From assembly GCA_017305715.1 (NCBI GenBank), contig JAFKKG010000045.1:1-45782 (forward strand): DNA of 45,782 nucleotides, written 5' to 3'. The notes under the pieces are model-generated. The model ran no database searches. It was not told the origin of the DNA and saw nothing but the letters and a program-made list of their open reading frames with translations. Shown here piece after piece: positions 1 to 45,782 of this stretch (its first letter is position 1; every line of letters begins with the position of its first letter). The position numbers were made by a program, and so were the translations under genes. Source of the stretch: Hyphomicrobiales bacterium (GTDB taxonomy: Bacteria > Pseudomonadota > Alphaproteobacteria > Rhizobiales > Xanthobacteraceae).

Positions 1-348
1 CGGCTCTTTTGCCTCCGTCGCGCCCTGGGAAGTCAGACGCCTCCCAGGTGCATGGACGCCAGCAACGCGGCGTCAGGACCACACGTCTTTGCCGTACGCT
101 TCGGCCGCGCTCGTCAGGCGACAACCTCCACGTCCACCGCTCCCCGCCCAACGTCCGTGACGACGGCCGACGCCCTTCTGACCAGGACGGGATGGGCAAG
201 GTCGTAGCCCTGATTTGCCATTTCGGAAAAGCGAAATATTTTTCATTTTGGGGCTTGACATGACTTCCGGAAAGCCGAAGCGACTTGGCCGCGCGGTTGC
301 CTTGCCCGAAGCTTGACCTCTCCTCCATCATGCAATATCAATAGTTAC
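1..348. other. Left-edge stretch without a convincing gene
   Basis: No open frame here has a start, Shine-Dalgarno and coding bias that I trust. On the minus strand a 35-codon frame (221 down to 117, stop at 114-116) has GC-rich third positions and a clean ATG, but no recognisable product. The stretch below about position 115 reads, through a stop codon, like the degenerate translations that dispersed repeats produce in Bradyrhizobium genomes, so it may be repeat sequence. A TTGACA hexamer at 255-260 could be a -35 element for the operon that starts at 349, but I see no good -10 at the right distance. The interval therefore probably holds the operon promoter plus repeat debris. Confidence 0.4.
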
Positions 349-813
349 ATGAGAAGAGACAGTCGATTGTCCGGCGTGCTGCACGTGCTGCTGCACATGG
401 CCGAACAGGACGGGCCGGTGACATCGGAAGCGCTGGCCAAGGCGATGGGCACAAATCCGGTCGTGGTCCGGCGCGTCATGGCGGGCCTGCGCGATCAGGG
501 CTATGTGCGATCGGAGAAAGGCCATGGCGGCGGATGGACGATCGCACGTGATCTGGCCGATATCTCCTTGCGCGACATTTATGAAGCGCTCGGCGAACCC
601 ACTTTGCTCGCCGTCGGCAACCGAACCGAAGCGCCCGGCTGCCTGGTCGAGCAGGCGGTGAACGCCGCCCTCACCCGCGCGTTCGACGACGCGGAGGCGC
701 TGCTGCTGTCGCGCCTCGCTGACGTGACGCTGGCACAACTGAGCGCAGACTTTCACAAGCGCCTTGCCGGTCTCGGCAAAGGCCATCGCCTCGAGGTCGT
801 TCATGCAAAGTGA
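349..813 (+). CDS. Rrf2 family transcriptional regulator
   Basis: A 154-residue winged-helix regulator of the Rrf2 family. The N-terminus [19 protein letters not shown] and the recognition stretch around [21 protein letters not shown] are typical, followed by the wing GHGGGW. ATG at 349 was chosen because family members begin with this sequence; an upstream in-frame ATG at 313 would add 12 non-conserved residues. Only one cysteine is present in the C-terminal half, so the three-cysteine Fe-S cluster of IscR/NsrR types is absent. It probably belongs to the non-Fe-S group that responds to thiol or electrophile stress. Its stop overlaps the start of the methyltransferase, so it most likely regulates its own operon. 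Confidence 0.9.
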
Positions 814-1498
814 CGCAGCCGCCCAGACCATGCTCGACTATTTTTCCGATCCCGAAGCCGTCAAGCATTATGCCGACGGACCGCGGCGCTTCGTGCCGGG
901 ATTTGCCGATCTGCACCGCATGACCTCCATCCTGCTGGCGGAACACGCCCCGCAAAATGCCCGCGTGCTGGTGCTTGGCGCGGGCGGCGGCCTGGAATTG
1001 AAGTCCATGGCGGAAGCCGAACCCGGCTGGACCTTCGTGGGCGTCGATCCGGCCGCGGCGATGCTGAAACAGGCGGAGCTGACGCTCGGCCCGCTCGGCA
1101 CGCGCGTCCAATTCGAGCACGGCTATATCGACGACGCGCCCGATGGACCGTTCGATGCCGCGACCTGCCTGCTCACGCTGCATTTCCTCGATGCCGAGCA
1201 GCGGCGGCGAACGGCCAGCGAAATCCACCGCCGTCTCAAGCCCGGTGCGCCCTTTGTGGCCGCCCATTCCAGTTTTCCGCAAGCGGCGCGCACCCGATGG
1301 CTCTCACGATACGCCGCCTATGCGATCGCGTCCGGCGCCGACCCCGACAAGGTCAACAGCGCCCGCGCGGCGGTCGATGCGAATCTGAACCTGTTCAACC
1401 CGGAACACGACGCACAGATCCTGCGCGAGGCCGGCTTCAAGGACGTTGAACTGTTCTACGCCGCCTTCACCTGGCGCGGCTGGATCGCCTACGCTTGA
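803..1498 (+). CDS. Class I SAM-dependent methyltransferase
   Basis: A 231-residue methyltransferase with the glycine-rich SAM-binding loop [12 protein letters not shown] near residues 50-61 and an acidic residue after strand 2 (VGVDPAAAM), which usually contacts the ribose hydroxyls. The substrate cannot be read from the sequence; small molecules are common for this fold. ATG at 803 lies inside the end of the upstream regulator gene (11-bp overlap), the usual sign of translational coupling, and is preferred to an ATG at 764. The downstream deformylase-like gene starts 4 bp after its stop, so the three genes form one operon. Confidence 0.88.
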
Positions 1499-1502
1499 GA
1501 TC

Positions 1503-2000
1503 ATGACCATCCGCCCCGTCCTCCGCTATCCCGATCCCCGGTTGGCGCTCCCGGCGCAGCCGGTGACCGTGTTCGACGCGGCGCTAGGCGAGCTGGCGAC
1601 AGACCTGCTGGACACGATGCACGCCGCACCCGGCATCGGGATCACCGCGCCGCATATCGGCGTCTCGCTCCGCGTCGTGGTGCTCGATCTCGATCCGGTC
1701 GACGGCGCGCGGACCTATGTCAATCCGGAGATCGTCTGGGCTTCGCCCGAGATGATCATGCACCAGGAGGGCAGCGTCTCGATGCCCGGCGTCAACGACG
1801 ACATCGAGCGCCATGCCCGGTTGCGGATCAGCTATCACGACATCGACGGCCACGCCCGAACCGAGGAATCGCACGGCCTGCGCGCGGTCTGTCATCAGCA
1901 CGAGATCGATCAGCTCAACGGTTTGTTCTGGATCAGGCGGCTGTCGCGGCTGAAGCGCGAGCGGCTGATCAAGCGGTTTGAGAAGCTGACGCGGGGGTGA
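1503..2000 (+). CDS. Peptide deformylase-like protein with degenerate active site
   Basis: A 165-residue protein with the complete peptide deformylase layout: motif 1 reads GIGITAPHIG, motif 2 EGSVSMPG and motif 3 HEIDQLNG. In active enzymes these are GxGxAAxQ, EGCLS and HExDH. The motif 1 glutamine is histidine here, the metal-binding cysteine of motif 2 is serine, and the second histidine of HExxH is glutamine. The first histidine and the catalytic glutamate remain. With two of three metal ligands replaced, classical deformylation is unlikely. It may be a binding protein, a decoy, or an enzyme with changed chemistry. Third gene of the Rrf2 operon; the real def gene must lie elsewhere. Confidence 0.85.
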   Translation: MTIRPVLRYPDPRLALPAQPVTVFDAALGELATDLLDTMHAAPGIGITAPHIGVSLRVVVLDLDPVDGARTYVNPEIVWASPEMIMHQEGSVSMPGVNDDIERHARLRISYHDIDGHARTEESHGLRAVCHQHEIDQLNGLFWIRRLSRLKRERLIKRFEKLTRG

Positions 2001-2121
2001 GGCCGGCCGGCCGAAAGAAAGTTCTCGGGGATGTCGGCATGCAGCCTGTTCGGACGTCCTTGGCTTGAACCGGGAACTCTAGTCGCCAGCATCCCGGTAA
2101 ACCCAATCGAACGGAGCAACG

Positions 2122-2595
2122 ATGAGCAAGAACACGGTCTGCCTGTGGTATAACCATGACGCCGAAGAAGCGGCGCGGTTTTACGCCAAGACATTCCCCG
2201 ACAGCGCGGTCCAGGCCGTGCACCGCGCGCCGACCGACTATCCCGGCGGCAAGGCCGGCCAGGTCCTGATCGTGCTGTTCACGGTGTGCGGCGTGCCCTG
2301 TTGCGGCATCAACGGCGGCGACTTCTTCAAGCACAGCGAGGCGTTCTCGTTCCAGATTGCCACCGACGACCAGGCCGAGACCGACCGCTACTGGAACGCG
2401 ATCGTCAGCAATGGCGGCACCGAGAGCGCCTGCGGCTGGTGCAAGGACAAATGGGGCCTGTCATGGCAGATCACCCCGCGCGTGCTGACCGACGCGATGG
2501 CCAAGGGCGGCGACGTGGCCAAACGCGCGTTCGAGGCCATGATGCCGATGAAGAAGATCGACGTCGCCACGATCGAGGCGGCCATACGCGGATAG
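2122..2595 (+). CDS. VOC superfamily protein, PhnB / 3-demethylubiquinone methyltransferase-like
   Basis: A 157-residue single-domain protein of the vicinal oxygen chelate fold, in the group often named PhnB-like or 3-demethylubiquinone-9 3-methyltransferase domain. Visible landmarks are the first strand CLWYNHDAEEAARFY, the central FNGG-type segment (here INGGDFF) with SEAFSFQI, and the CGWCKDKWGLSWQITP block near residues 99-114. Despite the family name, methyltransferase activity is not established for these proteins and the substrate is unknown. ATG 2122 follows a GGAG-type ribosome site (cggagcaacg). A GGAAC motif at 2073-2077 about 45 bp upstream recalls a sigma-EcfG -35 element, but the matching -10 is poor. 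Confidence 0.85.
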   Translation: MSKNTVCLWYNHDAEEAARFYAKTFPDSAVQAVHRAPTDYPGGKAGQVLIVLFTVCGVPCCGINGGDFFKHSEAFSFQIATDDQAETDRYWNAIVSNGGTESACGWCKDKWGLSWQITPRVLTDAMAKGGDVAKRAFEAMMPMKKIDVATIEAAIRG

Positions 2596-2609
2596 CAACG
2601 TCGCCGATA

Positions 2610-3869
2610 TCATCCCCCAGCCGACAAATCCTTCGCCAGCGCCATATAGGCCGGCAGCGTCACCGGGTCGTTGGCGGCGTTGCCGGCGGCCGGGTGTGAC
2701 GCATAGCGCGCGATCACCATCTCGGCCTTCGGATCGATATAGATGCCCTGGCCATGAACGCCGCGCGCCATGTAGGCGCCGTGCGCATTGTGCGTCACCC
2801 ACCACTGGTTCCGGTACGAAGCGCCGGGCAGCGTGGTGTAGCCGGCCGGCTTGAACTTTTCGGGATCGCCGCCGCGCGCGATGTCCTCGACCACTTCTGA
2901 AGGCACGATCTGGCGGCCGTTGAAGCGGCCGTGGTTGCGGATCGTCTCGCCGAAACGGGCGAGATCGCGCAGGCTCGTGGACAGGCCGCCCCCGCCGCTT
3001 TCGGTGCCGATGCGGTCGACATGATAATGGGCGTCCTCTTCGGCGCCCATCGGCATCCAGATGCGCTCGGACAGCAAGTCGGACAGCGTCATGCCGCTCG
3101 CACGCCGGCAAATCCAGGCTAGCACGTCGGAATTGACGGTCTTGTAGGAAAACGCCTTGCCATGCTCGCCCTGCTTGCGCTGCGTGCACAGGAAATCGAA
3201 AATATTGGTCGCGCCTTCATAACCGGGCTCGATCGGCGCCATGCCGTTGGCGCGCCGCAGCCCGAACACGCCGGAATTCTTGTCGGTATAGACTTCCGTG
3301 TATTCGAGGCCGGTCGTCATATCCATGGCCTCGCGTACCCGCGCGTCGCCGAACGCGCTGGCCTTCAGCTCGGGCACATAGTCCGTGATTGGGGCGTTCG
3401 GATCGATCTTGCCCTCCGCAACCAGGATGCCTGCGAGCGTGCCGGTGAACGATTTGGTCACCGACATCGCGATATGCGGCTTGTGCGGCTTCAGCGCGCC
3501 GAAATAGCGTTCGTAGATCAGCCTGCCCCGGTGCAACACCGCGATCCCGTCCGCATACGTCTCCTCGAGCATGCGCGCGAAGGTCATCGGCCGGCCATCC
3601 ATGGTGACCGACGCGGACGCGCCGATATCATGATCTTCACGCGGCAATACCGACGCCGGCCCTGCCCCGCGCCAGACGTTCACCGTCGGCACCAGTTGGC
3701 GGATGTTGCTCCACGCCCAGCGCAACTCGGGAAATTGGCGGAACGAGCCGTTCTGGAACGTGATGGTCTTGTCCGCCGGCGGCGGGAAGCCCTGCATCCA
3801 GCCGAGTGTTCGTGGATCGGTTTCGGCGGCCGAGGGCGGCGGCTGGTTGGGGGCGGTCGCGACGGACAT
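2610..3869 (-). CDS. Serine hydrolase of the beta-lactamase/EstB family
   Basis: A 419-residue protein of the class C beta-lactamase / DD-peptidase-like esterase family. The nucleophile motif SxxK is SVTK at residues 136-139 and a tyrosine follows in the segment SYKTVNSD near 242, matching the usual Ser-Lys-Tyr triad. No signal peptide is evident, so it is probably cytoplasmic and more likely an esterase or amidohydrolase than a resistance enzyme. ATG at 3869 is preferred because the 24 extra residues of the longest frame are unlike the family. It is divergent from the arsR-type gene at 4113 and convergent with the VOC gene, with only 14 bp between the stops. Confidence 0.88.
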   Translation of the reverse strand: MSVATAPNQPPPSAAETDPRTLGWMQGFPPPADKTITFQNGSFRQFPELRWAWSNIRQLVPTVNVWRGAGPASVLPREDHDIGASASVTMDGRPMTFARMLEETYADGIAVLHRGRLIYERYFGALKPHKPHIAMSVTKSFTGTLAGILVAEGKIDPNAPITDYVPELKASAFGDARVREAMDMTTGLEYTEVYTDKNSGVFGLRRANGMAPIEPGYEGATNIFDFLCTQRKQGEHGKAFSYKTVNSDVLAWICRRASGMTLSDLLSERIWMPMGAEEDAHYHVDRIGTESGGGGLSTSLRDLARFGETIRNHGRFNGRQIVPSEVVEDIARGGDPEKFKPAGYTTLPGASYRNQWWVTHNAHGAYMARGVHGQGIYIDPKAEMVIARYASHPAAGNAANDPVTLPAYMALAKDLSAGG

Positions 3870-3924
3870 GAAGATGGCTCCGGTGGGCGATAGTGCGTCG
3901 TCGTACCACGCGGCAATGCGCGAT

Positions 3925-3999
3925 GGCGAATCGCGTCGCACCAGGCTGACGCTGAACGATGCGGTGGATTACGCATCTCGCGGTCCATCCGCGCTTCTT
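3925..3999. repeat. 85-bp palindromic repeat, copy A (degenerate)
   Basis: This copy carries the core GCGGTGGATTACGC at 3961-3974, preceded by the GGCGAA...CGC arm. The right side has drifted (cggtccatccgcg instead of the cggctagtccacgctacg of copies C and D). It lies between the divergent serine hydrolase and ArsR-type genes. Confidence 0.6.
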
Positions 4000-4024
4000 G
4001 CCGTTTGGTCGCAGACCATCTCCA

Positions 4025-4046
4025 TACTTAGGAATTGACCTAAGTA
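4025..4046. promoter_or_regulatory. Inverted-repeat operator for the ArsR-type regulator
   Basis: Perfect 8-bp arms TACTTAGG and CCTAAGTA are separated by 6 bases, 67 bp upstream of the regulator gene. The spacer and right arm contain TTGACC (4036-4041), a -35-like hexamer, so a bound dimer would block transcription. Autoregulation through such sites is usual for ArsR proteins paired with SRPBCC genes. Binding here is inferred. Confidence 0.65.
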
Positions 4047-4112
4047 ATTTCGTTGTGTAAGTGCTGTGGCCAGCGAACAACTAGGCGTGTCTCACACGAA
4101 GAGGAGCAACCC

Positions 4113-4478
4113 ATGACCCCGCACGCAGGCGGCGCTATGCGGCGCGGCCAACCGTCGCCGGCGGTCGTAGACGGCATCTTTCGTGCCCTGTCCGATCCGA
4201 CAAGGCGCGACGTCATAGGTCGGCTCAGCGCACGTCCGACCTCCGTCAGTCACCTCGCCGCGTCCTATGACATGGCGCTGCCGTCCTTTGTCGAGCACCT
4301 GAAAGTGCTGGAGCAAAGCGGCCTGGTCCGTTCTCGCAAAGTCGGGCGCGTCAGGACCTACGAACTCGCGCCGGAGCAATTGAAGGTCGCGGAGGGCTGG
4401 CTGGCCCAGCAGCGAACCCTTTGGGAGCGCCGTCTCGATCAACTCGACAGCTATCTCATGAAACTGAAACAGGAGTGA
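4113..4478 (+). CDS. ArsR family transcriptional regulator
   Basis: A 121-residue winged-helix protein of the ArsR/SmtB fold. FRALSDPTRRDVIGRLSARPTSVSHLA is the family signature, the recognition helix is around MALPSFVEHLKVLEQSGLV, and the wing follows at VGRVRTYEL. There is no CxC metal site in the alpha-3 helix, so it is not an obvious metal sensor. It belongs to the subgroup that sits directly upstream of AHSA1/SRPBCC genes. ATG 4113 has a strong ribosome site (gaggag at 4101-4106). The SRPBCC gene starts 5 bp after its stop, giving a two-gene operon. A perfect inverted repeat at 4025-4046 is the likely autoregulatory site. Confidence 0.93.
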   Translation: MTPHAGGAMRRGQPSPAVVDGIFRALSDPTRRDVIGRLSARPTSVSHLAASYDMALPSFVEHLKVLEQSGLVRSRKVGRVRTYELAPEQLKVAEGWLAQQRTLWERRLDQLDSYLMKLKQE

Positions 4479-4483
4479 ACCAA

Positions 4484-4975
4484 ATGACGTCATCAGTGAT
4501 CAAGATCGACCCGAAGCTCGACCTCGTGCTGGAGCGTGAACTCGATGTCCCGGTCGAACTCGTCTGGAAAGCATGGACGACCGCCGAACATCTGCGGCAC
4601 TGGTTCGCGCCGAAGCCCTGGATCATCACATCCTGCGATCTCGATCTGCGTCCCGGCGGGGCGATCAATTTCACGATGCGCTCGCCCGATGGTCAGGAAT
4701 TTCCCAACACCCAATCCTATCTCGAAATCACGCCCCTTGAGCGACTGATCATCACCGACACATTGCTGGGCGGCTATCGTCCATCGGCCAATCCCTTCTT
4801 CACGGCCGTTCTTGAGCTGGCGCCGAATGGCAAGGGCACGCGCTACAAGGCCATCGCCATTCACGGCAATGATGAAACCCGCAAGAAGCACGAGGCAATG
4901 GGCTTCCACGAGGGCTGGGGTACGGTCGTGAGCCAGATGGCCGAGTACATCAAGGCCGGACGAATTCCGTCCTGA
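4484..4975 (+). CDS. SRPBCC (AHSA1-type) domain protein
   Basis: A 163-residue START-like protein of the AHSA1 branch. It opens with the strand LVLERELDVPVELVWKAWTTAEHLRHWFAPKPW and continues with the typical LRPGGAINFTMRSPDGQEFPNTQSYLEI and a C-terminal long helix (HEGWGTVVSQMAEYI). The fold encloses a hydrophobic cavity and binds small ligands; the actual ligand is unknown. ATG 4484 lies just behind the ArsR-type gene with a ribosome site inside its last codons (aggag), so the pair is co-transcribed and the regulator probably controls it. Confidence 0.92.
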   Translation: MTSSVIKIDPKLDLVLERELDVPVELVWKAWTTAEHLRHWFAPKPWIITSCDLDLRPGGAINFTMRSPDGQEFPNTQSYLEITPLERLIITDTLLGGYRPSANPFFTAVLELAPNGKGTRYKAIAIHGNDETRKKHEAMGFHEGWGTVVSQMAEYIKAGRIPS

Positions 4976-5026
4976 GAGTCCGACTCGAAGAGCGATCGAT
5001 AATATCGGGCATTGGCGTGTAGCTCA

Positions 5027-5111
5027 TCATGCCCGGCCTTGTGCCGGGCATCCACGTCTTTGCAGTCAGGCAGCAAGAAAGACGTGGATGACCGGGACAG
5101 GCCCGGCCATG
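5027..5111. repeat. Palindromic intergenic repeat (CATGCCCGGCC type)
   Basis: Outer arms tcatgcccggcc and ggcccggccatga bracket inner arms TCCACGTCTT (5051-5060) and AAGACGTGGA (5079-5088), giving a long imperfect hairpin after the SRPBCC gene. This repeat type is widespread in Bradyrhizobium intergenic regions and could also act as a transcription end. A half copy lies at 45619-45638. Confidence 0.65.
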
Positions 5112-5149
5112 ACGGAAAATGAATCAATTTCGAACTGTCAGCCGAGGCC

Positions 5150-5210
5150 CGCCGCTCCGCCAAGGTGCCACGATGCGGTGGATTACGCTTCGCTGATCCG
5201 TCCGACCCGC
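5150..5210. repeat. 85-bp palindromic repeat, copy B (partial)
   Basis: Core GCGGTGGATTACGC at 5175-5188, preceded by cccgccgctccgcca. The right arm is shortened and runs into the 3' end of the DHFR-like gene on the other strand (stop at 5212-5214). Confidence 0.6.
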
Positions 5211-5211
5211 A

Positions 5212-5748
5212 TCAGGCCGGAACGTAAGTCAACCTGATCACGTCCTCGTCCATTCGATCGCTGGCCACGAGGCGGAGCCGCGGCCGGGGGCCGGCGAAGA
5301 AGGGCGAGCCGCGACCGAGCACGACCGGGTGGAGGTAGAGGCGATACTCATCGATCAGGCCAAGATCGGTCAGGCTTCGCGCCAGGTCTGGTCCGGCGAC
5401 GTCGATCTCGCCGGCGCGCTCAGCCTTCAGCGCCCGTATCGCCGCCGCGAAATCATCACCGAGCAGCGTGGCGTTGGGGCCGACTGACTTCAGGGAGCGC
5501 GACACCACCCATTTCGGCTGGTTCCGCCACGCCGCGGCGAAATCCTGTTCCGCAGTGCCCCACTCGGGCTGGTCGTCGTCCCAATAACGCATGATCTCGT
5601 AGATGCGGCGGCCATAGACGCTGCCCGCGAGGCCACGCACGTGCTCGACGAAGTGACGAAAGAGCGCGGGTCTCGGCTTGAATTCGGGGTGATCGTGGTC
5701 GACGTAGCCGTCCAGGGACTGGTTCATTCCAAATACGATTTTCGCCAT
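5212..5748 (-). CDS. Dihydrofolate reductase family protein (RibD C-terminal-like)
   Basis: A 178-residue protein of the DHFR / RibD C-terminal fold. It starts MAKIVFGMNQSLDGYVDHDH, the usual first strand and loop, has a GRRIYEIMRYW segment, and ends with the conserved EYRLYLHPVVLGRGSPFFAG block. Members bind NADPH, and the group is commonly annotated deaminase/reductase, but the substrate of this stand-alone type is unknown. ATG 5748 is chosen because the protein aligns from there; the longer frame adds 11 unrelated residues. It lies alone between repeat copy B and the EamA remnant. Confidence 0.88.
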   Translation of the reverse strand: MAKIVFGMNQSLDGYVDHDHPEFKPRPALFRHFVEHVRGLAGSVYGRRIYEIMRYWDDDQPEWGTAEQDFAAAWRNQPKWVVSRSLKSVGPNATLLGDDFAAAIRALKAERAGEIDVAGPDLARSLTDLGLIDEYRLYLHPVVLGRGSPFFAGPRPRLRLVASDRMDEDVIRLTYVPA

Positions 5749-5951
5749 GCTACGAATCTCCACGAGGGCGGAACGAAACAAGCTCGCCCGCCCTGCCGGT
5801 GGTGCGGCCTTGAGCCAGCCCCCATGGCTCGTGATCGGGACGACGAACGGAAGTTTCGGAAACCGACATCGTCTTGCGATTTTTTTGACGGTGCGGCGCG
5901 GCTCGTGGGGCGGGTCTCCGGTTCACGATCTTCCGGCTACCTGTCCGGAAG

Positions 5952-6167
5952 TCAAGCGAAGCGCCTGGCGCCGGCGACGCACAGGACCACGATGACCGTG
6001 GACGCGATCACGGGCCATGCGACCGGCTCGTGAAGGAATACGGCCGCGAGGACGAGCCCGAAGAACGGCTGCAAGAGCTGCAACTGGCCAACGCCGGCAA
6101 TGCCACCGAGCGCAAGGCCGCGATACCAGAAGATGAAGCCGACCAGCATGCTGAAAATCGAAAGGCA
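5952..6167 (-). pseudogene. C-terminal remnant of an EamA/DMT-family transporter
   Basis: About 70 residues remain, from FSMLVGFIFWYRGLALGGIAGVG to the stop at 5952. They match the last two transmembrane helices of a drug/metabolite transporter of the EamA family, including the WYRGLALGG and LLQPFFGLVLA segments. Full-length members have about 280-300 residues in ten helices. Upstream the same frame soon loses resemblance (6168-6218) and then stops, close to where the AraC-type gene ends at 6214. The 5' three-quarters of the gene is therefore missing. An ATG at 6149 could in principle start a 65-residue peptide, but I read this as a deletion scar. Confidence 0.7.
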
Positions 6168-6213
6168 ACGGCGAACCTGTCCGTTTCCGGCGATCGGAAC
6201 GGACCGGCCCAGA

Positions 6214-7092
6214 CTATTTCAGCGGCAAGAACAGTTCCGCGACCGTCTCGTGCTCCGGCACCTCGGGGAAGAATTTCAGCCGCTGGCAATAGATCGGGAA
6301 GTCGCGCGCTTCCTCGCCGCTGGCGGGAAGCCAGTCGCGATACAGATAGAGTGCGGCGGGCTCCAGATTGTCGGTGTGGCCGACGACGCGCAGCACCGCG
6401 CAGCGTCCACCCGGGATCTCGCCGGCCTTGATCCCTTCGCTTTCCTCCATCGGCCGGTCGGTCCCGGCACACAGATCCACGCTGTAATCGGCAGGCGATG
6501 ACGGACGCCGCTCGGAACGCCAGACATTGAAGGTCGGGCTTGTGCTGGGGTGCAGGCCGGCGGCCCTGCGCCAGGCGATGAAGCGCTGGATGGTGGCGCC
6601 GAGGCTCGAAGGGTCGCCCCGATGCTCCATGATCGCGACGTTCGTGGTGGGAACATCGCGGATCGTCACGTCGTTGGTGGTAAAAGTCTTCTGCATGAGT
6701 TTGCTCCTGGCATTGTCGAGAGGCCCGAAGGCCGCAAGCCACGGTTCCCAGTCCGGTGATTTCCGGAACGACGACGGCGATTGCCCGAACCGTTGCCGAA
6801 AGGCGCGGGCGAAGGCATCCGGTGCGTCGTACCCGGCATCCATCGCGATCTCGGTAACGCTTTCGTCGTCCCTAAAGGCCAGCCGGTGCGAAGCGCGCTT
6901 CAACCGGGCCAACTGGACATAGCGATGCACCGACAAACCGAAGGTCGCCGTGAACTGCCGATGGAAATGAAACTTCGAGAAGGCCGCAACGCCGCTTAAC
7001 CTTTCCAGGTCCAGATCGCCGCCGAGATGCCGGTCGATATAATCCAGCACCCGCCGCATCCGCTCCTGATAGTTTTGCAGCGCCGCCTTCAT
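6214..7092 (-). CDS. AraC family regulator with GyrI-like effector domain
   Basis: A 292-residue protein. Residues 1-105 hold the two helix-turn-helix motifs of AraC proteins (LERLSGVAAFSKFHFHRQF and VTEIAMDAGYDAPDAFARAF followed by FGQSPSSFR). Residues about 140-290 are a GyrI-like / bacterial effector-binding domain (VPTTNVAIMEHRGDPSSLG, and PADYSVDLCAG). This order is shared with Rob and SoxS-like multidrug regulators, so it probably senses small lipophilic compounds. The likely target transporter was the EamA gene whose remnant lies directly downstream; that gene is now broken, leaving the regulator without an obvious partner. Confidence 0.92.
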   Translation of the reverse strand: MKAALQNYQERMRRVLDYIDRHLGGDLDLERLSGVAAFSKFHFHRQFTATFGLSVHRYVQLARLKRASHRLAFRDDESVTEIAMDAGYDAPDAFARAFRQRFGQSPSSFRKSPDWEPWLAAFGPLDNARSKLMQKTFTTNDVTIRDVPTTNVAIMEHRGDPSSLGATIQRFIAWRRAAGLHPSTSPTFNVWRSERRPSSPADYSVDLCAGTDRPMEESEGIKAGEIPGGRCAVLRVVGHTDNLEPAALYLYRDWLPASGEEARDFPIYCQRLKFFPEVPEHETVAELFLPLK

Positions 7093-7182
7093 CGCCCCTC
7101 CTCCGTGGCGGGTCCATCTAGTTACGAACGGCGATCATGTGCTCGACCGATCTTGCGGTTTGGCGGGGAGCAGGCCGGCAAG

Positions 7183-7626
7183 CTACTGATTGATCTCGGG
7201 CTCGACGAGCTTTGCCAGGTTTCGCAGCGACTCCTGCCAACCGAGATAACAAGCCTCGGCTGGAATGACGTCCGGCACGCCCGCCTGCTCGATATTCACC
7301 TCCGTGCCGACCAGCACCTTCTTCAGCGTCACGGTCACCTGCATCTCGCCGGGCAAATTGGGATCATCGAAGGTGTTGGTGTAACGCAGAATTTCGCCCG
7401 GCACGAGTTCGACATACTTGCCGCCAAACGAGTGGCTGTTTCCCGTCGTAAAATTCCGGAACGACATCTTGAACGTACCGCCGACCTTCGGTTCCTGATG
7501 GTGCACGGTGCAGGCAAAGCCGTTCGGCGGAAGCCATTTGGCAAGCGCATCCGCTTCGAGGAACGCGCGATAGACCTTCTGCGGGCTGGTTGTCAGGATA
7601 CGGTGCAAGCGGATGGTGCTGGGCAT
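7183..7626 (-). CDS. SRPBCC (AHSA1-type) domain protein
   Basis: A 147-residue START-like protein: MPSTIRLHRILTTSPQKVYRAFLEADALAKWLPP is the first strand and helix, GGTFKMSFRNFTTGNSHSFGGKYVELVPGEILRYT the central sheet, and CYLGWQESLRNLAKLVEPEI the final helix. Ligand unknown. ATG 7626 was chosen from the start of homology; 37 additional upstream codons read through repeat-flanking sequence. It is the second AHSA1 protein in the window and is not closely similar to the one at 4484. It is not adjacent to an ArsR-type gene; the AraC regulator lies 90 bp downstream on the same strand. Confidence 0.88.
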   Translation of the reverse strand: MPSTIRLHRILTTSPQKVYRAFLEADALAKWLPPNGFACTVHHQEPKVGGTFKMSFRNFTTGNSHSFGGKYVELVPGEILRYTNTFDDPNLPGEMQVTVTLKKVLVGTEVNIEQAGVPDVIPAEACYLGWQESLRNLAKLVEPEINQ

Positions 7627-7720
7627 GGGGATGGACCTCTTGGATTGCAATAGCTCCCCCAGGACGAACGAGGTTCGACCGAGCCGACATGGGGATTGGG
7701 ATTTTTTGAAAGGCCGTGGA

Positions 7721-7804
7721 GGTTTGGCGAAGCGCATCCCGCCGCTTCGTCGCGGTGAAACGATGCGGTGGATTACGCCTCCGGCTAGTCCACGTTACGA
7801 GCTA
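7721..7804. repeat. 85-bp palindromic repeat, copy C
   Basis: A full-length copy: ggtttggcgaagcgcatccc, then CGCGGTGAAAC, the core GCGGTGGATTACGC, and ctccggctagtccacgttacg. Its last three bases supply the TAG stop (minus strand, 7802-7804) of the unknown gene that follows. Confidence 0.8.
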
Positions 7805-8218
7805 ACTGCGCGGCGTTGCGAGCCAATCGCGGTGAAATTGCTCCTGCGCGTCGACCGAGGCAGGAATCACATCGGAGTCTTCGGAAAATATTTCAACAAG
7901 GTCCGCACTTCTCACGTGCCGACCCATGACTTGCCGATAAGCCTTGAGGCCTAGGCCCATATCCCTCGCCATCGCCGAAGGAAATACGTTCAGGCTTGCG
8001 CCGTAGCAAAATGGAATGACACCGTCCTTTGCCAGGAGGTTACGAACATCACAGAGGGCCTGGAAGAAGTCGGTTGCGGTGCTTTCAACGACTTTATCTC
8101 GGTATTCGCACCGGAGCCGGCAGCGCGCGCGTGCGTGGTCGCTCTCATCAAACAACGTGAAGATGGCTGTCTCGTCATCATCCCCGCCGATCAGGGATAT
8201 CCTGTATTGCTCGTCCAC
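7802..8218 (-). CDS. Hypothetical protein, no recognised domain
   Basis: A protein of about 138 residues if it starts at GTG 8218. That codon is preceded by a strong ribosome site (gggaggg, 4-5 bases spacing) on the minus strand, whereas the only upstream ATG (8266) lies inside repeat copy D. It begins VDEQYRISLIGGDDDETAIFTLFDE, is acidic, has no signal peptide or membrane segment, and contains a central part (DFFQALCDVRNLLAKDGVIPFCYGASLNVFPSAMARDMG, two blocks of which look folded). I do not recognise the family. Its stop codon is the terminal triplet of repeat copy C, and its promoter region is occupied by copy D. Alone in its transcription unit. Confidence 0.65.
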   Translation of the reverse strand: MDEQYRISLIGGDDDETAIFTLFDESDHARARCRLRCEYRDKVVESTATDFFQALCDVRNLLAKDGVIPFCYGASLNVFPSAMARDMGLGLKAYRQVMGRHVRSADLVEIFSEDSDVIPASVDAQEQFHRDWLATPRS

Positions 8219-8242
8219 GTACCCTCCCACTTGTGCTCTAAC

Positions 8243-8328
8243 CGTAGCTAGCGAAGCGTAAGCCACCGCTCGCGTCGCGGTGAAACAAGCGGTGGATTAC
8301 GCCTTCGGCTAGTCCACGCTACGAGCTA
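8243..8328. repeat. 85-bp palindromic repeat, copy D
   Basis: The best-preserved copy. The left arm TAGCTAGCGAAGCGTAAGCC...ACCGCT pairs imperfectly with AGCGGTGGATTACGCC...TTCGGCTA, so the whole unit can form a stem-loop around CGCGTCGCGGTGAAAC. It encodes the last residues and TAG stop (8309-8311) of the membrane protein at 8309-8812. Confidence 0.85.
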
Positions 8329-8812
8329 CCGGTGTGGTCCGCAATAGGATCACGAAAGCAAGGACGTGAGCGATGAGCAGCAAAGGCACGTAAAGCGCCG
8401 GGATATAAATCGCCGCACCGAAGAGGCCGGGATTTCCGATTTTCACGCCCATGTAATAGGCGTTCAGAAGGTCCAGCGTGCCCCAGATGTTGAAGATCCA
8501 GACCATCGGAATGGCGATCGACCAACGCCAGGACAGCGCTGCCATCGAAAGGAGCGCGAGCGAAGCCGCGATGAGATCACCCCATCCGACTTTACTGGCG
8601 AAATCCGAACTCAGCTCCGGGGACACGAAGCCGGACACCAGAAAGTTCATCCCCAGGAACCTGAACGCATGGAAAGCTGCGAGCAGTCTGAGGGCGTCAT
8701 AGCGCGGCATGGCGCGAACCGCCGGCCAAACATAGGTGATGGCCACCACCGAACTTGTCAGAAATGCGCCGACGACGCTCAGCACGAATGGCAGATTGAA
8801 GTCCGGTGGCAT
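8309..8812 (-). CDS. Small integral membrane protein of unknown function
   Basis: A 167-residue, strongly hydrophobic protein with four or five predicted membrane helices: roughly residues 8-30, 40-60, 78-98, 99-120 and 135-160. An amphipathic segment (VSPELSSDFASKVGWGD) lies after the second helix. It resembles conserved hypothetical membrane proteins of rhizobia, but I cannot name a function. The final residues (VARSVD) and the stop codon are encoded by repeat copy D, so the native C-terminus may have been replaced. The secreted YCII-like gene lies 76 bp upstream on the same strand, so the two might share a transcript. Confidence 0.75.
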   Translation of the reverse strand: MPPDFNLPFVLSVVGAFLTSSVVAITYVWPAVRAMPRYDALRLLAAFHAFRFLGMNFLVSGFVSPELSSDFASKVGWGDLIAASLALLSMAALSWRWSIAIPMVWIFNIWGTLDLLNAYYMGVKIGNPGLFGAAIYIPALYVPLLLIAHVLAFVILLRTTPVARSVD

Positions 8813-8888
8813 GGTCGAATTCCCTTGTCTTTGTTCCCAGGTCAGACGGGGTCGAAGCCAGCGGACCGGCTTCGACGTCCGCGGACGT

Positions 8889-9323
8889 TCAGGGATTGGC
8901 CATGAGCAAGCGGAGCGGCATCAGCGGACCGACCGCGATGTACTCGTGGTCCACCAGATTTTGCTTTGCCAGCGGCAGGCCATCCATGACGGCGTGCGCC
9001 TCGGCGACATCCCTGGCATCCAGCAGGAAAACGGCCCCGCGCCCATCGGCGCGCGAATACCATTCACGAACCTTCCCGTTGAGATAGAGCTGCACGGTCT
9101 GCTTGATTTCAGCCGGCATGACCGCCATGACCTGGTCGCGTGTGACGCCCTCCTTCACGGTAAGGATGATCATCACCCCTGTGGTGGTGGGCGAGATGGC
9201 TTGTGCCTGGGCAACGGATGGATGGGTCACGGAAACAACTCCTGTCAGGGTTAGGGCGAGTGCCAAGACGACGCTACGGATTGCTTCGATCGGTCTGGTT
9301 TTTCGGATCACGGTGGTCACCAT
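8889..9323 (-). CDS. Secreted YCII / muconolactone-isomerase-like protein
   Basis: A 144-residue protein. Residues 1 to about 41 form a signal peptide (RSVVLALALTLTGVVSV then an AQAQA cleavage region), so it is exported. The mature part (GVMIILTVKEGVTRDQVMAV, VREWYSRADGRGAVFLLDA, DHEYIAVGPLMPL) has the dimeric alpha/beta-barrel pattern of YCII and muconolactone delta-isomerase proteins. ATG 9323 is chosen because it gives the signal peptide and has aagga upstream; the open frame extends another 237 codons but overlaps the LysR gene. It is transcribed divergently from the LysR regulator, the normal arrangement for a LysR target. Confidence 0.82.
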   Translation of the reverse strand: MVTTVIRKTRPIEAIRSVVLALALTLTGVVSVTHPSVAQAQAISPTTTGVMIILTVKEGVTRDQVMAVMPAEIKQTVQLYLNGKVREWYSRADGRGAVFLLDARDVAEAHAVMDGLPLAKQNLVDHEYIAVGPLMPLRLLMANP

Positions 9324-9446
9324 TGTCCTTGAGGTAGCCAGGATGTCGCGAATGTTGGGGACTCGGCATCCGCGCCGCTCCTGATCTGCAAGGCGGATGT
9401 ACGGCTGCTTCCCTTGAGTGACTATCCGCGATAATGTCGATGTACT

Positions 9447-10385
9447 ATGAAGCAAAACTTCACAGTCAGGCACGGCGCGCTCGATGGCGTTGAAGCGTTC
9501 CTCAGCGTTGCCCGGCACCACAGTTTTCGGAAAGCCGCCGCGGAACTCGCCGTGACTCCTTCGGCGATCAGCCAGGCCGTACGTACACTCGAGGCGCGCC
9601 TCGGTGCGACCCTCTTCATACGCACGACCCGCAGTGTCGGACTGACCGAAGCCGGCGAACGATTTCTTTCTCGGGCCAAGCCCGCCTTCGAACAGCTTAT
9701 CGCCGCCAGCCAGGACGCACGCGAGCTTGGTCAGCGGCCTGCCGGACTCCTGCGGCTCACGATGCCGCCTGCGGTAGTGCCGATCCTGCTGGAGCCGCTG
9801 ATCGCATCCTTCTGCCAGGCCTATCCTGAGGTCGAAGTGGAGATCGTCGCAAGCGAGGAGTTGATCGACCTCGCCGCAAAAGGGTTTGACGCTGGCGTCC
9901 GGATGGGCCAGTTCATCGCCGCCGACATGGTCGCGGTACGTCTGACACCGCCGTTCCGGTTCGTGGTCGTGGCCAGCCCCGAATATCTGCGCCGCTGCAA
10001 ACGGCCGGAGCGCATCGACGACCTGCGTCAGCACGCCTGCCTGCGCATGCGCCGCTCGAACCGGTCGATCTCACCCTGGTTCTTCATCGACGGAAACAAG
10101 ACGGTCGAAGCGGTCGTCTCGGGTCCGCTGATCGCCAGCGACTTCCCCACCATGCTTGGCGCAGCCATCGAAGGTATGGGTCTTGCGCAAGTGCCTGAGC
10201 CGATCGCCGCCGGACCGGCAAAAGCAGGGAAACTCGTACAGGTCCTGAAACCGTTCGCGCCAATGGCACCGGGTGTCTTTCTCTACTACCCCAGCCGCCA
10301 TCAAATGATGCCGAAACTGCGCGCCTTTATCGATCACGTAAAGAAGCGCCCGGGACGCCAAAAAATCCCGAATTCAAAAGGATGA
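9447..10385 (+). CDS. LysR family transcriptional regulator
   Basis: A 312-residue regulator with the N-terminal winged HTH of LysR proteins (residues about 12-70; FRKAAAELAVTPSAISQAVRTLEARLGATLFIRTTR) and a periplasmic-binding-like effector domain from about 95 (LLRLTMPPAVVPILLEPLIASFCQAYPEVEVEI). The effector is unknown. It faces the secreted YCII-like gene across a 123-bp gap and probably controls it. The end of the gene lies about 100 bp from the guaA fragment, so it marks the outer border of the guaA-associated rearrangement. Confidence 0.92.
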   Translation: MKQNFTVRHGALDGVEAFLSVARHHSFRKAAAELAVTPSAISQAVRTLEARLGATLFIRTTRSVGLTEAGERFLSRAKPAFEQLIAASQDARELGQRPAGLLRLTMPPAVVPILLEPLIASFCQAYPEVEVEIVASEELIDLAAKGFDAGVRMGQFIAADMVAVRLTPPFRFVVVASPEYLRRCKRPERIDDLRQHACLRMRRSNRSISPWFFIDGNKTVEAVVSGPLIASDFPTMLGAAIEGMGLAQVPEPIAAGPAKAGKLVQVLKPFAPMAPGVFLYYPSRHQMMPKLRAFIDHVKKRPGRQKIPNSKG

Positions 10386-10487
10386 CTGGAGACCCACGAG
10401 GGTGAAATGCGCTGACGTGAGGCAGCGCGGATTCGAATGGATTGAAGTCACTCGCAGACTACCTATCAACTGCGATCGCGGACTTCC

Positions 10488-11040
10488 CTCACTCCCACTC
10501 AATAGTCCCCGGCGGCTTCGACGTCACGTCGTACACCACCCGGTTCACCCCCTTCACCTCGTTGATGATCCGCGTCGCGGTCTCGCCCAGAAATTTCATC
10601 TCGAAGGGATAGAAGTCGGCGGTCATGCCGTCGGTGGAGGTGACGGCGCGGAGGCCGACGACGTATTCGTAGGTGCGGCCGTCGCCCATCACGCCGACGG
10701 TTTTGACCGGCAGCAGCACGGCGAAAGCTTGCCAGATCGCGTCGTAGAGGCCGTGTTTCCTGATCTGGTCGATATAAACCACATCGGCGTTGCGCAGGAT
10801 GTCGAGCTTTTCTTTTGTAATGTCGCCGGGGCAGCGGATGGCGAGGCCGGGGCCGGGGAACGGATGGCGGCCGACGAAGATTTCGGGCAGGCCAAGTTCG
10901 CGGCCCAGCACGCGGACTTCGTCCTTGAACAATTCGCGCAAGGGTTCGACCAGCTTCATGTTCATCCGCGCCGGAAGGCCGCCGACATTGTGGTGGCTCT
11001 TGATCGTCATCGACGGGCCGCCGGTGAAGGAGACGCTCTC
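10488..11040 (-). pseudogene. guaA: Truncated second copy of the guaA 3' end
   Basis: 553 bp align without gaps to 12528-13080 at a constant offset of 2040. Line-by-line comparison gives about 30 mismatches (about 94.6% identity). Eleven of these fall in the last 60 bp next to the break. Only two encoded residues differ (Val to Met, Ala to Val), so most changes are silent. The fragment encodes roughly residues 348-531 of GMP synthase, the C-terminal dimerisation domain and part of the synthetase domain, with its natural stop, but it lacks the glutaminase domain and the PP-loop. It ends abruptly at 11040, where repeat copy E begins. It is very unlikely to be functional. Confidence 0.92.
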
Positions 11041-11130
11041 GGGTTGGCGAAGCGTAACCCTCCGCTCCACCGGTTCGCAAAAAATAAAACAATGCGGTGG
11101 ATTACGCTTTCGACAAATCTACGCTACGAG
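11041..11130. repeat. 85-bp palindromic repeat, copy E, at the guaA break point
   Basis: It begins directly at the last guaA-homologous base: gggttggcgaagcgtaaccc, cggttcgcaaaaaataaaac, core GCGGTGGATTACGC, then tctacgctacgag. The centre is slightly longer and more A-rich than in copies C and D. The exact fit to the truncation point suggests the repeat was involved in the rearrangement or inserted at the broken end. Confidence 0.75.
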
Positions 11131-11312
11131 CGAATCTAAACTGCCCATGCGTCACGGGCCCCAAAAAATTGTGCCAGAAGAATCGAAACGCCTTCCCCAC
11201 TAAACACAACCACCAAATAGATGCCCTAACCTTCATCAAGACGTCCGCCTCCAAAGCCATTGTCCCTATACCGGTCCGAAATCATGAGATCGGCAAGTCA
11301 GGGAAACCAGTG

Positions 11313-12473
11313 ATGGCAAACAATCGACACCTCGCGGTCCGGCACGCCAGCAACATACGGACATGGACAAACAGCAAACTTCCTATGCCGGATTGGATAC
11401 GGCAACATCTGGCCGGAGGCATTGAACCAAACGGGACGTTCATGCTGCTAACAGAGATCGGCCGCGCGCGTGTTCATCCCGGTAATGTGATCATTGAACA
11501 ATGCGGTACCGTGTGGGTCCGAGCGATTGAGGAAGTCCCGGACTTCATCGCTAGCCTCGAACGCGCCCCGAAACCAACTATAACGAATATTGGACCCGGG
11601 AAGGCACGCCAATTCGGAACTAGCCGTCGAACAGGAAGCAAAACTAAGGCCGGCGGCCCTACAACGATCAACGGTCGGCCAAACTACCAATCACCGATCG
11701 GTTCGCAGCCTACCATTGAATGGATCCATCTCCCTAGACTCTCTATCGATGGTGCCTATCAGAGATCGACCGACAATGAATCTTCGCGTCGGTTGATCAA
11801 CAGTATTGCGGTCAGGTTTGACTGGCGGCTGTGCGCACCTCTGGTCGTATCGAAACGCGGTGACGATACTCTCACGATAATCGATGGCCAACATCGGTGG
11901 ATGGCGGCCTCTCGAAGGGATGATATTCCTCAACTTCCTTGTTGCGTCTTCAGATACGACAGCACTGAGGAGGAGGCACGTATGTTCATACTCGCCAATC
12001 GTGCCCGCAAGCAAATGAACAGGCTTGACGACTATTTTGCAGCTCTCGCTGCCGCGGACGAAGACGCTCTGGAGATACAGCAACTGGTAATGGACGCTGG
12101 GTTGCGCGTGTCGCGCAACACGTCATCCACAGCGTGGCAACCTGGCGAAATCGCATTTACTGCAGCAATTGCGATTTCAATTAGAAAATTCGGAGCCGCA
12201 GTCACCTCAGCCGTCCTCACAAACATGGCTGTCGCCTTCCCAAATCAGAAATTAAGCCACGGGGGCGCCATTTTCGGAGGGCTCGTTCGAATAATGTCTC
12301 GACCGGAGCCCAACTTCGATCCTGATCGCCTTGTAAGCGTGCTTCAAACCCGAACGCCGGACGAATGGGGAACGTGCCTTAGTAAACTAAAGGGTGGGGA
12401 CGCTCGGGCTATGGCTTTTCGGGATGCCGTTATGGACGCCTACAACTATCAGAAGCCAACCGAAGAAGCATGA
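11313..12473 (+). CDS. ParB-like nuclease/NTPase-fold protein with DGQHR motif
   Basis: A 386-residue protein. The recognisable part is about residues 134-250: a ParB N-terminal-like domain with LSIDGAYQRSTDNES (the usual Y-Q-R sequence), LVVSKRGDDTLTIIDGQHRW (motif DGQHR at 191-195) and an ANRARKQMNRLD segment. This pattern is shared by ParB/Srx-fold proteins of the DUF6551 type often found on phages, plasmids and islands. Residues 1-85 form a separate module with no match known to me, and 86-130 is a basic Gly/Thr-rich linker. The C-terminal helical part has no clear HTH. ATG 11313 is preferred over an ATG at 11097 inside repeat copy E. Function is unknown; DNA partition, regulation or defence are possible. 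Confidence 0.72.
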   Translation: MANNRHLAVRHASNIRTWTNSKLPMPDWIRQHLAGGIEPNGTFMLLTEIGRARVHPGNVIIEQCGTVWVRAIEEVPDFIASLERAPKPTITNIGPGKARQFGTSRRTGSKTKAGGPTTINGRPNYQSPIGSQPTIEWIHLPRLSIDGAYQRSTDNESSRRLINSIAVRFDWRLCAPLVVSKRGDDTLTIIDGQHRWMAASRRDDIPQLPCCVFRYDSTEEEARMFILANRARKQMNRLDDYFAALAAADEDALEIQQLVMDAGLRVSRNTSSTAWQPGEIAFTAAIAISIRKFGAAVTSAVLTNMAVAFPNQKLSHGGAIFGGLVRIMSRPEPNFDPDRLVSVLQTRTPDEWGTCLSKLKGGDARAMAFRDAVMDAYNYQKPTEEA

Positions 12474-12528
12474 TAGAGAACAAAACTAAGAGCTTGGTAC
12501 AGAGCGCTCTTGCATAGAGCCAGAACGC

Positions 12529-14124
12529 TCACTCCCACTCAATAGTCCCCGGCGGTTTCGACGTCACGTCGTACACCACCCGGTTCACCCCCTTCACCTC
12601 GTTGATGATCCGGGTTGCGGTCTCGCCCAGAAATTTCATCTCGAAGGGATAGAAGTCGGCGGTCATGCCGTCGGTGGAGGTGACGGCACGGAGGCCGACG
12701 ACGTATTCGTAGGTGCGGCCGTCGCCCATCACGCCGACGGTTTTGACGGGGAGCAGCACCGCAAAAGCCTGCCAGATCGCATCGTAGAGGCCGTGTTTCC
12801 TGATCTGGTCGATGTAAACCGCATCGGCGTTGCGCAGGATGTCGAGCTTTTCTTTCGTAATGTCGCCCGGGCAGCGGATCGCGAGGCCGGGGCCGGGGAA
12901 CGGATGGCGACCGACGAAGATTTCGGGCAGGCCAAGTTCGCGGCCGAGCACGCGGACTTCGTCCTTGAACAATTCGCGCAACGGTTCGACCAGCTTCATG
13001 TTCATGCGCGCCGGAAGGCCGCCGACATTATGGTGCGACTTGATAGTGACGGAAGGTCCACCGGTGAAGGAGACGCTCTCGATCACGTCGGGATAGAGCG
13101 TGCCCTGCGCCAAAAAGTCCGCGCCGCCGATCTTCTTGGCTTCAGCATCGAACACGTCGATGAACAGGCGGCCGATGGTTTTGCGTTTTACTTCGGGGTC
13201 GGTGACCCCAGCGAGTTCGCCGAGGAACTGTTTTGACGCGTCCACGTGCACCAGCGGGATGTTGTAGTGGTGGCGGAACAGGTCGACGACGGTCTTGGCT
13301 TCGTCGAGCCGCAGCATGCCGTGATCGACGAACACGCAGGTGAGCTGGTCGCCGATCGCTTCATGGATCAGCACGGCGGCGACCGCGGAATCGACGCCGC
13401 CGGAGAGGCCGCAGATCACCCTGCCCTTGCCGACCTGGGCGCGGATCTTTTCGATCGCCTCCTCGCGGAAGGCGCGCATGGTCCAGTCGCCGGTGAGGCC
13501 CGAAACCTTGCGGACGAAATTGCGGATCAGCTTGGCGCCGTCCGGCGTGTGCACCACTTCGGGGTGGAACTGCATGGCGTAGAATTTGCGCGCATCGTCG
13601 GCGATCACCGAGATCGGCGAGCCCGCAGCCCTTGCCACGGCGCGAAATCCGTCGGGAAGCCGCGTGACGCGGTCGCCATGGCTCATCCAGACGTCGTAGC
13701 GGCCGCCCTTGTGCCAGACGCCGTCAAACAGCGCGCAGTCGTCGGTGACCTCGATGGTGGCGCGGCCGAATTCGCGGTGATGACCGCCCTCGACGGTGCC
13801 GCCGAGTTGCTGCGCCATGGTCTGCTCGCCGTAGCAGATGCCGAGCACCGGAACGCCGGCGGTGAGGATCAACATCGGCGCCGACGGCGCGTCGGCATCG
13901 AGCACGGAAGCCGGGCCACCGGAGAGGATCACCGCTTTCGGCTTCATCTCCTTGAAGGCGGCTTCGGCCTTCTGGAACGGCACGATCTCGGAGTAGACGC
14001 CCTCCTCGCGGACGCGGCGGGCGATCAGTTGCGTCACCTGACTGCCGAAATCGACGATCAGAATCTTGTCATGCGCCGAGGCCACTGAAGGCACCGACTC
14101 TGCTGCGGGCTGTGCTGCTGTCAT
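12529..14124 (-). CDS. guaA: GMP synthase (glutamine-hydrolysing)
   Basis: Makes GMP from XMP, glutamine and ATP, the last step of guanine nucleotide synthesis. The 531-residue protein has the class I glutaminase domain first (Cys97 in GICYGEQ, His187 and Glu189 in FHPEV), then the ATP pyrophosphatase domain with the PP-loop SGGVDS at 241-246, and the C-terminal dimerisation domain ending [10 protein letters not shown]. Length and motifs are normal, so the gene is intact although its last 553 bp are duplicated at 10488-11040. The mosaic could mean that the present 3' end was brought in by an integrating element. The partner enzyme gene guaB is about 16 kb away. Confidence 0.98.
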
Positions 14125-14245
14125 GGACAGGAATTACGCGACGGGGCGCGCCCTCGCAACCGCACAAAGTGGGGACTCACATGCTTCTATGGGCGTGGAC
14201 AGGAGGCAAATATGGCAGTATTATTGACCTAATTTGTGTAACGGT

Positions 14246-14346
14246 GTCATTCCGGGATGGTCCGAAGGACCTGACCCGGAATCTCGGGATTCCCCGGGCG
14301 CAATTGCGCCCCTGAGGTTCGATGCTACGCATCGCCCCGGAATGAC
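14246..14346. repeat. Palindromic intergenic repeat (GTCATTCCGGGA type), copy 1
   Basis: 101 bp delimited by GTCATTCCGG and CCGGAATGAC. The interior carries acccggaatctcgggattcc and gatgctacgcatcgc, which form secondary hairpins. Shared with copies at 29672-29747 and 30413-30493. It lies between guaA and the cupin gene. Confidence 0.85.
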
Positions 14347-14373
14347 GACCTCCCTTTACAGGACGACACGCCC

Positions 14374-14706
14374 ATGAAAATCCCGACCCTGCCCTTCACC
14401 GTCACCGATTGGAGCAAGGTCGAGCCGACCAGGCACAAGGGTGAGACCGGGCAAGCGCTGTGGCGCACGCTTGATATCGGCGACTTGCGGGTGCGGATGG
14501 TCGAGTACACGCCGGGCTATCTTGCCGATCACTGGTGCGACCGCGGGCATGTGCTCTATGTGCTGGAGGGCGAGCTCGAAACCGAATTGCGCGACGGGCG
14601 CACCTTCACGCTCCTGCCGGGCATGAGCTACCAGGTATCCGACTTCGGCGATGCTGCGCACCGGTCATCGACGAAAACCGGTGCGAAATTGTTCATCGTG
14701 GATTGA
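14374..14706 (+). CDS. DHCW-motif cupin protein
   Basis: A 110-residue small cupin with the segment ADHWCDRGHVLYVLEGELE near residues 50-68. This DHCW-type motif supplies the histidines of a metal site and gives the family its name. The second cupin motif is around LLPGMSYQVSD. The fold is a single beta barrel of the right length. The ligand or reaction is unknown. ATG 14374 is the only plausible start. It sits alone between two repeats, 63 bp from the convergent GntR gene. Confidence 0.88.
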   Translation: MKIPTLPFTVTDWSKVEPTRHKGETGQALWRTLDIGDLRVRMVEYTPGYLADHWCDRGHVLYVLEGELETELRDGRTFTLLPGMSYQVSDFGDAAHRSSTKTGAKLFIVD

Positions 14707-14721
14707 TCGGATTCTTCTTTT

Positions 14722-14769
14722 GACGCGTTTTCTTCACGCGAACCGGTATCCACTTCGCTCGAAAACGCT
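14722..14769. repeat. Intergenic repeat (GACGCGTTTTC...GAAAACGCT)
   Basis: 48 bp with inverted ends around cgaaccggtatccacttcg. It fills the gap between the convergent cupin and GntR genes and ends at the base before the GntR stop codon. It is related in layout to the element at 24949-24996, which shares AACCGGTxxCCACTT in its centre. Confidence 0.7.
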
Positions 14770-15459
14770 CTAACCCGGCCGCCGCAACTGCCCGGTGGTG
14801 TCGGCAAGGCCAGCCAGATAGTGCGCGGCCTCGGTGATGTCGGCGACGATCTCGCGCTCGGCGCCGTCGGCGTCGCCTGACATGATCGCCTTCAGCGCGG
14901 CGGTGTGGTGATCCCAGCCCTTCAGCAGCACGACATATTCGGGGATCACAAAGGACAGCACCGGGCCGCAGCGCAGCCACATGTTCTCGATCGTCTCCAC
15001 CAGCAGCGGCACGCCGGACATCGCGTAAATCCCGAAATGGAATTTGCGGTGGTGTTCGAGATAGCTTTCGAGCTTCCGCGCCTTGATCAGCGACTGCATC
15101 GTCGCCAGCCGCTCCTTCAGTTTTCGAATGGCTGCGTCGTCATGCCGGCGCAAGGCGGCTTCGCGCGTGGCGCGGCCTTCGAGCGCGCAGCGCACGACGG
15201 TGAGATCCGACAGCTCCTGGCGTGACAGATGCGGCACGATCGCCGAATTTCGCGGCCCCTGTTGCAGCACGCCCTGCGCCACCAGCCGCGTCACCGCGTC
15301 GCGGACCGGCGTGATCGAGGTTCCAAAACTCTCGGCCAGCGAGCGCAGCGTCAGCACCGTGCCGGGCTCGAACTTGCCCGCGAGCAGCGCATCGCGGAGC
15401 TGCGCGTGCGCAAGATCCCACAGCGGCTCACGTTCGATTCGTTTCAATGCCGACGTCAT
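14770..15459 (-). CDS. GntR family regulator, FadR (FCD) subfamily
   Basis: A 229-residue regulator. Residues about 8-75 form the winged HTH (LRDALLAGKFEPGTVLTLRSLAESFGTSITPVRDAVTRL, in two blocks), and residues about 85-215 the all-helical FCD ligand domain (VVRCALEGRATREAALRRH, LEHHRKFHFGIYAMSGVPLL, and HHTAALKAIMSGDADGA). FCD regulators usually sense carboxylic acids and repress the adjacent catabolic operon. ATG 15459 is chosen because the conserved HTH starts just behind it; 22 extra upstream codons would run towards the operator. It is divergent from the TctC operon, with the 24-bp palindrome at 15529-15552 between them. Confidence 0.93.
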   Translation of the reverse strand: MTSALKRIEREPLWDLAHAQLRDALLAGKFEPGTVLTLRSLAESFGTSITPVRDAVTRLVAQGVLQQGPRNSAIVPHLSRQELSDLTVVRCALEGRATREAALRRHDDAAIRKLKERLATMQSLIKARKLESYLEHHRKFHFGIYAMSGVPLLVETIENMWLRCGPVLSFVIPEYVVLLKGWDHHTAALKAIMSGDADGAEREIVADITEAAHYLAGLADTTGQLRRPG

Positions 15460-15528
15460 CCAACGCTCGCTATCCCAGCGCGCGGAATCGCGCAAACTCC
15501 CTCGCGGCGGCGGCCTGTTGACCACCCA

Positions 15529-15552
15529 TGATGTTTGTTATAACAAACATCA
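15529..15552. promoter_or_regulatory. Perfect 24-bp palindromic operator (GntR/FCD)
   Basis: The centre ATGTTTGTTATAACAAACAT (15531-15550) extends by two further paired bases on each side. It lies 19 bp before the TctC start and 70 bp before the GntR start, so one bound dimer could repress both. FCD regulators commonly bind such TTGT/ACAA-armed palindromes. I found no second full copy in the window. Confidence 0.8.
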
Positions 15553-15570
15553 AAACGGGAGGAAAGAACA

Positions 15571-16545
15571 ATGCTCAAGCCCACCTCGGTTATTCTGGCC
15601 TGCGCCATCGCCGCGCTCGGGGCCACCACAGTTCAAGCCCAGACGGCCTATCCGGCGCGGGACATCACCTTCATCGTCCCCTGGAACGCCGGCGGTTCCA
15701 ATGACGTCGCGGCACGGGCGCTCGATCCGATCCTGCGCGAGCACGGCATCAAGATCGTGATCGAGAACGTGGTCGGCGCCACCGGCACGATCGGCATGCG
15801 CCGGGTCGCAGCCGCCGCCCCCGATGGCTACACGATCGGCATGGGCACGAGTTCGACGCTGGCCCTGATCGCGCAGGGCAAGACGCCGCTCACCAATGCG
15901 CAATTCACCCACATCGCCCGCGTCTCGACCGATCCCCTGATGTTGCTGGTGCCGGCCAAGGCCGAGCAGAAATCGCTCGGCGATTTCATCAAGCTGATGA
16001 AGGACAATCCCGACAAGGTAACGATCGGCACGCCCGGCAACTACAACCTCAACCACATCTTCGCGTCGATGACCGCGCGCGCCGCCGGCGTCAATTACGT
16101 CAACGTGCCCTATACCGGCGGCTCGAAGGTGGTCGCCGACCTGCTCGGCGGGCACGTCGCTGCCGGGGTGCTCAAGCCGTCGGAAACGCTCGGGCAAATT
16201 CAGGAAGGCCTGCTCAAGCCGATCGGCATCTTCGCCAATGAGCGGCTGGAGATGTTTCCGGATGTCCCGACCTTCAAGGACAGGGGATACGACGTCTTCC
16301 CGTACGGCCCCGTCGTCCAGATGGCCTATGTGGTCGCGCCGGCTGGCCTGCCCGCCGATGTCAGGACCAAGCTCGTCACGGCCTTCCGCGCGGCGATCCA
16401 GGATCCGCGCTTCAAGGAGTTCGCCAAGAAGAACGCGTTCCTGGTCGACGACCTCACCGGCGATGCGCTGACGAAGGAAGTCGACAGCGTCGCCAGCGCG
16501 CTCGGCGCCGTCGCCGCGCAGGTCTTCAAGGACCAGAAAGAATAA
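15571..16545 (+). CDS. TctC-family (Bug) substrate-binding protein
   Basis: A 324-residue periplasmic binding protein of the tripartite tricarboxylate transporter type. Residues 1 to about 23 are a signal peptide ending VQAQ. The mature protein starts YPARDITFIVPWNAGGSNDVAAR, the signature first strand and ligand loop, followed by ENVVGATGTIGMRRVA and PYTGGSKVVADLLGGHV. Family ligands are carboxylates or related polar compounds. No TctA/TctB membrane subunits occur in the window, so it must use a transporter encoded elsewhere or act as a sensor. First gene of the operon, with ggagg-type ribosome site (gggaggaaagaaca). Confidence 0.92.
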   Translation: MLKPTSVILACAIAALGATTVQAQTAYPARDITFIVPWNAGGSNDVAARALDPILREHGIKIVIENVVGATGTIGMRRVAAAAPDGYTIGMGTSSTLALIAQGKTPLTNAQFTHIARVSTDPLMLLVPAKAEQKSLGDFIKLMKDNPDKVTIGTPGNYNLNHIFASMTARAAGVNYVNVPYTGGSKVVADLLGGHVAAGVLKPSETLGQIQEGLLKPIGIFANERLEMFPDVPTFKDRGYDVFPYGPVVQMAYVVAPAGLPADVRTKLVTAFRAAIQDPRFKEFAKKNAFLVDDLTGDALTKEVDSVASALGAVAAQVFKDQKE

Positions 16546-16600
16546 CCGGCGACATCGCAGTCCCGCTCCATTCCCGTCATTCCAAACAAAGGCCACGCGC

Positions 16601-17740
16601 TTGCCCATCAAGAAAATCACCTGTCACGTCGTTGCCGCCCCGGTGCAGCGCCCCTTCACTTCCTCGCGCGGCTGGCTCTACAAGACCCGCGGCACCTGCC
16701 TGGTCGAGATCGAGACCGATGACGGCATCACCGGCTGGGGCGAATGCTATGGCCCGTCCGCCGTCGCCAAGGCCTTTATCGACACCCAGCTCGCGCCGCG
16801 CGTGGTCGGCCGCGATCCGTTCGACGTCGAGGTGATCTGGGAAGACCTCTACAACCGGATCAAGGATTACGGCCCGAAGGGCATGTCGATCGCCGCCATC
16901 AGCGGCATCGACATCGCGCTGTGGGACATCATCGGCAAGGCCTGCAACAAACCCATTCACAAGCTGATCGGAGGCGCCTTCCGCACCGAGGTCGACGCCT
17001 ACGCCACCGGGCTCTATTTCACCGACATGGACCGGCTGGTCGAGGAGGCCGTCGAGGAGGCATCGGGTTACGTCAAGGAAGGCTTTAAGGCGATCAAGAT
17101 GAAGATCGGCCTCGGTTCGATCAAGCGCGATTTCGACCGCGTCAAGGCGGTGCGCGAGGCGATCGGCCCCGGCGTCAAGCTGATGGTCGACGCCAATCAT
17201 TGCCTGACCGTTCCCGCCGCGATCCGGCTCGGCCGCAAGCTGGAAGAACTCGACATCGAGTGGTTCGAGGAGCCGATTTCGCCGGAGGACATCGACGGCT
17301 ACGTCGAGGTGTCGCGCGCGCTCGACATGGCGGTGGCCGGCGGCGAGAATGAATTCACCCGCTGGGGGTTTCGCGACGCCATCGTGCGCAAGGCGATGGA
17401 CATCGTGCAGCCGGACGTTTGCGCGGCCGGCGGCATCACCGAATGCAAGAAGATCGCGGCGCTGGCCTCGACGCATGGCGTCGAATGCGTGCCGCATGCC
17501 TGGGGCTCCGCGGTCGGCCTCGCCGCCACCATCCACTTCCTGGCGTCGATCCCGAACCAGCCGCCCAGCCTGTTTCCGATGCCGCCGATGCTGGAGTTCG
17601 AGCAGGAGGAAAATCCGTTCCGCGATCATCTGGCTGTCGAGCCGATCCGCCAGGTCACGGGCACCATTGCGGTCCCGACCGGCGCCGGCCTCGGCATCGA
17701 GATCGATCGCGCCGTGATCGACCGCTACCGTGTTGCCTGA
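16601..17740 (+). CDS. Enolase-superfamily protein, mandelate racemase subgroup (1)
   Basis: A 379-residue sugar-acid dehydratase or racemase candidate. The N-terminal capping domain covers about 1-125 and the barrel follows. Expected catalytic residues are present: Lys166 and Lys168 (AIKMKIG), metal ligands Asp197, Glu223 and Glu249 (MVDANH, WFEEP, GGENE), and the Asp272/His299 dyad (QPDVCAAGG, PHAWGS). With both Lys and His bases it could do either 1,1-proton transfer or dehydration. The start is TTG at 16601, which gives the conserved first strand PIKKITCHVV; no ATG fits. Substrate unknown; the neighbours point to a sugar acid or similar hydroxy acid. Confidence 0.92.
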   Translation: MPIKKITCHVVAAPVQRPFTSSRGWLYKTRGTCLVEIETDDGITGWGECYGPSAVAKAFIDTQLAPRVVGRDPFDVEVIWEDLYNRIKDYGPKGMSIAAISGIDIALWDIIGKACNKPIHKLIGGAFRTEVDAYATGLYFTDMDRLVEEAVEEASGYVKEGFKAIKMKIGLGSIKRDFDRVKAVREAIGPGVKLMVDANHCLTVPAAIRLGRKLEELDIEWFEEPISPEDIDGYVEVSRALDMAVAGGENEFTRWGFRDAIVRKAMDIVQPDVCAAGGITECKKIAALASTHGVECVPHAWGSAVGLAATIHFLASIPNQPPSLFPMPPMLEFEQEENPFRDHLAVEPIRQVTGTIAVPTGAGLGIEIDRAVIDRYRVA

Positions 17741-17755
17741 AGTGATGGCGTCAGC

Positions 17756-18661
17756 ATGAAATTCGTCAGCTTCAGCGCCCAGGGTGTTGTCCGCGCCGGC
17801 GTGCTGCTCGGGGATGGCGCCGGCGCGAGCGATGAGGTCGTCGATCTCGCGCATCCGTCGATGCACGCGGCGCTGCGCGGCACCGCGCCGCAGATGCAGG
17901 CCCTGATCGAGACGGGTCTTGCCGGCGCCGTGCTACGGATTGGCGCGCATGGCCTGGCGGAAGACGCCAGATTGCCGCTTCACGCCATCACGCTCACGGC
18001 ACCCCTGCCCGCGCCGCGACGAATCTTCGGCATTGCACATAATTACCGCGATGCGCTGGCCGAGCGCGGCATGGCGCCGCCGGACAAACCGGTGCTGTTC
18101 ATGAAAGCGCCGCGCACCATCATCGGCGCCGGTCAGCCGATCGTGCTGCCGGCAGGAATCGGCGGCGTCACCTATGAAGCGGAACTGGCCGCCGTGATCG
18201 GCACGCGCGCTGAAAACGTCAGCAAGGACCGCGCCCTCGATCACGTCGTGGCCTATGGCTGCTTCAACGACATCAGCGCCAGCGAAATCATCAAGGCGGA
18301 CGGCCATTTCGACCGTGGCAAGAATTTTGCCACGTTCGGGCCGTTCGGGCCCTACCTCGCGTCGCGCGACGAGGTAAAGGATCCGCATGCGCTGACCGTA
18401 TCGCTGAAGGTCGACGGCCGCACGCTGCAATCCGGCTCGACGCGCAACATGCTGTTCGACGTCGCCGACCTCGTCGCCTATTTGTCCGCCCTGCGGCCGC
18501 TAGAGCCCGGTGACATCATCGCAACGGGCACACCGGCCGGCGTGGCCGCCCTGCACAAGCCGCCGGCGTGGCTCAAGCCAGGCTCGACCGTCGAAGTCGA
18601 GGCCGAGGGCCTTGGCCGCCTGCAAAATCCAATCATCGAAGGACCCGCGCCAGATGCCTGA
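17756..18661 (+). CDS. Fumarylacetoacetate hydrolase (FAH) family protein
   Basis: A 301-residue protein. Residues about 85-290 are the FAH catalytic domain: FGIAHNYRDAL with His95, metal-binding Glu141 and Glu143 (VTYEAELAAVIG), Asp172 (CFNDISASEI) and the loop GKNFATFGPFGPY. FAH-fold enzymes split C-C bonds of diketo acids or act as decarboxylases or hydratases. In sugar-acid routes they hydrolyse 2,4-diketo-3-deoxy acids to pyruvate plus a hydroxy acid, which would fit between a dehydratase and a dehydrogenase. ATG 17756 lies 15 bp behind the first enolase gene, and its stop overlaps the next gene by 8 bp, so translation is coupled. Confidence 0.9.
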   Translation: MKFVSFSAQGVVRAGVLLGDGAGASDEVVDLAHPSMHAALRGTAPQMQALIETGLAGAVLRIGAHGLAEDARLPLHAITLTAPLPAPRRIFGIAHNYRDALAERGMAPPDKPVLFMKAPRTIIGAGQPIVLPAGIGGVTYEAELAAVIGTRAENVSKDRALDHVVAYGCFNDISASEIIKADGHFDRGKNFATFGPFGPYLASRDEVKDPHALTVSLKVDGRTLQSGSTRNMLFDVADLVAYLSALRPLEPGDIIATGTPAGVAALHKPPAWLKPGSTVEVEAEGLGRLQNPIIEGPAPDA

Positions 18662-19616
18662 CCAACCGATCGTCCTCCTGACCAACGCGATGCATCCCGA
18701 CGGCGAAGCGATCCTCGCGCCGCATGTCAGAATGATCGTGCCGCCGGACGCGAAGGCAGAAACCCTGCGCGAATGGGCCAAGAACGCCGATGGCATCATC
18801 GTGCGCGCCAAGCTGCCGGATGACATCGTCGATCATGCCCCGCGCCTGAAAGGCATCGTCCGCCACGGCGTCGGCCTCGACTTCATCCCGGTCGCTGCCG
18901 CCACCGCACGCGGCATCGCGGTGGCCAATCTTCCCGGCAGCAACACCAACGCGGTGGCCGAATATGTGATGTCGGCGCTGATGCATCTGCGCCGGCCGCT
19001 TTACCGTCTGGACGGCAGCCTGCGCAGCCAAGGCTGGAACGCCGCGCGCCCGATGGCGGACAGCCTTCCCGAACTCGCTGGCTCGACGCTCGGCATCCTC
19101 GGCGTCGGGACGATCGGCCGCCACCTTGCAGGGATCGCACGTAACGGCTTTGGGATGAAGGTGCTCGGCACTTCCCGCCGCAAGGGCGCGCTGCCGGATG
19201 ACATCGAGGAAGTCTCGCTTGACGACCTGTTCGCACGCAGCGATGCGATCGCCGTGTGCTGCGCGCTAACCGACGAGACCCGCGGGATGGTCAGCCGCAC
19301 CCTGATCGGCCGGATGCGGCCGACCGCCATCCTGGTGAATGTGTCGCGCGGCGCGGTCATCGAGACGCCAGCTCTCGTCGAAGCACTGAGGGCCCAAAAG
19401 ATCGGCGGCGCGGCACTTGATGTGTTCGACGTGCAGCCATTGCCGGCGAACGACGCCCTGTTCGATTGCCCGAACCTGCTGCTGACGCCGCATACCGCGG
19501 GGATCACGGCGACCAGCGGCCGCGCGATGGCGGTCAGTTCGGCCCAAGAAATGCTTCGAATTCTCCGCGGCGAACAGCCGCTCAATCTCGTCAATCCCGC
19601 CTACAAGGCGGCATGA
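18654..19616 (+). CDS. D-isomer-specific 2-hydroxyacid dehydrogenase
   Basis: A 320-residue NAD(P)-dependent dehydrogenase of the D-3-phosphoglycerate dehydrogenase fold. The nucleotide loop is GVGTIG (150-155) in a Rossmann domain covering about 100-285. Of the catalytic set, Arg233 (VSRGAV) and His280 (LTPHTAG) are present, but the usual glutamate in DVFxxEP is Gln261 (DVFDVQPLP). This Arg-Gln-His set recalls formate dehydrogenase; some hydroxyacid dehydrogenases also carry Gln here. It probably oxidises or reduces a pathway intermediate. The start at ATG 18654 overlaps the FAH gene, and the longer upstream frame is a shadow. Confidence 0.9.
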   Translation: MPDQPIVLLTNAMHPDGEAILAPHVRMIVPPDAKAETLREWAKNADGIIVRAKLPDDIVDHAPRLKGIVRHGVGLDFIPVAAATARGIAVANLPGSNTNAVAEYVMSALMHLRRPLYRLDGSLRSQGWNAARPMADSLPELAGSTLGILGVGTIGRHLAGIARNGFGMKVLGTSRRKGALPDDIEEVSLDDLFARSDAIAVCCALTDETRGMVSRTLIGRMRPTAILVNVSRGAVIETPALVEALRAQKIGGAALDVFDVQPLPANDALFDCPNLLLTPHTAGITATSGRAMAVSSAQEMLRILRGEQPLNLVNPAYKAA

Positions 19617-19625
19617 GGATCCAAC

Positions 19626-20765
19626 ATGCGCATTACATCGATCAAGGCCGTCCCGATTTCCTACCGCGTACCTGAAGGCCAGAACGTCCGGCTCGGCATC
19701 GGGCGCGCCGTCAAGCGCGACGCGGTGCTGGTGAAGGTCACGACCGATCAGGGCCTGACCGGATGGGGCGAGGCCCATCACGGCCGTTGCCCGGGCGCGA
19801 TCGCCAAACTGATCGACACCACGATGTCAGAACTCGTCGTCGGCATGGATGCGATGAACGTGGTCGGCGTTTGGCAGCGCGTCTACCAGATGCAACTGTC
19901 GAGCCACGGCATGGGATACGCCGCCTCGATGGCGCTCAGCGGCCTCGATCTGGCGCTGTGGGATATCCGCGCCAAGGCGGCGGGCTGGCCGCTCTACAGA
20001 CTGCTCGGCGGCACTTCAAAGCCGATCAAGGCCTATGCCGGCGGCATCTCGCTCGGCTGGCAGCCGCCGCCATCGCTCGCGCAGGAAGCGCTGGGCTACA
20101 TTGCCCAGGGCTACCGGGCGATCAAGCTGCGCGTCGGCGACAATCCGCGCGACGATATCGCGCGCGCCACCGCGGTGCGCGAAGCGGTCGGCGACGCCAT
20201 CGAAATCCTCGTCGACGCCAACACCAATTACACGCTCGACGACGCCCGCCGCGTGATGCCCGCTTACGACGAGTTGCAGATCGGCTGGCTCGAAGAGCCG
20301 TTTCCGGCGCAGGACTATCGTTCTTATCAGGTCGCCGCCACGTTCGGCTCGACGCCGCTGGCGGCCGGCGAAAACCACTTTACGCGCTTCGAGTTCACCC
20401 GCCTGATCGAGGATCGCGCCGTCAGCATCGTGCAGCCGGATCTGTCGAAAACCGGCGGCGTCACCGAAACCATGCGGATCGCCGGGATGGCCTATGCCTG
20501 GAAACTGCCATTCAATCCGCACACCTCGGCAACCGGCATCAACATGGCCGCGACCATCAACGTGCTGGGCGCGGTCGATGCGCCCGGATATTTCGAGGGC
20601 GATGTCGCCAAGCACAACCCGTTCCGCGACGAGGTCGGCGGCATCCCCTACACGCTCGACGCCGACGGATGCGTCAAGCCGTCGGAAATTCCCGGCCTTG
20701 GGGTCGAGATCAACGAAGCTTTCATCAACGCCCATCCATTGATCGAGGGACCCTGCTATGTCTGA
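19626..20765 (+). CDS. Enolase-superfamily protein, mandelate racemase subgroup (2)
   Basis: A second 379-residue enolase-superfamily enzyme, clearly distinct in sequence from the one at 16601. It has Lys167 and Arg169 (AIKLRVG, a KxR motif instead of KxK), metal ligands Asp197, Glu223 and Glu249 (LVDANTN, WLEEPFP, AAGENH) and the Asp272/His299 dyad (QPDLSKTGG, NPHTSATG). With the second lysine replaced by arginine, the His-Asp pair probably supplies the general acid/base as in many sugar-acid dehydratases. Two different enolases in one operon suggest two stereoisomers or two substrates feeding one route. Its stop overlaps the next gene by 8 bp. Confidence 0.92.
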   Translation: MRITSIKAVPISYRVPEGQNVRLGIGRAVKRDAVLVKVTTDQGLTGWGEAHHGRCPGAIAKLIDTTMSELVVGMDAMNVVGVWQRVYQMQLSSHGMGYAASMALSGLDLALWDIRAKAAGWPLYRLLGGTSKPIKAYAGGISLGWQPPPSLAQEALGYIAQGYRAIKLRVGDNPRDDIARATAVREAVGDAIEILVDANTNYTLDDARRVMPAYDELQIGWLEEPFPAQDYRSYQVAATFGSTPLAAGENHFTRFEFTRLIEDRAVSIVQPDLSKTGGVTETMRIAGMAYAWKLPFNPHTSATGINMAATINVLGAVDAPGYFEGDVAKHNPFRDEVGGIPYTLDADGCVKPSEIPGLGVEINEAFINAHPLIEGPCYV

Positions 20766-21792
20766 CATGCAGCAGGCTGAAGTCACGTCGCGCGCGCGCC
20801 GTCTTGTTCACTTCGCCTGCCGCGTACTCTTCGTTCTCCTGGCCGGCGCTGCGATCGCATCGATGCGGACCGCCCCGGCATCGGCCGATCCGGACACCTA
20901 TCCGAACCGGACCATTCGCTACATCGTTCCCTACCCGCCCGGCGCGTTCAACGACACGCTGGCGCGGATCGTATCGCAGAAACTCAGCGAAGCCTGGGGC
21001 GTCCCCGTGGTGGTCGAGAACCGGCCGGGCGGCGGCACGCTGATCGGCACCGAAGCCATCGCCAAGGCTTCGCCCGACGGCTACACCCTGCTCGGCGTCG
21101 CGTTTCCCTTCGGCGCCAACCCCAGCATCTACAAGAACCTGCCGTATGATACGGTGAAGGACTTCACGCCGCTGATCTTCGCCGGCCAGACCCAGAACCT
21201 CCTCGTCGTCAGGCCCTCGCTGGCGATCCATTCCCTCCAGGAATTGATCGATTATGCCAAAAAGAATCCCGGCAAGGTCAGCTACGGCTCCACCGGCATC
21301 GGCTCGTCCAACCATCTGTCGATGGAGCTTTTCAAGAGCATGGCCGGCATCGATATCGTGCACGTCCCCTACAAGGGCAGCGCACCGATGGTGAACGACC
21401 TGCTTGGCGGGCATATCGACACCGCCTTCGACAACACGCCGAACGTATTGCCCCAGGTCAATGGCGAGAAATTGCGCGCGCTCGGCGTCAGCAGTAAGAC
21501 GCGCTCGACCCTCGCCGCCAATGTCCCGACGGTGACGGAGGCCGGCGTTCCAGGCTATGAGGTCACCGTGTGGTTCGGCATCGTCGGGCCCGCAGGCATG
21601 CCACCTGCGATCGTGCAGAAGCTGAATGCCGAGATGAATACGATCTTCAAGATGGACGATGTGAAGCGCCGCTTCATGGAACAGGGTGTCGATCCCGTCG
21701 GCGGAACGCCATCACAATTCGCAGATCACATTCGCGCCGAAATCCAGAAATGGGCCAAGGTCGTCAAGGACGCGAATATCCAGCCCGAGTGA
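20758..21792 (+). CDS. TctC-family (Bug) substrate-binding protein (2)
   Basis: A 344-residue periplasmic binding protein. The N-terminus has a basic stretch and a hydrophobic core (FACRVLFVLLAGAAIASM) ending near ASADPDTYPNRT, so it is exported. YPNRTIRYIVPYPPGAFNDTLAR is the ligand loop and VPYKGSAPMVNDLLGGHIDTAFD the second conserved block. It is not closely similar to the first TctC protein of this operon, so the operon encodes two receptors with probably different ligands. It is the last gene: it overlaps the second enolase gene by 8 bp and ends 12 bp from the convergent HxlR gene. No TctA or TctB gene is present. Confidence 0.92.
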   Translation: MSDMQQAEVTSRARRLVHFACRVLFVLLAGAAIASMRTAPASADPDTYPNRTIRYIVPYPPGAFNDTLARIVSQKLSEAWGVPVVVENRPGGGTLIGTEAIAKASPDGYTLLGVAFPFGANPSIYKNLPYDTVKDFTPLIFAGQTQNLLVVRPSLAIHSLQELIDYAKKNPGKVSYGSTGIGSSNHLSMELFKSMAGIDIVHVPYKGSAPMVNDLLGGHIDTAFDNTPNVLPQVNGEKLRALGVSSKTRSTLAANVPTVTEAGVPGYEVTVWFGIVGPAGMPPAIVQKLNAEMNTIFKMDDVKRRFMEQGVDPVGGTPSQFADHIRAEIQKWAKVVKDANIQPE

Positions 21793-21804
21793 GGTGCGCC
21801 GCGC

Positions 21805-22257
21805 TCAGCGCCTGCGGGCGGCGACCTTCTTCACTTTGGTATCGGACCATGCCAGCGGACGGCCTTTCCTTGACGGCAGTACCAGTTGCCCGACCGGCTG
21901 GCCGGCCTGGTCGAGCAGCACCGAATGCGCTTCACCGCTGCTGTAGAGATGCGCCTCGCCCCATTGCCGCAGGCTGACCACCACCGGAAACAGATCCCGC
22001 CCCTTCTCGGTCAGCAGGTATTCCTGATAGGCACTGCCATCGGAGGCTGCGACCTGCTTGAGGACGCCGGCTTCGACGAGCTGGCGCAGCCGCGTCGCCA
22101 GCATGCCCTTGGCGATGCCGAGATTCTTCTGAAAGTCGCCGAACCGGCGCAGGCCGTCGAAGGCGTCGCGCACGATCAGGAGTGACCACCAGTCGCCGAT
22201 CGTGTCGAGCGCGCGCGCCACCGGGCAGTCGGCCTTGGCAAATCCGGTCCGCTTCAT
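21805..22257 (-). CDS. HxlR family transcriptional regulator
   Basis: A 150-residue regulator with the HxlR winged helix at residues about 10-100: CPVARALDTIGDWWSLLIVRD (with the conserved cysteine), FGDFQKNLGIAKGMLATRLRQL and the wing DGSAYQEYLLTEKGRDL. The C-terminal 40 residues are basic. Related proteins sense reactive quinones or aldehydes through the N-terminal cysteine (as in YodB, HypR), but this is not certain here. ATG 22257 has a ggagg ribosome site; the longer frame is not conserved. It is divergent from an MFS exporter gene with an inverted repeat between them, so it probably represses that gene and itself. Confidence 0.92.
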   Translation of the reverse strand: MKRTGFAKADCPVARALDTIGDWWSLLIVRDAFDGLRRFGDFQKNLGIAKGMLATRLRQLVEAGVLKQVAASDGSAYQEYLLTEKGRDLFPVVVSLRQWGEAHLYSSGEAHSVLLDQAGQPVGQLVLPSRKGRPLAWSDTKVKKVAARRR

Positions 22258-22286
22258 CGTGGCGCCTCCTCGTTCACAATTTCGAA

Positions 22287-22307
22287 CTGGTCCTAAAATA
22301 GGACTAG
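22287..22307. promoter_or_regulatory. Inverted-repeat operator between hxlR-type and MFS genes
   Basis: GTCCTA-AAA-TAGGAC at 22290-22304 is a perfect 6-bp inverted repeat with a 3-base centre, and two more bases pair on each side after one mismatch. It lies 30 bp upstream of the regulator start and about 60 bp upstream of the exporter start. A partial match to the left flank (aactggtc) recurs at 22321-22328. Binding by the HxlR protein is inferred from position. Confidence 0.65.
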
Positions 22308-22364
22308 ACAGCATCAGATGCAACTGGTCTCATCATAATACCAAGTTTCTCTGACGCGGAGCTG

Positions 22365-23627
22365 ATGATGACCAACCGGAATGCAACAACGGCCGGGCCA
22401 ACCGACAGCGGCGAGACGACGGCAGGTCCGCTTTCGACCGCCATCGTGCTGCTGTTTGCGATCGCCTGCGGGCTCAGCGTCGCCAACATCTATTTCGCCC
22501 AGCCGCTGCTCGACACCATGGCGCAGGATCTCGACATCACGCCCGCCGTGATCGGCATCGTCGTGACGCTGACCCAGATCGGCTACGCGTTCGGCCTGGT
22601 GCTGATCGTACCGCTCGGCGACCTTCTGGACCGCCGCCGGCTGATCGTCGGCCAGATCCTGCTGACGGCAATCGCGCTCGTCATCGTCGGCACCGCGACG
22701 AACGCCGCAGTGCTGTTCGTGGGAATGGTCCTCGTCGGGCTGTTGGCCGTCGTGATCCAGGTGCTGGTCGCCTACGCCGCGACATCAGCCGCGCCAGCCG
22801 AGCGCGGGCGCACGATCGGCACCGTCACCAGCGGCGTGGTGTCGGGCATCCTGCTCGCCCGTTTCGCCGCCGGTGCGCTGGCCGATATCGGCGGATGGCG
22901 CGTGGTCTATCTGACCTCGGCCGCGCTCACGCTGGTGCTGGCGGCGCTGCTCGCGCGGGCCCTGCCGCGGCATCAGCCGCAGGCAATGGCCGGATCATCC
23001 TATGCAAAACTGTTGCGCTCCACCGTCGCCCTGTTCGTGGAGGAACCGATGTTGCGCGAGCGCGGCGTGTTCGCGCTGCTGATCTTCGCGAGCTTCAGCG
23101 TGTTCTGGAGCTCGATCGTGCTGCCGCTCGCCGCGCCGCCGCTATCATACTCGCACACCGCGATCGGAATGCTGGGGATCGCCGGCCTCGCCGGGGCGCT
23201 GGCGGCGCACCGTTCCGGCCGCCTCGCCGATCGCGGCTGGGGGCAGCGCACCACCGGACTGTCACTGATGCTGATGCTGGCCGGCTGGGTCCCGATCGCC
23301 TGCCTGCACGCCTCGCTATGGCTGGTGCTGGCAGGCGTGGTCATGATCGACTTCGCGGTGCAGGCGATCCACGTCACCAATCAGAGCCTGATCGTCGCCA
23401 CGCGCCCCGACGCCGCAAGCCGCCTGGTCGGCGGCTACATGGTGTTCTACTCGATCGGCACCGGCCTTGGCGCGATCGGTTCGACCATCGTCTATGCGAT
23501 GGCCGGCTGGATCGGCGTCTGCGTGCTCGGCGCGGCGATCAGTGCCTGCGCCCTGCTGTTCTGGGTCATCACGGTGAGCAGGACGCCGCTGCCGACAGGC
23601 GTCTGTGCGGTCTCATCATCGCGATGA
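22365..23627 (+). CDS. MFS transporter (DHA1-type efflux)
   Basis: A 420-residue major facilitator with about 12 hydrophobic segments. The first is IVLLFAIACGLSVANIYFAQPLLDTMA, and the loop 2-3 signature is LVPLGDLLDRRRL-like (LIVPLGDLLDRRRLIVG). Substrate prediction is not possible; drug, metabolite or sugar efflux is typical for the subgroup with the N-terminal ANIYFAQPLL sequence. Two adjacent ATG codons (22365 and 22368) can serve as start. It is probably controlled by the divergent HxlR-type repressor. It ends 6 bp from the convergent methyltransferase gene. Confidence 0.92.
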   Translation: MMTNRNATTAGPTDSGETTAGPLSTAIVLLFAIACGLSVANIYFAQPLLDTMAQDLDITPAVIGIVVTLTQIGYAFGLVLIVPLGDLLDRRRLIVGQILLTAIALVIVGTATNAAVLFVGMVLVGLLAVVIQVLVAYAATSAAPAERGRTIGTVTSGVVSGILLARFAAGALADIGGWRVVYLTSAALTLVLAALLARALPRHQPQAMAGSSYAKLLRSTVALFVEEPMLRERGVFALLIFASFSVFWSSIVLPLAAPPLSYSHTAIGMLGIAGLAGALAAHRSGRLADRGWGQRTTGLSLMLMLAGWVPIACLHASLWLVLAGVVMIDFAVQAIHVTNQSLIVATRPDAASRLVGGYMVFYSIGTGLGAIGSTIVYAMAGWIGVCVLGAAISACALLFWVITVSRTPLPTGVCAVSSSR

Positions 23628-23633
23628 ACGCCA

Positions 23634-24932
23634 TCACGCTTTCTTCAGCACCGACACGAAGAAGCCGTCGGTGCCGGTGCGACGCGGCGTCATCAGCCAG
23701 CCTTCGGGGGACTGCAAGGCGGCGGCGGCAAAGTCTTCCGCCTTGTCCCAGAGCACAGAAGCCGTCTGCTCCGGAGGCACCACTGAAAACGCCGGATGGC
23801 GACCGACGAAGCCTTTCACCTGCCCGCCGTTTTCCGGCGGCAGCACGGAACACGTAATGTAGGCGATCCGCCCACCCGGCTTCACCAGAGCCGCCGCGCG
23901 ATCAAGCACTTCGGCCTGGTCCTTCAAGCGTACTTCGAGCGCGCCCGGGCGCATCCGCCACTTCGCATCGGGGTTGCGCCGCCAGGTCCCGGTGCCGGTG
24001 CAGGGCGCGTCGATCACGACGAGGTCGGCGGACGCGTGGATATCGGCGAGCGGGTCGGCGTCGCCCTTCGGCGTGCGGACATCGGCGTTATGGATTCCGG
24101 CGCGCGACAGCCGCTCGTGGATCGGCGCGAGCTGGCGCTTGTCGTGATCGGTCGCGATCAGGCGGCCCTTGCCCTGCATCATGGCCGCTAACGCAAGAGT
24201 CTTGCCGCCGGCGCCGGCGCAGAGGTCGATCACCTGCTCGCCGGGCTTTGCGGCCGAGAACAAGGCGGCGAGCTGCGAGCCTTCATCCTGCACTTCAATT
24301 GCGCCCTTGATGAAATCCTCTTCGGCATGGATGCCGGGATTGCGGGCGTCGGCGCCGAGTTCGATGCGCAGGCCGATCGCGGACCATGGCGTCGGTTGCG
24401 CACCGAGATGAGCAAGCCGCGGCAACATCTTCTCGCGATTGGCCTTCAGGGTGTTAACGCGAAGGTCGAGCGGCGCCCGGCTGGCCATCGCGGTCGCCTC
24501 CGCGACGCGGTCGGCGCCGAACACTTCGGCCAGATGCGCATCCAGCCATTCCGGGTAATCGCCGGCGATGTGCGGCGGCGCGCCGTCGAGCGAGCGCGAC
24601 GTCAGCGCGGACCGCTCGCCGTCGCTGAGCGGTTCCGGGGCAAAGCGGCCGCCGTCGCACAGCGCTGCGATGGCCTCGGCATTCATGCCGCGTTCCAGCT
24701 TCAACATGCCGAGCACCCGCGCGCGCGAGGTATCGGCATCCATCAGCCACGCGCTCGAGGCGCGGCGCCGCAGCACATCCCAGATCAGCCCGGATATCGC
24801 GGCGCGATCACCGGAGCCGGCATAGCGGTGCGCGGTGCCCCACTCCTTCAGCGCCTTGGCGGCGGGGACGCGCTGGGCGTCGATGGTGTCGATCAGTTCG
24901 ATGGCTGCGGACAGCCGGGCAGCGGGGGTCAT
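23634..24932 (-). CDS. RsmB-like rRNA (cytosine-C5) methyltransferase
   Basis: A 432-residue RNA methyltransferase of the NOL1/NOP2/Sun family. The N-terminal part (about 1-130) is an NusB-like helical domain and the catalytic domain follows. The SAM loop is DLCAGAGGKTLALAA near 234-248. Both cysteines of the family are present, in DAPCTGTGTWRRNPD (motif IV) and in YITCSVLPPENG (motif VI). The usual product is m5C in 16S rRNA; the exact base cannot be inferred. Start ATG 24932. A conserved neighbour of guaB and guaA in Bradyrhizobium-type genomes. Confidence 0.92.
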   Translation of the reverse strand: MTPAARLSAAIELIDTIDAQRVPAAKALKEWGTAHRYAGSGDRAAISGLIWDVLRRRASSAWLMDADTSRARVLGMLKLERGMNAEAIAALCDGGRFAPEPLSDGERSALTSRSLDGAPPHIAGDYPEWLDAHLAEVFGADRVAEATAMASRAPLDLRVNTLKANREKMLPRLAHLGAQPTPWSAIGLRIELGADARNPGIHAEEDFIKGAIEVQDEGSQLAALFSAAKPGEQVIDLCAGAGGKTLALAAMMQGKGRLIATDHDKRQLAPIHERLSRAGIHNADVRTPKGDADPLADIHASADLVVIDAPCTGTGTWRRNPDAKWRMRPGALEVRLKDQAEVLDRAAALVKPGGRIAYITCSVLPPENGGQVKGFVGRHPAFSVVPPEQTASVLWDKAEDFAAAALQSPEGWLMTPRRTGTDGFFVSVLKKA

Positions 24933-24948
24933 TCAAAACCTTTGTTTG

Positions 24949-24996
24949 AGCATGATCTTTCTGGGAAAACCGGTTCCCACTTTCCGGGATCATGCT
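24949..24996. repeat. Intergenic repeat (AGCATGATC...GATCATGCT)
   Basis: Arms AGCATGATC and GATCATGCT enclose ttctgggaaaaccggttcccactttccgg, itself partly palindromic. This element type is very common between genes in rhizobia. It lies between the RsmB-like and MAPEG genes and ends next to the MAPEG stop. Confidence 0.85.
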
Positions 24997-24997
24997 G

Positions 24998-25420
24998 TCA
25001 AATGAGCAGCAGCATCTTCAGCGCGAAGTAGAGCCACATCGCGAGCAGCACAAGGACGCCGGCGAACCATGCCAGCGAGCGGGTCCGGACGTCGTTCGAG
25101 GTGACGAAAATCCCGGCATGCAGGAAGCGCGTCACCACGAACACCCAGGACATCAGGACGATGAACAGATCCGCATGGCGCAGCGGCAGCGCCAACGCGA
25201 TCAGGATGTAGAACAGAACCGGGACTTCGAACTGGTTGCTGAAACAATTGGCGATCTGGGTGGCTTTTTCGGGCCAGTTCGGCTGACGCAGGGCAATATC
25301 TTTCAGGCTGGTTTCCCGCGCCTTCAGGGCCTTGGTCCTGGCGGTAGCCATCCACAGCAACAGGAAGAAAGTAAGCCCGATTTGGACGAAGACGGGCAGC
25401 AAAACCATTTGAACCGACAT
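24998..25420 (-). CDS. MAPEG family membrane protein
   Basis: A 140-residue protein with four membrane helices (about 3-25, 68-84, 85-106 and 117-138), the layout of MAPEG proteins (membrane-associated, eicosanoid and glutathione metabolism). The conserved loop after helix 1 and the N-Q-F-E segment (ANCFSNQFEVPVLFYI) are visible. Bacterial members are thought to be glutathione-dependent membrane enzymes, but the substrate of this one is unknown. ATG 25420 is favoured over 25444 because the hydrophobic first helix starts right behind it. Confidence 0.85.
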   Translation of the reverse strand: MSVQMVLLPVFVQIGLTFFLLLWMATARTKALKARETSLKDIALRQPNWPEKATQIANCFSNQFEVPVLFYILIALALPLRHADLFIVLMSWVFVVTRFLHAGIFVTSNDVRTRSLAWFAGVLVLLAMWLYFALKMLLLI

Positions 25421-25584
25421 GAGAATCTTCCCCAAGGCCCGCACCAGCCTGCTCCACCAATAGCGGGGGTGCTGCCGCCTGACAAATCGGTTCTTTTGCC
25501 CGCTTGAACCCCAATCGGCGCTGGCGTGACCAATTGCTGGAAGGATCAGGTGGGTCCTGATCCCGAACGGCCGCGACCTGAACG

Positions 25585-26292
25585 ATGAACATTACCTCCC
25601 CACTGTTGGCTGGCGCCGCCCGTATGGCCGACGTGCCCGGCGATTCCGTGACCACGCTGCTCCGGCTGATCGGCGCGGGAACCGGCTGGTTCGATGACAG
25701 CGACGATGGCGGGCTGGGTGTCGTGATGTCAGCGCTGGCCGGCGTCGCCGCAGCTCTTGCGGTGGCGATCGTCCTGTCCGTCTATTTCCGCAGCGGCGCC
25801 CGCTCCCCGCGCGATCTTCTCGCCCACGGCCTCGCCGCCGGGTTGGTGATCGCGCTGGTCGCCTACGTGGTCTACGACATCAGGCACGCGGCGCTGGCCT
25901 ATCTCGGCATCAATCCGGCAAAGCCTGCGGTGGAATTCGAGATCCGGCTGCCCAGGGCGGCGCTGACCACGATTGCCGATACCCAGGTGGAATTGCTGAC
26001 CGACCGGAACCAGAAACTGGCCAACGTGCAGGATGCGCTGGCCGCGACTTCCGACGGCCGCAATGTGCTGAAGGGAACCGTAACGCTCGACTACCGCACC
26101 ACCGAACGTGTTGTCGTGCTCAACCTGCCCGGACAGGGCCAGCGTCAGTTCAAGCTGCGGCTGCCCGCGAGCCCGACGCATTCCGATGCGTTCTCGCCGT
26201 GGCATCTGGCCGACGGCATGCCCCCTGCAACGGGCGATGCGATGACATCGGAAGCCCACGACGCCTTCGCGATCCGCTACCGCGTGCTCTGA
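25585..26292 (+). CDS. Membrane protein of unknown function
   Basis: A 235-residue protein. Two hydrophobic segments (about 44-66 and 80-98: VMSALAGVAAALAVAIVLS and LLAHGLAAGLVIALVAYVVY) separate a short N-terminal part from a C-terminal domain of about 130 residues that should be outside the membrane. The latter has an alternating beta pattern (AVEFEIRLPRAALTTIADTQVEL, TVTLDYRTTERVVVLNLPG). I do not recognise the family, but rhizobial homologues are likely. ATG 25585 is the first in frame. It lies divergent from the MAPEG gene. Confidence 0.75.
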   Translation: MNITSPLLAGAARMADVPGDSVTTLLRLIGAGTGWFDDSDDGGLGVVMSALAGVAAALAVAIVLSVYFRSGARSPRDLLAHGLAAGLVIALVAYVVYDIRHAALAYLGINPAKPAVEFEIRLPRAALTTIADTQVELLTDRNQKLANVQDALAATSDGRNVLKGTVTLDYRTTERVVVLNLPGQGQRQFKLRLPASPTHSDAFSPWHLADGMPPATGDAMTSEAHDAFAIRYRVL

Positions 26293-26413
26293 GCGATACG
26301 GGCCGGCTTCGCGCGATCCCGGGGCATATTTGCTTTGACGGCACCGGCCGGCACACTACTCTTCGATGACGGCTGTCGAATGTCACGAGAACAGCCCATG
26401 GGAGGACCACACC

Positions 26414-27388
26414 TTGCGATTTCGCGATTCCGACGTCGTTTTCGCCGACGGCAGCAAGGGACAGAATCTTGAAATTCCGTCCGCCAATCCGCTGAATTAC
26501 TTTCACGTCGTCAGCCGATCGGCCAGCCTGCCCCGCCTCACGATCGATGGCAAGCTCTTCCTTCCCGGCAACGATCAGCGCAAACGGAATGGAAAATGGC
26601 CGCTGGTGATGGTGGTGCCGGGCAGCCTCGGCGTCGCGCCCTCGCATCTGGCGCATGCGGAGGCGCTGGTCGCCGACGGTTTTGCGTCCTTCGTGCTCGA
26701 CAGTTTTGGCGCCCGCGACGTCACCTCGACGGTGGCGAACCAGACCCAGTTTTCATTCGCGTCCAGCGCCTATGACGTGCTCGCGGCATGGAAGGTGCTC
26801 GCCCGGCATCCGCTGATCGATGCATCGCGGATCGGCGCGCAGGGGCACAGCCGCGGCGGCTCGGCGGTGATGACCGCGGCAACGCGGCGCTTTGCCGACG
26901 CGGTGGTCGGAAAAAGCGCCGGCCTGAACAGCGTGCTGGCGGCCTATCCCTGGTGCGGACATCAATTCCTCGATCCCGGCGTCGGCGACAGCGAAATCCG
27001 GGTCATCATGGGCGATGCCGACGAATGGTGTTCGCCGATGCAGGTGCAGGGCCATTGCCAGGCGATCCGGCTTTCCGGCGGCAAGGTCACGATGCGGCTG
27101 ATATCAGGCGCGCAGCACAGTTTCGACCGCGGCACCGCTATCGTTGACATTCCCGACGCGTCGGTGTCACCGGCGGCGCCGACCATCTATCTCGCCAACG
27201 ATGGCGGCTTCATCCATCCACTCCGCGACGCATCCGATCCAGCACTGACCGATCGCGACCTGATGGTCTACGCGCTGAAGGCCGGCTACGGCCGCAAGGG
27301 CGCCAGGATCGGCAGCCGCGACGGCGACGCCGAATTGTTCAAGTCGGATATGCTGACCTTCTGGCAGCGCGCACTGGGCGCGGGCTAA
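26414..27388 (+). CDS. Dienelactone-hydrolase-like alpha/beta hydrolase
   Basis: About 324 residues with an alpha/beta-hydrolase fold: the strand VMVVPGSLGVAPSHLAHAEAL, the nucleophile elbow GHSRGG (Ser in AQGHSRGGSAV), the acid around MGDADEWCSPMQ and the histidine in GAQHSFDRG. Many relatives are annotated dienelactone hydrolase, but true substrates differ. A TTG at 26414 with gggagg eight bases upstream looks like the start; an ATG at 26366 without a ribosome site would add 16 residues. The frame stops at TAA 27386, behind which the same frame stays open (see next entry). Confidence 0.87.
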   Translation: MRFRDSDVVFADGSKGQNLEIPSANPLNYFHVVSRSASLPRLTIDGKLFLPGNDQRKRNGKWPLVMVVPGSLGVAPSHLAHAEALVADGFASFVLDSFGARDVTSTVANQTQFSFASSAYDVLAAWKVLARHPLIDASRIGAQGHSRGGSAVMTAATRRFADAVVGKSAGLNSVLAAYPWCGHQFLDPGVGDSEIRVIMGDADEWCSPMQVQGHCQAIRLSGGKVTMRLISGAQHSFDRGTAIVDIPDASVSPAAPTIYLANDGGFIHPLRDASDPALTDRDLMVYALKAGYGRKGARIGSRDGDAELFKSDMLTFWQRALGAG

Positions 27389-27574
27389 TCATTCAATCAG
27401 GCGTTCTCGAACCGGCTTGTATCCGAAGTCCCGGAACTCGGCGTCATCTCCGGCGAGAGCAATTCGTACGACGAATATCAATCGTTGCTCTCGACCGTCG
27501 TCAGCGAGGGCTTTGGCATATTCGCCACGCCGCAGCCATCGACCGATCGGCGCAAGACGATCGCGGTCGTCTAG
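27389..27574 (+). pseudogene. Unidentified 3' gene remnant in frame behind the hydrolase stop
   Basis: Directly after the hydrolase TAA the same frame runs open for 61 codons to TAG 27572-27574. It reads SFNQAFSNRLVSEVPELGVI, then SGESNSYDEYQSLLSTVVSE and GFGIFATPQPSTDRRKTIAV. Third positions are strongly GC, as in real genes here, but there is no ATG/GTG start with a ribosome site. It looks like the C-terminal end of a lost gene; I cannot name it. Stop-codon readthrough of the hydrolase is an alternative, but the hydrolase seems complete at its own end. Confidence 0.45.
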
Positions 27575-27726
27575 CCGTAACGTCTCACCGGCCCCTCAAT
27601 TCAAACATCTTTTCAAACAAGTCTTCAAACGACCAAAGCCGTCCGTCATCGAACAGGACGGCTGCGGCCGGAATTTCATTATTCTGTCGCCGGCAGATTT
27701 ATAATCGGTGACGAAAGGATTTTTGC
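27575..27726. other. Intergenic stretch with hairpin and possible promoter
   Basis: Arms AGCCGTCC (27637-27644) and GGACGGCT (27656-27663) form a hairpin with an 11-base loop but no T tract. TATAAT at 27700-27705 lies 21 bp before the metallophosphoesterase start and could be its -10 box, although no good -35 is visible. The rest shows nothing I can interpret. Confidence 0.35.
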
Positions 27727-28572
27727 ATGCCCCCATTTCGCGTGACCCAGATTTCCGACACCCACCTCGCCCGGCGTCTGGCAAAGCTCACCGCCAATTT
27801 CGATCGCGTGCGCGAGCATATCGACGCGACGCGTCCCGATCTCGTGATCAACAGCGGCGACCTCGCCTTCGATGCTCCGACCAGCCCGGACGATCTCGCC
27901 TTCGCCAAATCGCTGCACGCGCAGATTCCGGTTGCCTGCCGCTATCTCCCCGGCAATCACGACATCGGCGACAATCCGACGGCGGTCGGTCCTGTGCCGT
28001 CACATCCGGCGACGGAACAGCGCCTGCAAGATTATCGCGCTGCGATCGGCGAAGACCGCTGGCGCTTCGACGAGGCTGGCTGGTGCTTTATCGGCTTGAA
28101 CTCGCTGATCATGAATACCGGGCTTGCGAGCGAGGCCGAACAATTCGACTGGCTGGCGTCGGAGCTGTCGCGCACAAATGGAAAGCCGGTGGCGCTGTTC
28201 GTACACAAGCCGCTGTTTCTGAACGCGCCCGACGATCCCGAACAGGAGTCAACGGCGATCCGCTACGTGCCGCAACCGGCGCGGGCGCGGCTGATCGAGA
28301 TGTTCGGCGCGGTCGATCTGCGCCTGATTGCCTCCGGCCACGTGCACCAGCGCCGCGATTTCACCTATCGCGGTGTCCGTCATGTCTGGGCGCCATCGGC
28401 CGGCTTCATCATTTCCGATGCGCGGCAGGAGCGGATCGCGCTGAAGGAAACCGGGCTGGTGGAATACCGCTTCACGCCAGACAGTCTTGAAGTCCGCCAC
28501 GTCCGCGCGCCGGACCAGGTCGATCTCGACCTGGACGAGTTGCTGTATCCGGACCGAAAACCCGCAGGCTAG
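27727..28572 (+). CDS. Metallophosphoesterase
   Basis: A 281-residue calcineurin-like phosphoesterase. The metal and catalytic motifs appear in order: DTH (residues 11-13), GDL in INSGDLAFD, GNHD near 77-80 (PGNHDIGD), and GHVH in ASGHVHQRRDF. This matches the class III cyclic nucleotide phosphodiesterase-like group (CpdA type), which also includes phospholipid and unknown phosphodiesterases. The substrate is not certain. ATG 27727 is followed at once by the conserved first strand PPFRVTQISDTH. It converges on the oxidoreductase gene with 18 bp between the stops. Confidence 0.92.
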   Translation: MPPFRVTQISDTHLARRLAKLTANFDRVREHIDATRPDLVINSGDLAFDAPTSPDDLAFAKSLHAQIPVACRYLPGNHDIGDNPTAVGPVPSHPATEQRLQDYRAAIGEDRWRFDEAGWCFIGLNSLIMNTGLASEAEQFDWLASELSRTNGKPVALFVHKPLFLNAPDDPEQESTAIRYVPQPARARLIEMFGAVDLRLIASGHVHQRRDFTYRGVRHVWAPSAGFIISDARQERIALKETGLVEYRFTPDSLEVRHVRAPDQVDLDLDELLYPDRKPAG

Positions 28573-28590
28573 GCCTCGGCGATACGTCGC

Positions 28591-29616
28591 CTATGCCTTG
28601 TCCGGTCCGACGCGCACCAGTTGCTTGCCGAAATTGGCGCCTTTCAAGAGGCCCATGAACGCAGCGGGCGCGCTGTCGAGGCCCTCGGTGACGAACTCCT
28701 TGTGCTTGACCTTGCCCTCGCGCACCCAGGCCGACATGTCGCGCAGGAAATCGCCGTGGCGCGCGGCAAAATCGCTGACGATGAAGCCGCGAATGGTGAG
28801 ACGCTTGGTCAGCACCGCGCGCATCATCTTGCCCGCCCACTTCGGCGAGGTCTCGCCGAAATTATTGTATTCCGAGATCAGGCCGCAGACGGGCACGCGA
28901 GCAAATGCGTTGAGCAGCGGGAATACCGCCTCGAACACCGCGCCGCCGACATTTTCGAAATAGACGTCAATGCCCTTCGGGCAGGCGTCCTTCAGCTTCG
29001 TTGCCAGATCAGGATCGCGGTGATCGAGGCAATCGTCGAAGCCGAGCTCCTTTTTGACGTAGTCGCATTTGTCCTTGCCGCCGGCGATGCCGACCGCGCG
29101 CGCCCCCTTGATCCGCGCGATCTGGCCGACGGCCGAACCGACGGCGCCGGAGGCTGCCGCCACCACGACGGTCTCACCCGCCTGCGGCTTGCCGATATCG
29201 AGTAGACCGGTATAGGCGGTCATGCCGGGCATGCCGAGCACGCCGACCGCGGTCGAGATCGGCGCGATCTTGGGATCGATTTTGGCGAGGCCCTTGCCGT
29301 CGGAGATCGCATGCGTTTGCCAACCGGCGCGCGACAGCACGATGTCGCCCTTGGCAAAACCGGGATTATTGGACGCGATCACCTCGCTGACCGTGCCGCC
29401 TTCCATGACGCCATCGATCGGCACCGGCGCGGCATAGGACGGCCCATCGCTCATGCGGCCGCGCATATAGGGATCGAGTGACAACCAGATGGTGCGGAGC
29501 AGGACCTCACCCTCGCCCGGTGTCGGTGCGGTACATTCCTCGAGGCGGAAGTCGGATGGTTTCGGTTCGCCAACGGGGCGAGCAGCGAGCACGATGCGTT
29601 TTGCGGATTGGGACAT
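28591..29616 (-). CDS. NADP-dependent oxidoreductase (MDR, leukotriene B4 dehydrogenase-like)
   Basis: A 341-residue zinc-free medium-chain dehydrogenase. It begins KRIVLAARPVGEPKPSDFRLEE with LSLDPYMRGRMSD, typical of the prostaglandin reductase / curcumin reductase (CurA) group. The Rossmann loop follows in AASGAVGSAVGQIARIKGARAVGIAGG. It probably reduces alpha,beta-unsaturated carbonyls with NADPH. ATG 29616 was chosen for its clear ribosome site (ggaggaaccc) and conserved start; the longer frame adds 25 residues read from repeat sequence. Confidence 0.93.
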   Translation of the reverse strand: MSQSAKRIVLAARPVGEPKPSDFRLEECTAPTPGEGEVLLRTIWLSLDPYMRGRMSDGPSYAAPVPIDGVMEGGTVSEVIASNNPGFAKGDIVLSRAGWQTHAISDGKGLAKIDPKIAPISTAVGVLGMPGMTAYTGLLDIGKPQAGETVVVAAASGAVGSAVGQIARIKGARAVGIAGGKDKCDYVKKELGFDDCLDHRDPDLATKLKDACPKGIDVYFENVGGAVFEAVFPLLNAFARVPVCGLISEYNNFGETSPKWAGKMMRAVLTKRLTIRGFIVSDFAARHGDFLRDMSAWVREGKVKHKEFVTEGLDSAPAAFMGLLKGANFGKQLVRVGPDKA

Positions 29617-29671
29617 GGTTGGGTTCCTCCGATTATTGTTTGTCGCCATTGCGAGCGAAGCGATGATGCCC

Positions 29672-29747
29672 GTCATTCCGAGGCGATGCAAAGCACCGAA
29701 CCCGCAATTCTCGAGATTCCGGGTTCGCTTCGCGCCCCCGGAATGAC
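29672..29747. repeat. Palindromic intergenic repeat (GTCATTCCGGGA type), copy 2
   Basis: 76 bp from GTCATTCCG to CCGGAATGAC. Preceded by cgccattgcgagcgaagcg, another sequence frequent in rhizobial intergenic repeats, so two repeat types are fused here. It lies between two minus-strand genes. Confidence 0.85.
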
Positions 29748-29762
29748 GGCGTACAACGAAAA

Positions 29763-30386
29763 TCAGGCCGTAATCTTGGCCAGCGCCGTCTCAAATGCCG
29801 CCGCCGCAGGCGCCAAATCCGTAAAGGAAAGCCCGCTATCGGCGGTCTGTTTCTGCTCGGCGGTCGCGGTGGGACGAATTTCCGCCACCGGTTTTGCGCC
29901 GTCCAGCAAGGCGGCCGGCGCGATCACGTGAAATTCATGGGCATCGACGGGTGCGTCCTTCAGCAGGAAGACGCTGAGCGAGACGATATCCTTGCCGCGC
30001 CGGTAGGAGATGTAACGGTCGACCGCCACCGAGCCGTCGCGCTGCATGCCGCCGAGTTTTGCAAAACCCTTGGAGTCGAGCAGCTTGTGGGCCTTGAAAC
30101 CCTTGACGCCCTCCGACTTTGCTTTTGCGGTTTCTTCCGACAGATCGAATTTTTCCGCCATCGCCTTGCCGATTTCGGCAAGCCGCTCCGACATCGCGTG
30201 CTCGAACTCTTTTACTTCGGTACGCGGCTTGGCGGCCTTGCGCGGCTTGGCCGCATCGCGCTTTTCCATCTCGGCATTGCAGCGCGCGACGATGTCGGTG
30301 GCAGCCTTCCGCTCGGCGTTGAAGAGCAGATTCTTCAAATCCTTGTCCGAAAGCGCGGCAATTCTCTCGTCTGACCAATCGACCAT
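29763..30386 (-). CDS. Conserved hypothetical protein (charged, helical)
   Basis: A 207-residue protein. The N-terminal 100 residues are rich in Lys, Ala and Glu and probably form long helices or a coiled coil (WSDERIAALSDKDLKNLL, EFEHAMSERLAEIGKAMAE). The C-terminal half has sheet-like character (DRYISYRRGKDIVSLSVFLL, EFHVIAPAALL). There is no signal peptide, membrane segment or catalytic motif that I recognise. ATG 30386 begins MVDWSDERIAAL; an ATG five codons upstream is possible. It stands alone between two copies of the same repeat, copies 2 and 3. Confidence 0.75.
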   Translation of the reverse strand: MVDWSDERIAALSDKDLKNLLFNAERKAATDIVARCNAEMEKRDAAKPRKAAKPRTEVKEFEHAMSERLAEIGKAMAEKFDLSEETAKAKSEGVKGFKAHKLLDSKGFAKLGGMQRDGSVAVDRYISYRRGKDIVSLSVFLLKDAPVDAHEFHVIAPAALLDGAKPVAEIRPTATAEQKQTADSGLSFTDLAPAAAAFETALAKITA

Positions 30387-30412
30387 TTTGCTTCTTTTCA
30401 AATGATGAAGCC

Positions 30413-30493
30413 GTCATTCCGGGATGGTGCGTAAGCGCCAGACCCGGAATCTCGGGATTCCGGGTTCGATGCTGCGCATCGCCCCGGAATGAC
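30413..30493. repeat. Palindromic intergenic repeat (GTCATTCCGGGA type), copy 3
   Basis: 81 bp from GTCATTCCGG to CCGGAATGAC, with internal acccggaatctcgggattcc and gatgctgcgcatcgc. Nearly the same as copy 1 in sequence except for a shorter centre. It ends 8 bp before the guaB stop. Confidence 0.88.
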
Positions 30494-30501
30494 GGCCTGA
30501 A

Positions 30502-32481
<1,980 letters not shown>

Positions 32482-32571
32482 TTAGGTGGTTTGCGCGGTT
32501 CTGCAATGGCTTGTCCGGCAACGGGGTGATACAGCCCAATTTCATCCCGCCCTGCTCGCGCCCTGATTCCC

Positions 32572-34047
32572 ATGAACAAACAGCGCCTGATTCCGCTCAT
32601 CGTGGCCACCGCCCTGTTCATGGAAAACATGGACGCGACGGTCATTGCGACGTCGCTGCCGGCGATCGCGGCCGATATCGGCACCAGCCCGCTGACGCTG
32701 AAGCTGGCGATCACGTCCTATCTGCTGTCACTCGCGGTGTTCATTCCGGCCAGCGGCTGGACGGCCGATCGCTTCGGCGCGCGGATGGTATTCTCGATCG
32801 CGATCGGCGTCTTCATGATCGGATCGATCGGCTGCGCGATGTCGACGCACGTCACGCATTTCGTGATCGCGCGTATCCTGCAAGGCCTCGGCGGCGCAAT
32901 GATGACGCCGGTCGGCCGCCTGGTGCTGCTGCGCTCGATCGACAAGAGCGGGCTGGTTCAGGCCATGACCTGGGTGACGGTGCCGGCGCTGGTCGGCCCC
33001 GTGATCGGGCCGCCGCTCGGCGGCTTCATCACCACCTATTTCTCCTGGCACTGGATCTTCCTGATCAACATCCCGATCGGACTGCTCGGCATCTTCATGG
33101 CGATGAAATACATCGACCCGATCCGCAGCGAGGATCCGGAGCGGTTCGATCTCTACGGCCTCGTGCTGGCGGGCATTGGGCTCGCCGGCATCGCCTTCGG
33201 GCTCTCGGTGGCCGGCCTCAATCTGCTGCCCTGGACGGTGGTCGCGGCGCTCGTCGCGATCGGTTCGATCTCGATGACGCTGTATGTGATCCATGCGCGA
33301 AAGACCGGCTCGCCGGTGCTGGACTTTTCCATGCTGCGGCTGCCGACGCTGCGCGCCAGCATCTTTGGCGGCTTCCTGTTCCGGCTCGGCATCGGCGCGC
33401 TACCGTTCCTGCTGCCGCTGTTGATGCAGGTCGGCTTCGGCCTGTCGCCGTTTCAGTCAGGCATGGTCACGTTTTCATCGGCGGTCGGCGCCATGGGCAT
33501 GAAGACGCTGGCAGCCCGCATCATCCGCACCTTCGGCTTCCGCAACATGATGACGGTCAATGCCGTCGTCAGTTCGGTGTTTCTGGCCGCCTGCGCGCTG
33601 TTCACGATCACGACGCCGCTGACGCTGATCTTCCTCATCCTCGTGGTCGGTGGCTTCTTCCGCTCGCTGCAATTCACCGCGATCAACACGGTCGCCTATG
33701 CCGAAGTCGAACCGGCGCAGATGAGCCGCGCCACCACGCTGGTCAGCGTCAACCAGCAACTGGCGACGTCGGCCGGCGTCGCCGTCGGCGCGTTCTCGGT
33801 GGAATCGACCCTGCTGTGGCACCACGCCACCGAACTGGATGCAACCATGTTCGGCCCCGCCTTCATCGTGGTCGCGATCATCTCGGCGGTGTCGGCTTAT
33901 TTCTTCTGGCAGATGCCCGACGACGCCGGCCACGAAATCTCGGGCCGCAAGGCGGTCGAGATCTCCAGCCGCAAGGGGGCGGAAAAGGCCGCGACAAAGG
34001 CCGCCAGCGAAGGCACCGAGGACGCACGCGATCAGCGGCTGGGATAG
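32572..34047 (+). CDS. MFS transporter, DHA2 (EmrB/QacA) family
   Basis: A 491-residue exporter with about 14 membrane helices. Helix 1 carries FMENMDATVIATSLPAIA (the D1 motif of drug:H+ antiporters), the loop motif is GWTADRFGAR, and motif C-like glycine/proline repeats follow (VGPVIGPPLGGFIT). DHA2 members export drugs, dyes or metabolites by proton antiport. No HlyD-type adaptor gene is adjacent. The C-terminal 30 residues are charged and lysine-rich (GRKAVEISSRKGAEKAATKA). ATG 32572 is followed by the hydrophobic start MNKQRLIPLIVATALF. The small exported protein and the GG-leader peptide genes lie downstream on the same strand, but each has its own signals. Confidence 0.94.
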   Translation: MNKQRLIPLIVATALFMENMDATVIATSLPAIAADIGTSPLTLKLAITSYLLSLAVFIPASGWTADRFGARMVFSIAIGVFMIGSIGCAMSTHVTHFVIARILQGLGGAMMTPVGRLVLLRSIDKSGLVQAMTWVTVPALVGPVIGPPLGGFITTYFSWHWIFLINIPIGLLGIFMAMKYIDPIRSEDPERFDLYGLVLAGIGLAGIAFGLSVAGLNLLPWTVVAALVAIGSISMTLYVIHARKTGSPVLDFSMLRLPTLRASIFGGFLFRLGIGALPFLLPLLMQVGFGLSPFQSGMVTFSSAVGAMGMKTLAARIIRTFGFRNMMTVNAVVSSVFLAACALFTITTPLTLIFLILVVGGFFRSLQFTAINTVAYAEVEPAQMSRATTLVSVNQQLATSAGVAVGAFSVESTLLWHHATELDATMFGPAFIVVAIISAVSAYFFWQMPDDAGHEISGRKAVEISSRKGAEKAATKAASEGTEDARDQRLG

Positions 34048-34077
34048 ACCAGGTCACACCCAGTTGAAGTCGGCGCC

Positions 34078-34102
34078 GGAACATATCCCCACGCCAAGGT
34101 TT
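34078..34102 (+). promoter_or_regulatory. Possible EcfG-type promoter of the small secreted protein gene
   Basis: GGAAC (34078-34082), then 16 bases, then GTTT (34099-34102). The consensus for the alphaproteobacterial general stress sigma factor is GGAAC-N(15-17)-CGTT. It lies about 32 bp before the start codon at 34134. The -10 match is incomplete. Confidence 0.3.
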
Positions 34103-34133
34103 TTCCTTTCATACCCCGAAAGGAATCACGATC

Positions 34134-34436
34134 ATGAAACTCAGAACTCTTGGATTGGCCGCAGCGCTTACGTTGGCAAGCACGTTTGCCATGGCGCAAA
34201 CCGGAACCGGTTCGACCGGCGGCACCAGTTCGGTGGGCAGCCCCTCGCCGAGTGGCACCACCGCGGGATCATCGACCAGCGGAACCACGACCGGTTCCAG
34301 CGGCATGAGCAACGGAGCCGGCAGTGCTGCCGCCGGTGCGAACAGCACGCAGAATCCGTCGGGAAACTCCTACATTAATCCCTCGCCCAGCGGATCGACG
34401 TTGACGCCAGCACCGGGCTCGGGCGCGGGACGGTAA
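34134..34436 (+). CDS. Small secreted Ser/Gly/Thr-rich protein
   Basis: A 100-residue protein. Residues 1-22 form a clear signal peptide (MKLRTLGLAAALTLASTFAM, cleavage after AMA). The mature part is low-complexity: about 78 residues made almost entirely of Ser, Gly, Thr, Ala, Pro and Asn, with a loose repeat of SPSPSGTT and NPSPSGST elements. It has no cysteine and few charges, so it is probably disordered in the periplasm or outside. Ribosome site aaagga lies ahead of ATG 34134. A strong terminator at 34461-34489 ends the unit. Function unknown. Confidence 0.8.
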   Translation: MKLRTLGLAAALTLASTFAMAQTGTGSTGGTSSVGSPSPSGTTAGSSTSGTTTGSSGMSNGAGSAAAGANSTQNPSGNSYINPSPSGSTLTPAPGSGAGR

Positions 34437-34460
34437 CCACGACGCTCCGACATCCACACG

Positions 34461-34489
34461 AACAGCCCCGGGATTACGCCGGGGCTGTT
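34461..34489 (+). terminator. Rho-independent terminator
   Basis: Perfect 11-bp arms AACAGCCCCGG and CCGGGGCTGTT with a 7-base loop, followed by a short T-rich tail (tttcgcttt). It separates the small secreted protein gene from the GG-leader peptide gene, which therefore needs its own promoter. Confidence 0.88.
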
Positions 34490-34592
34490 TCGCTTTGCGT
34501 GAGATCGGTCACGGCAGCGGTCCGGCCGGTCGTATACCCCTCCGATCATCGATAGCGGGAATGATCTCGCATCTGATTCACCGGAGATCCAA

Positions 34593-34766
34593 ATGACCAA
34601 GTTCGAAACTTCCGAAGTGCTCGACGACGCGGCGCTGGAAATCGTAGCTGGCGGCATGATCAAGTGCCCCGGGCCGATCATCCCCACCGGAACCGGTCCG
34701 ACCTTCCCGACCAATCCGTTTCCGTTCCCGATTCCGTTTATTCCGCTTGGTCCGTTCCGCTGGTAA
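34593..34766 (+). CDS. Double-glycine-leader, proline-rich microprotein (candidate exported peptide)
   Basis: A 57-codon gene with ribosome site ggag (34583-34586) six bases before the ATG and its own terminator at 34788-34811. Residues 1-21 match a GG leader: MTKFETSEVLDDAALEIVAG plus Gly21, with Leu at -12 and -7, Val at -4 and Gly-Gly at -2/-1, the pattern cut by C39 peptidases of bacteriocin exporters. The 36-residue core (22-57) starts MIKCPGP, has 11 prolines and 5 phenylalanines, one cysteine, a PFPFPIPFIP stretch and ends GPFRW; net charge is about +2. No C39-peptidase exporter or modification enzyme is visible nearby. It could be a bacteriocin-like or signalling peptide; family and function are unknown to me. 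Confidence 0.75.
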   Translation: MTKFETSEVLDDAALEIVAGGMIKCPGPIIPTGTGPTFPTNPFPFPIPFIPLGPFRW

Positions 34767-34787
34767 TTGCGACATCAGACCGGCAAG

Positions 34788-34811
34788 AGGCCGCCCCGGT
34801 CGGGGTGGCCT
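34788..34811 (+). terminator. Rho-independent terminator of the microprotein gene
   Basis: 10-bp arms AGGCCGCCCC and GGGGTGGCCT (one G-T pair) around the tetraloop GGTC, followed by gtttgccttt. It begins 22 bp behind the microprotein stop and ends 22 bp before the convergent rlmE stop. Confidence 0.8.
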
Positions 34812-34832
34812 GTTTGCCTTTCGAGGGATGGA

Positions 34833-35519
34833 CTACGCCTTCGGCTGCCCGCGAAAGCCCATTGCCAGCACGTAGCGTTCCGACGAATCCTGCCGGCTCG
34901 ATGCCGGCTTGACGTGTTTGACGGTGGCGAAATCGCGCTTCAACTGCGCCAGCAATTCGCCTTCGGCGCCGCTCTGAAACACCTTGGCGACGAAGGTGCC
35001 GCCGGGATTGAGCACCTCGGTGGCGAACGCCGCCGCGGTTTCGACCAGCCCGATGATGCGCAGCTGATCGGTCTTGCGATGGCCGGTGGTGTTGGCGGCC
35101 ATGTCTGAGAGCACGACGTCAGCGCGGCCGCCCATCATCGCCAGCAGTTTTTCCGGTGCGTCATCGCTCAGGAAATCGAGCTGCGCGAAGCTGACGCCGG
35201 GGACTTCCGGCATCTCCAAAAGGTCGATTGCGACCACCTTGCCCTTGCCGTTGGCGGCGCCGACGCGCTTGGCCGCGACCTGGCTCCAGCCGCCGGGGGC
35301 GGCGCCGAGATCGACCACCGAGATGCCCGATTTGAGGAAGCGGTGCTTGTCGTCGATCTCGATCAATTTATAGGCCGCGCGCGAGCGCCATCCGTCCTTC
35401 TTGGCCTGCGCCACATAGGGATCGTTGAGTTGCCGTTCCAGCCAGAGTTTTGATGACAGCTTGCGCTTGCCACCGGACTTGACCGTGACGTGCAAACGGC
35501 CGGTGGTATCTTTTGCCAT
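34833..35519 (-). CDS. rlmE: 23S rRNA (uridine-2552 2'-O) methyltransferase
   Basis: A 228-residue FtsJ-type enzyme that methylates U2552 in the ribosomal A-loop during late 50S assembly. The SAM loop is [16 protein letters not shown]. The K-D-K-E catalytic tetrad is visible: Lys in [11 protein letters not shown], Asp in [11 protein letters not shown], Lys in TFVAKVFQ and Glu in [12 protein letters not shown] basic N-terminal extension of about 45 residues precedes the domain. Start ATG 35519. It lies 52 bp behind the Ppx/GppA gene in the same direction and probably shares its transcript, a common pairing in Rhizobiales. Confidence 0.95.
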
Positions 35520-35570
35520 GTCGATATTTGCCTCAGGGGGTCGATGCGGTCTACCACACCCTGCCGCGCC

Positions 35571-36617
35571 TTAGCACGAGCGAAGCGCGCCGTCCTCCCG
35601 CATCATTTCGACCAGCATGCCCTCGCGCAGGCCGCGGTCGGCCACCCGCAGCCGCGGCAGCGGGAAGGCGTCGCGGATCGCATCGAGGATGGCGCAGCCG
35701 GCCAGCACCAGATCGGCGCGCTCGACGCTGATGCAGTTGTTGTTGGCGCGCTCCTGATAACTCATCCCAAGCAGCCGCTGGATTACCGTCGTCACTTCCG
35801 AATTGCTCATCCAGATGCCGTCGATGCGGCGGCGGTCGTAGCGCGACAAATTGAGAAACACGCCGGCGAGCGTGGTCACGGTGCCGGACGTTCCGAGCAG
35901 ATGCATGTCGCGCAGGTCCACGCCGTGTTCGGCCGCGAAGGGTGCGACATGTTGCGCGACTTCCGCGACCATTCGCGCATAGGATTCCGCGGTGACGTCC
36001 TTGCCGCCGAAATGCTCGGCGATGGTGACGACGCCGAGCGGGATCGACATCCAGGCCTTGATCCGCGGCACCGCGTTCTCTTCGGTCGGATCGCGCTCGA
36101 TCCGGACCAGTTCGGTCGATCCACCGCCGATGTCGAACAGGATGGCGCCGCGCCCTTTGGGGTCGAGCAGCGGCGAACAGCCGATCACCGCCAGCGTCGC
36201 CTCGGTCTCGCGGTCGATCACCTCGAGCCGGATGCCGGTGTCTCTGGCAACCCGCTCCCTGAAACTCTCGGCATTATCGGCCGCGCGGCAGGCCTCGGTC
36301 GCGATCAGCCGCAGTCGACGCGCCTTGCGGTAGCGAATCTTGTCGCTGCAGATGCTCAAGGCCGCGATCGCACGGTCGATCGCGGCTTCGCTGATGGAAC
36401 CGGTTGCGGAGATGCCCTCGCCCAGCCGGATGATCCGCGAAAACGAATCGACCACGCGGAAGCCGTCGCCGGAGGGACAGGCGATCAGGAGGCGGCAATT
36501 ATTGGTGCCAAGGTCGAGCGCCGCGTAGACGCTCCCCTCGACAGGCGCCGCAGCCGACCCTGACGGGCTTGCGCGGGCCGGAAGCCCGTCGCGAAGCCGC
36601 GTATCCTCATTCATCAA
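35571..36617 (-). CDS. Ppx/GppA phosphatase family protein
   Basis: A 348-residue exopolyphosphatase / guanosine pentaphosphatase of the ASKHA fold. Phosphate-1 loop: YAALDLGTNNCRLLIA near 32-47; phosphate-2 loop: AILFDIGGGSTELVR; further conserved LGTSGTVTTLAG. It is of the short type without the C-terminal HD domain. Such proteins hydrolyse polyphosphate or pppGpp, and the two activities cannot be told apart here. ATG 36617 is used. It is upstream of rlmE and divergent from the molybdenum hydroxylase gene. Confidence 0.93.
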   Translation of the reverse strand: MMNEDTRLRDGLPARASPSGSAAAPVEGSVYAALDLGTNNCRLLIACPSGDGFRVVDSFSRIIRLGEGISATGSISEAAIDRAIAALSICSDKIRYRKARRLRLIATEACRAADNAESFRERVARDTGIRLEVIDRETEATLAVIGCSPLLDPKGRGAILFDIGGGSTELVRIERDPTEENAVPRIKAWMSIPLGVVTIAEHFGGKDVTAESYARMVAEVAQHVAPFAAEHGVDLRDMHLLGTSGTVTTLAGVFLNLSRYDRRRIDGIWMSNSEVTTVIQRLLGMSYQERANNNCISVERADLVLAGCAILDAIRDAFPLPRLRVADRGLREGMLVEMMREDGALRSC

Positions 36618-36810
36618 AACTGTCTTTCCACGGCTTATGCTGCCGCCGATTAATGAGCCTTCACGGAAACTTTAGCAGCGCCAAGGGCCTACGCAACATC
36701 CCATCACAATGGGACCATGCCCAAACAGCCGTTGTCGCTGAGGGTGCGGTGCGTTATCTGGTCTCGAACCCGCAAAAGGCGCGGAAATCCAGGCATTTCA
36801 GGTATTTTCG

Positions 36811-39183
36811 ATGCAAGATCATACGTCTCCGTCGTCATTGGAAAACGCTATCGCAGTGCAAAAATACGGCGTCGGGCAGCCCGTGCGCCGCAAGGAAGAC
36901 GACACGCTGGTTCGCGGCAAGGGCAAATACACCGACGATTTCAGCCTCCCCGGCCAGGCCTATGCCTGGATCGTGCGTTCCAGCCACGCCCACGGCATCA
37001 TCCGTGGGATCGATACCAAGGCCGCCAGTTCCATGCCAGGCGTGCTCGGGGTGTGGACCGGCAAAGACCTCGTGGCTGCCGGTTACAACCCCTTCACCTG
37101 CGGCCTGCCGCTGAAGAGCCGCGACGGCTCGCCGCTGCTGCAGACCAACCGCATGGCATTGGCGACCGACAAGGTCCGCTTCGTCGGCGATCCCTTCGCG
37201 TTCGTGGTCGCCGAAACGCTTGCGCAGGCACGCGACGCGGGCGAAGCGGTCGAACTCGATATCGAACCGCTGCCCGCGGTGACCAACGCGGAGGAAGCGG
37301 CAAAACCCGGCGCGCCGCAGCTCTACGATCACATCCCCAACAACGTCGCGCTGGACTATCACTATGGCGACGCCGCGAAGATCGATGCGGCGTTCGCGGG
37401 CGCTGCGCACGTCACAAAGCTCGATATCGTCAATACCCGGGTCGCCGTGGTGTCGATGGAGCCGCGCGTGGCGCTGGCGTCCTACGACAAGGCCAGCGAG
37501 CGCTTCACGATCCAGGTGCCGACCCAGGGCGTCTCCGGCAACAAGGTGACGTTCGCAAAAATCCTGAACGTGCCGAACGACAAGGTGCGCATCCTGACCG
37601 CCAATGTCGGCGGCTCGTTCGGCATGAAGAACATGAACTATCCGGAATATACCTGCATCGCGCATGCGTCGAAGCTGCTCGGCCGTCCGGTGAAGTGGAC
37701 CGACGAGCGCTCGACCAGTTTTCTGTCCGACAGCCATGGCCGCGCGCAGATCATGCATTGCGAACTGGCGCTCGATGCCGAGGGTAAATTCCTCGCGGTG
37801 CGCCTCAAGGGTTACGGCAATCTCGGCGCCTACATCACCGGCGTGGCACCGGGTCCGCTCTCGCTCAACACCGGCAAGAACCTGGCGAGCGTCTACCGCA
37901 CACCGCTGCTTGGCGTCGACATCAAGACGGTTTTGACCAACACCACGTTGATGGGCGCCTATCGCGGCGCCGGCCGGCCCGAGGCCAATTACTACATGGA
38001 GCGGCTGATCGACCGCGCCGCCGATGAAATGGGCATCAACCGGCTCACGCTGCGCAAGCGCAACTTCATCAAGCCGGCGCAACTGCCCTTCCCGGCCGCG
38101 TCCGGCGTCACCTATGACAGCGGCGATTTCCAGGGCGTGTTCGCCAAGGCGCTGGAACTATCCGACCATGCCAATTTTGAGAAGCGCAAGAAGCTGAGCA
38201 GGAAGCATGGCAAATTGCGCGGCATCGCGGTCGGTTCCTATCTCGAAGTCACGGCACCGCCGAGCGGCGAACTCGGCAAGATCAATTTCGAGCCGGATGG
38301 ATCGGTGAAGCTCACGACAGGTACGCTCGACTACGGCCAAGGCCACGCTACGCCATTCGCGCAGGTGCTGTCCACGCAGCTCGGCGTGCCCTTTGAGAAG
38401 ATCACGCTCGAACAGGGCGACAGCGATCTGGTGCGCTTCGGCAACGGCACCGGCGGCTCGCGCTCGATCACGGCAACCGGCCAGGCAATCGTCGAGGCTT
38501 CGGCGCTGGTGGTCGCCAAGGGCAAGCAGGCGGCTGCCTTCCTGATGGAGGCTTCCGAAGGCGATATCGAATTCGCCAATGGCCGTTTCACCATCGCCGG
38601 CACCGACCGCTCGATCGGCATCATGGAACTGGCGCAGCGGTTGCGCGACGGTAACGTGCCGGAGGGCGTGCCGTCGTCCCTCGACGTCGATCATGCCAGC
38701 AAGGAAACGGCATCGACCTTCCCGAACGGTTGCCATGTCGCCGAAGTCGAAATCGATCCTGACACCGGCGTGACGCAGATCGTGCGCTATACCGGGATCT
38801 CTGACTTCGGCACCATCGTCAATCCGATGATCGTCGACGGCCAGCTGCATGGCGGCGTCGTCCAGGGCATCGGCCAGGCGCTGATGGAGGAAGTCAGCTA
38901 CGACGAAAGCGGCCAGCCGATCACCGGCTCGTTCATGGATTATGCGATGCCGCGCGCCGGCGACGTTCCGTTGATGGCCACCGGCAACCACCCCTCGCCC
39001 GCCAAATCCAATCCGCTGGGAACCAAGGGCTGCGGCGAAGCCGGCTGCGCCGGCAGCCTTGCCTGCATCGTCAATGCGGTGATCGACGCACTGTCGGAGT
39101 ACGGGGTCACGGCGATCGACATGCCGCTGACGCCGGAGCGGGTGTGGCGCGCGATAAGGGATGCGAAGGCGAAGGCGGCGTAG
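36811..39183 (+). CDS. Xanthine dehydrogenase-family molybdopterin-binding large subunit
   Basis: A 790-residue molybdenum hydroxylase large subunit (CoxL/CutL-like). It starts with VGQPVRRKEDDTLVRGKGKYTDDFSLPGQAY, followed by the hammerhead domain and cofactor-binding segments (GGSFGMKN, GTGGSRSITATGQ, GCGEAGCAGSL). The loop that carries the active-site cysteine in true CO dehydrogenase (AYRCSFR) reads AYRGAGRPEA here, so CO oxidation is excluded and oxidation of an aldehyde or heterocycle is likely. The partner FAD and 2Fe-2S subunits are not in the window, so it must pair with subunits encoded elsewhere. ATG 36811 matches the conserved start. Confidence 0.93.
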   Translation: MQDHTSPSSLENAIAVQKYGVGQPVRRKEDDTLVRGKGKYTDDFSLPGQAYAWIVRSSHAHGIIRGIDTKAASSMPGVLGVWTGKDLVAAGYNPFTCGLPLKSRDGSPLLQTNRMALATDKVRFVGDPFAFVVAETLAQARDAGEAVELDIEPLPAVTNAEEAAKPGAPQLYDHIPNNVALDYHYGDAAKIDAAFAGAAHVTKLDIVNTRVAVVSMEPRVALASYDKASERFTIQVPTQGVSGNKVTFAKILNVPNDKVRILTANVGGSFGMKNMNYPEYTCIAHASKLLGRPVKWTDERSTSFLSDSHGRAQIMHCELALDAEGKFLAVRLKGYGNLGAYITGVAPGPLSLNTGKNLASVYRTPLLGVDIKTVLTNTTLMGAYRGAGRPEANYYMERLIDRAADEMGINRLTLRKRNFIKPAQLPFPAASGVTYDSGDFQGVFAKALELSDHANFEKRKKLSRKHGKLRGIAVGSYLEVTAPPSGELGKINFEPDGSVKLTTGTLDYGQGHATPFAQVLSTQLGVPFEKITLEQGDSDLVRFGNGTGGSRSITATGQAIVEASALVVAKGKQAAAFLMEASEGDIEFANGRFTIAGTDRSIGIMELAQRLRDGNVPEGVPSSLDVDHASKETASTFPNGCHVAEVEIDPDTGVTQIVRYTGISDFGTIVNPMIVDGQLHGGVVQGIGQALMEEVSYDESGQPITGSFMDYAMPRAGDVPLMATGNHPSPAKSNPLGTKGCGEAGCAGSLACIVNAVIDALSEYGVTAIDMPLTPERVWRAIRDAKAKAA

Positions 39184-39188
39184 GTATC

Positions 39189-39336
39189 TCACTCCCTCGC
39201 CCCGCTCTTCGCGGGGAGAGGGTTGGGGTGAGGGGCTCTCTCCACCGTGGAAGTCAAGCGATAGACCTGTACCCCCTCACCCGGATCACATCTTCGATAT
39301 GATCCGACCTCTCCCCGCAAGCGGGGCGAGGTAAAC
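39189..39336. repeat. Long inverted repeat between convergent genes
   Basis: 148 bp. The left part (ccctcgccccgctcttcgcg, gggagagggttggggtgagg) pairs with the right part (cccctcacccggatca, cctctccccgcaagcggggc). Inside each half are smaller hairpins, for example CCCCGC...GCGGGG and GATCACATCttcGATATGATC. This repeat type is frequent in Bradyrhizobium and may stop transcription in both directions. Confidence 0.85.
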
Positions 39337-39376
39337 AACCGCCACCGATTTTTTAGCCGCTCAAATCAAGCGCGCC

Positions 39377-39985
39377 TCACCCCAATTTCTTCAACGCCCG
39401 CTCCAGCAGCTCCAGCCGGTCCTGGCCCCAGAAAATTTCGCCTGAAGGCAGCACATAGCTCGGTGCACCGAACACGCCGGCCTTCAGCGCGTCCTGTGTG
39501 AACTGGTCATAGAGCGCATCGAGCTCTGCGTCCGATGGACCGTTCGCGCGGAGCGCCGCCGCGTCGAGGCCGGCGCGTTGCGCGGCCGAGGCCATGACCG
39601 ACGCTTCGGCAAACGATTCCTCGCGCTCCCAGATCGCGCGGCCCAGTTCCTGCGACAGTTTGTGGGCATCCTTGCCCTGCAGCTTGGCTGCGATCACGAG
39701 GCGTGTCGCCGCCGCATCATCGCTGGGAAAGAATTTCGGCTCGACATTGAGCGGAATGCCCCAGAATTCGCGCCAGCGCCTAAGCTCCATCATGCGATAC
39801 GCCTGCCGCTGCGGCGAGCGTTTTGGCAGCGGCAGCCCGCCGGTCTGCTCGAAAATGGGGCCGAACTTCGCGGGCTTGACGTTCACGGTCGCACCGTGGC
39901 GGCGCGCGATTTCGGCGAACGGTCCGCTACCGATATAGGTCCAGGGCGAGTTGAGCGACAGATAGTAGTCGATGGTAATGGCCAT
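39377..39985 (-). CDS. 2-hydroxychromene-2-carboxylate isomerase family (DsbA fold)
   Basis: A 202-residue thioredoxin-fold protein of the HCCA isomerase / kappa-class GST group. The first strand and glutathione-binding serine are in YYLSLNSPWTYIGSG, followed by the helical insertion, and the cis-Pro loop is GVFGAPSYVLPSGEIFWGQDRL. It lacks a CxxC motif. Such enzymes use glutathione to isomerise aromatic intermediates, but many homologues have unknown substrates. ATG 39985 is used. It lies 3 bp behind the hotdog-fold gene in the same direction, so the two form an operon. Confidence 0.9.
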   Translation of the reverse strand: MAITIDYYLSLNSPWTYIGSGPFAEIARRHGATVNVKPAKFGPIFEQTGGLPLPKRSPQRQAYRMMELRRWREFWGIPLNVEPKFFPSDDAAATRLVIAAKLQGKDAHKLSQELGRAIWEREESFAEASVMASAAQRAGLDAAALRANGPSDAELDALYDQFTQDALKAGVFGAPSYVLPSGEIFWGQDRLELLERALKKLG

Positions 39986-39987
39986 GA

Positions 39988-40782
39988 TTACGCCGCCGCC
40001 TGTCCGCGCGGTTGATAGATCGCGATGTGATGGCAGTGCGCGAGCGGCGTCCTGCCGTTGGCGACGACCAGCGCGTCGAGTTCGACGAACCGATGCCCTT
40101 TCTTGTCGTAATTGCCGATGACCTTGGCGCGCGCCGTCAGTTCATCGCCGACCCGGGCGGCGGACAACAACTGCATCCGGGTGCCGACATGGATCCATGG
40201 GCCCATGATGGCATTGTCGACCAGCACCTTGTTCATCACGCGCGGCAGCAGGCCGGGGTGGCCGAGCCCTTCCCGGGTGTAGATCGTTTCGGTTTCGCGA
40301 ATATCCGCCAGATATTCCTTGGCCGCATCCGCCGGCCAGCTGCGCGGGATCGCGCCCAGCCACTTGTTCAGCGCGTAGGACGTCGCATCCACCGGCTTGC
40401 GCTCGCCAACCGCCGCCACCTCGACAAAGTCGGAAAGCGAATAGGAAGGCGCTGACGCCGGCAGCGATGCGGTGCCGGTGGCGCAAAGGCCGCCCTGGCT
40501 CCTGACCTCGATCGCAAGCGTGCCGTTGCTCTCCTCGCCCGTGACATCGGTCAATTCGCCGTCATAGACCGGCTTGACGAAACGCGCCTCGATCAGCCCG
40601 CGCTCCAGAAACGCCCGGCCCCATTGGGCGACCGGCAGGTGCATCATGTACGCCATGACATCGACGCCCGGCACCAGGCCGCCGATGAATCCGTAGCGCT
40701 TGGCCACGGTGTCATCGTGCATCTTGTTCTCGGAATGCTTCGACGTGTTATAGGCTGAGACCCGATACGGCTCGACAGGCAT
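39988..40782 (-). CDS. Hotdog-fold (MaoC-like) domain protein
   Basis: A 264-residue protein that seems to contain two hotdog-like halves. The first has YNTSKHSENKMHDDTVAKRYGFIGGLVPGVDVMAYMMH, similar to the H-x(n)-D-x-x-A-x-x-x-G-x-x-x-x-x-V-P-G pattern of MaoC hydratases. The second covers GPWIHVGTRMQLLSAARVGDELTARAKVI and DALVVANGRTPLAHCHHIAIY. A thioester or acyl-CoA hydratase/thioesterase role is likely. ATG 40782 was chosen from conservation; the open frame extends 49 codons upstream. It is first in a two-gene operon with the HCCA-isomerase-like gene, which suggests a shared aromatic or acyl-CoA pathway. Confidence 0.8.
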   Translation of the reverse strand: MPVEPYRVSAYNTSKHSENKMHDDTVAKRYGFIGGLVPGVDVMAYMMHLPVAQWGRAFLERGLIEARFVKPVYDGELTDVTGEESNGTLAIEVRSQGGLCATGTASLPASAPSYSLSDFVEVAAVGERKPVDATSYALNKWLGAIPRSWPADAAKEYLADIRETETIYTREGLGHPGLLPRVMNKVLVDNAIMGPWIHVGTRMQLLSAARVGDELTARAKVIGNYDKKGHRFVELDALVVANGRTPLAHCHHIAIYQPRGQAAA

Positions 40783-40949
40783 GCCGGTTTCCTTTGTTTT
40801 CTTGTTCTTTCCGGGCGTTATCGTACGCAAAGAAAGTGCCGTGGCAAGCGTGTTCCCCGCCCTGTTTTCCTCGCCTTTTTCCGGCCCATGGAGTACCACG
40901 CGCGGACCAGAAGCCGCGTCCGAATCCAACCCCAGATAGCTGACTTGAA

Positions 40950-41444
40950 GTGCCTGACCTGAACCCTACCCGCATCTATGTCGACGCCGACGCCTGCCCG
41001 GTCAAGGACGAGATCTACAAGGTCGCGGCCCGGCATGGCCTGCCCGTCAGCGTGGTGGCGGGCAATTTCATCCGCGTGCCGCAGGATCCGTTGATCGAGC
41101 GCATCGCCGCCGGTGCCGGGATGGACGCCGCCGACGACTGGATCGCCGAGCGTGCCGGCAAGGGCGACATCGTCATCACCTCGGATATTCCTTTGGCGAG
41201 CCGCTGCGTGAAATCGGGCGCCGACGTGATCGCGCCGAACGGAAAACCGTTCACCGAACAATCGATCGGCATGACCTTGGCGGTGCGCAACCTGATGACG
41301 GATTTGCGTTCGTCCGGCGAAGTCACGGGCGGCCCGCGGTCGTTTGCGCCGCGCGACCGCTCGGCGTTCCTCTCGGCGCTCGACCAGACCATCCGGCGCA
41401 TCCAGCGTCAGCGGGCAACACAGCCCGCGCCGAACCAGAATTGA
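40950..41444 (+). CDS. YaiI/YqxD family (DUF188) protein
   Basis: A 164-residue protein of the DUF188 family, a PIN-like nuclease-related fold. Signature segments are [20 protein letters not shown] at the start, [15 protein letters not shown] with the second acidic residue, and [19 protein letters not shown]. The four aspartates fit a metal site, but no activity is established. The start is GTG 40950; the first conserved residues follow after about eight codons. Its stop TGA at 41442-41444 lies 8 bp before the ABC-F start codon, so the genes are probably co-transcribed. Confidence 0.92.
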
Positions 41445-41452
41445 GTCGAGCA

Positions 41453-43264
<1,812 letters not shown>

Positions 43265-43267
43265 CCC

Positions 43268-44350
43268 ATGACCACACCCCTCGCCGCCAAGATCGCCCGC
43301 GAATACGGCACGCCCGTCGCCGTGATCGACATGGACCGGGTCGAGCGCAACATTGCGCGGATCCAGGCGGCCTGCGATGCCGCCGGGGTCGCCAACCGGC
43401 CGCACATCAAGACCCACAAGAGCCCGTTGCTGGCGCAAATGCAAATCAAGGCAGGGGCCAGGGGCGTCACCTGCCAGAAGCTCGGCGAGGCCGAGGTGAT
43501 GGCGGATGCCGGGATCGACGACATCCTGATCAGCTACAATCTCATCGGCGAAGAGAAGATGGCGCGGCTCGGCGCGTTGCAGGGCAAGGCCAACATGACG
43601 GTCGCGTGCGATAATTCCGTGGTCGTCGCTGGCCTGCCGCAAGCAGCCGCCGCGTCTGGCCGCCCGCTTTCGGTGGTGGTGGAATGCGATACCGGTCGCA
43701 AGCGCGCAGGCGTCGAGACACCCGCCGAAGCCATCGCGTTGGCGCGCGAGATCGCGGCCTCCAAGGGATTGAAATTTTCCGGCTTCATGCTGTACCCGAC
43801 CGAGACCGGCTGGGCGGAAGCCCAGAAGTTTTTCGATGAAGCGCTGGCGGGCGTTCGGGCGCTCGGCCTCGACGCCACCATGGTCTCGACCGGCGGCTCG
43901 CCGAACATGAAGAATGTCGGCAAGCTCAAGGGCGCCACCGAGCACCGGCCCGGCACCTATATCTACAACGACCGCATGCAGGTCGCGGCCGGCGTCGCCG
44001 GCTGGGACGATTGCGCGCTGAACATCTATTCCACCGTGGTCAGCCGCGCAGGTCCCGATCGCGGCATCCTCGATGCCGGCTCCAAGACGCTGACGTCGGA
44101 TACCGGCGGCGGGCTGGATGGACACGGCCTGATCCTCGAACATCCCGAAGCCAAGATCGCGCGCTTTGCCGAGGAGCACGGCTTTCTCGACCTGACGCGC
44201 AGCAACACGAGGCCGAACGTCGGCGACGTCGTACGCATCGTGCCCAACCACGTCTGCGTCGTCGTCAACATGATGGACGAAGTGGTGATGGTGCGCGGCG
44301 AGGAAATTTTGGGAACGCTGCCGGTGGCGGCGCGGGGGAAGCTGCGCTAA
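43268..44350 (+). CDS. D-threonine aldolase / DSD1-like PLP enzyme
   Basis: A 360-residue PLP enzyme of the alanine racemase N-terminal fold. The PLP lysine should be Lys48 in RPHIKTHKSP, and the C-terminal metal-binding beta domain includes PNHVCVVVNMMDEV with the His and Cys ligands of D-threonine aldolase / D-serine dehydratase types. It begins TPVAVIDMDRVERNIARIQ. The reaction is cleavage of a D-beta-hydroxy amino acid to glycine plus aldehyde, or dehydration of D-serine; the actual substrate is not decided by sequence. Its end overlaps the convergent flavoprotein gene by 4 bp (44347-44350). Confidence 0.93.
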   Translation: MTTPLAAKIAREYGTPVAVIDMDRVERNIARIQAACDAAGVANRPHIKTHKSPLLAQMQIKAGARGVTCQKLGEAEVMADAGIDDILISYNLIGEEKMARLGALQGKANMTVACDNSVVVAGLPQAAAASGRPLSVVVECDTGRKRAGVETPAEAIALAREIAASKGLKFSGFMLYPTETGWAEAQKFFDEALAGVRALGLDATMVSTGGSPNMKNVGKLKGATEHRPGTYIYNDRMQVAAGVAGWDDCALNIYSTVVSRAGPDRGILDAGSKTLTSDTGGGLDGHGLILEHPEAKIARFAEEHGFLDLTRSNTRPNVGDVVRIVPNHVCVVVNMMDEVVMVRGEEILGTLPVAARGKLR

Positions 44351-45579
44351 CGCGCGAGCCACTTCAGCACACCCTTCCCCGCCGCCGCCCCCGTCGCAAA
44401 CGACGCCTGCAGCAGGTAGCCGCCGGTCGGCGCTTCCCAGTCCAGCATTTCGCCGGCCGCGAAGACGCCGGGCAAGCGCTTAATCATGAAAGCGTCGTCG
44501 AGTTCGTCAAAGCCGATGCCGCCCGCAGTCGAGATCGCGCGCGCAATCGGCGCGACACCGTCGAGCTCTATCGGGACGTCATTGATCAGCCGAGCGAGAT
44601 CGGCCGGCGACAACGACGACAGGGCCACGCCGGAGGTCTTCGCCGCCTCCTGCAGCAATCCGATCGCGGCCGGCGAGAGATGCGCCGCCTTGCGCAGGAA
44701 ATTCGACTGGGATTGCTTGCCCTTTAGCGCCGACAGCCGCGCGGTCAGTTCCGCGATTGTCAGATCGGGCCGCAAGGCGATATGCAGCATCGCCAGCCCC
44801 GCACCGAGGATCGCCTCGCGCAAATCCGCCGACAGCGCATAGATCGCGCCGCCTTCGATACCCATGCGGGTGATAATGGCTTCGCCGCGAACCGTGTGCG
44901 CGCCAAATGTCAGCGCCACGCCCTTGAGCGGCTCGCCTTCGAAGCGATCGCGAAAAATATCGGACCAGGCGACGGTGAAGCCGGAATTGGCCGGGCGCAG
45001 CGGAGATATCTTCACACCTTTGGCGGCGAGTGTTTCCACCCACGCACCGTCGGAGCCCAGCCGCGGCCAGCTTGCGCCACCGAGCGCCAACACGGCCGCG
45101 CTGGCGTCGATCTCGCGCGGTCCGTCGGGTGTCTGGAATGTGAGGTGGCCGTCCTCACGCCAGCCGGTCCAGCGGTGGCGCAGCGCCAATCGAGCGCCCT
45201 CCCCGTCGAGCCGACGCAGCCACGCCCGCAGCAGCGGCGAGGCCTTGAACGCTTTTGGAAAGACGCGCCCGCTTGAGCCGACGAAGGTCGCCTGCCCCAG
45301 CGCCGCACTCCAGTCGCGCAGCGCCTGCGGGGGGAAGGACTCGATGACGGATGCGAGATGCGATTTCGCGCGGCCATACCGCGCGAGGAAGGCCGGCAAC
45401 GGTTCGCTATGGGTCAGATTCAATCCGCCGCGCCCGGCCATCAGCAGTTTGCGGCCGGCGGACGGCATCGCGTCATAGACGGTGACGGTCGCGCCGCCTC
45501 GCACCAGCACTTCGGCTGCCATCAGGCCAGCAGGACCGGCGCCGATGACGGCGATGTGGTTGTTCGGAGACGGAGACAT
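44347..45579 (-). CDS. TIGR03862-type / BaiN-like flavoprotein
   Basis: A 410-residue FAD-binding protein of the HI0933/BaiN family. The FAD loop is IAVIGAGPAGLMAAEVLVRG (9-28), followed by GRKLLMAGRGGLNLTHSEP, the usual second motif, and near the end SAGGIGFDELDDAFMIKRLPGVFAAGEMLDW (in two blocks), where FAD closes. The reaction is unknown; family members are annotated as oxidoreductases or aminoacetone oxidases. ATG 45579 is taken as start. It faces the IS element at the right edge of the window, about 60 bp away. Confidence 0.92.
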   Translation of the reverse strand: MSPSPNNHIAVIGAGPAGLMAAEVLVRGGATVTVYDAMPSAGRKLLMAGRGGLNLTHSEPLPAFLARYGRAKSHLASVIESFPPQALRDWSAALGQATFVGSSGRVFPKAFKASPLLRAWLRRLDGEGARLALRHRWTGWREDGHLTFQTPDGPREIDASAAVLALGGASWPRLGSDGAWVETLAAKGVKISPLRPANSGFTVAWSDIFRDRFEGEPLKGVALTFGAHTVRGEAIITRMGIEGGAIYALSADLREAILGAGLAMLHIALRPDLTIAELTARLSALKGKQSQSNFLRKAAHLSPAAIGLLQEAAKTSGVALSSLSPADLARLINDVPIELDGVAPIARAISTAGGIGFDELDDAFMIKRLPGVFAAGEMLDWEAPTGGYLLQASFATGAAAGKGVLKWLAR

Positions 45580-45618
45580 GACGCGAGTGTAGTCTCCTGC
45601 AAGTCAGTCACAATGGCC

Positions 45619-45638
45619 GTCATGCCCGGGCTCGTCCC
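45619..45638. repeat. Half of a CATGCCCGG-type palindromic repeat
   Basis: gtcatgcccgggctcgtccc is the left half of the repeat type seen in full at 5027-5111; the other half is missing because IS-like sequence begins directly behind it. Confidence 0.5.
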
Positions 45639-45639
45639 A

Positions 45640-45782
45640 CGGGTGTCCGGTTCAATTCTGGTGGACAAAGCGCATGGCATTGATTCTTCTATGTTCCAAG
45701 CGTTTGGCGACGTTTTGGGACACGGAGAAGGATCAAGCCATGCTTCACCAGAATAGCGTATTCCACAGTCTATTGAAGCATG
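45640..45782 (+). mobile_element. Left end of an insertion sequence (IS4-like), cut by the window edge
   Basis: Starting with about gggtgtccggttcaattctg, the sequence is less GC-rich than its surroundings, contains a ribosome site and leads into a transposase-like start. I estimate the border from where the palindromic repeat is interrupted; the terminal inverted repeat cannot be tested because the right end is outside the window. Confidence 0.55.
45740..45782 (+). CDS. Transposase N-terminus (IS4 family, DUF4372-like), partial
   Basis: The first 14 codons read MLHQNSVFHSLLKH, the typical start of IS4-family transposases that carry an N-terminal DUF4372 domain. A ggagaagg ribosome site lies about ten bases upstream. 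The gene continues beyond the window, so completeness, catalytic residues and family cannot be checked. Confidence 0.6.
   Translation, partial: MLHQNSVFHSLLKH

Follow-up and report, generated by a model that had tools for sequence, protein, structure and literature searches.

A 57-codon double-glycine leader peptide gene built like a leader-cargo fusion, one of a dispersed set of similar candidate genes in a Bradyrhizobium genome

In this study, we found that a 45,782-nucleotide stretch of DNA from a Hyphomicrobiales bacterium (GCA_017305715.1, contig JAFKKG010000045.1; referred to here as the window) contains a gene of 57 codons for a double-glycine (GG) leader prepeptide, in which the leader of one gene and the core of another, called A and B and adjacent in related strains, appear joined in frame at the Gly-Gly codons. 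We consider it likely that this gene arose by fusion of A and B, and that its product is a prepeptide switched on by a CRP-type activator, cleaved after Gly-Gly and exported by an NHLM transporter. The gene itself, its homologues, its fused structure, the operator with its spacing, the exporter genes, and the co-occurrence of exporter and leaders are read from sequence comparison. The features to which the text refers are as follows.

34593..34766, + strand: GG-leader prepeptide gene, 57 codons plus stop (reading frame, homologues)
34593..34655, + strand: leader, 21 aa, ending LDDAALEIVAGG, apparently of gene-A origin (best match gene A of L032, MTEFKTSDLLDDAALEIVAGG)
34647..34655, + strand: GCTGGCGGC, the Ala-Gly-Gly codons, putative junction of the fusion, with C39 cleavage predicted after Gly21 (alignment)
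34656..34763, + strand: core, 36 aa with 11 Pro, apparently of gene-B origin (35 of 36 residues the same as gene B of L031)
34583..34586, + strand: Shine-Dalgarno-like GGAG (sequence)
34555..34570, + strand: small 5'UTR hairpin GCGGGA-AUGA-UCUCGC (same place in relatives; not significant against shuffled sequences)
34499..34512, + strand: operator GTGAGATCGGTCAC, a CRP-type palindrome GTGA-N6-TCAC, 94 nt before the ATG (palindrome search)
34533..34540, + strand: candidate -10 region TATACCCC, in which 34536 is the A 37 nt into the operator alignment, position +37 (class II geometry)
34460..34490, + strand: terminator-like hairpin upstream, between the gene and the ORF at 34134-34436 (folding)
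34788..34811, + strand: terminator-like hairpin behind the gene (scan and folding)

The translation of 34593-34766 (+) is the leader MTKFETSEVLDDAALEIVAGG followed by the core MIKCPGPIIPTGTGPTFPTNPFPFPIPFIPLGPFRW and a stop. The original prediction, made from the window alone, had described an ATG with a ribosome site and 57 codons, which was borne out with GGAG at 34583-34586. Likewise, the leader fits the GG consensus as described (Leu at -12 and -7, Val at -4, Gly at -2 and -1), and the core matches its description, with 11 prolines among 36 residues, a single Cys and FRW at the C-terminus; it has only one Lys, one Arg, zero acidic residues and no Ser. When a leader HMM was trained on 22 other GG ORFs of the own genome with the window gene excluded, this frame came top among the 1069 six-frame segments of the window, with E 0.02 against E 15 for the runner-up. 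With this rank and a core that related strains conserve, the frame is more than chance, and the gene is confirmed as real. The two terminators that had been proposed around it are supported by folding. The hairpin behind the gene starts 22 nt past the stop and folds at -31 kcal/mol with a z of -4.6, although the terminator scan alone is not significant for it, with three sites against 2.1 expected in the region; the upstream hairpin (-24.5 kcal/mol, z -4.8) is absent from the list of the scan. A significant 5'UTR hairpin at 34555-34570 was rejected, with z values of -0.3 in the window and -1.0 to -1.7 in the three relatives folded. The upstream neighbour at 34134-34436 (+) is a small Ser/Gly-rich ORF, the start of which resembles a Sec signal peptide by eye; it has no match in Pfam or NCBIfam up to E 10, and L031, L033, and L034 have a comparable ORF upstream.

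Homologues with a conserved frame, on which the original prediction had made itself depend, were confirmed by tblastn in five public Bradyrhizobium genomes; in all five the locus is the same, next to rlmE, and the frame is preserved. L031, L032, L033, and L034 have two adjacent GG-leader genes at this locus, gene A (for example MTEFKTSDLLDDAALEIVAGG followed by VQEGGCIPGRPVPKPPYPTGDWTFKDVFVRWTIG) and gene B (for example MNKNELSLDELNKVAGG followed by MIKQTCPRLPTGTGPTFPTDPFPFPIPFIPLGPFRF), and the more distant L041 (G267) has an A and B pair at the same locus with diverged cores. In the alignment, the window gene is leader A with the upstream region of A, joined to core B: its core scores 206 against gene B of L031, versus 22 for its leader, and its leader scores 87 against gene A of L032, versus 34 for its core. 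Furthermore, L031 carries the identical 9 bp GCTGGCGGC at the Ala-Gly-Gly codons of both A and B, and removal of about 185 bp between the two copies (in L031 and L032 coordinates) gives the window arrangement in frame. The fused architecture, read from one assembly, is consistent with such a deletion of about 185 bp between repeated Ala-Gly-Gly codons, that is, a natural cargo swap at the cleavage site. Since L031 to L034 and, with diverged cores, L041 have both genes, the two-gene arrangement is likely the ancestral state. We infer that the event ran from two genes to one because the most diverged member has two genes and the reverse would need an insertion exactly at the Gly-Gly codons. In L035, gene A was lost by a different deletion and B was kept behind the operator, so two lineages ended with core B alone.

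Both genes are rare in the genus. Strong gene-B matches (E 1.6e-10 or better) were found in 7 of 265 genomes, the own genome included, and 13 further genomes with matches of E 9e-4 to 0.05 were not counted as homologues. Gene A matched in 14 of the 265 genomes at E <= 0.01; G206, G216, G217, G218, and G267 have A at this locus, and the remaining matches, that of the own genome included, are A-type paralogues or weak matches. As they hold the same peptides, G206, G216, G217, G218, and G012 are apparently the five confirmed relatives and add no extra evidence. With the window protein as query, plasmids gave no match, and 63 of 100 genomes matched, but only the own genome, G012 and G043 did so below E 0.018, the weaker matches being taken as proline-rich noise. 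The match in G043 (L003, 37%) was rejected as spurious, since it is antisense to a long frame, which we take to encode a NodC-like glycosyltransferase.

Selection on the core is purifying, an outcome that the original prediction had also left to comparison. Between the window and L031, core B shows 6 synonymous differences in 27.2 sites and 2 nonsynonymous in 80.8 (dS 0.262, dN 0.025, dN/dS about 0.1), the changes amounting to 6 synonymous ones and one changed codon; the dS of rlmE for this pair is 0.353. The core dN against the other four relatives is higher (0.152-0.172) and falls mostly in the N-terminal third of the core. Part of the core constraint may predate the fusion. The homologue alignments also show that frame and GG motif are kept through changes in leader length, and that the final F to W change is found only in the window among the six sequences. 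The core Cys moves or is missing among homologues, with none in L033, and a conserved disulfide was rejected on this basis. As a separate observation, 44 bp of core B (34716-34759, CCGTTTCCG to CCGTTCCG, with several T-ending codons) are identical in all six sequences, synonymous positions included, versus an rlmE dS between the same six strains of 0.11-0.45. This invariance may hint at constraint at the RNA or codon level, in a stretch that was selected post hoc.

The own genome does contain paralogues in which a leader of this kind precedes other cores, a possibility that had been raised as a question. A leader profile, built from the window gene and two other leaders of this genome among others, matched 28 places in it at E <= 10, of which 12 reached E <= 0.03. 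By eye, 24 of the 28 were kept as plausible short GG ORFs, one of which (L073) is an NHLP-like precursor; L077, L081, L082, and L083 were dropped as long unrelated frames or for want of a start. Three later additions, the A-type paralogue C1:174097, an exporter-linked ORF (L055) and L146, the latter two found through the operator itself, brought the candidates to 27, some of which may not be genes, as the leader matches are short and the weaker ones were kept by eye. The window gene thus appears, judged by leader and upstream sequence, to be one of a dispersed GG-leader set that mostly shares an operator. In an order-wide sample, leader matches at E <= 0.001 occurred in 9 of 397 genomes, 5 of them outside Bradyrhizobium. 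When the best 31 candidates were scored per genome, G012, G206, G216, G217, G218, and G124 each had at least 14-26 leader matches at E <= 0.03, versus 12 in the own genome and 8 or fewer in the other leader-positive genomes.

The operator recurs in this set. Of the 24 GG ORFs collected purely by leader similarity, 17 have an exact GTGA-N6-TCAC in the 130 nt upstream, namely 9 of the 12 ORFs with a leader E <= 0.03 and 8 of the 12 with weaker matches. After the three additions, two of which were found through the operator, the count is 20 of 27. In 17 of these 20 the palindrome stands 86-99 nt upstream of the start chosen, and the remaining three are L064 (119), L075 (72), and L070 (48), where a start 15 codons downstream (MNTRND) would set the operator at -93. 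Three of the seven candidates without an exact palindrome within 130 nt have a version with one mismatch 91-96 nt upstream. Aligned on the palindrome, the own sites have A at +37 (37 nt after its first base) in 20 of 20 and T at +41 in 15 of 20, versus A37 in 20 and A37 with T41 in 5 of 83 control site-orientations of the same genome, the +37 column having been chosen after the fact as the best of 60. The window gene has A at +37 and C at +41. This A37 spacing puts the palindrome centre 29.5 nt before the -10 box, i.e. at -41.5, the position on which the site is centred in CRP class II promoters. The own operator sites fit the class II geometry as judged from a column picked post hoc, from which a transcription start at about 34547 is predicted in the window.

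At loci elsewhere in Bradyrhizobium, 27 of 37 GG ORFs have the operator in front of them, compared with 29 of 2502 short ORFs of other kinds, a count over related and not independent strains in which the GG rule is mechanical, and these sites have A37 in 23 of 26 and T41 in only 7 of 26. For G218, 7 of 12 leader matches have the palindrome in the usual range, with A37 in 5 of the 7; 4 have none, and one further match is the second gene of an A-B pair. Outside the genus, 8 of 9 leader matches have no palindrome in the stretch examined, and the ninth, L178 (G519), a long-leader frame, has one 39, 102 or 138 nt before its possible starts and lacks A37. Absent or without A37 outside the genus, the operator seems to be a feature of Bradyrhizobium, as far as sampled. 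The palindrome occurs 209 times in the own genome; among 46 examined of 50 sites listed, only 5 are before GG ORFs and many others sit in long open frames, and the reading of all 209 as operators was rejected. The figure of 209 against 5 for the reversed-pattern control was not used as enrichment, because GTGA and TCAC are common in coding DNA. For the regulator, a CRP-type HTH model gave 23 matches in the own genome, 13 over cut-off. Recognition helices were read with L157, near a contig end, left out, and include ARESVNR in L155, which also has a cyclic-nucleotide-binding domain, and TRESINK in L156. As the recognition helix of E. coli CRP has R-E-x-x-x-R, L155, which has this motif, and L156, which comes close to it, are candidate regulators, as a lead.

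The exporter that the original prediction called for was found as well. At E <= 1, the own genome holds a single Peptidase_C39 match, which scores 129.8 bits where the cut-off is 22 and lies in a gene that is also over cut-off for NHLM ABC1 (TIGR03796, 1060.2 bits). Adjacent to it are genes over the curated cut-offs for a second ABC protein, NHLM ABC2 (TIGR03797, 860.9 bits), and a HlyD-type partner, NHLM HlyD (TIGR03794, 292.6 bits). The window gene and the exporter are on different contigs. A GG ORF, MNHDLLNDEQLSIVNGG followed by AHGDGTGGGTGGGGGKGTGGGDGLGWLRNLLRGIFRF, is placed between ABC2 and a patatin gene that also encodes a cyclic-nucleotide-binding domain; this ORF has the operator at -91 and a match to Bacteriocin_IIc of E 0.002, below cut-off. 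The patatin gene (L055:2386-4239, - strand) adjoining this ORF combines a cyclic-nucleotide-binding domain with a patatin-like phospholipase domain. No exact operator was found in the 300 nt preceding the HlyD gene. Across the 265 genomes of the genus, 67 have NHLM ABC1 over cut-off, 71 have leader matches at E <= 0.03 and 58 have both, so that leaders occur in 58 of 67 exporter-positive versus 13 of 198 other genomes (Fisher P 8e-36, a value that ignores shared ancestry). Among the nine exporter-positive genomes with no leader match at E <= 0.03, G035 does hold a GG peptide (L043), and among the 13 leader-positive genomes with no exporter over cut-off, G206 (16 leader matches) and G274 have partial exporter matches.

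In the scenario that we favour, a CRP-family activator would bind GTGA-N6-TCAC, centred near -41.5, and turn the promoter on. The 21-residue GG leader of the 57-residue prepeptide would be recognised by the C39 domain of the NHLM-type ABC exporter, which would cut after Gly21, and the 36-residue proline-rich core would leave the cell with the help of the HlyD-type adaptor and, presumably, a TolC-like channel. The gene would owe its present form to a deletion between the Ala-Gly-Gly codons of tandem peptide genes, by which leader A and its promoter were joined to core B. Homologues, core selection and the C39 exporter all agree with an exported GG-leader peptide, and to that extent the original reading is supported, though the window by itself could reveal neither the probable fusion of neighbouring peptide genes nor the dispersed set with its largely common operator. 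Its suggestion of an antimicrobial or signalling role is carried over only with low confidence, as antagonism or, in second place, signalling between near relatives.

How far the gene is functional was weighed against two other explanations. It is rather unlikely that the fusion left a gene in decay, with a frame that is intact only because the event is recent. Gene A is missing from the L035 lineage too, through a different deletion, and a second lineage without it could mean that the locus is eroding; the F to W change unique to the window would fit this too. However, the gene retains an intact start, Shine-Dalgarno sequence, GG motif, reading frame, operator and terminator, both derived lineages retained core B behind the operator, and the core dN/dS against L031 is about 0.1, albeit with a low dN that may partly predate the fusion. 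Still more improbable, to the point that we give it hardly any weight, is a fortuitous frame over a conserved RNA or DNA element. The 44 bp unchanged in six strains with an rlmE dS of 0.11-0.45 might be taken that way, but the changes between window and L031 over the whole core are 6 synonymous ones and one changed codon, the leader HMM puts the frame first, and frame and GG motif are kept despite changes in leader length.

If the product is exported, it may be asked what it does and whether it is modified. That it is a bacteriocin, resembling class II microcins and killing relatives, is possible, though we lean against it. GG leaders and C39 exporters are used by class II microcins (PMC13174018), and there are weak family matches below curated cut-offs, to ComC for the window gene (E 0.29), to Bacteriocin_IIc for the exporter-linked ORF (E 0.002) and to Mersacidin for gene B (E 0.16). 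On the other hand, no neighbour looks like an immunity gene, the adjacent genes being the Ser/Gly-rich ORF without a family match, an MFS transporter and rlmE; the core charge is low and its Cys, missing in L033, is not conserved; and dispersed single genes with mostly one operator type resemble a shared programme more than toxin-immunity cassettes. A modified RiPP precursor, of the thiazole/oxazole or lanthipeptide kind, is quite improbable. The NHLM exporter family has been described with such precursors (PMC2887384), and one YcaO gene (G000:C35:283890-284837, L175) lies about 3 kb from the NHLP-like precursor (C35:280745, L073). But the window leader, at 21 aa, is of another kind than that precursor and on another contig, the core has no Ser and no Cys conserved across homologues, and the lanthipeptide variant was rejected since LanC-like PF05147 has no match in the own genome at E <= 0.01. 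The 57-aa protein matches no NCBIfam model up to E 10, in a search whose HMMER filters drop most matches above about 0.1. L073, with its long leader, and the YcaO protein L175 are possibly a thiazole/oxazole peptide cluster of their own that shares the NHLM exporter.

The window gene resembles several known systems in part. Cationic proline-rich antimicrobial peptides have about 30% proline with Phe and Ile between the prolines; the window core has a similar proline share and Phe/Ile between prolines but, with only one Lys and one Arg, is not strongly positive. A close precedent is offered by the NHLP/N11P (nitrile hydratase- and Nif11-leader) precursors with their TIGR03794/03796/03797 transporter described by Haft et al. 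2010 (PMC2887384), the main text of which has 0 occurrences of Bradyrhizobium. That description likewise includes a three-gene exporter, a GG cleavage motif and several variable-core precursors per genome, some of them far from other genes. Unlike these, the window leader is 21 aa long and matches neither nitrile hydratase nor Nif11, LanC is missing, a single YcaO is encoded elsewhere and most members share a CRP-type operator. With class II microcins as described in PMC13174018, the gene has in common the GG leader, the C39 peptidase exporter and the HlyD-type partner, but it has no adjacent immunity gene or exporter, and the exporter is of the two-ABC NHLM type. The same source reports engineered leader and cargo parts joined via a TGGC overhang at the double-glycine motif; the window gene would be an in-frame join at the same motif that arose naturally, so that nature seems to have used the joint of the engineered system. 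Cyanobacterial double-glycine sets (PMC3140520) similarly combine diverse cores with a C39 exporter and include precursors missing from annotation (46 of 290 in a table of that paper), but the precursors counted there are close to clusters, whereas most of those reported here are on contigs other than that of the exporter. The same paper (PMC3140520) also cites Dirix et al. 2004, who had earlier screened genomes of Gram-negative bacteria for GG peptides.

A wider reading, to which we give even chances, is that some Bradyrhizobium keep a dispersed library of at least 20 short GG-leader peptides that have no immunity genes of their own. One type of promoter, CRP class II, would drive most of them and one NHLM exporter would serve them all, while deletions between tandem Ala-Gly-Gly codons would make new leader-cargo pairs, the window gene being an example caught in the act. 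If this is true, the cleavage motif doubles as a joint for cargo exchange. In our full-text literature search, judged by titles and abstract openings and with most subscription papers outside reach, no report of a GG-peptide regulon in Bradyrhizobium was found. One overlooked small gene opens the way to an entire candidate regulon. Taken together, operator, promoter spacing and leader predict about 20 secreted peptides in a single genome from a genus noted for its nitrogen fixers, and one transporter with a short list of regulators offers a common handle on many of them.

Two further observations concern the cores of these peptides. The cores of L068, L078, and L084 in the own genome have NPQPLPP in common; in L084, which has a different leader (leader score 26), it stands almost directly after GG, possibly another leader-core reshuffle. 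A-type peptides of several Bradyrhizobium (L042-L046, L048, L051-L053, and L050:1501) vary in the middle and have one motif in common at the C-terminal end of the core, GGW-x-M-[RKQ]-D-[IV]-[WF]-x-[RK]-P, which continues with TLGTYH in five of the 10.
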